From Janthinobacterium sp. Marseille (GTDB lineage Bacteria; Pseudomonadota; Gammaproteobacteria; Burkholderiales; Burkholderiaceae_D): a stretch of DNA of 64,000 nt. The notes beneath the pieces were generated by a model that saw nothing but the letters and a program-made list of their open reading frames with translations, was not told the origin of the DNA and did not search any database. Shown one piece after another: positions 1-64,000 of this stretch; positions within the stretch are counted from its first letter, which is position 1, and every line of letters begins with the position of its first letter. Location: NCBI RefSeq assembly GCF_000013625.1, contig NC_009659.1:868001-932000 (forward strand). The letters are read 5' to 3'. The translations under genes and the position numbers were made by a program.

Positions 1-1
1 G

Positions 2-553
2 GGCCTGCGGCTGGAACTTGGTGTGACGAACCTGGTGGCCGACGTCGTCGACAAGAAAATAGATATCGGCGTGCGTATAGGGCAGTTGCGCGATAGCAGC
101 TTTGTCGCACGCTCGGTGGCAAAAATATCTTTCTATATAGTGGGTACGCCCGAACTGGTCGCCGCGCGTGGCAAGCCGAAGACACCGCAGGACTTATCCA
201 AATTGCCGACGACGGCACTGATGGATGGCAATACTGGTCGGATATGGCCCTGGTATTTTGCCGATAACCATTTGCTGACGCCTACGGCATCTACCTTTGT
301 GACCGACGATCCGGAAGTGGAATGCAATGCCGTACTGGCCGGGGTAGGCTACGGCCAGCTATCGAGCCATCAGGCCGAACCGTATATACGCTCCGGTCAA
401 TTAGTGACGGTGCTGGATGAGTACCAGCCGGAGCCGTGGGATATGTATGTTTATCGCCCGCAGCGCGGCCCGGTACCGGCGCGCATCAGGCTGGTCTTTG
501 ATCGTATCGTCGAAATATTGTCGGATCCGGAAACTTTTGAAAAGACAGTTTAG
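2..553 (+). CDS. LysR-family transcriptional regulator, C-terminal part
   Basis: The frame is open from the first bases of the window, so this is the 3' part of a longer gene. It holds the effector-binding half of a LysR-type regulator; residues reading DIGVRIGQLRDSSFVARSV are typical of the first subdomain of that fold. The DNA-binding helix-turn-helix would lie upstream, outside the window. It ends in a four-base tail-to-tail overlap with the convergent MocA-like gene, and no terminator is visible at the junction. The ligand and target genes cannot be told from this fragment. Confidence 0.85.
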   Translation, partial: GLRLELGVTNLVADVVDKKIDIGVRIGQLRDSSFVARSVAKISFYIVGTPELVAARGKPKTPQDLSKLPTTALMDGNTGRIWPWYFADNHLLTPTASTFVTDDPEVECNAVLAGVGYGQLSSHQAEPYIRSGQLVTVLDEYQPEPWDMYVYRPQRGPVPARIRLVFDRIVEILSDPETFEKTV

Positions 554-1161
554 TTCGCCGAAGATTGCAGGTCTGCCGCGGTGTCGATGTCGTAATGGAT
601 GCCGCGATCGTCGACCTCGACTTGGGTGACCGGATGATTTTTCAGTAGGGAACGTGCACCCTGGTCGCCACCCAGCATTAATAGTGCGGGTAAATGCTGC
701 ATACCAAAGCCGACCGGATTGCCGCGCTCGCCGTGGTAAAACGGTGCGACGATGCCGGCACCATTCCTGAGTTCATTTGCCAGTGCCACTATCGTGCTTG
801 TTTGCACGCGCGGCATATCGCCCAGGGCGATGATCCAGCCGGTGGCTTGCCGGTTTTGTTCCAGCGCGCAAACCAGCGAGGCACCCATGCCCTGGTCGGC
901 ATCGGGACAGACGACTACCTTGCATCCCAGCTGCGCCAGTTCCATCGCCACGGCATCTTCTGCGTTGCGCACTACCGCCGTGACATGCGGCAACACGGCG
1001 AGCAGGGTGGTGGCAGCGGCGACCACAACGGTGTCACCGTCCATGGTGGTTTGCAGTAATTTGTTTTGCGCACCGGACGGGTCAAAGCGCATGCCTTTGC
1101 CGGCGGCCAGCAAAATACCGACTATCTGTTCCTGATCATGTGATTGCATGCTTGGCTTCAT
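550..1161 (-). CDS. MocA-like molybdenum cofactor nucleotidyltransferase
   Basis: This 203-residue protein belongs to the MobA/MocA family, which transfers CMP or GMP to molybdopterin for molybdenum hydroxylases. The N-terminal nucleotide-binding loop is visible as GILLAAGKGMRFDPSG near residue 16, followed by a K that fits the signature, and ALGDMPRV lies mid-protein. It is the last gene of the leftward operon and probably matures the molybdenum hydroxylase encoded at 6.6-10.3 kb, working with XdhC at 15.7 kb. Starts at 1161 or 1149 are both possible because neither has a strong ribosome binding site. CTP preference is inferred from context, not seen. Confidence 0.85.
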   Translation of the reverse strand: MKPSMQSHDQEQIVGILLAAGKGMRFDPSGAQNKLLQTTMDGDTVVVAAATTLLAVLPHVTAVVRNAEDAVAMELAQLGCKVVVCPDADQGMGASLVCALEQNRQATGWIIALGDMPRVQTSTIVALANELRNGAGIVAPFYHGERGNPVGFGMQHLPALLMLGGDQGARSLLKNHPVTQVEVDDRGIHYDIDTAADLQSSAN

Positions 1162-1188
1162 AGCGCAGATGATAGTCGATTCTAAACG

Positions 1189-2322
1189 CTAATTGATCAG
1201 CACATCCTTGAGTTGTTCCTGCGGGTCGGCGAACAATTGCGGCGGCACTGTGAATACGCCCCGTCCGATCAGGCCTGCCTCGGCCGCCTTGTCGAGGATG
1301 GCGAGATTGACCATGGGTGCACAATCCCGGCTCAGGATATTTTTCAGGTCCACCATCCCGCTATGTTCATTCAATAATTGCACGCGGTGTGCATGCAGGT
1401 CGGCAGGCAGGAATTCTTTCCACGCGTTTGCCAGCGTTGGCACGAATGCCAGTGCCTGTGCGCCGAGGCCGCAGAAATCGATGACGGCGCTATCGCCTAT
1501 TGCCCCGAGTGCGGCTGTGTTTTCATGTCCACTGAAGCGCGTGCCTTGCGGCGGTGTGGCTGTGATGGTTTGCCATTCGTTTGATTCGCGCAAGCGATAA
1601 CCAAAGACCTGTCCGTTTCCTCCGGCGGCAACGATGTGTCCGCTCTGTTCCAGGCGCAATGCACATACCGCCATCAACAGCGGCAATACGAAACCCGGAT
1701 TGGACAGGATCACCTGGCGATCCTGCAAGCTGAGTGCGTTCAGTTGCGCTACCAGCGCGACATTGGCGCGTGCTGTCAGTGCATGGCATTCCTCACCACC
1801 CAACAAGGCATCCTGAATCGGAATGGATAAGGCCACAGGCCGGGCTTGCAGTATTGGTTTGAGTACATGCAGTCCAAACCGGGCGAGTAACTGCAGTTGC
1901 GCGCGTGAGCCTGCGCCCGGTTTGCCAAAGCGCAACGCAGGCGGGGTGCTTTCAACCATGGGCGCATAGCGTGTGGTCCCGTGTCGGGTGGTAGCGAACA
2001 TGGGCATGGATGCGGATACCACTTGCGCCAGCGGCGTAACGACACCATGGTCTTGCGCCGGCTGCAGTGTGACTTTGCCGTGCGCCAGCAATTGTGCTGC
2101 GGCTTCGTGGTCTTCGGCCAATCCTTCAAACAGGATCGCCTCCAGCGTGGCTTGCCTGATCGCCGCCGGAATGACAGCTGTAAGCGGCGGCCCGGCATGC
2201 AGCATGACGCTGGCAGGCAAGGCGGGCAATGCTTCGGAGCGCAATAGAATATCTGTCCAGAATATGTCATCGAAACGGCTGGCAATTAATGCGATCTCTT
2301 CATCGAATTTATTGGGATTCAT
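1189..2322 (-). CDS. DUF1116 / AllG-like protein
   Basis: The 377-residue product resembles the DUF1116 family (YlbE), whose allantoin-cluster member AllG is one subunit of oxamate carbamoyltransferase together with FdrA-type AllF and AllH. Family-like stretches include a region around HAGPPLTAVIPAA near residue 42 and a glycine-rich FSGHENTAALGAIGDS region near residue 265. It seems shorter than the usual family length. The start at 2322 is preceded by GGAGACGC. It follows the amidase gene after 19 bases in the leftward operon. No FdrA or AllH partner is encoded in this window, so a carbamoyl-transfer role is an inference from the family. Confidence 0.7.
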   Translation of the reverse strand: MNPNKFDEEIALIASRFDDIFWTDILLRSEALPALPASVMLHAGPPLTAVIPAAIRQATLEAILFEGLAEDHEAAAQLLAHGKVTLQPAQDHGVVTPLAQVVSASMPMFATTRHGTTRYAPMVESTPPALRFGKPGAGSRAQLQLLARFGLHVLKPILQARPVALSIPIQDALLGGEECHALTARANVALVAQLNALSLQDRQVILSNPGFVLPLLMAVCALRLEQSGHIVAAGGNGQVFGYRLRESNEWQTITATPPQGTRFSGHENTAALGAIGDSAVIDFCGLGAQALAFVPTLANAWKEFLPADLHAHRVQLLNEHSGMVDLKNILSRDCAPMVNLAILDKAAEAGLIGRGVFTVPPQLFADPQEQLKDVLIN

Positions 2323-2341
2323 ATTGCGTCTCCGTCAGGGT

Positions 2342-3568
2342 TTAGTTCGTAATTCGTGCTTGCAACTTGTGTGCCGCATGCAGCACGATTTCATCGCAGC
2401 CGCGGCCACCGATGATGGAGAGGCCGACCGGTGCACCGTTGACCTGTATCCACGGCATGCTGAGCTGTGGCAAGCCGGCCAGCCCGGCGATACACAGCAG
2501 GTGTTGTGAACGCATGCGTACGTCATCGACCGTGGCGCTGTCGGCGGTGAGCAAGGGTGCAGGTGTCGGTACGGTGGGCAGCACGATGACCTTGTGCTGG
2601 CTGTCCAGGATGCGGTTGAGTTCACGGATGGCGGCGATCCGGACTTCCTGCGCGGTACGGACTTGTGTTGCGGTGACACCGGCGGCGATGTTGAAGCGCT
2701 GGCGTATATCAACACCCAGTTCATCCGCATGCTGTGTCACCCACAGTCCATGTTCCATCCATGCTTCGGATGCCTGCAGGATGCGGAAGGCGGCCGCCCA
2801 GGATGCCAGTTCGAGTTCACTGTCTACAGCAAGAAAATCGCTTTGTTCGTTTTTCAGCTTGCTGAATGCATCGAATACGGCGGGGTCGAGCAAGCCGTTG
2901 ATGCCGCTGTCATTGAGCGTCAGGAAAGTGGCCGGCATGCTGGTGGTTTCCGCATGGGCCAGTGCGCAAAAGGTTTGCTCAAGGTGTTCCAGCGTATCGG
3001 CAAACCAGCCTACCGTATCAAAGCTGTGTGCCAGTGTGAGGCAGCCGTGTCCGGACAGGCGGCCATGTGTAGGTCGCATGCCCCATACACCACAGTAGCT
3101 GGCCGGCAAGCGCACGGAGCCGCCGCAGTCGGTACCCAGTGCAATATCGGCGAGGCCGGCGGCGACTGCCGCGACCGAACCGGACGAAGAGCCGCCGGGC
3201 AAACGGTCCGGGCTGGCAGGATTGCGCGGTACGCCATAGTGCGCATTGATCCCGGCGAGGCTATAGGTGAGTTCATCGGTCAGCGTCTTGCCGACGAACC
3301 GGGCACCGTCTGATAACAGGCGTTCGACTGCCGCCGCATGCTTGTTGGCTGCCGGGTTGCCGGATAGCCAGACCGGATTGCCGGCTCCGGTACGCGTGCC
3401 GGCGATGTCGAACACATCCTTGACTGCGAAACGGACGCCTTCCAGTTTATTGCCGAGCGGAAGATGTGCCTGCAAGGGCAGGCCGAAAGCTTCGGCCAGG
3501 AACGCGCCGCCGGTATCGGGTTGCAGTTGGCTGCTGAATGACCTATGGGGGCTATGGGGGTTATTCAT
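2342..3568 (-). CDS. Amidase-signature family hydrolase
   Basis: This 408-residue enzyme is an amidase-signature serine hydrolase. The Ser-Ser-Lys triad is recognisable: the lysine in RFAVKDVFDIAG near residue 50, the GGSSSGSVAAVAAG serine loop near residue 125, and the catalytic serine in DCGGSVRLPAS. The start overlaps the stop of the upstream AtzH-like gene as ATGA, so the two are translationally coupled. Amidase plus AtzH/HpxZ-like protein is the pairing seen in biuret (AtzE/AtzH) and oxalurate (HpxY/HpxZ) degradation. A similar acyclic amide or ureide substrate is therefore likely but not shown. Confidence 0.9.
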   Translation of the reverse strand: MNNPHSPHRSFSSQLQPDTGGAFLAEAFGLPLQAHLPLGNKLEGVRFAVKDVFDIAGTRTGAGNPVWLSGNPAANKHAAAVERLLSDGARFVGKTLTDELTYSLAGINAHYGVPRNPASPDRLPGGSSSGSVAAVAAGLADIALGTDCGGSVRLPASYCGVWGMRPTHGRLSGHGCLTLAHSFDTVGWFADTLEHLEQTFCALAHAETTSMPATFLTLNDSGINGLLDPAVFDAFSKLKNEQSDFLAVDSELELASWAAAFRILQASEAWMEHGLWVTQHADELGVDIRQRFNIAAGVTATQVRTAQEVRIAAIRELNRILDSQHKVIVLPTVPTPAPLLTADSATVDDVRMRSQHLLCIAGLAGLPQLSMPWIQVNGAPVGLSIIGGRGCDEIVLHAAHKLQARITN

Positions 3569-3948
3569 TTGGTGTCCATCCAGCTGACGTGCGCGGCGAC
3601 AACATGCCAGCCATCCGGGAATTTGACCCAGGTCTGGGTTTGTCGTCCGATGCGGGCCACACCTTCTTTGGTAAAGGTAATGTTTGCCACCGCAAAATTG
3701 TCACCAAAGGTCGTGATGTGTCGACTGGTCACGATGCGCGCCAGATTGGCGGACGGGCGTTGCAAGCGGAAGGCACGTATCTCTTCATAGCCAACCAGGT
3801 TTTCCGTGGCGCCATAACGCAAGGTCGCAGCATCATTCCAGAACAACTCATCGAGCTTGACCACGTCATTGCCGACCAATGCTTTTTCGTAGGCGTCGAA
3901 CACTTGTTCGACTTCTTGCAGGGTAAGTGGCTGGTTGATGTTCATCAT
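3565..3948 (-). CDS. AtzH/HpxZ-like protein (DUF3225)
   Basis: This 127-residue protein has the cystatin/NTF2-like pattern of the DUF3225 family, which includes AtzH and HpxZ. Examples are YEKALVGNDVVKLDELFW, ATLRYGATENLVGYEEIRAFR and WVKFPDGWHVVAAHVSWM. Known relatives sit next to amidases that hydrolyse 1-carboxybiuret or oxalurate and probably assist them. It overlaps both neighbours by four bases, so it is coupled to the amidohydrolase upstream and the amidase downstream. The start may be 3948 or the next ATG at 3945. Its exact activity is not known from the sequence. Confidence 0.85.
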   Translation of the reverse strand: MMNINQPLTLQEVEQVFDAYEKALVGNDVVKLDELFWNDAATLRYGATENLVGYEEIRAFRLQRPSANLARIVTSRHITTFGDNFAVANITFTKEGVARIGRQTQTWVKFPDGWHVVAAHVSWMDTK

Positions 3949-5210
3949 GCGGCCTTTGCGATAGGAAGGATGGCGGCAGTGGCATCGAAGCGTTGGCCAT
4001 TGCGATAGCAGAATGCAGGATGCAGCATGCGTTCGGTGATGACTTGGGTGCCTTCATTGTCATGCATCACCCAGCGTCCGCGCAGGTCGTCCAGTACGCT
4101 GACGTCGGCGACGCCACCGACCTTGAGGGTGCCGATTTCATCTTCCATGCGTGCCAGTTTGGCGGCATTGCTGGTAACCATGGCGACCACGTGATTGAGC
4201 GGGATGCCGAGTGCCAGCATGCTGGTCATCGCGGATACCAGGCTGAAACGCTCATTACCCTTGAAGATGTGTACGCTTTCATCCGGGTGCCAGGATGGTG
4301 TGCCGGCCGGTGGCGGAACGATGGTGTTATAGCCATGCATATCGGCACCCAGGGTGTCTGGCATGACACCGGCATCCAGTACGATGCGCGCGGTTTTGAA
4401 ACTGAAGTGCGAGCCGTGGCCTACGTCGATCTTCAAACCGCGTGCAATCGCTTCCTTGACCATGGGATGGATAGCTCCGTTAACCTCAACGAAGCCACCC
4501 GGATGCCGGCTGAAAGGATGGGCCAGGACATCGCCCGGTTTCAGCATATCGACCACCTGGTTGAAGATGCTGTCCGGATTGACCGGTGCGCCGCCATCTT
4601 CCGGCTTTGGCCACAGTTGACCGAAGTGGATATAAACAGGGAGCGCGGCTTCGCGACCGATTTGTGCGGCGATACGCATGACATCCACGCCCCAGCGCGC
4701 GAAACCACCGATTTCTGCGTGTGCTTTCAGGCCGCGTACGATGTCGCTGTTCTTTTTAGCCGCGGTCACGGTTGCCTCCACGTCGAGGCAATCAGGACGA
4801 TACAGCTCAGGGTAAAAGTGTCCTTCCAGGCCGCCGACCAGATAGGCCGACATATATGAAACGACACGCGTCTTCGATGGCTCGATCACATATTGGCGGA
4901 AGCCGGGCAGGGTGATGCAGCTGGCGCCGCCCTGGTCGACCAGGGTGGTTACGCCTGAATACACACCGCACATGTCGGCGTTGAGGCCGAAGCGGCCGGT
5001 GACACCTTGGTATACATGTCCATGCGTGTCGATCAGGCCGGGCAAGACCAGCTTGTCGCGACAGTCAACAATTGTTGTCTTGCTGTCCGGTGCCGCGATG
5101 TCGCGGTCCATCGCAGCAATGACATTGTCCTTGATCAATACATCGAAGACACCATCGCGATTGGCTGCTGGATCAATTACACGGCCGCCTTTGAGAATTA
5201 TATGATTCAT
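3945..5210 (-). CDS. Amidohydrolase/deacetylase-family metallohydrolase (dihydroorotase-like)
   Basis: The protein has an amidohydrolase TIM-barrel pattern. The metal motif PGLIDTHGHVYQG lies near residue 50, SYMSAYLVG and LKAHAEIGG follow, then DVLAHPFSRHPGG near residue 225 and the late aspartate in TLGADMHGYNT. The start at 5210 is chosen because AAGGAC lies seven bases upstream and the protein begins MNHIILKGGRVIDPA as family members do; a longer frame to 5252 would run into the operator. It is the first gene of the leftward operon and probably opens a cyclic amide or ureide. The substrate is unknown. Confidence 0.85.
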   Translation of the reverse strand: MNHIILKGGRVIDPAANRDGVFDVLIKDNVIAAMDRDIAAPDSKTTIVDCRDKLVLPGLIDTHGHVYQGVTGRFGLNADMCGVYSGVTTLVDQGGASCITLPGFRQYVIEPSKTRVVSYMSAYLVGGLEGHFYPELYRPDCLDVEATVTAAKKNSDIVRGLKAHAEIGGFARWGVDVMRIAAQIGREAALPVYIHFGQLWPKPEDGGAPVNPDSIFNQVVDMLKPGDVLAHPFSRHPGGFVEVNGAIHPMVKEAIARGLKIDVGHGSHFSFKTARIVLDAGVMPDTLGADMHGYNTIVPPPAGTPSWHPDESVHIFKGNERFSLVSAMTSMLALGIPLNHVVAMVTSNAAKLARMEDEIGTLKVGGVADVSVLDDLRGRWVMHDNEGTQVITERMLHPAFCYRNGQRFDATAAILPIAKAA

Positions 5211-5234
5211 GGCAAGTCCTTCATGGTTGGGATA

Positions 5235-5254
5235 ATATGTGGTGCACCGCATAT
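5235..5254. promoter_or_regulatory. Operator site 1 for the MarR-type regulator
   Basis: A 20-bp palindrome with one mismatch is centred at 5244/5245 and contains ATGTGGTGCACCGCAT. It lies just upstream of the leftward amidohydrolase start at 5210, where a bound repressor would block that operon. Its centre is 38 bases from the perfect copy at 5271-5294. Confidence 0.75.
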
Positions 5255-5270
5255 TCTATGCCAAGTTTAA

Positions 5271-5294
5271 ATAAATGTGGTGCACCACATTTAT
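5271..5294. promoter_or_regulatory. Operator site 2, perfect 24-bp palindrome
   Basis: A perfect 24-bp inverted repeat has the core ATGTGGTGCACCACAT. It lies between the divergent amidohydrolase and marR-like genes and is the best of four copies in the cluster. Its size and symmetry suit a MarR-family dimer, and the adjacent regulator is the obvious candidate. Confidence 0.8.
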
Positions 5295-5390
5295 AAACTA
5301 TTTTTATTGCCGGTTTTGTTGCAGATTCACATATACTTCTGGTTTGCGGCACACCGGATTCCATCCAGTTCCCTTATATATAAACTACCC

Positions 5391-5906
5391 ATGAACAAGA
5401 TTGAAGAAGCAGCCTTCCCCTCTCTGGTAAGCGAAATGGAGTCCGTGCAGGCACGTTCCCTGTTGTTGACGCGACCGGGATTCCTGATTCGCCGCTTGCA
5501 CCAGATCCACAGTGCCCTGTTCATGGAAGAGACGCTGGAACACAACATCACGCCGGTGCAATACAGCCTGCTGACCGCGCTGGAAGAGTACGGCGAACTG
5601 GATCAGAACTCGCTGGCACACCATATCGGCCTGGAACGCACCAGCGTGGCGGAAGTATTGCCGCGACTGGAGCAACGCGAATTGATCGTGCGCAGCCAGT
5701 CGGAACACGATAAGCGCGTCAAGTACGTCAAGCTGTCGCGCAAGGGGCGAGCATTGGTAAAGAAGATGCGTCCTTCAGTGCAAAAAGCGCACGATCGTAC
5801 AATCGAGAGCCTCTCACCGGAAGAGCGCAAACTCTTTATCCTGTTGATGGTGCGGCTCGTCGACAGTGAAGCCACCGATAGAGTGCCTTTACTCAAAGCG
5901 CGCTAA
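5391..5906 (+). CDS. MarR-family transcriptional regulator
   Basis: This 171-residue protein has a MarR winged helix: LDQNSLAHHIGLERTSVAEVLPRLEQRELIVRS is the helix-turn-helix followed by the wing, with HDKRVKYVKLSRKG closing the wing. The ATG at 5391 is preferred over an in-frame start at 5277, because the longer form would put the operator palindrome inside the coding region and add a non-family hydrophobic leader. It lies between the leftward amidase operon and the rightward hydroxylase operon. Four palindromes around it suggest it controls both, probably in response to the substrate or an intermediate. Confidence 0.92.
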   Translation: MNKIEEAAFPSLVSEMESVQARSLLLTRPGFLIRRLHQIHSALFMEETLEHNITPVQYSLLTALEEYGELDQNSLAHHIGLERTSVAEVLPRLEQRELIVRSQSEHDKRVKYVKLSRKGRALVKKMRPSVQKAHDRTIESLSPEERKLFILLMVRLVDSEATDRVPLLKAR

Positions 5907-6192
5907 CGCTTTTCTTCCTTCAAAAAAATTTCACATTGCAGTGCAGCGTGCATTTTCTCATTTGCTTTGAGATGATTCATCACGCTTATCCTGTACATGG
6001 ATGACAGACGTGATGCATATATTTTTGTGTCACGTAAAAAGTTGGTTGTGATCAAAGTGGTGCGCAAATAAAAATACAGTTGCACCTTTTTGAGACAAAT
6101 TTTTTCCAATTTGATGCAAAGCGCGTGATTTTCATGTACAACAGCAAATATCGGTATTCATTCAAGAACATTGTTTGATACAAGTCTAATAA

Positions 6193-6208
6193 ATGTGCTG
6201 TACCACAT
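6193..6208. promoter_or_regulatory. Operator site 3 (degenerate)
   Basis: The 16 bases ATGTGCTGTACCACAT are a diverged copy of the ATGTGGTGCACCACAT palindrome. It lies about 300 bases downstream of the MarR-type gene. Confidence 0.6.
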
Positions 6209-6495
6209 AAATTGAAAATCAATAATTTTTATTGAAATCAATGACTTGAATGGCGTAGTATCTGACATGTCTGCAAGGTTGGCATGGTCATTGCTAAAGG
6301 TACTCCGTCAGTTTTATGTATGTGGACATAGCTTGAAAAAGCACATTTAGGTTGGTGTTTAGTATTCAGTATCACGACAGTTCCGTAGCGCCCCCGCAGG
6401 ATAGGGCTCACTGAAATTAAATCGTAGTACGGCGCAAAGGAGGTGAAAATAATTCACGCTCGTAACGCAAAAATGAATTACATATAACAACATAA

Positions 6496-6511
6496 ATGTG
6501 GTATGCCACAT
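6496..6511. promoter_or_regulatory. Operator site 4 upstream of the hydroxylase operon
   Basis: ATGTGGTATGCCACAT is a near-perfect copy of the operator motif, with intact half-sites and a TATG centre. It is the last copy before the molybdenum hydroxylase gene and would overlap or adjoin its promoter. Confidence 0.7.
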
Positions 6512-6575
6512 AATTATTGGAGATGCGGGAACATGGAATTCATTTTCATGTTTCAGCAATGTTCAGGAGATATCG

Positions 6576-8975
6576 ATGAATGATCTGGTGATGCCCGATT
6601 TGCTCATGCAGGCCGGTACCGATCAAGGGATTGGTCGCGAAGTATTGCGCAAGGAAGACAAGCGGCTGCTGTTAGGCCAGGGCAAATACGTCGGCGATAT
6701 GCGCATGCCGGATATGCTCGAAGTTGCATTTGTCCGTTCGCCGGTGGCACATGCCCGCCTCGGACAGATCGAAAAACCGCAAGGCATGGAGCACCTGGTT
6801 TACACGATGGCAGACATGACCAGCGTGCATCCAATCGTAGCTGCATCGTCCTTGCCCGGTTTCAAACGTTCCGCACAATACCCATTAGCACAAGACAAAG
6901 TACGCCATGTCGGTGAACTGGTTGCCGCATGCATCGCGCCGGACCGCGCGCGCGCCGAAGATATCGCAGGGAGTGTCGTTGTCGACTATCAGGAATTGCC
7001 GGTCATGGCCGATATGTACGGCACCTTGCAGAGCGATACCCGCGTGCATGACGACTGGAGCGAAAACGTTTTCGCGGAAACCAATATAGACCGACGCGTC
7101 AGCCCGACCGACGAAGCAGTCCACAGTGTCAGCCGTAAACTGCGCATGGCGCGCCAATGCATGATGCCGATGGAAGGGCGCGCGGTACTGTGCTGGTGGG
7201 ATACCCGTGTCGACCAGCTGATCATGTACTCGGCCGCCCAGGTGCCGCATATCAATCGCACCGGCCTGGCTGAATGCCTGGGCCTGGACGAAGGACAGAT
7301 ACGCGTTATCTCTCCTGACGTCGGCGGCGGCTTTGGTTACAAGGGCATCTTGCTGCCGGAAGAAATTTGCTGCGCCTGGCTGGCGATGCACCTGAAGCGT
7401 CCGATCCGCTGGCTGGAAGACCGACGTGAACAGTTGACCGCCAATGCCAACTGTCGCGAACACGGTTACGACATCGCAGTCGATGTGACCAGCGAAGGCC
7501 GGCTGGCCGGCATCCGTTGTGATGCAGTAGTCGATTCCGGTGCTTACTCATCCTATCCATTCAGTGCCTGCCTGGAAGCGGCACAGATCGGTTCCATCCT
7601 GCCCGGTCCTTATGTGATGGACAGCTTTGTTTGTCGCACCCGTTCGGCGGCTACCAACAAACCACCGATCCTGCCGTATCGCGGCGTGGCACGTACCGGT
7701 GTTTGCTTCGCGCTGGAAGTAATGCTGGATATTGCAGCACGCGAACTCGGCATAGAGCCGCATGTACTGCGCGCCAAAAGCCTGGTTCCTGCCGCCGCGA
7801 TGCCTTACGCAAATATCACCAACAAGCTGTTCGATTCCGGCGATTACACGACTTGCATGAACAAGGCAGTCGCTGCGATTGACTGGGAAGGCTGCCGCGC
7901 GAAGCAACGCGAACGTCACGCTGCAAATGGCGACACCCCGGCACAGAAACGCCTCGGCCTCGGTATGGCCGTGTTTTGTGAACAGGGCGCGCACGGTACT
8001 TCGGTCTACCACGGCTGGGGCATACCAATGGTGCCGGGTTACGAACAGTGCACTGCACGCTTTACACCCGATGGCATCCTCGAATTGCGTATCGGCGTGC
8101 ACTCGCACGGACAGGGGCTGGAAACCTCGATGGCGCAGATTGCACATACGGTACTCGGTATCGATATCGCAAAAGTGCGCGTGATCCACGGCGATACCGG
8201 CATGACGCCTTACTCCACCGGTACCTGGGGTTCGCGCTGCGCGGTGATGGCGGGTGGTGCGGTAGGTACTGCCTGCGAACAACTGGCCGAGCGCGTCAAG
8301 GTGATGGCTGCAGTATTGCTTGATACCGATGTCGGCCTGATGAACTTGAAAGACGGCACGGTCGGTGTGCAAGACAGTGTCAAGCGCCTGGCATTAAGCG
8401 AGATTGCACACACCTGGTATCGCGCGCCGCAAAAACTGCCGGTCGGTTCGGTCGATCCGGGCGGACTTGAAGTGGTGGCCGGGTACAAGATGATGCCGGA
8501 TGCCGGCACCTTCAGCTATGCCTGCCACACCTGCCTGGTCGAAGTTGATACCGCCACCGGTCATGTCGCGATACTTGATTACGTGATCTGTGAAGACGGC
8601 GGCGTCTTGCTGAACCCACTCATAGTAGAAGGCCAGATCTATGGCGGCCTGGCACAAGGCATAGGCACTGCGCTCTACGAAGAAATGCCTTTCGATAGCG
8701 AAGGCCAGCCACTGGCCTCGACCATGCAGGATTATCTGTTGCCCGGTGCCGGTGAAATGCCGCCAACCCGGATGCTGCATATGGAAACCCCGAGCCCGAA
8801 CAGCAAGTACGGCCAGAAGGGTATAGGCGAAGGCGGCGCGATTGCACCGCCGGCGGCGATTATCAACGGTATCAATGATGCGCTGTACGGACTTGGTGCC
8901 GAACTGACGCAATGCCCGGCCAATCCACGTCGCGTGCTGGAAGCACTTGCAGCCGCCAAGGAGGTACACGCATGA
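6576..8975 (+). CDS. Molybdenum hydroxylase, large molybdopterin-binding subunit
   Basis: This 799-residue protein is the large subunit of a xanthine dehydrogenase-family enzyme. It starts with the RKEDKRLLLGQGKYVGD motif of the N-terminal domain. It contains SPDVGGGFGYKG and LPYRGVARTG in the molybdopterin domain, VHSHGQGLETSMAQIA, and the active-site glutamate region KYGQKGIGEGGAIAPP near the C terminus. It lacks the selenocysteine/cysteine loop of CO dehydrogenase, so a hydroxylase of an N-heterocycle or aldehyde is more likely. The start at 6576 has AGGAG seven bases upstream; a longer frame to 6498 would overlap the operator. It is first in the rightward operon. Confidence 0.93.
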   Translation: MNDLVMPDLLMQAGTDQGIGREVLRKEDKRLLLGQGKYVGDMRMPDMLEVAFVRSPVAHARLGQIEKPQGMEHLVYTMADMTSVHPIVAASSLPGFKRSAQYPLAQDKVRHVGELVAACIAPDRARAEDIAGSVVVDYQELPVMADMYGTLQSDTRVHDDWSENVFAETNIDRRVSPTDEAVHSVSRKLRMARQCMMPMEGRAVLCWWDTRVDQLIMYSAAQVPHINRTGLAECLGLDEGQIRVISPDVGGGFGYKGILLPEEICCAWLAMHLKRPIRWLEDRREQLTANANCREHGYDIAVDVTSEGRLAGIRCDAVVDSGAYSSYPFSACLEAAQIGSILPGPYVMDSFVCRTRSAATNKPPILPYRGVARTGVCFALEVMLDIAARELGIEPHVLRAKSLVPAAAMPYANITNKLFDSGDYTTCMNKAVAAIDWEGCRAKQRERHAANGDTPAQKRLGLGMAVFCEQGAHGTSVYHGWGIPMVPGYEQCTARFTPDGILELRIGVHSHGQGLETSMAQIAHTVLGIDIAKVRVIHGDTGMTPYSTGTWGSRCAVMAGGAVGTACEQLAERVKVMAAVLLDTDVGLMNLKDGTVGVQDSVKRLALSEIAHTWYRAPQKLPVGSVDPGGLEVVAGYKMMPDAGTFSYACHTCLVEVDTATGHVAILDYVICEDGGVLLNPLIVEGQIYGGLAQGIGTALYEEMPFDSEGQPLASTMQDYLLPGAGEMPPTRMLHMETPSPNSKYGQKGIGEGGAIAPPAAIINGINDALYGLGAELTQCPANPRRVLEALAAAKEVHA

Positions 8976-9790
8976 AACCTTCCGCTTATAGCCTGAGCCG
9001 TCCCGATGATCTCGCACAAGCGACCGCATTGCTGGCCGAAGGTGGCTGGGGCAGCAAAGCCGTCGCCGGTTGCCAGTCGCTGGGTGCGATGCTGAATTTG
9101 CGCCTGGCACAACCGGAGACGCTGCTTGACCTTGATGCATTTGAATCGCTGCGTGTAGTCAAGGATACCGGCGCTGCCATCCGCTTCGGTGCGATGACCA
9201 CGCATGCAGCCATCGAAGACAAGCGCGTACCTGATCCGAGCCAGGGTTTGATGCCGTTCGTCGCACGTGGCATTGCTTACCGTGCGGTGCGCAATCGCGG
9301 CACCCTCGGCGGCAGCCTGTGCCACGCCGATCCGGCTGCCGACTGGGTCAGCAGCATGCCTTTACTGGGCGCCACGCTGCACGTGCTTGGCCCTGCCGGC
9401 GAACGGGATATCGCGGCACGCGATTTCATGACTTCGGCCTACGAGACGCAACTGACGGACGGCGAAATACTGATCGCAGTCAGCGTGCCAAAACGCACGA
9501 CCGGCATGCGCTGGACGTATCACAAGCTCTGCCGCAAGACCGGCGAACTGGCACATGCGATGGCATCCGGCATGCGCGATAGCAGTGACGGTAGCGAACG
9601 CATAGTGTTGGGCGCGCTGGACGGCGCACCGTATGTGCTCGAACGCAGTGGCTTGATGACTGATTTATTGCAAGCAGCAGTACGTGAGGAGATCGTGATG
9701 CAGGCTGCACCCGATCTGGAACTTGATCGTCGCCTGACTCTGATTGAAATGTTGAGACTGGTGGCACTGGATATGGGAGCAACACGATGA
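8972..9790 (+). CDS. Molybdenum hydroxylase, FAD-binding medium subunit
   Basis: The 272-residue product is the CoxM/XdhB-type flavin subunit. KAVAGCQSLGAMLNLRLAQP near residue 28 and the paired motif AVRNRGTLGGSLCHADPAADW near residue 100 bind FAD in this family. It carries electrons from the iron-sulfur subunit to an acceptor. It starts within the stop region of the large-subunit gene, with AAGGAGGT upstream, and its own stop overlaps the next gene as ATGA, so the three subunits should be made together. Confidence 0.92.
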   Translation: MKPSAYSLSRPDDLAQATALLAEGGWGSKAVAGCQSLGAMLNLRLAQPETLLDLDAFESLRVVKDTGAAIRFGAMTTHAAIEDKRVPDPSQGLMPFVARGIAYRAVRNRGTLGGSLCHADPAADWVSSMPLLGATLHVLGPAGERDIAARDFMTSAYETQLTDGEILIAVSVPKRTTGMRWTYHKLCRKTGELAHAMASGMRDSSDGSERIVLGALDGAPYVLERSGLMTDLLQAAVREEIVMQAAPDLELDRRLTLIEMLRLVALDMGATR

Positions 9791-10323
9791 GCGCATTACC
9801 TATCGATTTCCCGGCGGTGGAAACCAGCGAGGTCCAGCTGACCGTCAATGATCGCTGCTATCAACTGACCCTGCAGCCGCGCACCCATCTGGCCGATGCC
9901 TTGCGTGACCACTGCGGTCTGACTGCAACTCATATCGGTTGTGAACAGGGCGTTTGCGGTGCCTGCACCATCGAGGTTGACGGGGCGCCGCAGCGCAGCT
10001 GCCTGCAATCCGCCAAACGCTTCGAAGGCAAACAGATCCGTACGCTGGAAGCCTTCGACGACGATCCGCTGATGGCAAAACTGCGCGCGGCCTTTTCCGC
10101 CGAACATGCCTTGCAGTGTGGTTACTGCACGCCCGGCATGTTGATGACGGCGCGCGACATCGTATTGCGTTTGCCTGATGCCGATGAGGCCAGGGTATGC
10201 GAAGAATTGGCGGGCAATCTGTGCCGCTGCACCGGTTACTTCGGCATCGTGCGCGCGATCCTGCGTGTGCTGCACGAACGCGCCCAATCAGTTTCATCTC
10301 AGGAGAATACTCATGCAGCTTGA
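9787..10323 (+). CDS. Molybdenum hydroxylase, [2Fe-2S] small subunit
   Basis: This 178-residue protein carries the two iron-sulfur clusters of the enzyme. A plant-type ferredoxin domain has HIGCEQGVCGACTIEVDG with a later cysteine in RSC. An all-helical domain has QCGYCTPGML and NLCRCTGY. It passes electrons from the molybdenum centre to the flavin subunit. The gene overlaps the medium-subunit gene and the next gene start, so it lies in the middle of a tightly packed operon. Confidence 0.94.
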   Translation: MSALPIDFPAVETSEVQLTVNDRCYQLTLQPRTHLADALRDHCGLTATHIGCEQGVCGACTIEVDGAPQRSCLQSAKRFEGKQIRTLEAFDDDPLMAKLRAAFSAEHALQCGYCTPGMLMTARDIVLRLPDADEARVCEELAGNLCRCTGYFGIVRAILRVLHERAQSVSSQENTHAA

Positions 10324-10927
10324 ACAATCCTTCCACATTGCAGCACCGACCGACACCGTGTGGAAAGCCTTCCACGATATTGAGTTGCTGGTCGATTGCC
10401 TGCCGGGTGCTTCCATTAATACAGCGGCGACAGCCGGCGAAGACGGTTCCATTCCCTTGCTGTTCAAGGTCAAGCTCGGCCCTATCGCTGCCAGTTTTGC
10501 CGGACAGGGCCGTTTGAACCTGGATGAAGCATCGAATAGCGGCGCGATTGTCGGCACCGCCGTCGATGCCCGCAGCAATAGCCGGGTCAAGGGTGAAGCC
10601 AGCTTTACTGTTACTCCGGCCGCAGGTGGCGGCACCGATGTACAGGTCCAGGTCGATCACAGTATCACCGGGTCACTTGCACAGTTCAGCCGTGAAGGGA
10701 TCGTACGGGCGCTGGCGGAACAGCTGACCAAGCAGTTCGCCGAAAACCTGCAGGCGCGTTTGCCGCAGCCGGCGACTGCCGGTGCGGTACATGGCAGCGG
10801 TGTGGCGGATAGTGCATCGGCTACTGCAGCAAAGCCCCGCCCGGCGCAAAGGGATACCTCTTCGATTGATCTCTGGACTTTACTCAAGGCATGGCTGGCC
10901 GGTCTGTTTTCCAGTCGTCGAAATTAA
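10313..10927 (+). CDS. CoxG-like SRPBCC protein
   Basis: The first 145 residues match the CoxG/SRPBCC fold, with AAPTDTVWKAFHDIELLVDCLPGA near the start and GSLAQFSREGIVRALAEQLTKQFAENL at the end of the domain. A linker rich in alanine and proline follows, then a hydrophobic C-terminal segment (LWTLLKAWLAGLFSSRRN) that may sit on the membrane. CoxG-type proteins help maturation or membrane attachment of molybdenum hydroxylases. It overlaps the [2Fe-2S] subunit gene and has AGGAG upstream. Confidence 0.88.
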   Translation: MQLEQSFHIAAPTDTVWKAFHDIELLVDCLPGASINTAATAGEDGSIPLLFKVKLGPIAASFAGQGRLNLDEASNSGAIVGTAVDARSNSRVKGEASFTVTPAAGGGTDVQVQVDHSITGSLAQFSREGIVRALAEQLTKQFAENLQARLPQPATAGAVHGSGVADSASATAAKPRPAQRDTSSIDLWTLLKAWLAGLFSSRRN

Positions 10928-10992
10928 ACACACTTAGTTACCTAACTACTTACTCAATTACTCCATTAATTCGGACACAAAGGATACTCAAA

Positions 10993-12150
10993 ATGAACTG
11001 GCACATTAAAAAATCCCTGGCAGCCTGTATCGGGCTGGCCATGTTTGCAGCAACTTCGGCATATGCGCAGGAAACCATCAAGATCGGTGTCACCGAACCC
11101 CTGACCGGGCCGGTTGCCGCGGCCGGTACCTACGTCACCAATGGTGCACGTATCGCCGCCGACTATGTCAATCAAAACGGTGGGGTGCTGGGAAAGAAAA
11201 TCCAGCTCGTGATCGAAGATAACAAGTCCAATCCACGTGAAGCCGTCAACTCGGTAGAGAAACTGATTTTGAAGGATAAGGTACCGGTCCTGATGGGTGC
11301 CTGGAGCTCGACCTTTACGCTCGCCATCATGCCGAAGCTGATCGAATACGAAGTACCGCTGGTAGTGGAAGCGGCATCGTCCAGCAAAATCACCACCGCC
11401 GGTAATCCATGGGTATTCCGCACCAGCCCGACTTCCGCGATGGAAGCACAGGCATTTTCCAAAGTGATAGATGGCTATAACCCGGCAATCAAAAAGGCCG
11501 ATTTCCTGGTCGTGAATAATGACTGGGGTCTGGGTGCTGCGGTCGAATTCAAGAAGATGCTGGAAGCGAAAGGCATCGCCATCGGCCGCACCGAAACCAT
11601 GACGCCTGATATGACCGATCTGTCGGCCCAGCTGGCCGCCTTGAAGGGTAGTGGCTCGGATACGGTATTCGTTACTTCGGGTATCGAGCAATTGACACTG
11701 GCGATCCGCCAGGCCGGTGAACAACGCCTGCCACAACGCATCATTACTACCGGTGGTGCCTTCCCTGAGCCATTGTTGAAAACGCCCGGCCCTAAAGGTT
11801 ACGTCAGCCAGCATCTCTTGTTCTTCGCACCATGGGCGCCTGAACGTGCGAAGCATCCGGCAGTGGCGAAAGCTTTCATGGATGGCTGGAAGTCACGCGG
11901 CCTGGAACTCGCAGGCCAGGTTGAAGGCTTCCGCGGTTTTGACGCGATCCTGACCATCGCCGAAGCGATCAAGCTGGCCGGTAAGGCAGAACCTGCGGCT
12001 ATCCGTGATGCATTGTGGAAGGTACAGGTCAAGGGCACCAATGGTGATATCGCCTTCAGCAAGGTCGGTGTAGCCGGCAAGGAAAGCGGCCAGGCGAACC
12101 CGAACGTCTATGTCGTCGAACTGAAAGACGGCCAGGTCACGGTCAAGTAA
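10993..12150 (+). CDS. Branched-chain-type ABC transporter substrate-binding protein
   Basis: This 385-residue periplasmic protein has a clear signal peptide ending ATSAYAQ and then IKIGVTEPLTGPVAAAGTYVTNGARIAADYVN, the hallmark of LivK-like receptors. The start at 10993 gives a normal signal peptide with AAAGGA upstream, whereas the longer frame would overlap the CoxG-like gene. It is followed by two permease and two ATPase genes. Position within the hydroxylase operon suggests it binds the nitrogenous substrate rather than an amino acid. Related receptors bind urea, short amides or aromatic acids. Confidence 0.93.
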   Translation: MNWHIKKSLAACIGLAMFAATSAYAQETIKIGVTEPLTGPVAAAGTYVTNGARIAADYVNQNGGVLGKKIQLVIEDNKSNPREAVNSVEKLILKDKVPVLMGAWSSTFTLAIMPKLIEYEVPLVVEAASSSKITTAGNPWVFRTSPTSAMEAQAFSKVIDGYNPAIKKADFLVVNNDWGLGAAVEFKKMLEAKGIAIGRTETMTPDMTDLSAQLAALKGSGSDTVFVTSGIEQLTLAIRQAGEQRLPQRIITTGGAFPEPLLKTPGPKGYVSQHLLFFAPWAPERAKHPAVAKAFMDGWKSRGLELAGQVEGFRGFDAILTIAEAIKLAGKAEPAAIRDALWKVQVKGTNGDIAFSKVGVAGKESGQANPNVYVVELKDGQVTVK

Positions 12151-12250
12151 TCATGGCGTGCGGAGTCGCTGCTGCGGCTCCGCTCTCTCTCACCTACACG
12201 TGGGCAGTGCGTGACATCCTTTTGATCACGCCGCCTGCAGGAGGAATCCT

Positions 12251-13123
12251 GTGGACCAATTATTACAGCATACGCTTAACGCTCTCGTGCTGGGCTCGAC
12301 CTACGCCTTGCTCGGGATCGGCCTGACACTGATCTTCGGGATCATGCGGGTGGTGAACTTTGCGCACGGCGAATTATATGCACTGGGTGCGTATGTCGCT
12401 TATGGCGTAGTGGCCATGTTTGGCATGAACTTTTTCGGCTCGCTGATTGTGGCAGCCATCGTCGGTTTCCTGTTCGGCACTGCAATTGAATACTTCCTGT
12501 TGCGTCGTCGTGACCTGAAGGCTATCGATGAAGTCATGCTGATCATGATCGGTGTGATGATCATCATGCAGAACGCGGAATTGTTGATGTGGGGCGGTGT
12601 CGCCAAGTCGGTACCTTCACCATTCAGCCAGGAGCCTATCGTCTGGGGCGCAATTTCCGTTTCCCCGATCCGCCTGTTCGTACTGGTGACGGCGCTGGCC
12701 CTGTTGGTGATTTTCTACCTGCTGATCGAACGTTCGCGTCTCGGCCTGGCGATGCGTGCCACTTTCCAGGACAAGGATGCAGCCAAGATCGTCGGTGTGA
12801 ATGTGTCGCATGTCTACACGCTGACCTTTGCGCTGGGTTCCTGCCTGGCGTCGGTAGCGGGTGCCTTGCTCGCACCGGTGTTCGTGGTGACGCCGACCAT
12901 GGGTGACCTGGCGAGCCTGAAGGCATTTGCCATCGTCATCCTCGGCGGGCTTGGCAACCTGCCGGGCGCGGCGCTGGGTGGCTTCATCCTCGCCATCGTG
13001 GAAGAGTTCGGCGCCGGCTACATCTCTACCGCGTATCGCGATGCACTGGGCTTCCTTGTCATCCTTGCGGTCATGATTTTCCGTCCACAAGGTTTGTTCA
13101 CTATTCGGGAAAGAGTAGGTTGA
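12251..13123 (+). CDS. ABC transporter permease, LivH type
   Basis: This 290-residue polytopic inner-membrane protein has LGIGLTLIFGIMRVVNFAHGELYALGAYV near the N terminus, the standard LivH signature, and about eight hydrophobic segments. The gene begins with GTG at 12251, preceded by AGGAGG. It follows the receptor gene after a 100-base gap containing no clear terminator. Confidence 0.93.
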   Translation: MDQLLQHTLNALVLGSTYALLGIGLTLIFGIMRVVNFAHGELYALGAYVAYGVVAMFGMNFFGSLIVAAIVGFLFGTAIEYFLLRRRDLKAIDEVMLIMIGVMIIMQNAELLMWGGVAKSVPSPFSQEPIVWGAISVSPIRLFVLVTALALLVIFYLLIERSRLGLAMRATFQDKDAAKIVGVNVSHVYTLTFALGSCLASVAGALLAPVFVVTPTMGDLASLKAFAIVILGGLGNLPGAALGGFILAIVEEFGAGYISTAYRDALGFLVILAVMIFRPQGLFTIRERVG

Positions 13124-13125
13124 TC

Positions 13126-14166
13126 ATGAAAAAGAAAATCACTTTTCTTGTCTCTGTATTGGCGCTGGCCTTGCTGCCATTGATATGGCCGGACCCCTAC
13201 CTGCTGTCGGTGGTGGCCTCGGTCGGTATCTTTGTGATTGCCGCGATCAGCCTGAACCTGTTGCTGGGTTACACCGGGCAGCTTAGCCTCGGGCATGTGG
13301 CTTTCTTTGGCCTCGGTGCTTACACCACTTCGCTGCTGTCACTCGGCTTTGACGTTACCTTATGGGGGATGACAGAACCCCTGGTGGTGACGGCCAAGCC
13401 GGTCTGGGTGTCATTCGCTTGCGGGATCGCGTTTGCCGCCATTGCCGGCTGGTTGCTGGGCAAGCTGGCGTTCCGGGTACGCGGTGCCTACTTCGTGATT
13501 GTCACCATCAGCTTCGCGCAAGTGATGCGCATGGTGTCGCTGAACTGGGTTGACCTGACCGAAGGACCGATGGCGCTGAACAATATCCCGGCGCTGACGA
13601 TGTGGGTACCGGGCGAAGGCGTCATCGACCTTGCATCCAAGCTCTCCACTTACTGGCTGGTGCTGGCGGTAGCCGTGGTGTCCTACCTGCTGGTCGCGGC
13701 GATTGTGCATAGCCGGATTGGTCGCGCGATGATTGCTTTGCGTGAAAACGAAACCCTCGCGCGTTCGGTCGGTATTCGCGTTACCCACTATCTCGGCATT
13801 GCCACCATCTTTGCCGCCGGTATCGCCGGTGCCGCCGGTGGCCTGTATGCGCATACGGTCAGGATTATTGATCCGGATGTCTTCATGTTCATGTTCACCA
13901 TCATGATGGTCATCATGGTCATCGTCGGAGGCAAGGGCACGCTGGCCGGACCGGTGGTTGGCGGCTTGTTGTTTGGCCTGTTGCCGGAAGTACTGCGCGG
14001 TGTGGTGTCGCCGGAAATCCAGTGGATGATTTACGGTGTGTTGATGATCGCGGTACTGGTCTTCATGCCTAAAGGTGTCGTGCCATCGGCCGGTAACCTG
14101 CTGCGCCGCTATTCCGCCAAGTCCATGAGTGAACAAACACCGGTCGTACGGAGGAAAATAGCATGA
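13126..14166 (+). CDS. ABC transporter permease, LivM type
   Basis: The 346-residue protein is the second permease. SLNLLLGYTGQLSLGHVAFFGLGAYT near residue 45 is the LivM signature, and ARSVGIRVTHYL lies in the cytoplasmic loop that contacts the ATPase. I place the start at the ATG at 13126, three bases after the LivH stop. It overlaps the next gene as ATGA. Confidence 0.93.
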   Translation: MKKKITFLVSVLALALLPLIWPDPYLLSVVASVGIFVIAAISLNLLLGYTGQLSLGHVAFFGLGAYTTSLLSLGFDVTLWGMTEPLVVTAKPVWVSFACGIAFAAIAGWLLGKLAFRVRGAYFVIVTISFAQVMRMVSLNWVDLTEGPMALNNIPALTMWVPGEGVIDLASKLSTYWLVLAVAVVSYLLVAAIVHSRIGRAMIALRENETLARSVGIRVTHYLGIATIFAAGIAGAAGGLYAHTVRIIDPDVFMFMFTIMMVIMVIVGGKGTLAGPVVGGLLFGLLPEVLRGVVSPEIQWMIYGVLMIAVLVFMPKGVVPSAGNLLRRYSAKSMSEQTPVVRRKIA

Positions 14167-14957
14167 GCCAAACCAACACGACAGCCGCGCTCGAACTGCA
14201 GGGCGTGACCATGCGCATTGCCGGTTTGACGGCGGTGGATAACGCCAGCTTCATCGTCCCGGCCGGCAAGATCGTCAGCCTGATCGGTCCCAACGGTGCC
14301 GGCAAGACGACGACTTACAACGTCATCTCCGGCTATATGAAACCGACTTCGGGTCGCGTCAAATTATTCGGCCATGACATCACCGGTATGGCACCGGAAC
14401 AAATCTCGCAGCTCGGTCTGGTACGCAGCTTCCAGCGCACCAGTATCTTTTCGGCTTGTACGGTGGCGGAAAACATCCTGACCGCCTTGCATCTGAAAGG
14501 GCAGTGCGGCGTACTGCAAGCCTTGTTGCGGACGCAAAAGTTTCGCCGTGAAGAAGCCGATTTGCGCACACAGGCAAATGACTTGCTGGCTTTCCTCGGA
14601 TTAAGTGCCCGTGCCAATACCCTGGCATCCAATTTGTCTTACGGTGAACAGCGCCTGCTGGGCGTAGGCCTGGCGCTGGCGGCCAAGCCCAAGGTCTTGT
14701 TGCTGGACGAACCGGCAGCCGGCCTTAATCCTTCGGAGACGGAAGCCTTCAAGGAAATGGTCAGGCGCATCGGGCAGAGCGGCGTCACCGTATTGCTGGT
14801 CGAACATGACATGCATATGGTGATGTCGATCTCGGATCACATCGTGGTGCTGAACTATGGTCGCCTGATTGCCACCGGTTCGCCATCGGAAATTCAGAAT
14901 GACCCTGAAGTCATTCGCGCCTATCTTGGATCGGGGATCGAACATGCTGAAAATTGA
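14163..14957 (+). CDS. ABC transporter ATPase, LivG type
   Basis: This 264-residue ATPase has a Walker A GPNGAGKTT near residue 40, the signature LSYGEQRLLGVGLALA, and a Walker B region VLLLDEPAAGLNPSE. Its length and the C-terminal GRLIATGSPSEIQNDPEV are typical of LivG rather than LivF. It overlaps its upstream and downstream neighbours by a few bases. Confidence 0.94.
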   Translation: MSQTNTTAALELQGVTMRIAGLTAVDNASFIVPAGKIVSLIGPNGAGKTTTYNVISGYMKPTSGRVKLFGHDITGMAPEQISQLGLVRSFQRTSIFSACTVAENILTALHLKGQCGVLQALLRTQKFRREEADLRTQANDLLAFLGLSARANTLASNLSYGEQRLLGVGLALAAKPKVLLLDEPAAGLNPSETEAFKEMVRRIGQSGVTVLLVEHDMHMVMSISDHIVVLNYGRLIATGSPSEIQNDPEVIRAYLGSGIEHAEN

Positions 14958-15648
14958 AGAAATCACCGTACGCTACGGCGCTACCACCGGCATCAACAAG
15001 ATCTCGCTGGAAGTACATGAAGGCGAAATTGTCACGCTGATTGGTGCCAACGGTGCCGGCAAGTCGACCACGCTGCGTGCCATCAACGGGCTTGAGCCTT
15101 TGGCACATGGCAGCATCCGCATGAATGGTCACCTGGTATCCGGTGCTTCTCCGGCCGAAGTCATCGACCACGGCATCTCGCATTGTCCGGAAGGACGCCG
15201 TGTTTTCCCGCAACTGACGGTGCGCGAAAACATGGAGATGGGCGCATATCGGCGCAAGGATAAAGCCAAGGTACGCGACGATATGGAACGCATGTTCGAC
15301 AAGTTCCCGCGCTTGCGTGAGCGGGTGCAGCAGGTAGCCGGCACCTTGTCCGGTGGTGAACAGCAGATGCTGGCGATTGCACGTGCCTTGATGTCGCGTC
15401 CGCGCCTGGTCATGTTTGACGAACCGTCGCTGGGACTGGCACCGAATATCGTCGAACAGATCTTCAGCCTGATCCGCGAAATCCGCAGCGAAGGAACGAC
15501 GGTGCTGATCGTTGAACAGAATGCATATGCCGCGCTGGCGATGTGCGACCGAGGTTATCTGCTGGAAAACGGCCACATCGTGACGCAGGGCAGTTCCGCA
15601 GAAATGCGTGCCAATCCGGAAATTCGTCGCGCCTATCTGGGCGGATAA
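14944..15648 (+). CDS. ABC transporter ATPase, LivF type
   Basis: This 234-residue ATPase has Walker A GANGAGKST, the LSGGEQQMLAIARALMSRP signature and Walker B MFDEPSLGLAP. HCPEGRRVFPQLTVRENMEMG is a LivF hallmark. The ATG at 14944 lies inside the end of livG and is preferred over a long in-frame extension from 14869. With the previous four genes it completes a five-component importer. Confidence 0.94.
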   Translation: MLKIEEITVRYGATTGINKISLEVHEGEIVTLIGANGAGKSTTLRAINGLEPLAHGSIRMNGHLVSGASPAEVIDHGISHCPEGRRVFPQLTVRENMEMGAYRRKDKAKVRDDMERMFDKFPRLRERVQQVAGTLSGGEQQMLAIARALMSRPRLVMFDEPSLGLAPNIVEQIFSLIREIRSEGTTVLIVEQNAYAALAMCDRGYLLENGHIVTQGSSAEMRANPEIRRAYLGG

Positions 15649-15657
15649 GGAGTCCAG

Positions 15658-16701
15658 ATGGAAAACCTCGACCTGATCGTACTGAGGACCTTGCGAGACT
15701 GGCGTTTGCAAGGGAAGAATGCAGTACTTGCAACGGTGACGCGAACCTGGGGCGCTTCACCGCGACCGCCGGGTTCGTTGATGGCTTTATGCGAAACAGG
15801 CAGCGTGGTCGGGTCGGTTTCCGGCGGTTGCATCGAGGATGACCTGATCCGGCGCTTCGCGACTTGGGAAACTTTTGTTACGGCGGAAGGCAAGGCTCGG
15901 CGTCCGCAATGGGATTGCTATGGCTTGTCCGCGGATGAGGCGCACCGCTTTGGCTTGCCCTGCGGGGGGACGCTGGAACTGCTGTTGGAGTTCAATCCGG
16001 ACGCAGCACTATTGGCGCAATTGGTCAGGCAACTGGAGGGTGGGGTGTTGGTGCAACGCCAGGTCGATCTCGCTAGCGGCCGGGTTGTATTGTCCCCGGC
16101 CGATCGTCCGTCCGCCCTGAGCGTTACCAAGCACGATATGAAGGCGGTATTCGGACCCGGCTATCGGATGTTACTGATAGGTGCCGGGCAGCTGACTGAA
16201 TACCTGGCGACGATGGCGGTGTTCAGTGGTTTCGCGGTCACGGTTTGCGATCCGCGCGAAGAATACCGCCGCGCGTGGAGCGTGCCGAATGTGCAGTTCA
16301 TCGAAGGTATGCCGGATGATGCGGTGCTGGCGATGAAACTGGACCAACGCAGCTGCGTAGTCGCACTGACGCATGATCCGAAGCTGGATGACCTGGCATT
16401 GATAGAAGCGCTGGCGAGTCCTGCCTTCTATGTTGGTGCAATCGGCAGTCGTCGCAACAATACGGCTCGCCGGAGCAGGCTGTCTGAACATTTTGCGCTC
16501 AGCGATGAAAGCCTGGCCAAACTGCACGGCCCGGTGGGTATCTATATAGGTAGCAAGACCCCATCTGAAATCGCCATCAGCATCATGGCCGAAGTGGTCG
16601 CGGCCAAGAATGGTGTGCAGCGCGCGGATCTCGACGTGGCAAGCAACAAGCAGAAAGACGACTTTCGCATGAAGGCAGACGCCCTCATGCACTTTTCCTA
16701 G
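15658..16701 (+). CDS. XdhC/CoxI-family molybdenum cofactor maturation protein
   Basis: The 347-residue protein has the N-terminal XdhC domain (ATVTRTWGASPRPPGSLMAL, then GSVSGGCIEDDLI) and the C-terminal Rossmann-like XdhC domain ending in FYVGAIGSRRNNTARRSRL. XdhC proteins bind and sulfurate the molybdenum cofactor and insert it into the partner hydroxylase. The gene starts nine bases after livF with AAGGAG upstream and is followed by a strong terminator, so it closes the first transcription block of the rightward operon. Confidence 0.93.
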   Translation: MENLDLIVLRTLRDWRLQGKNAVLATVTRTWGASPRPPGSLMALCETGSVVGSVSGGCIEDDLIRRFATWETFVTAEGKARRPQWDCYGLSADEAHRFGLPCGGTLELLLEFNPDAALLAQLVRQLEGGVLVQRQVDLASGRVVLSPADRPSALSVTKHDMKAVFGPGYRMLLIGAGQLTEYLATMAVFSGFAVTVCDPREEYRRAWSVPNVQFIEGMPDDAVLAMKLDQRSCVVALTHDPKLDDLALIEALASPAFYVGAIGSRRNNTARRSRLSEHFALSDESLAKLHGPVGIYIGSKTPSEIAISIMAEVVAAKNGVQRADLDVASNKQKDDFRMKADALMHFS

Positions 16702-16714
16702 TTTTCTCCGTTTT

Positions 16715-16751
16715 TGCAGGTGCAAAGGATACTTTGTACCTGCATTTTTTT
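16715..16751 (+). terminator. Rho-independent terminator after the XdhC gene
   Basis: A long hairpin has outer arms TGCAGGT and ACCTGCA and inner arms GCAAAG and CTTTG around GATA, followed by seven T residues. It lies 14 bases after the XdhC stop. Confidence 0.88.
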
Positions 16752-16954
16752 AGCTTCGGACGCGGGTGCCTGCGCGTTTCCTGCGTATCCCTTCAGACTG
16801 CTCTCAAGAACGGCCATTTGTTGCATTGCAAACAAGGCGCCTGGCCTGGTTTGACAACGAATCGTGCGCCTGCAGACAAGAATAAAAAATTCCTCGCTCC
16901 TATGATCTGAGCAAGACCACGATCCAGTGGTTACTTAGAAAAATTAGGAGATAT

Positions 16955-18379
16955 ATGTCAGATCATACTTGTGGTGCTGGCTGCCAGCACTTTTCGCACC
17001 TGAACGATGCCGATTTGCAAGGCGAATTCAAGGAAGCCCGTCAAAGCTTGCGTAGCAGCATAGGCGGAAACACAACTACCGGCACAGCAGGTTTGGCTGG
17101 CGTGACGCACCGTCCCTTGCCGTCCAAAAAAGCCGGCGAACAAGTCAGCCATTATTACGTTCCGGCCAATAACAAGACCATTCACTGGGGTTACTTCAGC
17201 AAGACCATGGAGCCGCTGCTGAAGCTGGAATCCGGCGACTACGCGACGATAGAAACCGTAACCCATCATGCGAACGACGATATCGAGCGCATGGTCAAGG
17301 GCGATGCCGGTGCGGAAAGTATTTTCCAGTGGGATGCAAAGAGCAAGGCGGTGAATCGCCGTGGCGCAGGCGCGATGGATGATCCATTGGGTGCCGGTGG
17401 CGGTCTCGGCGTACACGTGTGTACCGGTCCTATTTATGTCAACGGCGCGGAGCCGGGCGATGTGCTGGAAGTACGCATCATCGACACCATGCAACGGCCG
17501 TCCGCTAATCCTGATTACCGCGGCAAGACCTTTGGTTCCAACGTCGCCAGTAACTGGGGCTTCCACTACAACAACCTGATCACCGAGCCTAAAGGCCGTG
17601 AAGTCATCACCATTTATGAGGTGGATGCAAAGGGCGACCAGACCTGGGCCAAGGCTGTCTATAACTATCGCTGGACACCACAAACCGATCCTTTTGGTAC
17701 CGTGCATCCGATCATCGATTATCCGGGTGTACCTGTCGACAGAAACACGATCAAACCAAATTACGATGTGCTGAAGGGTTATGAAATCCCTGTGCGTCCA
17801 CACTTTGGAACGATTGGTGTTGCACCGTCTGAAGCCGATATGGTGTCGTCGATCGTGCCGAATTACACCGGCGGTAACTTCGATAACTGGCGCATGGGCA
17901 AGGGTGCTACCGCATTCTTCCCGGTAGCTGTGGCCGGCGGCATGTTCTCGGTCGGTGATCCGCATGCATCGCAAGGTGATGCAGAACTCTGCGGTACTGC
18001 AATCGAATGCTCGCTGACCGGTTTGTTCCAGTTCATCGTGCACAAGAAAGCTGATTTGGCAGGCACCAAGTTGCAGGGTCTCGATTATCCATTGCTGGAA
18101 ACCGCAAGCGAACTGATCGTGCACGGCTTCAGCAGCCCGAACTACCTGAAGGAATTCGGTGCCGACAATGCGTCGGAAATCTTCAAGAAATCGTCGCTCG
18201 ATAGCGCAATGACCGACGCCTTCAACAAGACCCGCCGCTTCTTCATGGATACACGCAACCTGACCGAAGATGAAGCGATTTCGCTGATCTCGGTATCAGT
18301 CGACTTTGGTATTACGCAAGTCGTCGATGGTAACTGGGGCGTGCACGCCATCATCAAGAAGGCAATCTTTCCAAAGTAA
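16955..18379 (+). CDS. Formamidase/acetamidase family protein
   Basis: The 474-residue protein belongs to the FmdA/AmdA family, which hydrolyses formamide or acetamide to ammonia and the acid. Family regions include GVHVCTGPIYVNGAEPGDVLEVRI and VGDPHASQGDAELCGTAIECSLTG. An N-terminal stretch of about 60 residues rich in H, C, G and T (SDHTCGAGCQHFSHL) precedes the catalytic region and makes it longer than the roughly 400-residue FmdA. AGGAG lies upstream. Its place after the hydroxylase operon suggests the pathway releases formamide or a similar small amide. Confidence 0.9.
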   Translation: MSDHTCGAGCQHFSHLNDADLQGEFKEARQSLRSSIGGNTTTGTAGLAGVTHRPLPSKKAGEQVSHYYVPANNKTIHWGYFSKTMEPLLKLESGDYATIETVTHHANDDIERMVKGDAGAESIFQWDAKSKAVNRRGAGAMDDPLGAGGGLGVHVCTGPIYVNGAEPGDVLEVRIIDTMQRPSANPDYRGKTFGSNVASNWGFHYNNLITEPKGREVITIYEVDAKGDQTWAKAVYNYRWTPQTDPFGTVHPIIDYPGVPVDRNTIKPNYDVLKGYEIPVRPHFGTIGVAPSEADMVSSIVPNYTGGNFDNWRMGKGATAFFPVAVAGGMFSVGDPHASQGDAELCGTAIECSLTGLFQFIVHKKADLAGTKLQGLDYPLLETASELIVHGFSSPNYLKEFGADNASEIFKKSSLDSAMTDAFNKTRRFFMDTRNLTEDEAISLISVSVDFGITQVVDGNWGVHAIIKKAIFPK

Positions 18380-18386
18380 TGCAGTG

Positions 18387-18410
18387 TGCTGACGGGCAAG
18401 CCCGTCAGCA
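18387..18410 (+). terminator. Intercistronic hairpin after the formamidase gene
   Basis: A perfect 10-bp stem (TGCTGACGGG and CCCGTCAGCA) with a four-base loop follows the formamidase stop by seven bases. There is no T-tract, so it may stabilise or partly terminate the message before the XapX genes rather than end it fully. Confidence 0.5.
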
Positions 18411-18469
18411 TCAAATTTAAAAAATGTAAGCGGCAAATATTTGCCGACCATCCTGGAGGAGAAAAAGCA

Positions 18470-18682
18470 ATGAAACCTGAACACGTTTATGTAGGCCGAA
18501 ATGAAATCGTGGCCCTGGTCGTCGGCCTGATCACCGGCACCCTGTATTCCTGGCTGAGCCTGCCTATCCCTGCGCCACCGGTCCTCGGCGGGATTTTCGC
18601 GATCATCTTTACCTACATCGGTTACCTGATCGTGCAAAAAATACGTAAAGCGGTTGTCTTCGGTCGTCCAAAGAACGATTAA
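18470..18682 (+). CDS. XapX-domain small membrane protein 1
   Basis: This 70-residue protein has two hydrophobic segments (IVALVVGLITGTLYSWL and VLGGIFAIIFTYIGYLIV) separated by PIPAPP, the pattern of the XapX domain (DUF1427). CTGGAGGAG lies upstream of the ATG at 18470. The function of XapX proteins is not established. Here it follows the formamidase gene and precedes a second XapX gene, so it may be a two-component small inner-membrane partner of the pathway. Confidence 0.85.
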   Translation: MKPEHVYVGRNEIVALVVGLITGTLYSWLSLPIPAPPVLGGIFAIIFTYIGYLIVQKIRKAVVFGRPKND

Positions 18683-18739
18683 ACACACAACCAAGTACAA
18701 AAAACAGCAATCGTTATTTAAAGAAAACAGGAGACTCTC

Positions 18740-18931
18740 ATGGTTGAAATTGGCTTTGGTCAGACCGAAATTCTGGCATCTTGCGTCGGTCTGGTGACCG
18801 GATTGATTTACACATCCGTGCGCGCACCGATCCCGGCACCTAACGTCCTCGGCGGCATTTTTGCCATCCTTGGCACCTTCATTGGTTATGTTTTTGTTGC
18901 CGCCTTGCGCGGTCAACTGGTTTTTGTGTAG
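18740..18931 (+). CDS. XapX-domain small membrane protein 2
   Basis: This 63-residue protein is a paralogue of the preceding one. Both share the order VGLVTG, PIPAPNVLGGIFAI and a closing hydrophobic helix. It has GGAGA upstream and ends just before a strong terminator. The two proteins probably act as a pair in the membrane; no enzymatic motif is visible. Confidence 0.85.
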   Translation: MVEIGFGQTEILASCVGLVTGLIYTSVRAPIPAPNVLGGIFAILGTFIGYVFVAALRGQLVFV

Positions 18932-18960
18932 TCAACCAACGCGCAAAAGCATTCCCGATA

Positions 18961-18998
18961 AAAGCCCGCCTCCCATACAGGGAAGCGGGCTTTTTCTT
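18961..18998 (+). terminator. Rho-independent terminator after the XapX pair
   Basis: A GC-rich hairpin with arms AGCCCGC and GCGGGCT plus inner TCCC and GGGA is followed by TTTTTCTTTT. It closes the rightward catabolic operon. Confidence 0.9.
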
Positions 18999-19259
18999 TT
19001 CCATGTCTCAAATCCACCGGCTGTCCCAGGCTTTCCCGTCCCAGGTTCTGCCCTAAAGGGCAATGGCAAAAGACCATTCAGGCAATAGCACAGCCTCATT
19101 CATTTTGCTATTTTGAGTTTCGCTTGATGCCAGCCCATCACAGCTTATCTTGCTGGCGTTATCAGGCATGGCCGCATTAAGGATGGTGTCCCGGAAGTTG
19201 AATTTCTGATGTTTATATATCGCTCTGTTTGAGCCCGACAACGTGGAAGGATGCATGAC

Positions 19260-20711
19260 ATGAAAACCGGAACTTCACTGCTTGGCCTGACGCTGTTAGG
19301 CGCATTCACTTTTTCAGCTGCATCCGCAGAAGACTACAAGTTTAAAGGTGGCTACCCGACGGCGGAGACTGTGCGTAAAGCCTACGACAGCCTGGACATG
19401 AATCGCGCCATCCAGACCTATCGCATTTTTTATCCGACGGTTTCAGGCTATGCAATGCTCAAGGGTAACGAGAAGATCGGTATCTTCCCCAACAAGGTTT
19501 CCGGCACGCTCGATACCCAGCCCAAGCATATTGGTTACACACTGAATTCCGACACGCCTTATGCGCCGCTCTTTCTCGATCTGACCAACGGGCCGATGGT
19601 GGTGGAATTGCCGGCCGGTCCGCTCATCTGCATCGCGATGGATATCAACCAGCGCTGGGTTGCGGATCTCGGCGTGCCCGGCCCGGCTGCAGGCAAGGGT
19701 GACAAGGTCGTGTTCCTGCCGCCCGGCTATAAAGGGGAGGAACCCAAGGGTTATCGCGTCGCCCGTTCCACGACTTATCAAATGCTCGTAGGTGTACGTT
19801 CACTACCGGTAGCTGGTGATGTTCCCGGTGCGATTGAACGTATCAAGACGATCAAGGTACGACCACTCAACCCGGACGCGAACTGGACCGAATGGAGCGC
19901 CTCAGCATGGAAAGACCTGACACCCAATCCGCAAGATTCGACACCGCTGGCCTGGGAAAATAATTTCAAATATTGGGAAGCACTGAATGAAGTGATACAG
20001 AAAGAGGCGCCTTTCGATGGTTATCGCGATGCTTATGGTGAACTCGCCGCACTCGGTATCGAAAAGGGCAAACCGTTTCAACCCGATGAGCGTAGCAAAC
20101 GCATCCTGACCGAAGCTGCAAAAATTGCTAATGCCCAGATGCGCGTAGAGTCCTTTGCCGACCGTCGTGCAGATCGCATCGTATGGCCGGACCGCAAATG
20201 GGAGTGGGCTGCGCTGCGTTTCGAGGATGGCGATTTCAATGCGGCGAACTTTGTCGATACCTATGCACGCGACAAATGGTTCTTCCAGGCGATCGGCTCT
20301 TCACCGGCCATGTTCCGTCGTGATCCGCAGGCGGGATCACTGTATTGGCTGGCGCAGCGTGACCGTTCCGGAACATTTCTTGATGGCGGCAAGACCTATA
20401 AGCTGGTCGTCCCGCAACCGGTACCGGGCCATTTATTCTGGTCGGTCACTGTCTACGATGCGGAAACCCGCAGCCAGGTAGTTGCGGACCAGGGCAAGGC
20501 TGCACTGCGCTCCCTGTTCGAATTGAAAGACGCACCGAAGACCGGGGTAACAGAGTTGTATTTCGGCCCCAAGGCACCGAAGGGCAAAGAAACTCACTGG
20601 ATACAGACCAAACCGGGCAAGGGCTGGTTCGCTTATTTCCGGATTTATGGCCCGGAAGCAGCCGCCTTTAATGGCTCGTGGAAGCCGGCTGACTTTGAAA
20701 TCGTGAAATAG
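19260..20711 (+). CDS. Secreted DUF1254/DUF1214-type protein 1
   Basis: The 483-residue product has a signal peptide ending ASAEDYK, then an N-terminal DUF1254-like region (FYPTVSGYAML, LNSDTPYAPLFLDLTNGPMVVELPAGP) and a C-terminal DUF1214-like region (PGHLFWSVTVYDAETRSQV, ending FRIYGPEAAAFNGSWKPADFE). No enzymatic function is established for this family. The start at 19260 sits nine bases after GGAAGG; the ATG at 19251 directly abuts that site. It is followed by a second gene of the same family. Confidence 0.88.
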   Translation: MKTGTSLLGLTLLGAFTFSAASAEDYKFKGGYPTAETVRKAYDSLDMNRAIQTYRIFYPTVSGYAMLKGNEKIGIFPNKVSGTLDTQPKHIGYTLNSDTPYAPLFLDLTNGPMVVELPAGPLICIAMDINQRWVADLGVPGPAAGKGDKVVFLPPGYKGEEPKGYRVARSTTYQMLVGVRSLPVAGDVPGAIERIKTIKVRPLNPDANWTEWSASAWKDLTPNPQDSTPLAWENNFKYWEALNEVIQKEAPFDGYRDAYGELAALGIEKGKPFQPDERSKRILTEAAKIANAQMRVESFADRRADRIVWPDRKWEWAALRFEDGDFNAANFVDTYARDKWFFQAIGSSPAMFRRDPQAGSLYWLAQRDRSGTFLDGGKTYKLVVPQPVPGHLFWSVTVYDAETRSQVVADQGKAALRSLFELKDAPKTGVTELYFGPKAPKGKETHWIQTKPGKGWFAYFRIYGPEAAAFNGSWKPADFEIVK

Positions 20712-20763
20712 AAGCTTGTGCCTTGATGCCCGGAAGCTTGTGCCTTGATGCCCGGAAGCTTGT
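20711..20763. repeat. 22-bp tandem repeat, about 2.4 copies
   Basis: The unit GAAGCTTGTGCCTTGATGCC followed by CG occurs twice exactly (20711-20732 and 20733-20754), with a nine-base third start at 20755. It overlaps the last base of the upstream stop codon and fills much of the gap between the two DUF1254 genes. Copy number could vary between strains. Confidence 0.9.
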
Positions 20764-20816
20764 ATGCAGCCTTCCTGGCGGAAGATTTTTCGACCGAAAA
20801 ATAAAGGAGAAGTATC

Positions 20817-22244
20817 GTGAAAAAATTCGTCGCATTCCTGGCCACGTTGTGTGCCGTGTACTCACCTTACGTGCTTGGCGCGGATTCTGTATCCAGGGAA
20901 AAGGCGGCCACTTCGTCCGGCCAGGTGGTTGAACGAGCTATTTATCGTCGTGCAGTCGAGGCAGTGATCTGGGGTATGCCGGCCGTCAACTACGAGCGCA
21001 TGCTGCAGGCGGCGAGCGAAAATGGTGCCAAGCCAAATCAGGTCGTTTATTGGTCGCGGCCGGTGAATTGGAAAAACCAGACGCTGACACCAAATCCGGA
21101 CACGATTTACCTCAACCCTTTCTATGACACGAAGAACGGCCCGGTCGTGGTGGAAATCCCTCCGGCTGATGCCGACCATGTGATCGTGGGCAGCTTCGAC
21201 GTCGCATGGCAAAACGCACTGGCCGACGTCGGCCCGGCCGGCATGGATAAGGGCAAGGGCGCAAAATACCTGATTACTCCACCCGGATACAAGGAAAAAG
21301 CGCCGGATGGTTATATCGTGTTGCCGTCCGAAACTTATCGCGGCTTTGTGATCCTGCGTTCCAACTTCAAGAGCCGTAGTGATGCCGACATCAAGTCTGC
21401 CGTCGATCACGGCAAGCGGGTGAAAGTCTACCCGCTGGGTGGCAATCCGGATTCAACGGTGTTTGTAGATGCCTATGACAAAGCGTTCGACGCGACGATT
21501 CCGTACGACGCGAGCTTCTTCGAATTGCTCAATCGTTTCGTGCAGCTGGAGCCATGGCTGACACGCGATAAAGTCATGATTGATACATTGAAGACGCTGG
21601 GTATAGAAAAAGGCAAGCCGTTCAAACCGGATGCGAAGACCAAGGCGATCCTGAGCAAGGCTACGCAGGAAGCACGCGCGGTCATTGGCTTGAAATACGA
21701 AGGTGGCTTCGTGCCGCCTTTCTTTGATGGAACGCACTGGTCGGTACCTGTGCCGCCGGAAACCCGGGATGGCCTGAGCACCAACTTTGCAGACCCCAAT
21801 GAGTATGGCCTTGACGGTCGTGCGGTGATGTATCACATGGCTTATTTCAGTGCGAAAGTATTCGGCGCAGGCCAGTTCTACCTCATCAATATCGTCGATC
21901 GCACGGGCAAGCCGCTGAATGGGAAAAATACTTATCGCCTGACGGTGCCACCGAACGCGCCCATTGAGCAGTACTGGTCGGTGACTGTGTATGATCGCGC
22001 CACACACGCACTCATCAAAGGGATGTCCCGTCCTAGCCTGGCCTCGAATGACACGTCAGTGCAGAAAAATGCGGATGGCTCGACGGATATCTACTTCGGC
22101 CCGGTTGCGCCAGCCGGCAAGAAATCCAACTGGGTACCGACCGATCCGAAAGGACAGTTCGAATTGCTGTTCCGGCTCTATGGACCGAAGAAAGAACTGG
22201 CTGAAAAGACATGGAAACTGCCCGACCTCGAACAGTTCAGGTAA
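20817..22244 (+). CDS. Secreted DUF1254/DUF1214-type protein 2
   Basis: This 475-residue protein resembles its upstream neighbour: PNPDTIYLNPFYDTKNGPVVVEIPPA in the N-terminal half, IEQYWSVTVYDRATHALI in the C-terminal half, and a closing RLYGPKKELAEKTWKLPDLE. A signal peptide ends at YVLGADS. The start codon is GTG with AAGGAGAAG upstream. The two genes probably arose by duplication and are transcribed together, separated by the tandem repeat. Confidence 0.88.
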   Translation: MKKFVAFLATLCAVYSPYVLGADSVSREKAATSSGQVVERAIYRRAVEAVIWGMPAVNYERMLQAASENGAKPNQVVYWSRPVNWKNQTLTPNPDTIYLNPFYDTKNGPVVVEIPPADADHVIVGSFDVAWQNALADVGPAGMDKGKGAKYLITPPGYKEKAPDGYIVLPSETYRGFVILRSNFKSRSDADIKSAVDHGKRVKVYPLGGNPDSTVFVDAYDKAFDATIPYDASFFELLNRFVQLEPWLTRDKVMIDTLKTLGIEKGKPFKPDAKTKAILSKATQEARAVIGLKYEGGFVPPFFDGTHWSVPVPPETRDGLSTNFADPNEYGLDGRAVMYHMAYFSAKVFGAGQFYLINIVDRTGKPLNGKNTYRLTVPPNAPIEQYWSVTVYDRATHALIKGMSRPSLASNDTSVQKNADGSTDIYFGPVAPAGKKSNWVPTDPKGQFELLFRLYGPKKELAEKTWKLPDLEQFR

Positions 22245-22285
22245 AGAACAGTTATGCCTGTGAAGCAAGATCAGGTTTGAGGGGG

Positions 22286-22305
22286 GAGCGCTAAGCGCAG
22301 CGCTC
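22286..22305. terminator. Hairpin downstream of the second DUF1254 gene
   Basis: Perfect seven-base arms GAGCGCT and AGCGCTC flank AAGCGC. Only TTAAT follows, so termination strength is doubtful. Confidence 0.45.
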
Positions 22306-22312
22306 TTAATGA

Positions 22313-22365
22313 ATATCCGCTTTGGGTCGATTGCAGCGACGCGCTTACCGACCCACAGCGGATAT
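22313..22365. repeat. Intergenic palindromic element
   Basis: Arms ATATCCGCT-TT-GGGTCG and CGACCC-AC-AGCGGATAT pair over 15 bases around a loop of about 19 bases. It resembles dispersed intergenic palindromes I recall from proteobacterial genomes (TCCGCTTTGGGTCG type). Only one copy was noticed in this window. It could also end transcription from both sides of this convergent junction. Confidence 0.5.
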
Positions 22366-22369
22366 GTGT

Positions 22370-22618
22370 CTAGCGGTAAAAAGCTTCGACCTTGCCTTTT
22401 ACTTTGATGGTCAAGGGATTACCCTTGCGATCCAGTGTCTTGCCGGCCGGGACTTTCACCCAGCCTTCGCTGATGCAATATTCTTCAACGTCAAAGCGCT
22501 CTTTGTCGTTAAGCTTGATGCCAACTTCATGCTCAAAGATGGCCGCGACGTGGAACGGGCTGCGCGGGTCGATGGAGAGTCGGTCGGGGAGGGGCGGGAG
22601 TTGTGTAGTATCGTTCAT
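22370..22618 (-). CDS. DUF3297-family protein
   Basis: This 82-residue protein carries the DUF3297 pattern PLPDRLSIDPRSPFHVAAIFEHEVGIKLND, VEEYCISEGWVKVPAG and RKGNPLTIKVKGKVEAFYR. The start at MNDTTQ (22618) is the family-like one. The function is unknown; the family is common as a small stand-alone cytoplasmic protein in proteobacteria. Confidence 0.85.
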   Translation of the reverse strand: MNDTTQLPPLPDRLSIDPRSPFHVAAIFEHEVGIKLNDKERFDVEEYCISEGWVKVPAGKTLDRKGNPLTIKVKGKVEAFYR

Positions 22619-22696
22619 GCCGACAATTATCAACTACTGGATTGCGCAAAACAAGTTTTTGCTTGGTTTAGCGCATCATCCGGCGGGTCTTTGCCA

Positions 22697-22942
22697 TCAT
22701 GGGAAGTTCAAGTCCAAACCGAGCTTGGTGGCAAAGACGAAGGTGACAAGTACCAGGCCCAGCAGCGATAGCACGAAAACTACGGCCACCTTGCCACTCG
22801 CGCGCAGCACCGCGCGTTTCTCCTTCTCCCTGTCCTTCTCCTTCGTTCCCTGATCGTAATGCCACTTGATCGCGAAGAACATGCCCGTGCCGAGCACGAG
22901 AACCTTGAAGGTAACGAAGCTGATAAGGGTCCAATCCGTCAT
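22697..22942 (-). CDS. Small membrane protein of unknown function
   Basis: The 81-residue product has two hydrophobic helices (LISFVTFKVLVLGTGMFFAI and VAVVFVLSLLGLVLVTFVFA) joined by a charged loop (KWHYDQGTKEKDREKEKR). I do not recognise the family. The start at MTDWTL is preferred by sequence style. An upstream in-frame ATG at 23008 has GAGGT before it and would add 22 residues. Confidence 0.6.
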   Translation of the reverse strand: MTDWTLISFVTFKVLVLGTGMFFAIKWHYDQGTKEKDREKEKRAVLRASGKVAVVFVLSLLGLVLVTFVFATKLGLDLNFP

Positions 22943-23165
22943 TTTGAGTATTTCCAGGCTGTTACTTGACACTATCTTCGTGAGGAGCACGACTTCAAAA
23001 CGCTGCATGGCACCTCAATCCAAGCAGGTTTATTCTAGTTTAAGTAAGCCGCGATCAACATTGGACATAAAGCCCTAGGACATAATGTCCTTGCTGATTT
23101 GGATGCTTCCCCCAGTGGCAACGTTGGAATGTGAACCGGCGGCAACATTAATGCGAATATTCAGT

Positions 23166-23957
23166 TCAGGCCGGGATCGGCGAATATTCCCCATATCCGT
23201 CAGGCCAGGGCGTAAGGACTTCAAAGCCGGTTTCAGTAACGGCTACCATATGTTCCCACTGCGCTGAGAGTGAATGATCTTTGGTCACCACGGTCCAGCC
23301 ATCCGGCAATTCCATCGAATGACGTTTGCCTGCATTGATCATCGGTTCTATCGTGAACACCATCCCGGTTTGCAGCTGCAAGCCGGTGCCGGGCTGCCCG
23401 TAGTGCAGTACCTGCAGGTCTTCGTGGTAAATCCTGCCGATACCATGACCGCAATATTCGCGGACGATGCTGAACCCTTCCTTGTGCGCGACCGATTGAA
23501 TCGCATAACCGATATCGCCAAAGGTCGCACCCGGCTTCACCGCGAGTATGCCCGCGCGCATCGCTTCATAAGTTGTCGTCACCAGGCGTTTCGCCAGGAT
23601 GCCCGGCTGGCCGACGAAATACATGCGGCTGGTATCACCATGCCAGCCATCCTTCGTCAATGCGACGTCGATATTAATGATGTCGCCATCTTTCAAGGCC
23701 TTGTCGGAAGGGATGCCGTGGCAGATGACGTGATTGACCGAAGTGCAGATCGTTTTTGGAAAGCCGCGATAGCCGATATTGATCGGCACTGCATGCAGGA
23801 CATCAACAATGTAATCATGGCATAGCTTATCCAGCTGATTGGTCGTGACGCCGGGTTTGACGTGTTCGCCTATCATGCGCAAGACATCCGCCGCCAAACC
23901 ACCGGAAATGCGCAGCATCGCAATATCGGCTGCGCTTTTTAGTTCGACTTTAGGCAT
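23166..23957 (-). CDS. map: Type I methionine aminopeptidase
   Basis: This 263-residue cytoplasmic enzyme removes the initiator methionine. The metal ligands are in DIINIDVALTKDGWHGDTSRMYFVG (two aspartates), the histidine of REYCGHGIGRIYHE, and the glutamates of FTIEPMIN and SAQWEHMVAVTETG. It starts at 23957 with its ATG sharing one base with the stop of the ParD-like gene, so the two are coupled. The gene does not neighbour rpsB, so it may be an accessory map copy. Confidence 0.93.
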   Translation of the reverse strand: MPKVELKSAADIAMLRISGGLAADVLRMIGEHVKPGVTTNQLDKLCHDYIVDVLHAVPINIGYRGFPKTICTSVNHVICHGIPSDKALKDGDIINIDVALTKDGWHGDTSRMYFVGQPGILAKRLVTTTYEAMRAGILAVKPGATFGDIGYAIQSVAHKEGFSIVREYCGHGIGRIYHEDLQVLHYGQPGTGLQLQTGMVFTIEPMINAGKRHSMELPDGWTVVTKDHSLSAQWEHMVAVTETGFEVLTPWPDGYGEYSPIPA

Positions 23958-24184
23958 CAGGTTTTTTCCAGTGACAGGTTGATGTCGCGACTGGAGGCTC
24001 CCGCCTGCTGCTCTGCCTCTATCAATTTCTGACAGATTTCGTTGTAGCAAAGCCCGGGATTCAATTCTGCAATCATGCCTACGCGCAGCCAGTGCTCGGC
24101 TTGCGAATTGATGGAGCGACTCATCGCGCCACTGGTCAGGCGCAGATTGGTGTGCATTTCTTCGGTGATTTTGACGATGCCCAT
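23957..24184 (-). CDS. ParD-like protein upstream of map
   Basis: The 75-residue protein begins MGIVKITEEMHTNLRLTSGAMSRSINSQAEHWLRVGMIAE. This reads like a ribbon-helix-helix ParD_like domain of an antitoxin-type DNA-binding protein. No ParE-type toxin lies beside it; its stop overlaps the methionine aminopeptidase start instead. A 17-bp palindrome 34 bases upstream of its start is a likely autoregulatory operator. ParD_like proteins next to aminopeptidase genes are known by annotation, but I know of no established function. Confidence 0.8.
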   Translation of the reverse strand: MGIVKITEEMHTNLRLTSGAMSRSINSQAEHWLRVGMIAELNPGLCYNEICQKLIEAEQQAGASSRDINLSLEKT

Positions 24185-24217
24185 GATATTTGTGTTTATA
24201 TAAAGTATGTATAAAGC

Positions 24218-24234
24218 GTATACGAAACGTATAC
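24218..24234. promoter_or_regulatory. Palindromic operator upstream of the ParD-like gene
   Basis: GTATACGAAACGTATAC has perfect seven-base arms around AAA, and a weaker GTATG/GTATAC half-site pair lies beside it. The position just upstream of a ribbon-helix-helix gene fits autoregulation. Confidence 0.65.
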
Positions 24235-24271
24235 TATCATGGGCCGCCGTAAAGTGTTATCGGCTGATCTG

Positions 24272-25714
24272 TCAGGCCTTCTGGATATGCGGCAGGGTGA
24301 TTTCAAATTTGATCTGCGCCTGCTCTGACGTGGCTTGCACCGTCCCGCCATGTGCTTCGGCAATAGACTTCACAATAGCCAGGCCCAGTCCGGCACCCGA
24401 TGCTTTCCTCTTGCGCGATGGATCGGTGCGGAAGAAGCGATCAAACAGTTTCGGTAAGTCTTCCCTGGCTATTTGCCCGGCAGGATTTTCTACGCTTACA
24501 GTTGTTACTTGCTTGTCTTGGGACAGATGCACGATGACCGTTGAGCCGGGGGCTGAGTACTGGATGGCATTGGAGATGAGGTTGCTGAGCGCACGCAGCA
24601 TCATTTCGCGGTCTGCTTTGACCGGTGCTGCATTGCCTTCCAGCGTGAGGGTAATGTTGGCTTCTTCCGCGAGCGCTTCAAAGTAGTCGAACAGATCCTG
24701 GATCATCGCTGCGATGGAGATATCCGACAAATGAAGATTGTGCGGATCGTTCTCCGTCTGTGCCAGGAACAGCATGTCGCTGATCATGCGGCTCATGCGC
24801 TCGAATTCTTCCAGGTTGGAATAGAGGATTTCGCGATACTCGGCTGAGGAGCGGCTTTGACTGAGAGCGACTTCTGTTTGCATCACGAGGTTGGTGACAG
24901 GTGTTCGCAGTTCATGTGCGATATCTGCAGAGAAATTCGCCAGCTTCGCAAAGCCGTCTTCTATGCGTCCCAGCATATCGTTAAATGATGCTGCGAGCTC
25001 TGCCAGTTCGATCGGCACCTCGGTCGGGTCGAGCCGCACGTCCAGGCGGGACGAGCGGATGGCGCGGATATCGCGTGACACTTTGCGTATCGGACGATGG
25101 CCCCACTGCACGGCACACCAGGCAACGATGAGTGCGATGACGGAGACGATCAGCGTGGCCCACCACAAGATGGTCTTGAACATCGTGAGGAAATCCAGAT
25201 GGAAGTCGATATCCATCGCAATCGCGACGATAAAAGGAATGCCGCCAGGCGTGTTTTCGGGCCTTACTTCCAGCGCCGCGCCACGATAGGACCTGCCGCT
25301 GTCTTTCCAGATGATCACGTCGTCGTCCGCGATGGCCGAGTCGAACTTGCCGCGCTTGAGAAGGAGGCCCAGGTCGGCGCCGTGACCGATATAGACCGGG
25401 CTGCCTGACTTGGTGTACACGCTGTAGGTGACGCCGTGGCGCCCGATGGCAATGGCGGCAAGCTGTTTCACCATCGCAGAATTGTTGCCGTCCTGGTGCG
25501 GCACTTCAGTCAAGGTTTTGACCACAGCGCCGGCGACTGCCTGCAGCTCGGTCGTGTCTTGTTCTGCGAAGTGCATTTCCAGCGAGCGTACGATGACCCA
25601 GTTGAATGCCATGAATACCAGCGTGGTGGTGATGCCGACGAGTATGGTTACCCGCAGCGCCAGCGATGCGGGGCGGCGTTTCTCGGTGGTATTGCCGGCG
25701 ATATCAGTTGTCAT
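24272..25714 (-). CDS. Heavy-metal (copper) sensor histidine kinase
   Basis: The 480-residue kinase has two membrane helices ([25 protein letters not shown] and [19 protein letters not shown]) around a periplasmic sensor domain. A HAMP segment follows, then the H-box [20 protein letters not shown], the N-box [13 protein letters not shown], and the catalytic LFDRFFR and [12 protein letters not shown] boxes. The family (CusS/CopS) senses copper or silver ions. The start at 25714 overlaps the response regulator gene by 11 bases; an in-frame extension to 25822 is rejected because it lies inside that gene. Confidence 0.92.
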
Positions 25715-26387
25715 CCGGGATATCCAGTGTGTAGCCCATGCCGCGCACGGTATGGATGAGTTTGGGCTCATAGGGTTCGTCCATCTTGGCACGCAGGCGG
25801 CGTATCGCGACGTCGATGACATTGGTGTTGCTGTCGAAATTCATGTCCCAGATCTGGGATGCGATGAGTGAACGCGGCAGCACTTCACCGCGCCGCCGTG
25901 CCAGCAGTTCGAGCAGGGCAAATTCCTTATTGGTCAGCACAATGCGCTGGCCCATGCGTGTGGCCTTGCGGCGTGTGAGATCGAGTACCAGGTCAGCGAT
26001 CTGCAACTGGTCAGACTGCGCAGGGACATTCCTGCGGCGCAATAGGGTACGGACGTGCGCCAGCAATTCAGAAAAGGCGAAAGGCTTGATCAGGTAGCTG
26101 TCCGCGCCCAGTTCCAGGCCTTTGACGCGGTCATCGACGCTGCCGCGTGCAGTCAGGAACAACACCGGGACCTGATGACCGGCATCACGTAGTGATTTGA
26201 CTATATGCCAGCCATCCACATCGGGCAGCATGACGTCCAGCAATACCAGGTCGTATGCCTCGTTCATGGCCATGTGATGACCGTCGAGGCCATTGCGCGC
26301 CACATCAACCACGAACCCGGCTTCCCGCAGGCCTTGCCGTATATAGTCCGCAGTCTTGTTCTCGTCTTCCACAACCAATATTTTCAT
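25704..26387 (-). CDS. OmpR-family response regulator, CusR/CopR type
   Basis: The 227-residue protein has a receiver domain with the phosphoacceptor aspartate in [15 protein letters not shown] near residue 51 and the lysine in [15 protein letters not shown]. Its C-terminal winged helix contains [33 protein letters not shown] and [16 protein letters not shown]. It precedes and overlaps the kinase gene, and is divergent from copA. The CATTAC-N6-GTAATG palindrome between them is its likely binding site. Confidence 0.94.
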
Positions 26388-26495
26388 TACTTCCTCTGTA
26401 GGTAGCCCGGCTACTTGTCGGTAAACCCGCGCGCAAACGTATTTTTACACGCCAAAGCGGCTACTTGATCGAATCCTGCATGAAGATGACATGAA

Positions 26496-26513
26496 CATTA
26501 CAGGAATGTAATG
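26496..26513. promoter_or_regulatory. Cop box, probable CopR/CusR operator
   Basis: CATTACAGGAATGTAATG is a perfect inverted repeat with six-base arms and a six-base centre. It lies 113 bases upstream of copA and 108 bases from the divergent regulator start. Known CopR boxes have the form TTACA-N4-TGTAA, which this contains exactly. Confidence 0.8.
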
Positions 26514-26626
26514 AAGTCGTAATTTCCCTGACAGTAGCAGGCACTTAGGATAGCTACCATCGTGTCGGGCCAGCCAACATCACTGGCGATTTTGCAAGAC
26601 ACAGTCCAATCAATAAGGAATTACAC

Positions 26627-28513
26627 ATGTCACGTCGATTACCCATCATCCTTCCTTCTGCCGGCTTGAGCCGCAGGCGGTTTGTGCAGGGCCTGGCTGC
26701 GGGTGGGGTGTTGGCCAGCCTGTCGGTACCGGTCCTGAGTGCCGTGGCACGTGGGGAACAAGTGAGTCGCGGCGCAGCGCCGGTCCTGCGTGGCAACGAA
26801 TTCGACCTGGTGGTGGAAGAGTTGCCGGTCAACTTCACCGGCAAGCCGGGACTGGCCGCGACCATCAACGGCTCGCTGCCGGCACCCACGCTGCGCTGGC
26901 GCGAAGGCGAGACCGTCACCATCCGGGTGCACAATAAACTGAAAGAAAGCACGTCGATACACTGGCACGGCATTATCCTGCCGTATCAAATGGATGGCGT
27001 GCCTGGCATCAGCTTTGCCGGTATCCCGGCAGGCACCACCTTCACTTATCGCTTTAAAGTTCAGCAAAGCGGCACTTACTGGTATCACTCGCATTCCGGC
27101 ATGCAGGAACTGACCGGCATGTATGGCGCCATCATCATCGATCCTGCAGGCCCCGAGACCATTCGTGCCGACCGCGATCATGTGGTGCTGCTGTCCGACT
27201 GGACTGATGAAGACCCGATGCGTGTCTTCGCCAAACTGAAGTCGCAGGGCGACTATTACAACTACAACCAGCCTACCGTCGTGGATTTCTTCCGCGATGC
27301 CGCCCGCGATGGATTCGGTGCAGCTTTCGACAAACGCAAGATGTGGAACGAGATGCGCATGAGTCCGACCGACCTGGCGGATCTGTCATCGAAGACCTTG
27401 ACTTACCTTACCAACGGCATCACGCCTGCCGGTAACTGGACCGGCTTGTTCCGTCCGGGCGAGCGCGTGCGTTTGCGCATGATCAACGGCACCGGCAATA
27501 CCTTTTATGACGTGCGCATACCCGGCCTTAAATTGAAGGTGGTGCATGTCGATGGGCTCGACGTCGAGCCGGTGACGGTCGATGAATTCCGTTTCGGCCC
27601 AGGCGAAACCATAGACGTCATGGTGGAACCGAAGGATGAGGTTTACACGCTGTTTGCACAGGCTATGGACAGGACCGGCTTCGCACGCGGCACGCTGGCA
27701 GTGCGTGAAGGTTTGCAGGCACCAGTCCCGGCGTTGGACAAGGCTGAATGGCTGACGATGCGCGACATGATGGGTGATATGCAGCATGGTGCCGGCGGCC
27801 ATGGTGGCATGAACCACGGCGGGATGGCGGGTATGGACCATGGCGGCATGGCGAACATGGGCGGAATGAATATGGATCACAGTGCGATGTCCGGCATGGA
27901 TCACAGCGGTATGACGGGCATGGATGGCATGAGCATGATGGATGGTGATTCCATGTCCGGCATGTCGGGGCTGGCGGTACCGTCCAAGACTGCACGACAT
28001 GCACGTACCGAGTATGGCGCGAGCACAGATATGCGTGTGGATATGGCGCGCACCAATCTGGATGATCCGGGCATAGGCTTGCGCAACAACGGTCGTCGGG
28101 TGTTGACACTGGCTGACTTGCATACACCGTCAGGTCCGATGGACAGCCGTGGGCCGGGGCGCGAAGTAGAGCTGCACCTGACCGGCAATATGGAACGCTA
28201 CAGCTGGTCCATAGACGGCCTCGAATTTGGCAATTCCACGCCTATCCATTTTCGTTATGGCGAACGCCTGCGCGTCATCCTGCATAACGACACCATGATG
28301 ACCCATCCGATGCATTTGCATGGCATGTGGAGTGAGCTGGAAAGTCCGGAAGGTGAGTTCCTCGTGCGTCGTCACACCTTGCCGGTACAACCGGCACAAC
28401 GTATCAGCTTCCTGGTGACAGCTGATGCGCTCGGACGCTGGGCCTGGCATTGCCACCTGATGTTCCATATGGACGCGGGCATGTTCCGCGAGGTCGTGGT
28501 GTCTGAAAGATGA
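26627..28513 (+). CDS. copA: CopA-type multicopper oxidase, copper resistance
   Basis: The 628-residue periplasmic protein has a twin-arginine signal (LSRRRFVQGLAAGGVLASL). All four copper-binding blocks are visible: HWHGIILPYQMDGVPG, TYWYHSHSGMQ, HPMHLHGMW and AWHCHLMFHMDAGMFREV. A Met/His/Gly-rich segment with repeated HGGM, HSAM and HSGM units (about residues 385-445) is the extra copper-binding region of CopA/PcoA. It heads copABCD and follows a standard-looking promoter region containing the cop box. Confidence 0.95.
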   Translation: MSRRLPIILPSAGLSRRRFVQGLAAGGVLASLSVPVLSAVARGEQVSRGAAPVLRGNEFDLVVEELPVNFTGKPGLAATINGSLPAPTLRWREGETVTIRVHNKLKESTSIHWHGIILPYQMDGVPGISFAGIPAGTTFTYRFKVQQSGTYWYHSHSGMQELTGMYGAIIIDPAGPETIRADRDHVVLLSDWTDEDPMRVFAKLKSQGDYYNYNQPTVVDFFRDAARDGFGAAFDKRKMWNEMRMSPTDLADLSSKTLTYLTNGITPAGNWTGLFRPGERVRLRMINGTGNTFYDVRIPGLKLKVVHVDGLDVEPVTVDEFRFGPGETIDVMVEPKDEVYTLFAQAMDRTGFARGTLAVREGLQAPVPALDKAEWLTMRDMMGDMQHGAGGHGGMNHGGMAGMDHGGMANMGGMNMDHSAMSGMDHSGMTGMDGMSMMDGDSMSGMSGLAVPSKTARHARTEYGASTDMRVDMARTNLDDPGIGLRNNGRRVLTLADLHTPSGPMDSRGPGREVELHLTGNMERYSWSIDGLEFGNSTPIHFRYGERLRVILHNDTMMTHPMHLHGMWSELESPEGEFLVRRHTLPVQPAQRISFLVTADALGRWAWHCHLMFHMDAGMFREVVVSER

Positions 28514-28524
28514 TGGGGAAACAA

Positions 28525-29520
28525 ATGATATTCAGAGTAAAAAATCTTCAGGCCATGGCGGTAGTCTGCGCGTCTTTCGTGAGTGTTGCCGTATATGCGC
28601 AGACGGTAGACCCGCACGCCGGTCATGGTGCGATGCAAATGGATGCCGTTGATCCGCATGCCGGACACGATATGGGTGCGAAACCGGAGGCAGCCGATCC
28701 GCACGCAGGTCACAACATGTCCGGTAGTGCAACTCCCGAAGCTGCGATGGATCATGGCTCCATGCAGATGCAGGGTGGTTCGGCCCCGGCGGATGCGCGT
28801 GATCCGCATGCCTATTCCGACGGGATCAAGCTGGGCGAAGGCGATTACATGGTGCCCGGTGTCCATCGCCTGATGCTGGCAGATGAACATACATTTGCAT
28901 CGATACGCGGCGAACAGCTTGAGCGCAGGTTTAACGACGGTGGCAATGACTCAACCGCATACAGCTTGCAAGGCTGGTATGGCACCACTTACAACCGTTT
29001 TGTCATCAAGGCTGAAGGCGATGCGGAAAAACGCCGGATCCAGGAATCGCGCACCGAATTATTGTGGAGCCGCGCGATTGCATCGTACTGGGATGTACAG
29101 GCGGGTGTGCGCCTGGATTCCAGTCGTGAAGGCCCGGACCGTCAATGGGCCGCATTTGGTATCCAGGGACTTGCGCCTTACTGGTTTGAAGTGGATGCGA
29201 CAGCCTATGTGGGAAGTGGCGGACGTACCGCACTTCGACTCGAAGCCAGTTACGAGCTCTTGATTACACAAAAACTGATACTCGAACCAAAGATGGAGCT
29301 GCAGGCATTTGGCAAACGTGATCCGGCACTCAGGCTCGGCAGTGGCTTGGCGGAAGCGTCTGCGGGCCTGCGCCTGCGCTACGAATTTACGCGTCAATTT
29401 GCACCTTATATAGGCGTCGAGCGTGCCGGCAGTTTTGGCGAGACAGCTGACTTCGTTCGTGCGGATGGCGGCAAGCCAATCAAGACACGCGTCGTTGCCG
29501 GTTTGCGTTTCTGGTTCTAG
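28525..29520 (+). CDS. copB: CopB-type outer-membrane copper resistance protein
   Basis: The protein of about 331 residues has a signal peptide ending AVYAQ, an N-terminal copper-binding region with three DPHAGH repeats and MQM motifs, and a C-terminal beta-barrel ending in VVAGLRFWF. The start at 28525 has GGGGA five bases upstream and gives a normal signal peptide. An alternative ATG at 28510 overlaps the copA stop. Confidence 0.92.
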   Translation: MIFRVKNLQAMAVVCASFVSVAVYAQTVDPHAGHGAMQMDAVDPHAGHDMGAKPEAADPHAGHNMSGSATPEAAMDHGSMQMQGGSAPADARDPHAYSDGIKLGEGDYMVPGVHRLMLADEHTFASIRGEQLERRFNDGGNDSTAYSLQGWYGTTYNRFVIKAEGDAEKRRIQESRTELLWSRAIASYWDVQAGVRLDSSREGPDRQWAAFGIQGLAPYWFEVDATAYVGSGGRTALRLEASYELLITQKLILEPKMELQAFGKRDPALRLGSGLAEASAGLRLRYEFTRQFAPYIGVERAGSFGETADFVRADGGKPIKTRVVAGLRFWF

Positions 29521-29602
29521 GCAATTGAATGGATGCCGATGCAGGGCATACAACGAAATTTTTAAGCCTTGATATATCAATTACCAAAAGAAAGGAATCC
29601 TT

Positions 29603-29989
29603 ATGTCTCTCCGTCATTTTTCTTCCAGAGCCGTCTTCGTTGCTGCAGCGATGTTTGTTGCGGCATCCGCCTTTGCCCATCCTGAACTGGTTTCCTCTAC
29701 CCCGGGTGACAAGTCCGAAGGTGCTGCACCTACCACGATAGAACTGAAATTCACGGAAACGCTGAACAAGAAGTTCTCCGGTGCGACACTCATCATGACG
29801 GAAATGCCGGGTATGGCGAATCACGGTTCCATGAAAATGGGAGCCAGTGTATCCGGCGGCAGCGATGACAAGACCATGGTGATTACACCGGCAAAGCCTT
29901 TGGTGGCCGGTAGCTATCGTGTCGAATGGCGCGCGGTTTCATCGGACACACATCCGGTGAAAGGCAGCATCTCCTTCGAGGTGAAATAA
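29603..29989 (+). CDS. copC: CopC periplasmic copper chaperone
   Basis: The 128-residue protein has a signal peptide ending ASAFA, so the mature protein begins with HPELVSSTPGD, where the first histidine is a copper ligand in CopC. The methionine-rich loop TEMPGMANHGSMKMG and the C-terminal DTHPVKGSISFEVK are further family features. It lies three bases before copD and has AAAGGAA upstream. Confidence 0.94.
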   Translation: MSLRHFSSRAVFVAAAMFVAASAFAHPELVSSTPGDKSEGAAPTTIELKFTETLNKKFSGATLIMTEMPGMANHGSMKMGASVSGGSDDKTMVITPAKPLVAGSYRVEWRAVSSDTHPVKGSISFEVK

Positions 29990-29992
29990 GCC

Positions 29993-30925
29993 ATGGCTGA
30001 CGACGGACTCAATATCGCATTGCGATTTGGTCTTTACGTCAGCATGGCGTCATTGTTTGGCGTCGCCGTATTCGGACTTTATGCACTCCGGCTTACGGTG
30101 AAGTTTGCTTACTTTGACAGGGCCTACGTCCGTTTCACAGCGGCGGCGGCTGTCCTCAGCCTGCTACTGTCTATCGCTTCCATGTTGGTGATGGCCAGGG
30201 CGATGTCAGGGGCCGAGAGTTACAGTGAATTGACTATCCATATCCTCGGTATGGTCGTGACCGACACTGGTATGGGTTTGGCATGGGCGCTGCGGATCGT
30301 GGCCTTGCTTGCATGTGTCATCGTTGTGGCCAGCTCAGGTGCGCGATTCCATTATGGCTTGCTGGCTGCATTTTCGGCACTGGCGCTGGCGACACTCGCC
30401 TGGTCCGGCCATGCCGCAATGAACGACGGCGTAAAAGGGATGATCCACCTGGTTTCAGATATCGCGCATTTGCTTGCTGCAGGTGCCTGGGTCGGCGCGC
30501 TGTTTTCTTTTGTGATGCTGGCGGTGATGAAGCCCAAGTTCTATCCGGACGCGCCGGAAGTGCTGAGCAAGACTTCAAACGGGTTTGGCCGGCTCGGGAC
30601 AGTGATCGTGGCGACCCTGATGACAACCGGCATAGCGAACTATCTATTGATCATAGGGCCGTCGATCAAAGGCTTGATCACCACGCAGTACGGCATGTTG
30701 CTGTCTGTGAAGCTGGCCTTGTTCCTGGGCATGTTAGCCCTCGCGACAGCAAACCGCTTTTTCCTCGGGCCTCGCGTGGAACTGGCCTTGCAAGCCGGTA
30801 ATCAGCTCGAAGCGGTCAGCTTGTTGCGCAGAAGCATGCTGACGGAAACGGCACTGGTCGTGCTCGTGATTGCCTGCGTCGCATGGCTGGGTGTGTTGGC
30901 ACCGACAGTGCGCGGCGCTGGCTGA
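29993..30925 (+). CDS. copD: CopD inner-membrane copper transport protein
   Basis: This 310-residue protein has about eight hydrophobic helices and the CopD region SGHAAMNDGVKGMIHLVSDIAHLLAAGAWVGALFSFV. It works with CopC to move copper across the inner membrane. It is the last core gene before the transposon: a hairpin (ATCCGGG and CCCGGAT, 30942-30962) follows without a T-tract, then the repeat ladder of the island. Confidence 0.93.
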   Translation: MADDGLNIALRFGLYVSMASLFGVAVFGLYALRLTVKFAYFDRAYVRFTAAAAVLSLLLSIASMLVMARAMSGAESYSELTIHILGMVVTDTGMGLAWALRIVALLACVIVVASSGARFHYGLLAAFSALALATLAWSGHAAMNDGVKGMIHLVSDIAHLLAAGAWVGALFSFVMLAVMKPKFYPDAPEVLSKTSNGFGRLGTVIVATLMTTGIANYLLIIGPSIKGLITTQYGMLLSVKLALFLGMLALATANRFFLGPRVELALQAGNQLEAVSLLRRSMLTETALVVLVIACVAWLGVLAPTVRGAG

Positions 30926-31126
30926 TTTCCATCTTCCCATAATCCGGGTACCCCGCCCGGATCTCACTTCCTGAAATGAGCAAACGGTAGTTCTCCTCTA
31001 CCGATGTCCGCTCATGCACTTATTTCCCCCTCCTCAATAAAATTATTAAATGTGCAATATTTGTCTTGGAACGGCGCTTATAAGCGTGTAGCCGGGCCGA
31101 TTCAAAGCAGTGACAGCTCGTAACGT

Positions 31127-31258
31127 GACTCAGAACATGAGACTCTAAATTCGTCAAAACAAGCACTTAACTGATAACTAGTCGTGGAAGATGAGACGAT
31201 TTGACATGGAAAATGAGATTTTTTGTCATATCGCCAAATAAAGTGGGATTTTCTGAAT
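31127..31258 (+). repeat. Left-end ladder of TnsB-type repeats
   Basis: Four degenerate 26-bp units lie at 31127, 31181, 31203 and 31233. The best unit (31203-31228) has the core GAAAATGAGATTTTTTG, and the last reads AAAGTGGGATTTTCTG. The second and third units overlap by four bases. The same family occurs on the other strand at 49224-49328, so these look like transposase-binding sites at a transposon end. Confidence 0.7.
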
Positions 31259-31335
31259 CGCTACCTATTTTTATATTTTTGATTCGTTGAAATAAAACAT
31301 TAAGGCGACTGCTATCGGCCAAAAGCTGACATGTG

Positions 31336-31964
31336 TGTTGATTTGCACCGAAAACTGACCCACGTATAGACCACAATCCTACTTCCCAAAGTGAGTGGGG
31401 AGATTGGAGTGATCGACGTGGCATTACTTGGAATTATTCGACGCTGGCACCTACGTGACTAGGTTTCATTGAGAGAGATATCCAGACGTTTAGGGATATC
31501 TAGAAATACCGTCAGACGCTACTTAAGGGCTGAATCAGTAGAGCCCTCGTACGCCAGCAGGCGATCCAGCACATCTCTAGACACCTATGCGCTAAAACTC
31601 TCTATCTGGTTAAAGATCGAGGCAGCGAAGTCGCGCAAACAAAAAAGGTCGTTGAAACAGATGCACATCGATCTGTGTGCACTGGGCTATGAAGGGTCTT
31701 ACGATCGCGTAGCTGCCTTTGCTAGGCAGTGGAAAGTGGATCAGTTCGAGAGAGGCAATTCAGCAAGCAAATCTACAACGTGAACTATGTATGAAAGATT
31801 CTGGATCAATTTGCATGTTGGTCCAGCGAATCTACTGTTTAGTTGGACATACTTTATCTGTCAGTTCGAACACTTTGATGACCACGTATGCAAATCTAAA
31901 CTCTGGAAACCTTTGTACGATAAATACATGAGATATATATAACTTTTTTGCATGCAATTCAACA
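31336..31964 (+). mobile_element. IS21-family remnant, copy 1
   Basis: The left end TGTTGATTTGCACCGAAAAC matches the left end of copy 2 (34915), and CAATTCAACA at 31955-31964 matches the outer right end of copy 2. Between them only a 5' istA fragment with a nonsense codon remains. The right end stops one base before the stop codon of the STAND gene. The right boundary rests on ten matching bases only. Confidence 0.65.
31409..31783 (+). pseudogene. istA fragment with an in-frame stop
   Basis: Translation from the GTG at 31409 gives MIDVALLGIIRRWHLRD and then a TAG at 31460, where copy 2 has CAG. The reading continues with the IstA helix-turn-helix REISRRLGISRNTVRRYLRAES and ends near KVDQFERGNSASKST, about 125 codons in all. 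The catalytic domain is missing. The gene is dead by both nonsense mutation and truncation. Confidence 0.85.
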
Positions 31965-31965
31965 C

Positions 31966-34782
31966 CTATGTTTTTTCTCCGAGTGACTCTACATTCCGGA
32001 CAATTCGGTCTAACGAAAGGAAAGTCATATTTTTGGAATCTATTGCAGACGTGACTTCTGATGAAGGTCCATACTTACGCAAGCTTCCGACCATGTCCTG
32101 TATTATTTTTATAGCCTCAACTCTTCCGTATAGTTTTTTTCTCTTTTTTGCGACGTCTTTTAAGAAGTGTGATAAGTCTTTGTTTCCATCATTGTTGGAT
32201 TTGTTTTTGGTAAGAATATTTGAAATTGAATAGCATGCCGCTTCAGCTTTTGTAAAAATAGGATCTGCAAAAGAGATATGCAACCGATCACAACACGTTG
32301 ACAGACCGTTAAGATACATTTTTGCATTTTCAACTGTAATCGATGAATTTTCTGATTCATCACTTAGGGCGTAACTGGCAAGTATTGCGTTTTCCAGTCT
32401 GTGATCCTGTATTCCTTCGCTGACTCCCCATTCAAAGTAAAATCCACGGTGGAAGGGTGGCTGATCGAAGTTTCTAAAGAGTTTTATTGCTTCGGCAGCA
32501 TTACCTTCCTTTCTATAGAAGGATGCCAATTTCGTTAGCAGATAGAAATTTGAAGAATCCTCTTCGTACAGGCTTTTAGTAATATCGATCGCCAATCTTG
32601 ATTTGCCAGAAGAAAATAATTGTTCAGCCATTTCATATTGCCAAAATGCGAGATTAATTACGTTTTCGAATTTTGCTCTGCGAGTTTCGGATAAAGCGAG
32701 ATCAAGGAAATATTGAGAGATATCTTCATTAAAGTTAGTTTCCAAAACTTCCACTAACGCTATCGCAATGTACTTGTGGCGAGTAAAGATATTGGTGGAG
32801 GTGCTTGTAGCTGCAGCTTCTTTTCCCAATTGTCTGATTACTTCACTTTGCAGTTTTGGAACACTCATTTCCAACAAAAATGCTAAGGCTGCGAAACTTA
32901 ATTTATCAAATCCTTCTGCGTGCATGGCTGCGATATAACCAAGCACGTCTTTAAGCGATTTCCCGCAATCAAGCTCCACTGATGCAAGTCTTTGTAGCAT
33001 TGACTCCGCGTGTTGTAGCAGGTCATTTCCATGACGAGAGACCAACAGAGCACCGAAGAAGGCATCGGCATTTCCTTTGGCCTCTTTTCTTGCGTGATGA
33101 CGTAGTTTATCCGCTCGCTCACCTGGAGGAAGAGCGGCGAGTTCTTCTCCTAATCCACGAGCCCCGAACTCTGCCCAAGCTTGGACGATTTTCTCCGCAT
33201 CCGGCCTACTTAAATCTTTGAGCACTATCTCTTTGAATTTTGAGCGGAAGCTCCACTCAAGTTGACTAGCACCTGATGATCGCCAGTCAGAATCCCTGCT
33301 TGCGAATAAAAAATCAATTCTTCCTTCGTATCCTGAGAAACCGGATTCGATAAAGCGTAAAACATCTTTCGCAATTTGATCGGCCTCATCTATTACTACT
33401 AACCAGTTGTTATGAGACTTAAATGATTCAAGCAGCTCTTCCCCATCAAATAAACGAGTGTGATTGGTTCTGTAAATAATTTTTTTGTTCGGGTCATTTT
33501 GCAGTATTTCCAAGCTCGCTTGAAACAATGCTGTCGTTTTTCCTTCGCATCCAGCTGCAAGTAAAACGCAAACGAGAGGCATAGTGGTTTCACTTCTATA
33601 ATTGCCAGATAATTTCCCTACAATTTCACGTCTTGGTATTGATGTTGAAAGAGCAGTTGCCCATGTTGGAGTTGCACCATCAAAATAAGCAATGCAATCT
33701 TCAATACTAAGTTTTTTGGTATGCCGTTCTAGAACATTTAGGTCTTTTATATCCCATCCCACCAAAGATTCGATTTTAGCTTTTGTTTTTTTGTTAATGA
33801 CATTTCTCGTCTTTGGTGCATCGAAAGTCCACCAGTCTGACAAGCGACTATCTTCGTGAAATCGGGTGCCATCTAAAGTCCAACATTGATTATCAAAACT
33901 CCAGTGATATGGCTGTAATGAAATGCTCTCTGCATCACCATCGAAGCGCCCCCACATAAATCCATTTTTCCATTTTCCACCTTCTGGGCACTGCCATGCA
34001 GCGCCTGCTTGGATGGCACAGAATTCACTAGGACCGTTGGTCAAACTAGAAAACCCTTCTGCATGCATATGACCATGCAGATAAATTGCTTTATGCTGTG
34101 CCAATACCGCTTGTACAGCTGATCTATGAGCTGGATGCAACCAGTCTAATGGATGATGACCAAGTACAATTTTGACTGAAGAGTTTTTTAAAGACGCCAA
34201 GGCATCGCGTACCAGCGGCAAGCCTGGTGTAAGCGATTCTTTATCTCTATCGCCATCGCACAACCACGCGGTATTTATTCCGACAATCCCGACAGTTTTT
34301 TGACTAACTGTTCGCTCTATTGCGAATGTGCCAGTTTCAAAAGAAAAATCAACTGCGTTGCCAGTAGGTATGTCATCACAGAAATTTTTGAATCTTTCAA
34401 CAAGCATGTTCCTGCCGTTTAACGATTCTTGGGTTGGATAAAAATGAGGCGAATCAGGCCGACCAAATTTTTCTTTGCTAAACCCATCGTTTTTGTTTCT
34501 ATCTAAATCATGATTTCCTGGAACGATAAATATGTTGTCGAGATAGTTTTCCCCAAACAAATCAACCAAGGGGGAAATTATTAAATTTTTAAATTTTTCG
34601 TATTCAGACTTTTTTCCTGAGTTAGCGACGTCCCCAGTAATGAAGACGAAATCTGGTTTTTGACCTTGTTGTACTTTTTCGGAAAGATGTTCGATCAACT
34701 TTGTTGAAGAATATTTTTGCTCGTAGTCTTGCTTGCCAAAATGAAAATCCGATAAATGTAACCAGTTAAATTTTTCAGACAT
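31966..34782 (-). CDS. Metallophosphoesterase-STAND NTPase, probable defence protein
   Basis: This 938-residue protein joins three parts. Residues 1-320 are a calcineurin-like metallophosphoesterase with DFHFG, GDVANSG, GNHD, GHHP and GHMH. Residues 400-600 are a P-loop NTPase with Walker A AGCEGKTTA (409-417), Walker B WLVVIDEAD (460-468) and ASRDSDWR (494-501). Residues 640-938 are helical and repeat-like (TPR type). The architecture (enzyme effector, STAND NTPase, sensor repeats) is that of bacterial conflict or antiphage proteins. The phosphoesterase may cleave nucleic acid or a nucleotide once triggered. It is flanked by IS21 remnants, and its base composition is AT-rich. No partner gene is needed for this layout. 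Confidence 0.8.
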   Translation of the reverse strand: MSEKFNWLHLSDFHFGKQDYEQKYSSTKLIEHLSEKVQQGQKPDFVFITGDVANSGKKSEYEKFKNLIISPLVDLFGENYLDNIFIVPGNHDLDRNKNDGFSKEKFGRPDSPHFYPTQESLNGRNMLVERFKNFCDDIPTGNAVDFSFETGTFAIERTVSQKTVGIVGINTAWLCDGDRDKESLTPGLPLVRDALASLKNSSVKIVLGHHPLDWLHPAHRSAVQAVLAQHKAIYLHGHMHAEGFSSLTNGPSEFCAIQAGAAWQCPEGGKWKNGFMWGRFDGDAESISLQPYHWSFDNQCWTLDGTRFHEDSRLSDWWTFDAPKTRNVINKKTKAKIESLVGWDIKDLNVLERHTKKLSIEDCIAYFDGATPTWATALSTSIPRREIVGKLSGNYRSETTMPLVCVLLAAGCEGKTTALFQASLEILQNDPNKKIIYRTNHTRLFDGEELLESFKSHNNWLVVIDEADQIAKDVLRFIESGFSGYEGRIDFLFASRDSDWRSSGASQLEWSFRSKFKEIVLKDLSRPDAEKIVQAWAEFGARGLGEELAALPPGERADKLRHHARKEAKGNADAFFGALLVSRHGNDLLQHAESMLQRLASVELDCGKSLKDVLGYIAAMHAEGFDKLSFAALAFLLEMSVPKLQSEVIRQLGKEAAATSTSTNIFTRHKYIAIALVEVLETNFNEDISQYFLDLALSETRRAKFENVINLAFWQYEMAEQLFSSGKSRLAIDITKSLYEEDSSNFYLLTKLASFYRKEGNAAEAIKLFRNFDQPPFHRGFYFEWGVSEGIQDHRLENAILASYALSDESENSSITVENAKMYLNGLSTCCDRLHISFADPIFTKAEAACYSISNILTKNKSNNDGNKDLSHFLKDVAKKRKKLYGRVEAIKIIQDMVGSLRKYGPSSEVTSAIDSKNMTFLSLDRIVRNVESLGEKT

Positions 34783-34914
34783 ATTTATTCTTTATTCAGT
34801 CGTTTTATGCGAACAACAGCGTGGTTCAGATAGTAGGCAAGAATGAGGTTAACTTAGATTGAATGTTATAAGGCAACTTTTTAGGTGCAAGCTTACCAGA
34901 ACCGAATAGTCGAC

Positions 34915-35881
34915 TGTTGATTTGCATCGAAAACTGACCCACTTAGCCGCATAATTTGCATCCAAAACTGACCCACGTTTAGAACACAATCCTACTTACC
35001 AAAGTGAGTGGGAGATTGGAGTGATCGACGTGGCATTACTTGGAATTATTCGACGCTGGCACCTTCGTGACCAGGTCTCTTTGAGGGAAATATCCAAACG
35101 ATTGGGTATCTCTCGAAATACCGTCAGGCGTTATCTACGCTCTGAAACTGTCGAGCCAGCCTATGCTGATCGACGTTCCCCGACTTCTCTCGACAAATAT
35201 GCGTTCAAGCTTTCGGCCTGGTTAAAGACCGGGGCAACAAAGTCACGCAAGCAACGACGGACTTTGAAACAGATGCATATCGATCTATGTGCATTGGGAT
35301 TTGAAGGGTCGTATGACCGGGTCGCAGCCTTCGCCAGACAGTGGAAGGTGGATCAGTTAGAGAGGGTCAATTCTGCGAGCAAATCAACACACAAGCGATC
35401 GAACATCACCAGTGCAGGGTTCGCTATTTCTCTACAGTTGAGTTGGTTAACATGTTGGAGCTGGAGAAGCAACAAGGCAAAGCTGGCCAACTTGCAATGC
35501 GTCTGCTTTATACCGACCTTGTGATTCTGGATGAGCTTGGCTACCTTCCATTTAGTCAGATAGGTGGATCACTTTTGTTTCATTTGATCAGCAAACTGTA
35601 TGAACGAACAAGTCTGATCATTACCACGAACCTTGGATTCTCTGAGTGGGGATCTGTGTTTGGAGATGCGAAAATGACGACAGCACTACTTGATCGACTG
35701 ACTCATCACTGCCATATTATTGAAACCGGAAACGACAGCTATCGCTTCAAGAATAGTTCAACTCAAGTAAATCAAAAGGAGATAGTGACCAGACTAACTA
35801 CGAGCTAACCTTAAAATTATATCAATAGAGTGGGTCAGAATTCGATGCAAAAGTCGGGTCAGCATTCGACGCAATTCAACA
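34915..35881 (+). mobile_element. IS21-family deletion derivative, copy 2
   Basis: The left end has two terminal repeats (TGTTGATTTGCATCGAAAAC at 34915 and TTTGCATCCAAAACTGACCC at 34954). The right end has two inverted copies (GTGGGTCAGAATTCGATGCA near 35830 and CAGCATTCGACGCAATTCAA near 35860). Such multiple terminal repeats are typical of IS21-family elements. At about 967 bp it is much shorter than a complete element of 2-2.5 kb because istA is joined to the end of istB. Confidence 0.85.
35021..35808 (+). pseudogene. istA-istB deletion remnant
   Basis: The 5' part (GTG at 35021) encodes about 120 residues of IstA with its helix-turn-helix. From about 35385 the reading continues in another frame as the C-terminal half of the IstB ATPase: [22 protein letters not shown], Walker [19 protein letters not shown], and [45 protein letters not shown]. 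The IstA catalytic domain and IstB Walker A are deleted. The breakpoint lies by AGCAAATCAACA, which is also where copy 1 diverges. Confidence 0.88.
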
Positions 35882-35913
35882 TCGATTAATTTAAAAATTG
35901 CTTGAATAGGGTG

Positions 35914-35955
35914 GGGCGAATTTGATGAAAAATAGGGCGACATTTCATACAATTA
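35914..35955 (+). repeat. Degenerate second IS21 right end
   Basis: GGGGCGAATTTGATGAAAAA and GGGCGACATTTCATACAATT parallel the two right-end repeats of copy 2 just upstream, but with many substitutions. It may be the relic of an older, nested IS21 insertion between copy 2 and the retron. Confidence 0.45.
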
Positions 35956-35961
35956 AAAAAA

Positions 35962-36975
35962 TTAATCGTTAATTAATTGCAATACTAATTTGTGCGAATC
36001 GATTGCCAATTGATTATCTGGTTCAATGTATAACCAAAAGGAAATTTTTCCGAGTAGTGAGTTTATGTAATTAGGATTTGAGATTTTTTTATTTGATAAA
36101 TGCGACACAAAACCGAATTTTCTTATGAAAAAAATTTCATTCTTTAATTCTCTCTTATATTCTCTTGGGATGCTGAGTCGCCCGTTTAAAATACCGATAC
36201 CCGTGACAATTCTCGTACCATTTTTCACCTTCAATCTTGTTTTATCTGTATTTACAACTAAACCATATTCATCCACTATTTTGGTGACTAACTTGCTGAA
36301 CGACGAATGAATGTGTTCTCCTGAAAATGTCAGATCATCTGCATACCTTGTGTAGGTTATCGAGCATTTTTTTGCTAGACGATCTAATCTTTTATCAAGA
36401 CTGGTTAAAACTATGTTGGATAGCGCAGGGCTAGTAGCAGCGCCCTGTGCTAGTTTCTCGTCGTAGCAACATAACGACGCTAGATAGTAGGCCACATTTG
36501 GCGCATATCCAATATCTTGAAATGTTTTGATAATCCAACTTAATGGAATGGAAGGGAAAAAATCTTTTAAATCCATCTTTAAAAGAGCTTTTCCATTTAT
36601 ATGTGCTAATGCGTTAGTCTTGATTGACTTTCCAGATCGAAAACCATGTGCGGCCGAATGGAGAGGTATGTTTTTTAGGATATTTTTTAGTATCCATTGT
36701 TGGCAAGTTAAAAGTGATTCATAGGGAGCTAATATTTCCCGTTTACCGCCGCTACGTTTTGGGATGGAAAACTTGCGGTAGAAGCTATGAGACGAAGCGA
36801 TCATTTTTGATAGGTATTCAATTTGAATGCCTAGTAAACTTGATAAATGATCTAACTCAAAAATAACTGGCTGATTTTTTTTTGACAAACATTCGATATA
36901 ACTTACATATTTATCAATGCGAGCAGTAGAAACTCCACGGTCTTCAAAATATGCGCGCCATTCGTTTGTTTTCAT
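35962..36975 (-). CDS. Retron reverse transcriptase
   Basis: The 337-residue enzyme carries the retron hallmarks: NALAH at residues 121-125 (NAXXH of region X), the catalytic YADD at 211-214 in YTRYADDLTFSG, and VTG at 257-259 in the Y region. KMDLKDFFPSIP (133-144) supplies the first catalytic aspartate, and QGAATSPALSN is motif B'. It has no fused effector domain. It lies directly downstream of the msr-msd RNA, which it would partly reverse-transcribe into a branched DNA-RNA hybrid, and of the winged-helix and PRTase-like genes. All key motifs are intact. Confidence 0.93.
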   Translation of the reverse strand: MKTNEWRAYFEDRGVSTARIDKYVSYIECLSKKNQPVIFELDHLSSLLGIQIEYLSKMIASSHSFYRKFSIPKRSGGKREILAPYESLLTCQQWILKNILKNIPLHSAAHGFRSGKSIKTNALAHINGKALLKMDLKDFFPSIPLSWIIKTFQDIGYAPNVAYYLASLCCYDEKLAQGAATSPALSNIVLTSLDKRLDRLAKKCSITYTRYADDLTFSGEHIHSSFSKLVTKIVDEYGLVVNTDKTRLKVKNGTRIVTGIGILNGRLSIPREYKRELKNEIFFIRKFGFVSHLSNKKISNPNYINSLLGKISFWLYIEPDNQLAIDSHKLVLQLIND

Positions 36976-36995
36976 AGGGATAAAAGATTTCAGGT

Positions 36996-37213
36996 AAGGG
37001 GATAGTACAACGCTACCTACTGTACGTTAGCTGCGATCACAACGCTAACATTTGTTCGGAACGAACAAATTTAGTGTTGTGATCAGTGATAATTGGCGTA
37101 GCCAATTTCACATTCCTGCAAATTTGATGTTTAAATTTGCAGGGGCTGGAAAAATTCAGCCTGAACAACCGGAGCGACACCACTCCTTAACACTAGCTAC
37201 TGGCTATCCCCTT
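36996..37213 (-). ncRNA. Retron msr-msd non-coding RNA
   Basis: The flanking inverted repeats are a1 AAGGGGATAG (complement of 37204-37213) and a2 CTATCCCCTT (complement of 36996-37005), a 10-bp match. Inside, in transcript order, are a GGAG/CTCC hairpin, a GCTG/CAGC hairpin, an 11-bp stem (CCTGCAAATTT pairing 37115-37125 with 37133-37143), a seven-base stem at 37091-37107, and a long msd hairpin at 37035-37084 (GATCACAAC, CTAA, ATTTGTTCG arms). TAGC at the a1 edge could contain the branching guanosine. The RNA ends 21 bases before the RT start, the normal retron order. The boundaries are approximate. Confidence 0.85.
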
Positions 37214-37235
37214 GTTGCCAAAGATAACATAAATT

Positions 37236-37580
37236 CTATTCCGCGAATACTTTGCTATCTAAACGGGAACACGATGGGATATATGGGTCGGTTGGTAAAA
37301 TTTGATAGGGGCGTTTCATCTGGTTAGGAATATGATTTTTCGGCACTTTGTTGTGTGTGCGGACAGCTAATAACTGTTTAATACCGTTAGGTGTAATGTG
37401 TAACCAGTCAGCATCAATCGTTAGTAGTCCATCAGTCTGTAAAGAAAAAATTACTTTGAGAAGATCTCCCATTGAAATCTTCAATTTTTTATAAAGCAAA
37501 TAAGTACTTGCCTTCCCCTTTTTTTCATAGATTTCTTTCAATATAAGAATGTCTATTTTTTGTATAGTCTGAGTGCGCAT
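37236..37580 (-). CDS. Winged-helix protein of the retron operon
   Basis: The 114-residue protein reads as a winged-helix DNA-binding protein: IDILILKEIYEKKGKASTYLLYKKLKISMGDLLKVIFSLQTDGLLTIDADWLHITPNGIKQLL. A basic tail follows. The ATG at 37580 follows the PRTase-like stop closely, with GGGAGA upstream, so the two genes are coupled. Its stop lies 22 bases before the a1 repeat of the msr-msd RNA. Within the retron it may regulate the operon or act with the PRTase-like effector. Confidence 0.8.
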   Translation of the reverse strand: MRTQTIQKIDILILKEIYEKKGKASTYLLYKKLKISMGDLLKVIFSLQTDGLLTIDADWLHITPNGIKQLLAVRTHNKVPKNHIPNQMKRPYQILPTDPYIPSCSRLDSKVFAE

Positions 37581-37581
37581 T

Positions 37582-38439
37582 TCAGTCTCCCATCCATCGT
37601 GTAAATAATGGCTTTCTAGCCGCTTTTGCGGTCCGTTCTGGCCACCAAAAAACTGGAAAGACATTATTGGAAATATTCTGGTCTTTTATGCCAAATAGAC
37701 TTTCAACTTTCCCATATCCCAAAGAGCAATCGCTTAAGTTGAGTTTTTTTACAACGGGTTCCAGGCGCCGCTCTATTTCTAACATCAAGTTAATTTTATG
37801 TTCGATGTTCTCTGAATCTTCATAGTCAGAGATGCCTCTATTAACCTTTTCTATGAACGTAAAATTTATGCCACTATCAGTCAAACAACGAACACCAACA
37901 ACCGATGCAAATACAGATTTAACTAGAACGTTTACTTCTTGATTAGCGTTGTGAAATTGACTTCTAATTGTTTGAACTCGGCCAACTGCTGTTCGTCCGG
38001 AACCAACAAATTCATCGACTAAAATTATATTATTTCTAGTGAAATTGCTATTCTTAGAATGTCTAAACGCAACTCCAAAAGTATTGACGATTTCTACATT
38101 TCCCCAGCCCGCATCTTGTAGCTTGCCCTTGATATGATGCACAAGATACTGAGAGCTATCTGCGCTTGAATCGGCAGCCATCGCTGCCACAATGGTATTT
38201 TCTGGTTGAATATCAGGGGTAGTGACGATATCCAATACAAGTGAGTTTATGTTCTCTACAAATTGTTCCGCAGTAATAAACATAAATCTATCAAGTAAAT
38301 CAGTAATCAAACCAAATTCGTCTTCACTTTGACAATCTTCGAAAAGTAAGTCGCCTAATTGATCTGACTTGTCTTTTAACCAGTCGTGTTTACAAATTAG
38401 GCCCATCACGACGGAAAATTCTCCCTTGGATAAATTCAA
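37582..38439 (-). CDS. Phosphoribosyltransferase-like retron effector
   Basis: The central IILVDEFVGSGRTAVGRV (residues 138-155) matches the PRPP-binding loop of type I phosphoribosyltransferases (hydrophobic run, D-E, small-GxT). The N-terminal part (TTPDIQPENTIVAAMAADSS) and the C-terminal part (SDCSLGYGKVESLFGI) are not enzymes I recognise. PRTase-like proteins occur as effectors in bacterial conflict systems. The start is uncertain: TTG at 38439, or GTG 38409 or ATG 38406 with AAGGGAG before them. A run of eight G residues on the coding strand sits just upstream. Confidence 0.78.
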   Translation of the reverse strand: MNLSKGEFSVVMGLICKHDWLKDKSDQLGDLLFEDCQSEDEFGLITDLLDRFMFITAEQFVENINSLVLDIVTTPDIQPENTIVAAMAADSSADSSQYLVHHIKGKLQDAGWGNVEIVNTFGVAFRHSKNSNFTRNNIILVDEFVGSGRTAVGRVQTIRSQFHNANQEVNVLVKSVFASVVGVRCLTDSGINFTFIEKVNRGISDYEDSENIEHKINLMLEIERRLEPVVKKLNLSDCSLGYGKVESLFGIKDQNISNNVFPVFWWPERTAKAARKPLFTRWMGD

Positions 38440-38747
38440 CAGCCCCCCCCAGATTCTTTAAAATTTACCGACGCAGCAATCTTATAGTTTTTATGGTCGA
38501 CAGCATTTCGATCGACATTTTGGATATATTGATTCCAATTAAATTAATTATTAGGACCTCAACTCTCCCATTGTTTCGATAAAGCGAAGTATGTTTTAAG
38601 TCTAAAGATTAAATTAAAATGGATAAAGAAAAACCGCCAAGGTTGCGCATTGTTAAGAGGCGTGGCGGTTATGTTGAAACAAAGATAACCCAAATTTTTG
38701 GATATCGCAAGTAAGATACTATCAGTGGTACTAAGATGTTTTATTTC
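38440..38747. other. AT-rich gap between the retron and the HAD gene
   Basis: It contains eight consecutive C residues (38443-38450; G on the coding strand of the retron effector). It also has a hairpin with arms AACCGCC and GGCGGTT (near 38631-38670) and a 31-codon open frame on the plus strand (38619-38714, beginning MDKEKPPRLRIVKRRGG). I do not claim that the short frame is a gene. The retron promoter should lie here. Confidence 0.5.
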
Positions 38748-39377
38748 TTAAAGCGGAATAGAGAGTAATTCATCAAGCTTGCTTATACTTTCAGCCATTT
38801 GACTTTCACAACTTCTGTTGAGATGGAGCGCATGCATTCCAAAGCTGCGGGAACCCAGATAATCTTCCTCTAATGTGTCACCAATCATCAAGACCTCATT
38901 CGGCATGCAATGCAGGGCTTCGCATAATTTTTGATAGATTCTTTCCTCAGGTTTTATAGCCCCTACCTCAAAACTCCAGGCATAAGCATCAAGTTCAAAG
39001 GGCAATAGCTCCTTTACAGGTTTTGCGTAGGGAGTAGCCAAATTCGAACACAATCCAATCTTGTAACCAGCCTCTTTTAAACTATTTAATGTAAAAAGTA
39101 CTTCTGGATACAATGTGATTGTCGATAGCTCTGACATCAATTCCTTTTCAAGTAATGAGATTTCCTCAGGCGAGAGGTTCATGTCAAATAATGATGGGAC
39201 GTTGGAGAATGCAATATTGGTAGACATTAGAAGCTCAGCGTCTTTGAGGTCTTTCTCTCTACCTGCCTTATAGATTTTTTGCATAAGTTGTTTATAAGGG
39301 CGTCGTTTATCGCCAATTTCAACTATTGTGCCAAACACGTCAAATGCTACTGCCCTGATACCATTTAATTTAGTCAT
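38748..39377 (-). CDS. HAD-superfamily hydrolase
   Basis: The 209-residue protein has the HAD motifs in order: AVAFDVFGTIVE (motif I, nucleophile D and following D replaced by F-G-T pattern of the DxFGT class), GLCSNLATPY (motif II), the lysine in VGAIKPEERIYQKL (motif III) and MIGDTLEEDYLGSRSFGM (motif IV). It looks like a small-molecule phosphatase or dehalogenase-type member. It lies downstream of tniQ and reads in the same direction, so it is cargo of the transposon. The substrate is unknown. Confidence 0.88.
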   Translation of the reverse strand: MTKLNGIRAVAFDVFGTIVEIGDKRRPYKQLMQKIYKAGREKDLKDAELLMSTNIAFSNVPSLFDMNLSPEEISLLEKELMSELSTITLYPEVLFTLNSLKEAGYKIGLCSNLATPYAKPVKELLPFELDAYAWSFEVGAIKPEERIYQKLCEALHCMPNEVLMIGDTLEEDYLGSRSFGMHALHLNRSCESQMAESISKLDELLSIPL

Positions 39378-39473
39378 TTTTTCATATTCATAAATTAAGA
39401 AGATTCGAGACGCGTGGCCAGTGGCATTACTTATTCCCGGGCTACGCGTCGAATTTAAATCGAATGTATTTGG

Positions 39474-40118
39474 TTATCGATGTCGATTTTCACGCTGTTG
39501 CTTCCTTTCCTTTCGCAGTGTCCAATCACTAAGAAAATTAAGAGAGTATTGCCTTTTATCCGCAATGGCTTCAGTTACTTCGTCTGGATTATTCATGCTA
39601 AGGAATGTCGGTTCACAAGTGCTCAAATCAAATCCGCAGGAGCATGTTTTTGGACATCTGCGATGCCAGGTTAAGGGCCATTGGCATTGTGGACAAACGC
39701 GTACGAGATCACATCGATGAACTGGACAAATATCAATTAACTTCAAAGACCATATTTTGCGAAGATATGGTTTATCAGCAAGGCAGTGTGGACAGGTTGC
39801 GCTACCTTCCCCTCGATATATAAGAGAAGGCAAGTAAAGGTCTTCTGTGAAATATACCTTTATGCATTCAATTGTTTTGACTTGCCGATAGGCACTTACA
39901 CCTTCAGGTAAGGTAATTCCCAATGCGTTCATATAGCTATTGAATAGTTCGGGTGAGCGCCATGAGGGCGATAGTCCTTGCTTTAAGGGTTCCTTGCCAT
40001 TTTTGTCTTTGAATTGCAGCAGGTATCGAACCTTCTCCAGTCCATTTAACGAGGCTGCGCGCAAAAAGATACTGGAAGGCGATTCATCTATTTGTGGGAT
40101 AGGTTTAACGATCAGCAT
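39474..40118 (-). CDS. tniQ: TniQ-family transposon targeting protein
   Basis: The 214-residue protein begins MLIVKPIPQIDESPSSIFLRAASLNG, the start of TniQ proteins. It has the zinc-finger cysteines in SATCPHCLADKPYLRKIWSLKLIDICPVHRCDLVRVCPQCQWPL and CSCGFDLSTCEP. It is much shorter than Tn7 TnsD, so it probably provides a general targeting adaptor between TnsC and an unknown attachment sequence or protein. It overlaps the tnsC stop and has GGGAG upstream. Confidence 0.88.
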   Translation of the reverse strand: MLIVKPIPQIDESPSSIFLRAASLNGLEKVRYLLQFKDKNGKEPLKQGLSPSWRSPELFNSYMNALGITLPEGVSAYRQVKTIECIKVYFTEDLYLPSLIYRGEGSATCPHCLADKPYLRKIWSLKLIDICPVHRCDLVRVCPQCQWPLTWHRRCPKTCSCGFDLSTCEPTFLSMNNPDEVTEAIADKRQYSLNFLSDWTLRKERKQQRENRHR

Positions 40119-41125
40119 GCATTTCTCCCTTTCAATTTCTTATCGCCTAAGGCGATCGCCAGTTTTTGTGGGGATAAACGAAATGGGTTGTCATGGAGCA
40201 CAGCAATCGGGAGTGTGATGCCAGAGTCGAATGCTGTGGCAAAGTCTTCTTGGTCGACTGCTGCACGTCCTGAAGTTAAAGTGGTATAGATCGCCTTCTT
40301 CAATAGCGCCGAGATAAACGCAGGATTGCCGGCCGTAGCGGCCCACATTTGCTGAACATGAACTGGCTTATGAAAATCAATCATCCCATCGAGGTTTAGC
40401 TCTTTCCCATATTTTTGACTGAGAGCGCGTAGGAACCCGCCGAGCGGACCTGGTTCTTCTGAAGTACCTATATCCAATGGCGATAGTCTATGACGATGCA
40501 TGAAGCGTCGAGACATCTGGCTATCGAAATTCACCAATGCTTCGCACGAGGGAGTACCAATAAGGCAAACCATTACACCGGTATTGTTGATAAGCGACTT
40601 AAGCCAATTGCAAATTTTGTGAGTGCGCTTCTCATTAATACTACCCTCAAGTAACAAATGATGAAATTCATCCAATAGGATAGTTTTGGTCTGACATTGC
40701 TTAAGCAGTTTGTATAGGCGACCCGTTAGGACATGTGCACTCCCTTTTTTCGGAAAAGGATCGCCCAGACTTTCGAGTAAATTGGCTGCAAGCGATTTGA
40801 TTGTCGAAGGCGATGGTACCGATGAATAGAAAGCTGGCCGAACGTTGGTCGTGGATAACTCATCCTCTACGACATATGTGGAAAACCGTTTCACGATCAT
40901 ATTGCAGATAGATGTCTTCCCCATGCCACCGGAACCTATTAGTAAGGCCCCTGAGGGCTCCTTGCTGGTATCTGACATTGTTATACATTCGAGCAAACCT
41001 TCATAGGCACTCGTCATCGATGGATAGGTAATAATTACATTGTCCAGACGGTTAATCTTTTCATAGATTTCGTAAGAGTCACTGAATGGGGTATTGGTAG
41101 TGGAGGAAATATTAGTTTTCGTCAT
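40112..41125 (-). CDS. tnsC: TnsC/TniB-type AAA+ ATPase
   Basis: The protein of about 337 residues is the transposition regulator ATPase. Walker A GSGGMGKTS lies near residue 66, Walker B TILLDEFHHLL near residue 153, and sensor VCLIGTPSCEAL with an arginine-rich SRRFMHRHRL follows. ATG at 41125 is preferred because AAGGA lies eight bases upstream; a start at 41131 would be too close to it. It links TniQ-marked target DNA to the TnsA/TnsB transposase. Confidence 0.92.
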   Translation of the reverse strand: MTKTNISSTTNTPFSDSYEIYEKINRLDNVIITYPSMTSAYEGLLECITMSDTSKEPSGALLIGSGGMGKTSICNMIVKRFSTYVVEDELSTTNVRPAFYSSVPSPSTIKSLAANLLESLGDPFPKKGSAHVLTGRLYKLLKQCQTKTILLDEFHHLLLEGSINEKRTHKICNWLKSLINNTGVMVCLIGTPSCEALVNFDSQMSRRFMHRHRLSPLDIGTSEEPGPLGGFLRALSQKYGKELNLDGMIDFHKPVHVQQMWAATAGNPAFISALLKKAIYTTLTSGRAAVDQEDFATAFDSGITLPIAVLHDNPFRLSPQKLAIALGDKKLKGRNAC

Positions 41126-41136
41126 TGGCATATTCC

Positions 41137-43083
41137 TTATATTTCGATAGTTTCGAAAGCGTTATCTCGGATGCTTTTAACAGACGAAAGGGAATGATCT
41201 TCTGTAATATCTGAATGAAGACGAGAACTAGAGTTCGAAGGTTGATTATCAATAGTGTCGACAGGAAGAACAGCATTTCTCATCTTCACTTTTGTATCTT
41301 CGATTTGTGCTTTTTCTAATGACTTGAGTTTCCGTGTGCTTTTACTGTTGGGTAACTTGTGGATAGTGTTCCAAAGTCGCCATCGCGCAATTTCGTGAGC
41401 ATGCACGCCGAGCTCGTCGCGGTCATTCTGTGATAGCTTTGCAAGTTCTTCCTGAACTTTTTGATGTTCATATTTTGTGAGCTTGTTTGCGTAGTTTTGT
41501 TTTACACAATCTGCTCGTATTAATGACCGAGGCTGACCGTCTATCGAGACATAGACATATTCGAGATTCATTTCATCGACCATGACTGTGACATTCTGTT
41601 GGCCACGCATTTCAAAAGTAGCTAACGCATCCGATTTATACGCAAGGTTATCGACGATGACTCTTCCGTTACTGATCTTGCGGCGATATGAGATACGTGC
41701 GATCGCATCTAGGTCTTCTTTTGCATATGAAAGAATGGGCATTTCGGCCTGTTTGTCTCGCCAGGAAAGTGCTGGAGCACGATTTGTTACAGAGTGAATG
41801 GCTTGGTGGTAGGTTTCTTCGAGCCATTGCTTAAAGTAAGAACGAAGATCCTCCAGACTGATCGAAGCGTTGGCTACCGAGTCATAGTCGCCCCTTTGAG
41901 TGGGAGACGAAAATGTGGAACCTTTCAAAATATGAACTAGCTGCGTACACAGTGTGCGGAAGAAGCGTTCTAGAAATGCCTTGTCGTCCGGGCAGTATGT
42001 TTTTGATGACTGGACATGAATTTCCAGCTTGGATAGCAAGTTTCGCAGAGCATTGCTTACCAGGTCTGGGCCGTTGTCTGTAATTATTGTTTCAGGCACA
42101 CCCCCCGGGCCACTCAAAGGATCTCGGCTACACATATCTTTGATTGCAGCTAATGCCGTAGTTGAACAGAAGGGGATTAGGCTAATATGCCACCCGACAA
42201 CGGCTCGGGTGTGGACATCAAATAGACATACTAGATATGGGCGACCCAATGCCTCGCCAGTTTCTTTGTCAATCACAATAACGTCCATTCGATGCCCATC
42301 CATCATTACCAACTCCATCAGACGAGATGTTTCTGTGGATGCGCCGGCCGCACGAAACCGTAGATCGGCATATCGCTTACCGTTGCGTTTCAACGCTTTG
42401 ATATATGGGTCAAGTTCGTTGATTCGTCGGTATATCGTGCGAGAGCTTGGTAGAGAAATTTCTGCAGGCTTGAATCCGTATTCCAGCGCCCGGCCAATTA
42501 CATTTGCATGTACTTGTCGAACCGTGGGACGTGCCGAAGTCAGGAAATCATCCCGAATGGCGATGTTGATAATATGTTCGACATCAATAGAAAAGCGTTT
42601 TTGCCTATAGCCTTTCTCCGCATGCCGTGGGACCAACGACGTAACATCGCATCCTGAAGAGATAAATCGCTGAATCCAGCGCGATAAAGTACTTATGCCA
42701 GGACGAGCTGTACTCTCATTTGCTGAGAATACTGTTTCGATTGCACGTTTGAGATTTTTACGGCTATGAACGCGTTGTGTGCAACGCATCGCTTCTTGGA
42801 CGAACTTATATCGAGACAGCATCTGCTCTCGTTCGGTATCGCTTAAACGTGAAACAGCATAGCCATTCTCAAGAGATGGAACATTATGTGATTTATCTAG
42901 AAATCCTACGACGCCACTATCTACGAATTCCCAGAAGGCTGTAGTTGGCATGGTATGAATTCTGCCGCCAGCGCAGGCTGCATAGCGAACATTCACCGCA
43001 TCGATGAATGTAATCTCGAAGGCTTGGTTTTTGAGGGAAAACCGCGTACCGATACTCAGTCTTTGAGGTAAAAGGCCAGTCAT
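41137..43083 (-). CDS. tnsB: TnsB/TniA-type DDE transposase
   Basis: The 648-residue transposase has N-terminal helix-turn-helix regions (ISTLSRWIQRFISSG, SSRTIYRRINEL). Its RNase H-fold catalytic core has D262 in LVMMDGHRMDV, D336 in IITDNGPDLVS and E372 in DKAFLERFFRTL, and a mu-type C-terminal domain follows. It cuts the 3' strand and joins the transposon to target DNA. Its start overlaps the tnsA stop by four bases. The catalytic triad is intact, so the enzyme could be active. Confidence 0.93.
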   Translation of the reverse strand: MTGLLPQRLSIGTRFSLKNQAFEITFIDAVNVRYAACAGGRIHTMPTTAFWEFVDSGVVGFLDKSHNVPSLENGYAVSRLSDTEREQMLSRYKFVQEAMRCTQRVHSRKNLKRAIETVFSANESTARPGISTLSRWIQRFISSGCDVTSLVPRHAEKGYRQKRFSIDVEHIINIAIRDDFLTSARPTVRQVHANVIGRALEYGFKPAEISLPSSRTIYRRINELDPYIKALKRNGKRYADLRFRAAGASTETSRLMELVMMDGHRMDVIVIDKETGEALGRPYLVCLFDVHTRAVVGWHISLIPFCSTTALAAIKDMCSRDPLSGPGGVPETIITDNGPDLVSNALRNLLSKLEIHVQSSKTYCPDDKAFLERFFRTLCTQLVHILKGSTFSSPTQRGDYDSVANASISLEDLRSYFKQWLEETYHQAIHSVTNRAPALSWRDKQAEMPILSYAKEDLDAIARISYRRKISNGRVIVDNLAYKSDALATFEMRGQQNVTVMVDEMNLEYVYVSIDGQPRSLIRADCVKQNYANKLTKYEHQKVQEELAKLSQNDRDELGVHAHEIARWRLWNTIHKLPNSKSTRKLKSLEKAQIEDTKVKMRNAVLPVDTIDNQPSNSSSRLHSDITEDHSLSSVKSIRDNAFETIEI

Positions 43084-43769
43084 TGCACCACCTCTATCAA
43101 GGTATGTTGACTAATAGGTTGATCCATCCGGCAACGTAGTCCACCGACGAACAACGTGGCTTCGAGTAGATAAGCCGGAAGTCTATTTGCATGTATAGCA
43201 AGTCGGAGTGCTGCCAATGTCCAGCACTTATGCGCAAACTCCTTTACTAGAGAAACAACCCATGTCATTAGGCTTTTGCTGATGCCTAAACGGCCTCCGC
43301 GGTCATAAAGCATTGCCCAGTTTGATTTCTCGATCGGAGTTGGTAGGTCTTGTTCAGTTACTACCGCATATTCCAGGTTATGTTGTGCGAACAACGCCAT
43401 GAGATAACTGGTTTTCAGGGTGGTTCTGTCGGAGTCAACAAATGCCGAGTGCTTTACCTCTCTTATGTAAGCATTGCCTTTGCGATCAAAAATCAGGAAA
43501 TCAGGATGTAGTGTGGTACTACGGTAAGGTACGGCGAGTGCTTGCGTTCGATAGAAAGCTACTTGCGGATCTGCTTCCAATTGGTAGCAAAAGTCTCGTT
43601 CCAATCTAGATTCTACTGGGATGAATGCCTGATTCTTTTCGCTATAGAAAAGAGACGCACGTGAACCGTGCTTGCCTTGTCTTATTTTTCGGCTTCCATG
43701 AATGATGCCGTCGAGTCCCGGCGAGCGCTGACGTGCAGCTTCTATTTGCTTGCTTAGTATTTGTTCCAT
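43080..43769 (-). CDS. tnsA: TnsA-type transposon endonuclease
   Basis: This 229-residue protein has the TnsA nuclease core: a glutamate in VESRLERDFCYQLE (near residue 57), an aspartate in LHPDFLIFD (near 90), and the E-x-K of YIREVKHSAF (104-106). TnsA cuts the 5' strand, making Tn7-like cut-and-paste possible rather than replicative cointegrate formation. ATG at 43769 has GGAGTAAG before it; a longer frame starts at 43793. The C-terminal half (SWVVSLVKEFAHKCWTLAALR) would contact TnsC. Confidence 0.9.
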   Translation of the reverse strand: MEQILSKQIEAARQRSPGLDGIIHGSRKIRQGKHGSRASLFYSEKNQAFIPVESRLERDFCYQLEADPQVAFYRTQALAVPYRSTTLHPDFLIFDRKGNAYIREVKHSAFVDSDRTTLKTSYLMALFAQHNLEYAVVTEQDLPTPIEKSNWAMLYDRGGRLGISKSLMTWVVSLVKEFAHKCWTLAALRLAIHANRLPAYLLEATLFVGGLRCRMDQPISQHTLIEVVQ

Positions 43770-43803
43770 TCTTACTCCAATTTTTGGATGCAAAAATCCA
43801 TTT

Positions 43804-43822
43804 CGTATCTAAGAAAGATACG
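43804..43822. promoter_or_regulatory. Inverted repeat upstream of tnsA
   Basis: CGTATCT and AGATACG flank AAGAA as a perfect seven-base inverted repeat, 35 bases upstream of the tnsA start. A nearby TGGA-N8-TCCA pair overlaps the tnsA promoter zone. It may be an operator for tns expression. Confidence 0.5.
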
Positions 43823-43823
43823 A

Positions 43824-44018
43824 TTAAAGATGGATATGTCTGAATTGATCATGCAAGCCAATGCAACAAGACGCAGTTATCCAACCAGACATAAAAATGT
43901 CCGCTGCAGGGCTTGACTTTGGGTGAGAGGCGAATAGAATAAGAACAGTAACGTTAGATACATGTTCTTCAAAGCGGCCCGGGTTCCTACACCTGGGCCG
44001 TTTGCTTTTCGGCTCCAA
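43824..44018 (-). CDS. Possible small peptide opposite an antisense RNA
   Basis: The open frame from a TTG at 44018 encodes 64 residues (EEHVSNVTVLILFASHPKSSP and ADIFMSGWITASCCIGLHDQF are its main parts). Its 5' half is covered on the opposite strand by a promoter-hairpin-terminator unit. The layout recalls type I toxin-antitoxin pairs such as those of the ptaRNA1 class, from memory. The start codon is uncertain and no strong ribosome binding site is visible, so coding status is doubtful. Confidence 0.35.
   Translation of the reverse strand: MEPKSKRPRCRNPGRFEEHVSNVTVLILFASHPKSSPAADIFMSGWITASCCIGLHDQFRHIHL
43941..44009 (+). ncRNA. Candidate small antisense RNA
   Basis: A promoter-like TTGACT (43913-43918), 16-base spacer and TAGAAT (43935-43940) precedes AAGAACA and TGTTCTT (43941-43969). 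A strong terminator hairpin with arms CGGCCCGGG and CCTGGGCCG (43975-44000) and TTTGCTTTT follows. There is no plus-strand gene for this terminator to end, so a transcript of about 65 nt is the simplest reading. It lies antisense to the start of the small frame at 43824-44018. Confidence 0.6.
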
Positions 44019-44111
44019 TATATGGAACGTCTACATTGGTATCTCCTAAGTTATTTTGTGGGAAGTGTCATATCTGTACGATTAGGTAAATGGAGTATCG
44101 CTATTCGATTG

Positions 44112-44366
44112 CTATTGTGATGTTCCCAATTGAGCAAGCCATGCTGCTACATCGGAAGTATGTGCAAACTTCCCCCTACGTCCTGGTATAGAAAAGACTG
44201 GCACGCCTACTTTGTCGCGAACGATAGCCTGCCTAAAGGATTCCTGTGTCGAAAAACCCAGTGCCATTCGTAGACCTGTAGATCCCATCAAAGGACCATG
44301 TTTGGTTGATAGCTCGAGATAAATTCGTTCCATAGTTTCTGTATTTATTTCTGCATGTGAAGTCAT
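44112..44366 (-). CDS. Small protein of unknown function near tnsA
   Basis: This 84-residue protein reads TMERIYLELSTKHGPLMGSTGLRMALGFSTQESFRQAIVRDKVGVPVFSIPGRRGKFAHTSDVAAWLAQL. The pattern (a helix pair and then a short wing-like PGRRGKFA segment) resembles small plasmid or phage DNA-binding activators, but I do not recognise a family. It is divergent from the 308-residue gene and lies between it and tnsA. Confidence 0.55.
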   Translation of the reverse strand: MTSHAEINTETMERIYLELSTKHGPLMGSTGLRMALGFSTQESFRQAIVRDKVGVPVFSIPGRRGKFAHTSDVAAWLAQLGTSQ

Positions 44367-44449
44367 TTGTCACGCTGCGTTTGGTTTATCTTGGTTGATT
44401 TTCGATTTATATATTCAATTGCACAACCTGACACAAAAAGAATCTTTTC

Positions 44450-45376
44450 ATGTCCGTACAATCATTGAAGACAAAACGAGGACGTCCACCTAAGGATATG
44501 GCGAACCGCATCAGAACCTTGGCGTGGTTTCGTGCCGTTCAAAAAAGATCCGGGAAAAGTAGTGTGGAATTAGGACGGGAGTTCCATCCTAAGGACTATA
44601 GTTATGATGGTGAAAAGCAAAAGACTTCTCATCGCTGGGAGCGCTATGCGGCAGGAACGCATTCGCCGGTAGACGACACAGAGATATCTCTAATCGATAT
44701 TGTGGAGGGTAAATATCCGGGAACAGCTTATTGGTTCCGTCATTTGATTTGGACTGCAATGGGACAAGCAATAACCAATACGAATGAAATTAACATAATG
44801 CTGGCTAGTCTTGATGCATCGGTAGTTGATATTTGTTTTGTGCCGCAAGCAGCGCGCGACAAAGCAACTCTAACACGTGCACCGTACGATTATGGAGTGC
44901 CTACCAAGCTTTCGTATTTGCGTTCTCTGGATGGTTTAACCGCGATATTGTTACTTGTTCGGGAGGCGGAACTAGTTGGAAATGGGCGTGCACATGCTCA
45001 GCTAATGTTTCGGATTTCAGAAACACTATTCTTTTTAAAGAAAATTCCGGAGTTATTCGAGGTACTTGAAGACGTAGTGGAATGCCTCAATGAGAAGATC
45101 GCACGATTTAAATATCATATGGTTGGCGATATTACGTTACCTGGCCCCCAAATTAATTTGGCGCGATTGATGGAAGACGAGGCGAGATTTTGGGAAATTG
45201 ATGAATACAGAGCATTAGAGCATCAATTAATCGAGAAACTTCAGCGCCTGTTTAACGATACTTCGATGCTAATAAGCTGGTTAGATAAACCTCATCCCAT
45301 ATTGGGGGAGGCGCCCCGTGATGCCTTGTTGCATCCTCAAGGAGTTAGTGCAGTGCGTTCCCTTTTGGAATTTTGA
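44450..45376 (+). CDS. Unrecognised 308-residue protein of the transposon
   Basis: The protein opens with a basic KTKRGRPPKDMANRIRTLAWFRAVQKRSGKSSVELGREF, which resembles an AT-hook followed by a helix-turn-helix, and then SHRWERYAAGTHSP. The remaining 220 residues are helical and lack recognisable catalytic motifs. It could be a transposon-encoded regulator that binds DNA through its N terminus. It is followed by a relic IS21-like end and then the ietAS-type pair. Codon use is AT-rich like its neighbours. Confidence 0.7.
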   Translation: MSVQSLKTKRGRPPKDMANRIRTLAWFRAVQKRSGKSSVELGREFHPKDYSYDGEKQKTSHRWERYAAGTHSPVDDTEISLIDIVEGKYPGTAYWFRHLIWTAMGQAITNTNEINIMLASLDASVVDICFVPQAARDKATLTRAPYDYGVPTKLSYLRSLDGLTAILLLVREAELVGNGRAHAQLMFRISETLFFLKKIPELFEVLEDVVECLNEKIARFKYHMVGDITLPGPQINLARLMEDEARFWEIDEYRALEHQLIEKLQRLFNDTSMLISWLDKPHPILGEAPRDALLHPQGVSAVRSLLEF

Positions 45377-45387
45377 CGCACTGTGTA

Positions 45388-45408
45388 TTGATTTGTGTCG
45401 AAAATTGA
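45388..45408 (+). repeat. Relic IS21-like terminal sequence
   Basis: TTGATTTGTGTCGAAAATTG, 12 bases after the stop of the 308-residue gene, matches the IS21 copy 2 left end TTGATTTGCATCGAAAACTG at 17 of 20 positions. No istA sequence follows, so it would be a solitary relic. Confidence 0.4.
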
Positions 45409-45510
45409 ATGTGCTCTTCATATTGGGAAAAAGTAGTGAGATGGAGCGATACGTGTGTCGTGGAACGCTTGACGTCGTATATATTAGACAATTTGTTTGA
45501 TTCATTATGA

Positions 45511-45539
45511 TTGACATATTGGTGGCATAGGTTGACAAT
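45511..45539 (+). promoter_or_regulatory. Probable promoter of the ietAS-type pair
   Basis: TTGACA at 45511-45516 and GACAAT at 45534-45539 are separated by 17 bases, about 50 bases upstream of the ATPase start. The stretch contains four TTGAC copies within 70 bases, which may also be a binding array. Confidence 0.5.
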
Positions 45540-45589
45540 GATTGCAGTTTCATTGACACTTACTAATAAACCTATTGACGCCTATCCCG

Positions 45590-46693
45590 ATGTCCTTGCC
45601 TGTCCCTGATCTTGTTGAATTCGCTGATGCAGCCCTTGCTGCTGACTACAGCCGCCTGCGCCGAGTTGGTCAGCGCATATCGAAAGCCATTGAAATTGAA
45701 GATCCTGAAGGTGCTCGCAGATTTCGTCTTGTTCTAAATAAAAAAGGTGTTCCATTACAAGCTTCAGGTTTCGTCGAGATGCTTCCGGTTGACAATAAAT
45801 CTAGACTGCCGTTGATCGAAGAGCAGCCTTGGCCTGATGCACCTCTTTTCTTGGATGACGCTGGTAACGAGCAATTTGCATCATTTCTTACAGACATTAA
45901 GCATCATGAGAAATTAGCCGCAGCAGGCATCGCATCTAAGCATTCTCTGATGCTTGCAGGCCCTCCTGGTACTGGCAAAACCTTACTTGCTGGTCATGTG
46001 GCGGCTCAGCTCGGCCGAAAACTATATGTGGTTCGTCTTGACTCACTAATTTCTTCCCTCTTGGGAGATACCGCAAAAAATATAAGAAGCGTCTTCGACT
46101 TTGTCGCGGGTAAGGATGCTGTGCTTTTTTTGGATGAACTTGACGCTGTGGCTAAGATGCGAGACGACCGTGCCGAATTAGGGGAGTTAAAGCGTGTAGT
46201 TAATACGGTCATCCAAGGCATCGACTCTTTGGATGCATCTGCCGTCATAATTGCGGCTACGAACCATGCCCAAATGCTTGACAGCGCCATTTGGCGACGC
46301 TTTCATTACAAAATTATTTTCACCCTTCCAGATTTCGATCTGCGGACAGAACTATGGTCGTATTTCTTGCAGCTTGGCCCTGAACACTCGTTAACGTGTC
46401 GCATACTCAGTTGTCTATCAAGTGGGCAATCAGGTGCAGATATCGAACAATGGGCTTTTGCGGCGCGGAGGCGCTCAGCCCTAGCTTCACAACCCATTGA
46501 TGCGGTTGCGATAGCAGAGTCCTTGACCGTAGAGAATTATAAGATCCCAACTACAGCACACGGAAAAAGCAACGAGCCACGTCGTCGTATTACTCGAGAA
46601 CTTGTGACTAATCACAATATATCCCAAGCAGATGTTGGAAGATTTTTAGGCATCAGCCGCCAAGCAGTTTCTTCATATTTGAAGGTCACATAA
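45590..46693 (+). CDS. IetA-like AAA ATPase (defence)
   Basis: The protein of about 367 residues is an AAA+ ATPase with Walker A AGPPGTGKTLLAG (near residue 124), Walker B AVLFLDELDAV (near 180), sensor IIAATNHAQMLDSAIWRRFHY and arginine finger. Its C terminus has a helix-turn-helix NHNISQADVGRFLGISRQAVSSYLKV. It overlaps the subtilase gene by one base. AAA ATPase plus subtilase is the ietAS antiphage pair. ATG at 45590 is chosen over a TTG at 45575; neither has a clear ribosome binding site. Confidence 0.85.
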   Translation: MSLPVPDLVEFADAALAADYSRLRRVGQRISKAIEIEDPEGARRFRLVLNKKGVPLQASGFVEMLPVDNKSRLPLIEEQPWPDAPLFLDDAGNEQFASFLTDIKHHEKLAAAGIASKHSLMLAGPPGTGKTLLAGHVAAQLGRKLYVVRLDSLISSLLGDTAKNIRSVFDFVAGKDAVLFLDELDAVAKMRDDRAELGELKRVVNTVIQGIDSLDASAVIIAATNHAQMLDSAIWRRFHYKIIFTLPDFDLRTELWSYFLQLGPEHSLTCRILSCLSSGQSGADIEQWAFAARRRSALASQPIDAVAIAESLTVENYKIPTTAHGKSNEPRRRITRELVTNHNISQADVGRFLGISRQAVSSYLKVT

Positions 46694-48939
46694 TGCCTAC
46701 AGAAGCTCGCCCCGTACTGAATCCGGTCCTGTCATTAAAACGCGACCCACGACGCGTTAGCGTGACGGGGCGATCTGCTAATGAAAAACAAGTGGATGTG
46801 TCACGCTTGGCAATCCAAAGACATAAACTTTCCGAGCAAATTTTGAGTTTTGAAGAACAGACTGCTCGGTATCATGCTGGAAAATTACTAGTTGCGGTCA
46901 AGATGTATGACGATTCCTTGGCTCCGAGCTATGAGCCGGAATCCATTTTTAGAGAAACTCTAGGATCAGAGCTTATCGCACCGATTAATGGTGGATATCT
47001 TGCCCAACTGGATCATCGAGCTTTAAAGAATATATCCAAGATCGTCCGAGAAAGTGCAACGACAGATGTGCGCGTTACTGTCTCGCGCATTGAAAGCATT
47101 TCAATCCCTACAGAAGTTGATGTTTTACGTGGACGAACGGTTCAATCACTTTGGGATCATGCGATCCAAGACGATAGGGGGCGAGTTTTCACTTTGTGGT
47201 TAGCTCCATATAGTGAAAACATGGCCCGCTCAGAGGTTGCTGCCCAGATCGGGGAATTCGCAGGTGCTCAGGATATTTACTCTCTTGCTGATCTTGTGGC
47301 CATCACACGGGAGCAAGGATCAGACGCGGATCAATTACAAGTTCAGAACAGCCAAGCATCTGCAAGCATTATTCGCGCAATAAGGGAATACCGTCAAAAC
47401 CCTTTCACGCGAATGCAATTTGTCGCACGTAATCCTACGGCGCTCATTCGACTGGTCAATTCCGGCGCTGTGTTCCGAATTGAGCCTGTGAGAGCATTGA
47501 AGGCGGCCGACATACCTTCCGCACCAGATCCTGATCGCCCGGTGCCAGACGAACAATGGCAACCCATTGTCGGTGTGGTGGACGGTGGTCTATTTGCCCA
47601 GACATACGCCCCGATGGTTGCGTGGCGGGCGCCGTCCCTAGTGTCAGACATCGCGGCGAACCGCAAGCATGGCAACAGGGTTGGCTCCTTGGTCGTGCAC
47701 GGTTCGGCATGGAATACGCACTTGACGCTGCCATCTTTGGTATGTCGGATTGGGGTTGCGCAAGCCATCGCAAAGGACGACGCAGGTTCTGCGACCCGCA
47801 CCGCATTTCGAAGCTATTTGCATTCCGTAATTGCTCGGCACCACGGCGATACTAAGGTTTGGAATTTTTCGTTCAACGAACCGGTTGATGGTGCTGATCA
47901 TTTGGAAATGAGCGAGCTGGGTCATGAAATACATAAGATTGCGAGGGAATTTGACATTCTGCCGGTTATATCGATCGGTAACGTTGATCAACACAACAAC
48001 CGGCGCTTGAATCCCCCCGCGGATTGTGAAGCTGCCTTAACGGTCGGTGGCCGCATTCAGGAAGATTCGCTGCCTGGAGCAGCATGCGTTTCATGTTTAC
48101 CTGGTCCAGGGCCCGAAGGACTGATGAAGCCAGAAGTTTCTTGGTTTTCTACACTGCGGGGACTCGGCGGGAATCTGGAAACTGGCAGCAGCTATGCGAC
48201 CGGGATTGTTTCCGCTGTAGCTGCACATACTTTCCACCAATTGAGATCGCCCACGCCGGATTTAGTTAAAGCGCTACTGATTAATACTGCGGACGGGAAT
48301 GTGCACGACAACAGGCTGGGTTGGGGATCGCCTTGTCTGAAATCTCCAACGCCTTGGGAATGTCCAGAAGGAAGTGTGACCTTGATTTGGACGTCTAATC
48401 TGCGAGCGGGTCTTTGGCATTATTGGGAAGACATCCCTATACCCCCTGAGTTCATTACTGAGAATAAACTTAAAGGTAGCGTTGCACTAACAGCCATTCT
48501 GCGACCTAAGGTATCTGAATTAGGTTCTGCGAATTATTTTTCGACGCGCTTGCAAGTGGCATTGCAATATACAAAGCCTAATGGAAAAATGGGAAACTTG
48601 GCTGGATCCATGAAAGAAAGCACGGATCGGGAAGCCCAAGCGCGTGCCGAGCATGCAAAGTGGAATCCGATTCGACATCATGCGACAAATATTCCTGGAG
48701 GAAAAGTCTTCAGCGGCCGCACCTTACGGGTGTGCGCTCGAGTTTTTGGGCGTGACCTATATCAGTTCGGAATACGCAGTAATGCTGAGATTGAAGAAAG
48801 TTCGGTTGCTTTTGCTCTGACCTTGAGCGCACCACCCGGAAAAACTAGCTCTTCGATATATAACTCTGTTGCAGCAAGCTTAGGGAACTATGTGGAGAGC
48901 GCATTGAATGACATCGAAGTCAACGTGCCCAACTCATAG
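46693..48939 (+). CDS. IetS-like subtilase (defence)
   Basis: This 748-residue S8-family protease has the catalytic aspartate in VGVVDGGLFAQ (D297), histidine in RKHGNRVGSLVVHG (H326), oxyanion asparagine in SIGNVD (N430) and serine in ETGSSYATGIVSAVA (S500). About 290 residues before the protease domain are family-specific. No signal peptide is present, so it acts in the cytoplasm. It is coupled to the AAA ATPase gene by a one-base overlap. The ATPase may control or feed the protease during infection. Confidence 0.87.
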   Translation: MPTEARPVLNPVLSLKRDPRRVSVTGRSANEKQVDVSRLAIQRHKLSEQILSFEEQTARYHAGKLLVAVKMYDDSLAPSYEPESIFRETLGSELIAPINGGYLAQLDHRALKNISKIVRESATTDVRVTVSRIESISIPTEVDVLRGRTVQSLWDHAIQDDRGRVFTLWLAPYSENMARSEVAAQIGEFAGAQDIYSLADLVAITREQGSDADQLQVQNSQASASIIRAIREYRQNPFTRMQFVARNPTALIRLVNSGAVFRIEPVRALKAADIPSAPDPDRPVPDEQWQPIVGVVDGGLFAQTYAPMVAWRAPSLVSDIAANRKHGNRVGSLVVHGSAWNTHLTLPSLVCRIGVAQAIAKDDAGSATRTAFRSYLHSVIARHHGDTKVWNFSFNEPVDGADHLEMSELGHEIHKIAREFDILPVISIGNVDQHNNRRLNPPADCEAALTVGGRIQEDSLPGAACVSCLPGPGPEGLMKPEVSWFSTLRGLGGNLETGSSYATGIVSAVAAHTFHQLRSPTPDLVKALLINTADGNVHDNRLGWGSPCLKSPTPWECPEGSVTLIWTSNLRAGLWHYWEDIPIPPEFITENKLKGSVALTAILRPKVSELGSANYFSTRLQVALQYTKPNGKMGNLAGSMKESTDREAQARAEHAKWNPIRHHATNIPGGKVFSGRTLRVCARVFGRDLYQFGIRSNAEIEESSVAFALTLSAPPGKTSSSIYNSVAASLGNYVESALNDIEVNVPNS

Positions 48940-48981
48940 TGGCATGGCAATCGATGTATGAATAGCGTGAATAATATCAAA

Positions 48982-49003
48982 GTCGCAACCCAATGGTTGC
49001 GAC
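48982..49003. terminator. Hairpin after the subtilase gene
   Basis: GTCGCAACC and GGTTGCGAC are perfect nine-base arms around CAAT, 43 bases after the stop. Only AATAAGG follows, so it could be a Rho-independent terminator of low strength or a protein-binding site. Confidence 0.5.
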
Positions 49004-49223
49004 AATAAGGCACCCAGAGCGGCAATTTTCTGCGACCATCAGACACATCGGGTCTCTCGTGCTTGCTTGGGGTATCTTAAATTCCCAAGAAGGCGTCTAA
49101 GGATCAAAATTCTCTCCCACAGGCCGTAGCAACGCCCCTCCATAACCTAGACTGTGATTCGCGGCAATCGCTGTAACCGATCAGCTTCTGGGTAAGAACC
49201 GCATTACGTCAATAGCCGCTGTT

Positions 49224-49342
49224 GCGTCAAAAACTACTTCTGTCGCTTATGGGCAGAAAATCCATCTTTAAGTTAGCTTTTACGGCAAAAATCTCACTTT
49301 CTTCGGCAGGGATTTCAACTTCTCCGTCACTTTACGCAGCTG
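49224..49342 (-). repeat. Right-end ladder of TnsB-type repeats
   Basis: On the minus strand the units begin near 49328 (GAGAAGTTGAAATCCCTG), 49307 (GAAGAAAGTGAGATTTTTGC), 49276 (AAAGATGGATTTTCTG) and 49246 (AGAAGTAGTTTTTGACG). They match the left-end family in inverted orientation, and the two outer units overlap by about five bases just as a pair does on the left. The sequence CAGCTGCGTAAAGTGAC at the outer edge (49326-49342) matches CAGCTCGTAACGTGAC at the left edge. Confidence 0.7.
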
Positions 49343-49451
49343 ATTTCTATATACGTTTTTCTTCTAACAAAATGCAAAAAGATTCGTTTTCTTTATAACG
49401 TCTAAGTGCAATTATTGCAGCCTGTTAGCCATATTTGTAATAAGAGAGCTT

Positions 49452-50315
49452 ATGTCAGCCGTCCTTGCCCTTCCTGTCAGGAAACAAACCGCATCCAGGG
49501 TTTTGCCTGGATTCAATTTGTCGCTTGGCTTTACGATCTTTTATCTCAGCCTGATCGTCCTGATACCGTTGTCGGCCGTCTTCCTGAAAACATTCACGAT
49601 GAGCTGGGACGCTTTTGTTGCGGCCGTTACTTCGGATCGTGTGATTGCCTCTTATAAGTTGAGTTTTGGCGCTTCGCTGATAGGCGCGGTTTTGAATGCT
49701 TTCTTTGGCGGCATCGTGGCATGGGTCCTGGTGCGCTACAAATTCCCCGGCAAGAAAATTATTGATGCGATGGTTGATTTGCCGTTCGCATTGCCGACTG
49801 CGGTTGCAGGTATCGCGCTGACCGCGCTGTATTCCCCGAACGGCTGGATCGGTCGCTATCTGGAAGCGATTGGTATCAAGGTAGCCTTTACACCCTTGGG
49901 TGTGATTATCGCGCTGACCTTTATTGGTTTGCCGTTTGTCGTGCGTACCGTGCAACCGGTGCTGGAAGATATGGAAAAGGAACTGGAAGAAGCTGCGGCC
50001 AGCCTCGGTGCGAGCCATTGGCAAACCTTTACCAAGGTGATTTTCCCGACAGTGTTTCCGGCCTTGTTGACTGGCTTTGCGCTGGCGTTTGCACGTGCCA
50101 CCGGTGAATACGGTTCCGTTATTTTCATCGCTGGCAATATGCCGATGGTGTCTGAAATCACACCGCTGTTTATCGTGACCAAGCTGGAACAGTATGACTA
50201 TGCAGGTGCGACAGCGATTGCGGTGGTGATGTTGCTGGCTTCTTTCCTGATGTTGTTGACGATTAATTTATTGCAAGCCTGGACCCGTAAGCGTGGCCAG
50301 GCGGAGAAAGTTTGA
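49452..50315 (+). CDS. cysT: Sulfate ABC transporter permease CysT
   Basis: This 287-residue inner-membrane protein has about six helices and the permease loop [46 protein letters not shown], which contacts the ATPase in sulfate/thiosulfate permeases. It is the first gene of cysTWA. The usual upstream sbp or cysP receptor gene is absent here; the transposon end lies about 80-110 bases upstream. Confidence 0.94.
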
Positions 50316-50316
50316 T

Positions 50317-51225
50317 ATGGCGGCGATAGCTCCCCCTTCCAGCAGCGCGATTCCAGTTAGCCTGGCGCGTGCGCCGTGCGTACCGGCAGCGACGCTGGAA
50401 CCGACCTGGATACGTACATTATTGATTGTCGTAGCGCTGGCTTTCCTGACGTTATTCCTGTTTGTGCCACTGGCATCGGTATTTGCCGAAGCATTGAAAA
50501 AAGGCTGGGATGCCTATATTGCAGCCATCCTGGAAGAAGACGCAGTATCGGCGATCAAGCTGACTTTGCTGACGGCTGCAATTGCAGTGCCGCTGAACCT
50601 GGTCTTCGGTGTGGCGGCTTCATGGTGTATCGCCAAGTTTGATTTCCGTGGCAAAAGCATCTTGCTGACGCTGATTGATTTGCCGTTTTCGGTTTCACCT
50701 GTCATCTCGGGTTTGATTTATGTCTTGCTGTTTGGCGCCCAGGGCTGGTTCGGCGGCTGGCTGCAGGAACACAATATCAAGATCCTGTTTGCGGTACCCG
50801 GTATTGTGCTGGCGACAATTTTCGTGACTTTCCCCTTTGTCGCACGTGAATTGATCCCGCTGATGCAGTCGCAGGGCAGTGAAGAAGAAGAGGCGGCGCT
50901 GGTACTGGGTGCTTCCGGCTGGAAAACCTTCTGGCATGTGACGCTGCCGAATATTAAATGGGGTCTGTTATACGGTGTGATTTTGTGTAATGCCCGTGCG
51001 ATGGGTGAATTTGGTGCAGTTTCGGTGGTTTCCGGTCATATCCGCGGCCAGACGAATACGATTCCTTTGCAGGTCGAGATTCTGTATAACGAATACCAAT
51101 TTTCAGCGGCATTCGCGGTAGCATCGTTGCTGGCAATGTTGGCACTGGTTACACTGGCGCTCAAATCATTCATCGAATGGCGTTTACGAGATACACACGA
51201 ACAGTTTCAGGAGCAGGGATCATGA
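50317..51225 (+). CDS. cysW: Sulfate ABC transporter permease CysW
   Basis: The 302-residue second permease has [36 protein letters not shown] and the EAA loop [48 protein letters not shown] at 50317 follows the cysT stop by one base and has GGAG upstream. Its stop overlaps cysA as ATGA. Confidence 0.94.
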
Positions 51226-52289
51226 GCATCGAAGTCAAGAATATTCAAAAGCAATTTGGCAATTTTGTCGCACTTAACAATGTATCGCTGGACTTTCCGG
51301 CGGGCGAGTTGACTGCTTTACTGGGCCCTTCCGGCTGCGGCAAAACCACCTTGTTGCGCATCATTGCCGGTCTGGAACAACCGGACCACGGGCAAGTGCT
51401 GCTGGATGGCGAAGATGCTTCGGCGCGCCATGTGCGCGAACGCCAGGTCGGCTTCGTATTCCAGCATTACGCATTGTTCAAGCACATGACCGTGTTTGAA
51501 AACATCGCTTTCGGTTTGCGCGTACGCCCTGCGGCGACCCGTCCGTCGGAATCGCAGATCAAGGAAAAAGTCACGAAGTTGCTGGAACTGGTGCAACTGG
51601 ACTGGCTGGCTGATCGTTATCCGCCGCAATTGTCCGGTGGCCAGCGTCAGCGTATTGCATTGGCACGTGCGCTGGCCGTTGAGCCACGCGTCTTGCTGCT
51701 GGATGAACCTTTCGGTGCACTGGATGCAAAAGTACGTAAGGAATTGCGTCGCTGGTTGCGTCGCCTGCATGACGACCTGCATGTCACCAGTATTTTCGTC
51801 ACGCATGACCAGGAAGAAGCACTGGAAGTGGCTGATCAGATCGTCCTGATGAACAAGGGCAATGTCGAACAGATCGGCGCACCCAAGGATGTCTACAACA
51901 ACCCGGCTTCGCCTTTTGTTTATGGCTTCCTGGGCAATGTGAACCTGTTCCATGGCCGTGTACATGAAGGCATCCTGCAATCATCGGGCATCGCATTCGA
52001 GGCGCCTGAACATGCAGAAACCCAGGATACCAAGGGTATCGGCTATGTGCGTCCGCATGACCTGGAAGTGGATAGATACACGACCGGTGCAGAAGGCATC
52101 GTGGTGCAATTGCGCCGTGCCCATGCGATCGGTCCATTGGCGCAACTGGAACTGGAGCGCGATGATAACGGCGAATTGATTGAAGCCGTGATCTCGAATG
52201 AACGCTTTGGTCATTTGAAATTGAAAGAGGGCGAAACACTAATTGTTCGTCCTAAACGTTTGCAAGTGTTCGTTGACGAATCGGTGTAA
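51222..52289 (+). CDS. cysA: Sulfate ABC transporter ATPase CysA
   Basis: The 355-residue ATPase has Walker [10 protein letters not shown], signature [16 protein letters not shown], Walker [17 protein letters not shown] and the H-loop [15 protein letters not shown]-terminal TOBE-like domain contains [13 protein letters not shown]. The start [13 protein letters not shown] at 51222 is chosen because it overlaps the cysW stop and matches the family. Confidence 0.94.
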
Positions 52290-52352
52290 GCGCTCAAACG
52301 CTGACCGTTAGTCACCGCACTATTGCGCAAGTATAGATAGAGGTGCCTGGAT

Positions 52353-53279
52353 ATGAATTTTCAACAACTACGATCGATCCGCGAGACCGCGCGTTGCGGT
52401 TACAACCTGACCGAGGTGGCGAATGTGCTGTTCACATCGCAGCCTGGCGTCAGCCGCCAGATTCGGGAGTTGGAGGAAGAGCTGGGCGTCGATATCTTTG
52501 AACGCAATGGCAAACGCCTGACCGGCCTGACCGATCCCGGTCGCGGCATCTTGCAGATCATAGACCGCCTCTTGCTGGAAGCGGAAAACCTGCAACGTGC
52601 GAGCCAGGAATATGCCGGCCAGGAAATCGGCACGCTGGCGGTGGCGACCACCCATACCCAGGCACGTTACATGTTGCCGAAAGTGGTGCAGGTATTCCGC
52701 AAGGAATTCCCGAAAGTGCGTATCGCCCTGCAACAGAGCACACCCGAACATATTGCCGAGTGGGTCTTGTCGGGCAAGGCGGATATCGGTATCGCGACCG
52801 AGGGTTTGAGCCAGTTCGAAGACCTGGTGTCCTTCCCATGCTACCGCTGGCATCACTCGGTAGTCGTACCGGACGGCCATCCCTTGCTGGAAAAGAAACT
52901 GATCACACTGGCCGACCTGGCGCAGTATTCATTGATTACCTATGACCTCGGCTTTACTGGTCGCGGCCATATCGATGAAGCATTCAAACAGGCTGATATC
53001 ACCACCGATATCGTGTTGACGGCGATGGATTCGGACGTTATTCAACAATACGTATTGCTCAACCTGGGTGTCGGCATCGTTGCGTCGATGGCGCTGCAGC
53101 AGAATGGCAGCAATGGCTTGAAAGTGATTGATGCGTCACACCTGTTTGCACAAAACGTGACACGCCTGGCGGTACGTCGCGGTGCTTACCTGCGTCAATA
53201 CACATACGACTTTATCCAGCAATTTGCACCGGACCTTACGCGTGCGGATATCGATGAGGCGATGAAGGCACATGCCTGA
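52353..53279 (+). CDS. cysB: CysB-family LysR regulator of sulfur assimilation
   Basis: The 308-residue protein has the CysB-type N terminus MNFQQLRSIRETARCGYNLTEVANVLFTSQPGVSRQIRELEEELGVDIFERNGKRLTGLT. A substrate-binding domain follows with TTHTQARYMLPKVVQVFR and AMDSDVIQQYVLLNLGVGIVA, a region that binds the acetylserine-type inducer. It follows cysA after 63 bases and probably activates cysTWA. It could be Cbl rather than CysB. Confidence 0.9.
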   Translation: MNFQQLRSIRETARCGYNLTEVANVLFTSQPGVSRQIRELEEELGVDIFERNGKRLTGLTDPGRGILQIIDRLLLEAENLQRASQEYAGQEIGTLAVATTHTQARYMLPKVVQVFRKEFPKVRIALQQSTPEHIAEWVLSGKADIGIATEGLSQFEDLVSFPCYRWHHSVVVPDGHPLLEKKLITLADLAQYSLITYDLGFTGRGHIDEAFKQADITTDIVLTAMDSDVIQQYVLLNLGVGIVASMALQQNGSNGLKVIDASHLFAQNVTRLAVRRGAYLRQYTYDFIQQFAPDLTRADIDEAMKAHA

Positions 53280-53306
53280 ATAGTTTGATGCGGTAGCCTG
53301 GGTGAT

Positions 53307-53346
53307 AAAAAAAGCGTGCTGTCTATATTGGACAGCACGCTTTTTT
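53307..53346. terminator. Bidirectional terminator between cysB and tctA
   Basis: Arms AAGCGTGCTGTC and GACAGCACGCTT enclose TATATTG, with an A-run before and a T-run after, so both convergent operons can end here. Confidence 0.92.
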
Positions 53347-53372
53347 AACATTCTGCAGCAACTCATTGCCGC

Positions 53373-54920
53373 TTAAGGCAGGGGTATGCCTTTCGCTTCC
53401 GACAAATCATGGCGTACAGCCTGTTTGCTACGATGTGATTTGCGCCACGAAAAGAAAACCTGTGTCGCGATCATGAGGGCGCACAGGGAAAGAAATGCGC
53501 AACTGATAGGGTGCTGCAGGAATACCACCATGTCGCCGCGTGACAGCAATAATGCGCGTCGGAAGTTTTCTTCTATCATCGGACCCAGTACATAGCCGAG
53601 AAGTATCGGTGCAACGGAGAAGTCAAGCGCGACGAACAATGCTCCGACCAATCCGAATGAAAGAACTTCACCCACTTCAAACAAACTGTTATTGACGCTG
53701 TATACACCGACCGCGATAAAGAAGAGCGCAGAGGGAAACAGAAAGCGATACGGTACGCGCAACAGCTTCACCCAAATCCCGATCAGGGGCACGTTCAGCA
53801 AGATAAGCAGCACATTACCGATCCAGAAACTGGCTACCAGTCCCCAGAACAAATCAGCATGTTCGGTGATCAGCTGTGGTCCAGGTTGAATACCCTGTAT
53901 CAGCAGCGCGCCGAGTATCAGCGCCATGACGGCGTCCCCCGGGATACCCAGGCTCATCGTCGGCACAAAATCCACTTGTGTCTTCGAGTGAGAAGCAGCC
54001 TCCGGCGACGCTACACCCTCTATCATGCCGGTGCCGAACAGCTCGGGCGTTTTCGATATTTTGCGTTCGAATGCATACGCAATAAAAGTCGTGATGGTCG
54101 GGCCGGTACCCGGCATGCAACCGAATAGCGTACCGATGAAGGTACCGCGCAACATGGGCATGAAGGAGCGCTTGAGCTCCGCCTTGCTGGGACGCATATC
54201 GCGTAGCCTGACCCTGGTGTTATGCGTATCGATTACTTTCATCTGGTTTACATTACGTAAAAACTCGGTCACGCCGAACAGGCCGAGTGCCAGTGCTACC
54301 AATTCGACCCTGTTCGATAATTCCAGGAAGCCGAAGGTAAAACGCATCACACCGGTGTTCACATCAGTACCTACCGTGCCAATCAGCAAACCGACCAGGG
54401 TCATTGCGACTCCCTTGAGGGCAGAACCGCGCGACATGGTGCCGCCGCATAGCAAGCCGAGCAGCATGATCGAAAAGATCTCAGCCGGCCCGAACTCGAA
54501 GGCAATGCTGACCAGTAGTGGTGACGCAATGATCATGACGATGATGCCAACCGAGGCTGCGAAGAAGGAACAAATCATCGTGATGCCGAGCGCTGTACCT
54601 CCCTTGCCCTGTTGCGTCAGCGGATAGCCATCCAGGCAGGTGACAGCGTGCGGCGGATGGCAAGGCAGGTTCAGCAGGATCGCACCGATTGCCCCGCCGT
54701 ACTGTGAACCGTAGAAAATACCGGCCAACATGAGGATGGCGGGAATGGGATGCATCGCGTAGGTGATCGGCAGCAGGATGGAAATCGCAGACAAGGCACC
54801 CATCCCGGGCAATACCCCGATCAGGTTACCTATCAGGACACCGAAGAAGGACCACATTAAATTGTGCGGCTGTAGCGCAATGCCAAAGCCATGTTGCAAG
54901 TCCAGCAGAGATTGCCACAT
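53373..54920 (-). CDS. tctA: Tripartite tricarboxylate transporter large permease TctA
   Basis: This 515-residue inner-membrane protein has about 12 hydrophobic segments and the TctA signatures GVLPGMGALSAISILLPITYAMHP, GIFYGSQYGGAIGAILLNLPC and FGCMPGTGPTITTFIAYAFE. It imports an unknown carboxylate with TctB and the periplasmic receptor encoded at 58.4 kb. Its start overlaps the tctB stop region and has GGAG upstream. Confidence 0.94.
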   Translation of the reverse strand: MWQSLLDLQHGFGIALQPHNLMWSFFGVLIGNLIGVLPGMGALSAISILLPITYAMHPIPAILMLAGIFYGSQYGGAIGAILLNLPCHPPHAVTCLDGYPLTQQGKGGTALGITMICSFFAASVGIIVMIIASPLLVSIAFEFGPAEIFSIMLLGLLCGGTMSRGSALKGVAMTLVGLLIGTVGTDVNTGVMRFTFGFLELSNRVELVALALGLFGVTEFLRNVNQMKVIDTHNTRVRLRDMRPSKAELKRSFMPMLRGTFIGTLFGCMPGTGPTITTFIAYAFERKISKTPELFGTGMIEGVASPEAASHSKTQVDFVPTMSLGIPGDAVMALILGALLIQGIQPGPQLITEHADLFWGLVASFWIGNVLLILLNVPLIGIWVKLLRVPYRFLFPSALFFIAVGVYSVNNSLFEVGEVLSFGLVGALFVALDFSVAPILLGYVLGPMIEENFRRALLLSRGDMVVFLQHPISCAFLSLCALMIATQVFFSWRKSHRSKQAVRHDLSEAKGIPLP

Positions 54921-54923
54921 TTT

Positions 54924-55391
54924 TCAACTCCATTGCAGTAGCGGAAATTGCACACTAAGTGCCCACCAAAACACCACTACGCTGACCAGCATGAGTGCCA
55001 GCGCCAGCAAGAATGCATCTTTCAGCTTGTTGTTGCGGTCGCCGAGCGCCGAGATGAAGACAAGCGCAAAACTTGCCGGTAGCAAGCCGCCGTGCTCGCC
55101 GAGGATCACGAACGCGATGAGGCCGGATACGATGCACAACCAGCCGCGCCATTGCGGCGTCCCGGTTTTTTGGGCGGCGGGCGCAGTACGTGTCGCTTGC
55201 AGCGCAATTGCACCGCCGACCAGCGCGAGCAATACTCCTTCGACTACCGGCATAAAGCCGGAGCCCATTTGTTCCAGCGTGCCGACCTTGTAGTTGAAGC
55301 CGCGCGCTGCCGCAGCGAGACCGATCAACATCATCAGTGCGCCGCCGTAGTAGTCCTTGTTATATTTGTTGAACCACTTATTGATAGCCAT
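54924..55391 (-). CDS. tctB: Tripartite tricarboxylate transporter small permease TctB
   Basis: The 155-residue protein has four hydrophobic segments (YGGALMMLIGLAAAARGF, GVLLALVGGAIALQA, GLIAFVILGEHGGLLPASFALVFISAL, LALALMLVSVVVFWWAL), the plan of TctB. GAAGGAGAC lies upstream of its ATG. It immediately precedes tctA. Confidence 0.9.
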   Translation of the reverse strand: MAINKWFNKYNKDYYGGALMMLIGLAAAARGFNYKVGTLEQMGSGFMPVVEGVLLALVGGAIALQATRTAPAAQKTGTPQWRGWLCIVSGLIAFVILGEHGGLLPASFALVFISALGDRNNKLKDAFLLALALMLVSVVVFWWALSVQFPLLQWS

Positions 55392-55455
55392 TTTTGTCTC
55401 CTTCTTATGGCCGAATGCCTGTTTGCCTGACAGGCATTCGGAGACAGCATGTGTT

Positions 55456-56394
55456 TCAGTGTGCTGCTTCTGATACGTATACCGGCGCGGGTTGGGTAAA
55501 GTAGGCGTGCAGTATTTGATAAACCATCAGATAGTTTTTCTGTTGAAAACTGGCATGGGAAATACCGTTCAACATGGTGAACTGTTTGTCCGGGTGGGGC
55601 AGGAGTTTAAAGAATTCAATCAGGTCGTCAAAGGCTGCGATACCATCGAACTGACCGCGCAACACGACGGTAGGGACGGTAATTTTTTCCGGATCAACCA
55701 GTGGCAGCTTGGAACACATATCGATATAGGTGCCGTTCGGCATGGAATCATCGAGTGCCAGGATTGCATCGGCAAAGGCTTCCACCACGCGTTTTTCCGC
55801 ACAGTCGGCGTGATCGCGTTCAAAGATCGAATAGACGTAAGCCCTGTCAATAGCGCGTCGATTCGACGAAAGAAATTCAGGCAGCTTCTTGCGTCTTTGT
55901 TCCAGCGTATGTGCACCTTCACCAGTCCACACGAAGGCATCGAGTGCCAGTCGTGATACGCGGTCCGGATAGCGCTGTGCAAACAAGGCGGCGCGCAGGG
56001 CGCCGGACGAAATGCCGTAGGTCAGGAAACTGGTAACACCGCGTGTACGCCGGATATAGTCGGTGGCAGCAGCGAGATCGTCCGCGCCGTTGGAAATGTC
56101 GCAGGTGATATCGCGTGTTTTATCGGAACGGCCATATCCCTCCATATCAACGCACCAGCAAACGAAGCCGCGCTTGGCGAACCAGTCCATCACTGATGAA
56201 TCCGCCCGACCCGGTACTTCCAGGTCGAAGGTGGGTTGCGATGCCATCGACGAACCATGGACGAACAGTACCGCAGGTTTATTCTCCGGTGTATCGACAA
56301 ACTTTTCCCACAAGAACAGGCGCACGTCGCCTTTGTTGGTCCAATGTTCTACGCCTTGCACTGCGGTTTCGGATATCTTTTGTACTGCGTTCAT
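55456..56394 (-). CDS. Alpha/beta-fold hydrolase
   Basis: The 312-residue enzyme has the oxyanion motif VLFVHGSSM, the nucleophile elbow TYGISSGALR (G-x-S-x-G), an acid in RGQFDGIAAFDDL and a final histidine in GISHASFQQ. The nucleophile serine is intact. It lies in the Tct operon and probably hydrolyses an ester, lactone or amide to yield the transported or central metabolite. AGGAG lies upstream of the start. Confidence 0.88.
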   Translation of the reverse strand: MNAVQKISETAVQGVEHWTNKGDVRLFLWEKFVDTPENKPAVLFVHGSSMASQPTFDLEVPGRADSSVMDWFAKRGFVCWCVDMEGYGRSDKTRDITCDISNGADDLAAATDYIRRTRGVTSFLTYGISSGALRAALFAQRYPDRVSRLALDAFVWTGEGAHTLEQRRKKLPEFLSSNRRAIDRAYVYSIFERDHADCAEKRVVEAFADAILALDDSMPNGTYIDMCSKLPLVDPEKITVPTVVLRGQFDGIAAFDDLIEFFKLLPHPDKQFTMLNGISHASFQQKNYLMVYQILHAYFTQPAPVYVSEAAH

Positions 56395-56457
56395 TCAATT
56401 CTCCTAAGGTTATTTTCCAATTAAAACTATGTGACCGGAAGCTGCTTGTGTGACGCG

Positions 56458-57354
56458 TCAGAGCTGGACACCGCTTGCGGTTTCCCAGTACTTGACGATT
56501 TCTGAGTGATCGCGGCTACCGCCGATTTGTTCACAGGCGGCGCGCCACAATTTCTCGGTTGCTTCACCTAGCGGTACTGCCGCACCTACGCTATGTGCAC
56601 TGTCGACGGCGATCTTTACGTCCTTGGCGATCAGTTGCATCGCCATGCCGGTGCCGAATTTGTGCGTCAGTACATGCGGAATGATTTTTTTGACGACCGG
56701 GTGCTGGCGACCATTGCACATCACATCGATGGCTTCGGCCATGACCTTGCTGTCGAGACCAAACTTGCGACCTATGGTCATCGCTTCCAGCGTATTGATG
56801 AGTGCACATGCATTGATGTAATTGGTCATCGCCTTCAGTACGTGTGCACTGCCGATGTCGCCGCAAGGCCAGAGCTTGCGTCCCATCGCGTCGAACAATG
56901 GCCGGCAGCGCTCGATTGATGCGTCGTCACCGCTGACCATGATGTCCAGGCTGGCATCCTTCGCGAATACCACCCCGCCCATGACAGGCGCATCCAGGTA
57001 GCCGATACCCAGCGTTGCAAGTTCGGCGCTGATGCTGCGGGTTACCGCCGGAGCGGAAGTGCCCATGTCGATGGCGATGCTGCCTGGTGCGAGCTGCGTC
57101 GCGAGTCCGTCGGTAAACAATACTTGCCGCACCACCTGATCGCTGGGCAGCATGAAAATCACTGCATCTGCACCTATCCCTACTTCTGCTGCGCTGCGTG
57201 CAACGCGTGCACCATGTTCCTGTGCGAAGGCGTTGGCGGTCGTCGCATGCGTGTCGTAGACGGTCAGGGAAAAACCCTTGCGCGCGAGTTGCCCGGCCAT
57301 AGGCGCACCCATATTGCCGATCCCGATGAAACCGATATTCCTGATGTTATCCAT
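56458..57354 (-). CDS. NAD(P)-dependent beta-hydroxyacid dehydrogenase
   Basis: The 298-residue protein begins with the Rossmann motif NIGFIGIGNMGAPMAGQLARKG, has DAPVMGGVVFAKD for substrate binding and the catalytic lysine in SAHVLKAMTNYINA. This is the 3-hydroxyisobutyrate/tartronate semialdehyde reductase family. In this operon it likely oxidises or reduces a small hydroxyacid. AGGAG lies upstream. Confidence 0.9.
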   Translation of the reverse strand: MDNIRNIGFIGIGNMGAPMAGQLARKGFSLTVYDTHATTANAFAQEHGARVARSAAEVGIGADAVIFMLPSDQVVRQVLFTDGLATQLAPGSIAIDMGTSAPAVTRSISAELATLGIGYLDAPVMGGVVFAKDASLDIMVSGDDASIERCRPLFDAMGRKLWPCGDIGSAHVLKAMTNYINACALINTLEAMTIGRKFGLDSKVMAEAIDVMCNGRQHPVVKKIIPHVLTHKFGTGMAMQLIAKDVKIAVDSAHSVGAAVPLGEATEKLWRAACEQIGGSRDHSEIVKYWETASGVQL

Positions 57355-57407
57355 CGCTGTATTTCTCCTGTGTCCCGCTTAAAATCCGCGTTCTTGCATG
57401 GCAGGAC

Positions 57408-57851
57408 TTACTTGTTCTCGAAGCCGGGTTCGAAGTAGCCACCGTCGGTGGTGCCATCGACCGCCTTGCCATGGATGCCATGTGACAAATCCTTGACGGT
57501 GAGGAAGACGACGTCTTCATCCGGCGTTGCGACCGTTGAGTGCACGATATTGGCCGGGAAGTACAACAGCGTTCCCGGGCCGCATAGTCGCTCCGGTTGA
57601 TCGCCTATGCTCACGCGCAAGGTGCCTTGCACGATGTAATTCCATTGCTCGTTCGGATGGGTATGCGGCTTCGCGCCAGTGCCACGAGGCTTGCTGATCA
57701 GGCCAACCTGCATGCGTTCGCCTTCAACAACAGGGCCGAAAGCGGTCGAGTAACCGATGCCGGCATCCATGCCAGCCATCTCCGGCAACGCGAAGATGTA
57801 TGTGCCGTTTCCTGCTTTAACGGCACCCTTGTTTTTGGTATTGGTAGTCAT
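57408..57851 (-). CDS. Cupin-domain protein
   Basis: This 147-residue single-cupin protein has GAKPHTHPNEQWNYIVQGTLRVSIGDQ (cupin motif 1, two histidines and a glutamate/glutamine) and GTLLYFPANIVHSTVATPDEDVVFLTV (motif 2, final histidine). It could be a small metal-dependent oxygenase or isomerase of the same catabolic operon. AAGGAAAG lies upstream. Confidence 0.87.
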   Translation of the reverse strand: MTTNTKNKGAVKAGNGTYIFALPEMAGMDAGIGYSTAFGPVVEGERMQVGLISKPRGTGAKPHTHPNEQWNYIVQGTLRVSIGDQPERLCGPGTLLYFPANIVHSTVATPDEDVVFLTVKDLSHGIHGKAVDGTTDGGYFEPGFENK

Positions 57852-57887
57852 ATTGTTCTTTCCTTGAGATTGCAGTGATCCTGCTAT

Positions 57888-58319
57888 TCATGCCGCAGTG
57901 CTGTGCAGGCCGGCAGCTTCCACCCCTTTGAGGCAGCAGGCTTCATCTTCATCACCGGTGCCGCCACTGGCACCGACTGCACCAAGGATCGAACCGTTTT
58001 CGGCCTTGATCAGTACCGCTCCGGTTTGTGGCAGGAAACGACCTTTGGCAGTCGCCGCCAGTGTCGTGAAAAAGGCCGGATTATCTTTGGCGCGCTGGCC
58101 GAGTGCACGGCTGGAACAACCCATGGCTGCGGCGCCCCAGGCTTTGCCCAGTGCAATGTCGAGCCGGAACATGCTGGCGTTGTCTTCGCGTTGTGCGGCG
58201 ATGATATTGCCGCTGGCATCGAGTACGACTACCGCGAGCGGCTTGATGCCAACTTCATGGGCATGCGCGAGGGCGTTTTCAATAATGCTGTTTGCTTGTT
58301 TCAAGGTTAAAGCGGACAT
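57888..58319 (-). CDS. GlcG/HbpS-type protein
   Basis: The 143-residue protein has the GlcG/HbpS pattern ALTLKQANSIIENALAHAHEVGIKPLAVVVLDASGNIIAAQRED, then GAVGASGGTGDEDEACCLKG. The family includes proteins of glycolate operons and a haem-binding extracellular sensor. No signal peptide is visible here. The start at 58319 has GGGAG upstream; a longer frame to 58376 exists. Confidence 0.85.
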   Translation of the reverse strand: MSALTLKQANSIIENALAHAHEVGIKPLAVVVLDASGNIIAAQREDNASMFRLDIALGKAWGAAAMGCSSRALGQRAKDNPAFFTTLAATAKGRFLPQTGAVLIKAENGSILGAVGASGGTGDEDEACCLKGVEAAGLHSTAA

Positions 58320-58397
58320 GCGTGATCTCCCGTGAATGTTGCGGTTAAGGTTGAAGGCGAATTTGGAACGGGACACGCCTGTCCCGGGATGGCAGAG

Positions 58398-59372
58398 CTA
58401 CCTCAGGGTTTGCGCGCCGATTTCTTTTATCAGTGTGGCGAACTGCTGGTTTTCGTTGCGTACCAGGGTGGCAAATTCTTGAGGTGAATTGCCTACCGGT
58501 TGCGATGCTTGCAGCGCAATCGCGTTGGCGACGTGGGGATCCTTCAGTACCTGGACAATGTCGCGATTCAAGCGGGCGATAATGTCGGGCGGTGTACCCG
58601 CGGCCGCGAAAACCCCGAACCACGAATTAATGTCAAAACCGGGTACACCTGATTCCGCAATAGTCGGCACATCCGGCAATGCCGGTTGGCGGACGATGGT
58701 GGTAACACCGAGTGCGCGCAATTTGTTGGACTTGATAAGGGGCAGCACTGCGGTGATCGGTGCGAACATCACCTGGATCTGGTTTGCGAGCAAGGCGATG
58801 ACGGCAGGGCCGGATCCCTGGTAGGGCACATGCATCATCTGGATCTTGGTCTGCCTGTCGAACATTTCACCGGCGACGTGGCTGGGTGAGCCTATGCCGG
58901 CAGAGCCAAAGTTGAATACACCCGGTTTGGTTTTGGCGAGGGCAATGAACTCGGCAACAGTTTTTGCCGGCACTTGCGGATTAACCACCAGGATGTTCGG
59001 TACACGCACGACTTGCGTCACCGGTACCAGGTCCTTGAGCGTGTTGTAGGATAGTTGTTCGTAGATATGTGGTGCGATCACGATGCTGGTCGATTGCGCC
59101 ATCAACAAGGTATAGCCGTTCGGTTTCGATTTGGCGACCAGGCCGCCGGCGATGGTACCGGATGCACCTGCCTTGTTATCGACCACTACCGGTTGTCCCA
59201 GGCTTGCCGAGAGGCCGGGACTTACCAGGCGGGCAATGGCATCAGCAGCTCCGCCTGGCGATGCCGGGACAACCAGCCGTATCGTCTGCTGCGGATAGGT
59301 ATCTTCGGCGTGGGCCGTTACGCCCGTCAGCGTCAGGCATGTAGTGAGCGTTAGTGCAAACAGCTTTTTCAT
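58398..59372 (-). CDS. Tripartite tricarboxylate transporter receptor (Bug family)
   Basis: The 324-residue periplasmic receptor has a signal peptide ending TAHAEDT. It carries the Bug-family signatures PQQTIRLVVPASPGGAADAIARLVSPGLSASLGQPVVVDNKAGASG and GSAGIGSPSHVAGEMF. It is first in the operon that ends with tctAB and captures the carboxylate substrate. AAGGAGAC lies upstream. Confidence 0.93.
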   Translation of the reverse strand: MKKLFALTLTTCLTLTGVTAHAEDTYPQQTIRLVVPASPGGAADAIARLVSPGLSASLGQPVVVDNKAGASGTIAGGLVAKSKPNGYTLLMAQSTSIVIAPHIYEQLSYNTLKDLVPVTQVVRVPNILVVNPQVPAKTVAEFIALAKTKPGVFNFGSAGIGSPSHVAGEMFDRQTKIQMMHVPYQGSGPAVIALLANQIQVMFAPITAVLPLIKSNKLRALGVTTIVRQPALPDVPTIAESGVPGFDINSWFGVFAAAGTPPDIIARLNRDIVQVLKDPHVANAIALQASQPVGNSPQEFATLVRNENQQFATLIKEIGAQTLR

Positions 59373-59493
59373 CCTTGTCTCCTTGATATTTTGTGTCCGC
59401 GGATAAACCGTCTTGCTTACGCGTCCTTGCGCGTTTTTTTACAGACTAAGCCTGCGCATCTGTCTGCACAAATGATTTAAATTTATATAATTT

Positions 59494-59508
59494 ATAGATA
59501 CCATCTAT
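59494..59508. promoter_or_regulatory. LysR-type operator between tct operon and its regulator
   Basis: ATAGATACCATCTAT is a perfect inverted repeat with the T-N11-A spacing of LysR-type sites. It lies in the divergent gap, about 120 bases from the receptor gene and about 90 bases from the LysR gene. Confidence 0.65.
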
Positions 59509-59594
59509 GTATTTCCGTATAACATTGATGAAATCATTGGAAAAGCAGCCTTAGCGGATCGCAAAAGAAGACCAGAACCAGGAGCAAATAAAGT

Positions 59595-60464
59595 ATGGAA
59601 TTACGACATTTGCGCTACTTTCTAGCGGCGGCACAGTCACAGAGCTTCACGCGGGCGTCGGAGAGCCTGCACATCACGCAGCCAACGCTGTCGCATCAAA
59701 TCAAGCAAATAGAAGATGAGCTGGGCATACAGTTATTTGACCGGGTTGGTCGCGTAGTCAAACTGACGACTGCCGGCGAACTGTTCCAGGTTTATGCGAA
59801 GCGTGCGTTGCTGGAAGTCGATGCGGGCCTCGATGCCTTGAACGAATTGGAGAATCTCAAGCATGGGAGGGTGACCTTTGGTGTGCTGTCTTCATTCGGT
59901 ACTTTTCACCTGCCGCCTATCCTGGCCGATTTCAACAAGGTTTATCCCGGCATCAAGATCACGGTATTGCGTTTGCGTTCAGGGGAGATAGAAGAACGTT
60001 TGCTGGACGGCGATTTGCATTTTGGTGTGGCATACGCACCGTCAAGTACTGAACAGATCAATGTCGAACCACTCTTTACCGTACCGCTTGCACTGGTGGT
60101 AGGCGATCATCATCCACTCGTCGGTAGTGCGGGGATTACGCTGAACGAATTGAACGAGCACGAATTGGTCATGCTTTCGGATGAATACAATTCGCGAAAA
60201 ATGATGGATGCGATTTTGCTGGCGAACGGCATTACACCGCGTATCGTGATGGAAATGAATGCGATAGAACCGATACTTGCAACCGTGCGCCATAGTTCAC
60301 TCGCGACTATCCTGTCGGCTAACCTGGTTGATGAAATGCCGGGACTGCACCAGGTCCCGTTGACACCTACCGTGACGCATACGGTAGGCTTGTTCACGCG
60401 CCGCAACAGCCATTTATCGGCGGCGGCACGCGCATTGGTTGATACGATACGGCAGCGTTTTTGA
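59595..60464 (+). CDS. LysR-family regulator of the Tct operon
   Basis: The 289-residue protein has a typical N-terminal helix-turn-helix MELRHLRYFLAAAQSQSFTRASESLHITQPTLSHQIKQIEDELGIQLFDR and a substrate-binding domain (HGRVTFGVLSSFGTFHLPPILADFN). It resembles CynR/CbbR-like activators. AGGAG lies upstream. Divergence from the Tct receptor gene and the ATAGAT-ATCTAT site suggest it regulates that operon. Confidence 0.92.
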   Translation: MELRHLRYFLAAAQSQSFTRASESLHITQPTLSHQIKQIEDELGIQLFDRVGRVVKLTTAGELFQVYAKRALLEVDAGLDALNELENLKHGRVTFGVLSSFGTFHLPPILADFNKVYPGIKITVLRLRSGEIEERLLDGDLHFGVAYAPSSTEQINVEPLFTVPLALVVGDHHPLVGSAGITLNELNEHELVMLSDEYNSRKMMDAILLANGITPRIVMEMNAIEPILATVRHSSLATILSANLVDEMPGLHQVPLTPTVTHTVGLFTRRNSHLSAAARALVDTIRQRF

Positions 60465-60557
60465 GTTTGCGGAATGCGGCGCTCTCGAGACGACGATTGG
60501 ATATTTCAAATTCATCTGCAATGGAGCGAGAGACTGCTGCTGTAAAAATTTGAAGCA

Positions 60558-60590
60558 ATAAAAAAGGAGCGCAATGCGCTCCTTTTTTAT
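60558..60590. terminator. Bidirectional terminator
   Basis: AAAAAAGGAGCGC and GCGCTCCTTTTTT flank an AAT loop, between the convergent LysR and M48-like genes. Confidence 0.92.
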
Positions 60591-60609
60591 TTCATATTTG
60601 ACTCATCGA

Positions 60610-61698
60610 TCAAGGCACCAGGTTTTGCTTTGCTGCCTGCTTGGCTTTGATTTCGCTGACGGTTTTGTCTATGGTGGTCAGGCGATACGAAGTAGCAGGA
60701 TGGATCGCGGTGTAGCTGTTGGCGACGCTGGCCGGGTACTGCGCTGCCAGGCGTTGCCAGAAGCTGTTGGCACCATCGATGTTGTAACCACCACGTACCA
60801 GCATGTAGAGCGCCAGGTGATCGGCTGCAGCATCGGTTTCTTGCGGTACCGCCTTGATGCCGCCGCTGCCACCGAGGGCACCGGCATCCGGGGTGATGCG
60901 TATCATATTGTCGATGACGCCACCGACAGTTGCGCTCATCCTTTGCTGGGCCGGGTGGCCGAGCGCGTTATGTGCCAGTTCTTTCGCCAGTACGTAAGCG
61001 ACTTCGTTATCGTTGCGTGCAAAATTCAGCATGCCGCGTGTCACGAGGACACGACGGCCATCGGCATACGCACTGACATTGTCGGTGTTACCCAATTCGA
61101 TACCGAAGCCACAGGCGCGGGTCAGTGGCACGGTCACGGCGACATTGCTGCCGTTGCGTATCAGGCCGAGTTTGACATTGGAGGTCGAGTTGACCAGCGG
61201 TCCGAGTATCGCGGCAGCCTGGCGTTCGGCATTTGGTCCTTGCGGCATCGGTTTGTCCTGTACCGTTGCGAGGATGTCACCGCGTTTGACGCCGGCACGT
61301 GCTGCGCCGCTATTGTTGAGGACGCCGGTGACTTGCAGGCGTTCATCGAAGCCCAGCGATTGCGCGGCTTCTACATAATCTTCCGAGAATGAGTATTTGG
61401 TCTTGGCACTGAAGCCGATCAGGTTGCGCGCATTGCCCTTGCACAGCGCTGCATTGTTGACCAGCAGTGGAGCGGCCAAACGATAGAGGCGATCTTGCTG
61501 CGCGGTGACATTGCGCAAGGCTTGCTTTTGCGCGGATTCGGTGACCGGGGCAGGTGCTACGGTGCCGGGACGGGCACCAGGAGTATCGAGCGAGACAGTG
61601 CTGCAACCGGCCAGCAATAAAGCGATGGGAAAGAGGGCGGTGGTGGCCGGCGGTAGCCGCTTCATTTTGGACATTACAGGTTGCAGCAGGGCATGCAT
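60610..61698 (-). CDS. M48-like PDZ lipoprotein with altered zinc motif
   Basis: The 362-residue protein has a lipoprotein signal (ALLLAGCSTVSL). It has a PDZ-like region (VTGVLNNSGAARAGVKRGDILATVQD, near 150) and a C-terminal M48-type region with AYVLAKELAHNALGH and QETDAAADHLALYMLVRGGYN. The expected HEXXH reads KELAH, with lysine (codon AAA) in place of the first zinc ligand, so it may be a pseudoprotease. The start at 61698 has AGGAGA eight bases upstream; an in-frame start at 61779 would overlap dut. Confidence 0.82.
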   Translation of the reverse strand: MHALLQPVMSKMKRLPPATTALFPIALLLAGCSTVSLDTPGARPGTVAPAPVTESAQKQALRNVTAQQDRLYRLAAPLLVNNAALCKGNARNLIGFSAKTKYSFSEDYVEAAQSLGFDERLQVTGVLNNSGAARAGVKRGDILATVQDKPMPQGPNAERQAAAILGPLVNSTSNVKLGLIRNGSNVAVTVPLTRACGFGIELGNTDNVSAYADGRRVLVTRGMLNFARNDNEVAYVLAKELAHNALGHPAQQRMSATVGGVIDNMIRITPDAGALGGSGGIKAVPQETDAAADHLALYMLVRGGYNIDGANSFWQRLAAQYPASVANSYTAIHPATSYRLTTIDKTVSEIKAKQAAKQNLVP

Positions 61699-61717
61699 AA
61701 AAAATTCTCCTAGAGAT

Positions 61718-62167
61718 TCAGTGTTTCCCGGTGCTGCCGAAGCCGCCAATACCGCGTTCGCTTGTATCAAATTCTTCAACTACATTGAAGCCGACTTGCA
61801 GGACCGGAACGATGACCAATTGCGCCAGGCGTTCCATAGGATTGAGGGTAAATTCTGTCTGACCGCGATTCCATGTCGACACCATCAATTGGCCCTGGTA
61901 ATCGGAGTCGATCAGGCCGACCAAGTTCCCCAAAACGATACCGTGTTTGTGGCCCATGCCGCTGCGTGGCAGGATCATCGCGGCATAACCCGGATCAGCC
62001 AGGTGAATCGCCAGGCCGGTCGGTACCAGATGGGTCTCACCCGGTTTGATGGTGATAGGCGCATCGAGGCAGGCACGCAAATCCAGGCCGGCGCTGCCCG
62101 CGGTGGCATAGGCTGGCAATTGTTCTTGCATGCGGGGATCAAGGATTTTTACTTCGATAGTCTTCAT
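61718..62167 (-). CDS. dut: Deoxyuridine triphosphatase
   Basis: The 149-residue enzyme hydrolyses dUTP to dUMP. All five motifs are present: [55 protein letters not shown] and [13 protein letters not shown]. It lies between coaBC and the M48-like lipoprotein gene, in the usual coaBC-dut order. Confidence 0.96.
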
Positions 62168-62212
62168 GGGCTGGAATATACGGATGATGGAGATGGTTGG
62201 ATATGGCGGTGA

Positions 62213-63406
62213 TCAGGGCAGGCGCTGTGCGATTTCACGCACCAGCTGGCGTGCCAGTTTCTGCTTGTCTGCCAGCGGCAAGGCGGTATGCCCTTTGTCG
62301 TCGAACAGTACGAGCTCGTTCTGGTCCTGGCCGAAAGTCTGGTGGCCGATATTGCCGACCAGCAGCGGGATATTCTTTTTCTTGCGCTTGGCTTCGCCGT
62401 ATTCGAGCAGGTTTTCCGATTCGGCGGCAAAGCCGACGCAGTACGGCGCATTTTTCAATGCGGCAACAGCAGCCAGGATATCGGTGTTTTGTTCGAAAGC
62501 CAGCGATGGTGCATCACCGGCTGCATTCTTTTTCAGTTTCTGTGCGCTGACATTGGCGACGCGCCAGTCGGCGACTGCAGCCACTGCGATGAAGATGTGT
62601 TGTGCGCTGATGCGCGACATCACGACATCGTGCATTTGTTCGGCGGTCTGCACATTGATGCGTTGTACGCCGTACGGAGCATCGAGTGCGGTCGGGCCGG
62701 ATACCAGCGTGACGTCGGCACCGGCTTCGCGCGCGGCACGGGCAATCGCATAGCCCATCTTGCCGGACGAGAGGTTGGTGATGCCGCGTACCGGGTCTAT
62801 CGGTTCGAAGGTTGGTCCGGCGGTTACCATCACGCTTTTGCCGACCAGCAGGTTGGGCTGGAAGGATGCAATGATTTCTTCCAGCAATTGTTCCGGTTCC
62901 AGCATGCGGCCCATACCGGTTTCGCCACAGGCTTGCTCACCGGCGTCAGGGCCGAGTACGGCAATGCGATCTGCTTTCAGTTGCGCCACGTTACGACGTG
63001 TAGCCGGGTTTTGCCACATCTCTACATTCATGGCCGGTGCTACCAGCAAAGGCAGTGTGTCGGGACGGGCCACGCATAAAGTGGAGAGCAGGTCGTCGCA
63101 TGCACCATGCGCGAGCTTGAAGATGAAGTCGGCGGAGCAGGGTGCGATCACAATCGCATCCGCATCACGTGTCAGGTCGATGTGCGGCATATTGTTGGCT
63201 ACGCGCGCATCCCATTGATCGGTGACGACCGGATGGCCGGACAGTGCCTGCATGGTGACCGGTGTGATGAAGTGGGTGGCGGCATTCGTCATGACCACCT
63301 GCACTTGCGCGCCGGCCTTGCCGAGCGCGCGTGTCAGTTCTGCCGCTTTATAACAGGCGACGCCGCCGGTTAATCCCAGTACGATTTTTTTACCAGCAAG
63401 ATCCAT
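62213..63406 (-). CDS. coaBC: Bifunctional phosphopantothenoylcysteine decarboxylase/synthetase
   Basis: This 397-residue enzyme makes phosphopantetheine in coenzyme A synthesis. The N-terminal flavoprotein domain starts KIVLGLTGGVACYKAAELTRALG, has PAMNVEMWQNPATRRNVAQL and the cysteine of EQACGETGMGRMLEP. The C-terminal synthetase domain has TAGPTFEPIDPVRGITNLSSGKMGYAIARAA and KKKNIPLLVGN. Its neighbours lspA and dut are conserved. Confidence 0.96.
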   Translation of the reverse strand: MDLAGKKIVLGLTGGVACYKAAELTRALGKAGAQVQVVMTNAATHFITPVTMQALSGHPVVTDQWDARVANNMPHIDLTRDADAIVIAPCSADFIFKLAHGACDDLLSTLCVARPDTLPLLVAPAMNVEMWQNPATRRNVAQLKADRIAVLGPDAGEQACGETGMGRMLEPEQLLEEIIASFQPNLLVGKSVMVTAGPTFEPIDPVRGITNLSSGKMGYAIARAAREAGADVTLVSGPTALDAPYGVQRINVQTAEQMHDVVMSRISAQHIFIAVAAVADWRVANVSAQKLKKNAAGDAPSLAFEQNTDILAAVAALKNAPYCVGFAAESENLLEYGEAKRKKKNIPLLVGNIGHQTFGQDQNELVLFDDKGHTALPLADKQKLARQLVREIAQRLP

Positions 63407-63461
63407 GAAGGACTCTCCTGAAAGATGTGCGGGCTAGTGTATCAGCTTGCGCGCGGCAGGC

Positions 63462-63959
63462 TCATTTTCCGACGCGTCGCAGCTCGTCGTAGATAAACAA
63501 TACGGCACCGATGCAAATCGCGCTGTCGGCGATGTTGAAGGCAGGCCAGTGCCAGCCGCCGATATGGACATCGAGGAAATCGATGACATGGCCGTACAGT
63601 ACACGGTCGATCACATTGCCGATGGCACCACCGAGTATCAGGGCCAGCGCCCAGCAAAACAGGCGTTGCCCGGCATGCTTTTTCAGCAGGTAAATGATGA
63701 AGATGGCTGCGCCTATCCCCATTATTGTAAAGAAGTAACGTTGCCAGCCGGTTTCTGATGCGAGGAAGCTGAAGGCAGCGCCCTTGTTATACACCAGTAC
63801 CAGGTTGAAGAAAGACGTCACCGCATGCGATTCGCCATAGACGAAGAGGCGGGTAATCGTGATTTTGGTGATTTGATCGAGCAGGACCAGGACGGCGGCG
63901 ATGCCTAGCCATGGAAGCATGCTGCTGGAGGATGAGAAGTAACGTTTATTGGAAGCCAT
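63462..63959 (-). CDS. lspA: Lipoprotein signal peptidase (signal peptidase II)
   Basis: This 165-residue inner-membrane aspartyl protease cleaves prolipoproteins. It has four helices and the catalytic aspartates in [39 protein letters not shown], plus [11 protein letters not shown] near residue 28. It is directly upstream of coaBC. The last 41 bases of the window may hold the end of the preceding gene (ileS in many relatives), but they are too short to call. Confidence 0.96.
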
Positions 63960-64000
63960 CGCTATCTTTGCCGGTAAGTGTCGTAAAAATCGCTCCGGCC

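Follow-up and report, generated by a model that had tools for sequence, protein, structure and literature searches.

The locus described here is a type III-A retron, complete-looking and a fresh example of an already named kind. It runs from 38439 to 35962 on the minus strand of the window, by which we mean the whole 64,000-nucleotide stretch of Janthinobacterium sp. Marseille that was analysed, and comprises, in this order, genes for a phosphoribosyltransferase (PRTase) and a winged-helix (WH) protein, an msr-msd RNA and the gene of a retron reverse transcriptase (RT), with all frames open (Table 1). At a probability of about 0.78 we favour the reading that the RT, the RNA and its msDNA would hold a PRTase toxin inactive via the WH protein until a phage releases it. 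The order of the four elements had been proposed, with the right coordinates, in a first-pass annotation, and its filing of the locus under type III is supported by PADLOC III-A matches for the RT, the PRTase and the WH protein and by an RT clade with support of 97/94. Of the traits of a type III-A retron, the RT group, the RT motifs, the upstream PRTase, the WH partner and an msr-msd RNA with a1/a2 repeats were all found, and the genes and the RNA are conserved as one unit.

Table 1. Features of the retron and its surroundings (positions in the window).
Feature	Position	Strand	Length, basis or remarks
Metallophosphatase-nSTAND protein (calcineurin-like phosphoesterase + nSTAND NTPase)	31966-34782	-	938 aa; matches candidate defence models
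Second copy of IS21-like HTH part	about 31380-31780	+	by eye
IS21-like element pieces beyond RT gene end	35021-35808	+	IstB match at 35341-35808
Retron reverse transcriptase	35962-36975	-	337 aa; RT_III-A, RVT_1, tree
msr-msd noncoding RNA, a1 to a2	36996-37213	-	218 nt; fold and covariance model
a2 repeat	36996-37005	-	perfect 10-bp complement of a1
Long msd hairpin adjoining a2	37035-37084	-	fold prediction
Conserved msr hairpin	37171-37186	-	pairing kept in 22 relatives
a1 repeat	37204-37213	-	perfect 10-bp complement of a2
WH partner gene	37236-37580	-	114 aa; WH_III-A match
PRTase-like effector gene	37582-38439	-	285 aa, TTG start; PADLOC, Pfam, AlphaFold2
Eight-G run directly preceding the TTG of the PRTase; possible ribosome-binding site	38443-38450	-	sequence
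abiF RNA (RF03085)	38632-38669	-	46.5 bits, cut-off 37; about 190 nt before PRTase
HAD protein	38748-39377		
Tn7-like module: TniQ, TniB/TnsC-like, TnsB-like, TnsA-like genes	39474-43793	-	
IetA/IetS defence pair (AAA ATPase + subtilase)	45575-48939	+	

The RT matches the PADLOC profile RT_III-A with 476.9 bits, compared with 274.8 bits for the best other type (XIII), and Pfam RVT_1 with an E value of 3.9e-23, being the sole RVT_1 match in the single-contig genome of 4,110,251 bases. Its NALAH, YADD and VTG motifs are intact, as had been claimed, and in an alignment with four relatives the key columns are invariant (N121, A122 and H125, YADD at 211-214, T258 and G259). The closest RT with a solved structure is that of Retron-Eco1/Ec86, a type II-A retron (7v9u, 7v9x; E 6e-40). 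Placed in a tree of 93 rows (91 of them different), as the first-pass annotation had suggested, the RT falls into a clade of 31 rows with the support given above, and all rows of this clade have a PRTase match; 30 had been labelled beforehand as PRTase-bearing and L093 was found by profile (E 9.7e-8). That profile matches 38 of the 125 fetched loci, some of them mutual copies, including all 30 other rows of the clade, although most matches are its own builders: 29 of the PRTases of the clade built the profile or copy its builders, and L093 did not. Outside the main clade a PRTase is carried by L041 and L046, and L045 matches the profile as well (E 9.8e-14). On the RT tree the PRTase label changes three times, at least two of these changes being forced, which counts against a single origin and against the main reading.

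Relatives keep the order PRTase, small gene, gap and RT according to tblastn, open reading frame layouts and the PRTase profile, and this layout was found in Pseudomonadota, Bacteroidota, Campylobacterota, Cloacimonadota and viral contigs. The gap before the RT spans 180-290 nt in all but four of 34 rows, the exceptions being L016, whose start was taken too early in this layout, L031, L041 and L044. Compared with type III-A retrons in general, the locus has the same gene set, order, RT group and RNA before the RT, and no difference of kind; it is a diverged member, its RT sharing no more than 57% identity with the relatives compared. When genomes were drawn evenly from the same class, RT_III-A was matched at E <= 1e-60 in four of 369, the retron's own included. 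In two of these four, L004 and L005 (open frames of 559 and 579 aa), no PRTase was seen, but their loci are short and extend about 1500 and 600 nt upstream of the RT. A search of 60 relatives, including 12 further genomes from the genus, found this PRTase in its own genome only; the locus is therefore rare and was probably acquired.

The 260-nt gap between the WH and RT genes folds at -96.3 kcal/mol (z -7.3), and none of 200 shuffles folds as well. Both RNA elements that the first-pass annotation had described were recovered: the a1/a2 repeat forms a perfect helix of 10 bp, whereas a perfect helix of at least 10 bp between the outer 60 nt was reached in only 5 of 1000 dinucleotide shuffles, and the fold predicts the long msd hairpin next to a2. 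An inner GCUA/UAGC could, by eye, add four pairs beyond a 6x6 loop, which the best fold does not use. Conservation of the a1/a2 pairing in homologous loci, on which the earlier reading had been made to depend, was evaluated with 24 of 31 sequences, after dropping L024, L031, L040 and L044 (hairpin unrecognised) and the near copies L002, L007 and L027; L041, L042 and L045 and the duplicates L026, L028 and L043 had been left out beforehand. In these sequences, with kinship uncorrected, the mean duplex energy is -26.5 kcal/mol with the own partner and -15.2 kcal/mol with foreign ones; the own duplex is stronger than the mean of the row's foreign pairings in all 24 sequences, and in 12 of them it is stronger than any foreign pairing. 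The duplex of the window has -23.6 kcal/mol and is equalled or surpassed by six of 46 foreign pairings, which counts against the main reading.

A covariance model of the msr, likewise among the checks suggested earlier, was built from 22 other loci with the window left out; up to an E value of 10 its sole match in the window is at 37127-37212 (45.2 bits, E 2.9e-8). In the 22 relatives 99.2% of the cells of the msr hairpin are paired. Two-sided changes affect 24 cells, as against 7.8 in shuffles, and covariation scores 0.54, as against 0.29; none of 500 shuffles reached either value. Of the six pairs, four show a two-sided change, a number that 61 of 500 shuffles equalled, while the count of further pair types was reached by all 500. 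The rows had been chosen for having the hairpin, which is present in 27 of 31, and this choice favours pairing. In an Rfam scan no family matched the msr-msd RNA.

The PRTase matches PADLOC PRTase_III-A with 300.7 bits and Pfam PRTase-CE with an E value of 3e-23. According to the AlphaFold2 model (pLDDT 95.7, pTM 0.89), the predicted fold of the effector is that of a type I PRTase. A Foldseek comparison with solved structures gave five matches at E <= 0.001, namely a hypothetical Neisseria protein, one OPRT and three UPRT chains, followed in the list by HGPRT chains with a TM by query of about 0.3, and from the aligned lengths the termini do not seem to belong to the core fold. Among viral structures the top match is a siphovirus protein of the PRTase-CE family (E 8.6e-7). 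Searched as a sequence profile against solved structures, the PRTase gave weak matches alone, with a best E value of 0.084. Invariant in 29 of 29 aligned PRTases are D94, D142, F144, G146, G148, G241, N255, P262, W265 and R281, among them the PRPP-loop residues D142, G146 and G148; the second acidic residue of the loop is E or D in 28 of the 29 and N in L016. The loop itself, ILVDEFVGSGRT, is similar to what we take to be the PRPP-loop pattern of type I PRTases. Two further motifs are shared in the alignment, ADSS around D94 and NxPNxVFPxFWW close to the C-terminus.

A single base separates the PRTase stop from the ATG of the WH gene at 37580, the mechanical open reading frame start at 37664 being too early, and the two genes are therefore probably translated together. 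The WH protein matches WH_III-A of PADLOC (65.5 bits, E 1.1e-18), and also positions 293-387, in the C-terminal part, of a 393-position PRTase_III-A profile (E 1.7e-4), so PRTase and WH may be one chain in some members; here the two proteins are likely to act as one unit. With Pfam PF24409 (wHTH-PRTase_assc) it scores 14.6 bits, below the cut-off of 27. Few relatives were found by tblastn with the WH protein of the window (L017 and its copy L043, L024, L029 and L098), and a WH profile built from 29 rows, the window and 28 others, finds other relatives by construction, matches L042 weakly (E 0.028) and found no WH in L041, L045 and L093; the scarcity in tblastn and the absence in these three loci count against the main reading. 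In the remaining relatives the WH assignment rests on position and on the profile built from those same rows. Most of the aligned WH proteins end with a YxP-type motif (YIPN or similar).

A tripartite toxin-antitoxin logic is known from better-known retrons, and by analogy it probably applies to this one as well. The effector of Retron-Eco1 is nucleoside deoxyribosyltransferase-like and is joined to a winged helix; the likeness to our locus lies in the winged helix that accompanies the effector, the difference in the effector itself, which is a PRTase here. The same tripartite logic of retrons is set out in PMC12548924, and the Retron-Eco1 effector is described as depleting NAD (PMC12774641). 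In our proposal the msd part of the 218-nt RNA would serve the RT as template for msDNA, a step that we consider very probable. RT, RNA and msDNA would then bind the PRTase through the WH protein and keep it inactive, with the WH protein as the likely adaptor that links the candidate toxin and the msDNA stem, a role like that of the winged helix in the Eco1 effector. A phage that disturbs the msDNA or the RT would free the PRTase, which would upset PRPP or nucleotide pools, and the infected cell would stop growing or die before phage release. Possible substrates would be PRPP, nucleotides by pyrophosphorolysis, or NAD-like compounds; that PRPP-dependent chemistry is the toxic act has, in our estimate, somewhat less than an even chance.

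Retrons have been sorted into 13 types, with Retron-Bpu1 and Retron-Ppe1 assigned to III-A (PMC12548924). In the account given there, Retron-Bpu1 makes RT-DNA in E. coli and conferred no protection from 12 E. coli phages, and Retron-Ppe1 could not be transformed into E. coli, for which the authors presume toxicity. The RT-DNA and the presumed toxicity count for the main reading and the lack of defence counts against it. The passages on Retron-Sda1 in the same source report an RT like that of III-A1 together with an RNA, as in our locus, but a HipA/DUF3037 partner in place of the PRTase and WH, both of which the window retron has. PRTases are named as probable retron effectors with an unknown mode of action (PMC9122126) and as effectors yet to be characterised (PMC13158370), in agreement with the remark in the first-pass annotation that their action against phages is poorly understood. 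A DprA-PRTase pair of P2-like phages is described as giving defence (PMC9122126); like our retron it would use a PRTase as presumed effector, but its sensor is thought to be DprA, and that description mentions neither an RT nor an RNA. The literature searched, which mostly excluded subscription papers, contained no worked-out effector chemistry or phage trigger for type III-A.

Two other readings were weighed against this mechanism. Regulators of the PurR kind combine a winged helix with a PRTase domain that binds PRPP without catalysis, and PRTase and WH together might form such a PRPP sensor, tuning retron expression or host purine genes with no toxin involved. The adjacency of the two genes and their match to one longer PADLOC profile would suit a regulator, and Pur operon repressor chains occur among the weak profile matches of the PRTase (E 0.63-0.64, not significant). 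After the hypothetical protein, however, the best structural matches are the enzymes OPRT, UPRT and HGPRT, the second acidic loop residue is kept as E or D in all but one of the aligned PRTases, and toxicity is presumed for Retron-Ppe1, which belongs to this type as well, so that we hold a regulator without a toxin to be unlikely.

Slightly less probable still is a decayed or silent copy, whose genes are open and which yields neither msDNA nor defence. An a1/a2 helix of 10 bp, where many relatives have a longer one, would be in keeping with this, as would the TTG, a weak start codon, the lack of a clear promoter and the IS21-like pieces next door. A promoter-site scan found two promoter-like sites where 5.8 were expected from shuffles, none of them before the PRTase on its strand. 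The short helix, the TTG start and the promoter result also count against the reading as a phage-released PRTase toxin. Against decay stand the three intact frames, the RT and PRTase motifs that are kept, the strong RNA fold and the msr covariance match. The eight-G run before the TTG could vary in length.

Around the retron extends a defence island of low GC content, which also holds the metallophosphatase-nSTAND protein, the HAD protein, the neighbouring Tn7-like module and IetA/IetS (Table 1). GC is 37-47% between 32 and 46 kb, 49-50% just beside and 52-60% elsewhere in the window. In a 16S comparison with the plasmid collection the best named matches were Burkholderia and its relatives, at about 92%. 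The TnsA-like gene scores 24.4 bits, just below the Pfam cut-off of 26.5, and a 10-base exact search for Tn7-like terminal inverted repeats found none in the stretches tried. Carriage of retrons has been described for 50 Tn7-like transposons (PMC8649781), and our retron may be cargo of such an element.

Upstream of the PRTase lies an abiF RNA, adjacent to the retron but separate from it. As a part of type III-A retrons it was rejected, for none of the 32 other loci with a PRTase-profile match reaches the gathering score; 28 of the 32 give a fair test, fewer than 200 nt being available before the PRTase in L002, L006, L037 and L044, and one RT is shared by L002 and L019. The toxin gene of an AbiF system, Abi_2, has no match at E <= 0.001 in the whole genome. 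Three of 13 genomes of the genus, the retron's own included, have an abiF RNA, and none of these three has Abi_2. In a genome of the same family (G389) an Abi_2 gene has beside it, with contig and strand shared, two abiF-like matches that narrowly miss the cut-off of 37 (36.9 and 35.2 bits). A further species from the genus (locus L136 of G375) has an orphan abiF RNA at 9650-9687 on the minus strand, and by eye its copy shares a promoter-like stretch before the RNA with that of the window.

The 18-base core of the abiF RNA is exact in 112 viral stretches (L146-L257), 80 of them distinct in context. Pfam Abi_2 matched none of 50 of these records, hand-picked to avoid look-alikes, none rated 90% complete and many of them fragments, and phmmer with one Abi_2 seed gave no match in 80 phage loci. 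Six of 12 hand-picked viral core loci pass the abiF score. The stems that flank the viral core covary: a stem of at least six pairs is present in 64 of 79 contexts, compared with a mean of 18.1 and a maximum of 26 in 200 shuffles in which the 3' arms were exchanged. A tRNA gene lies within 300 nt of the core in 17 of 80 contexts, on the same strand in all 17 (6.3 expected). Compared with the phage collection, the abiF stretch of the window itself matched 78 records, with a best E value of 2e-3 and nearly all listed at 0.09 or worse. One cyanophage abiF RNA is published and three more phage members in Rfam are mentioned (PMC9964418), and an abiF-motif RNA has been shown to act as an RNA antitoxin in C. 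difficile (PMC12373285). Only tentatively, since we put it at well below even odds, might the window RNA belong to a class of stand-alone, toxin-less abiF-like antitoxin RNAs, common in phage contigs and sometimes beside tRNA genes, that would act as decoys neutralising HEPN toxins of the AbiF/AbiD type.

The surrounding nSTAND-phosphoesterase, Tn7-like genes and IetAS fit known defence-island cargo. The retron locus is ordinary in kind, and its interest lies in the mechanism of type III-A retrons; compact and complete, with its RNA mapped and its effector modelled at high confidence, it offers concrete residues to test.
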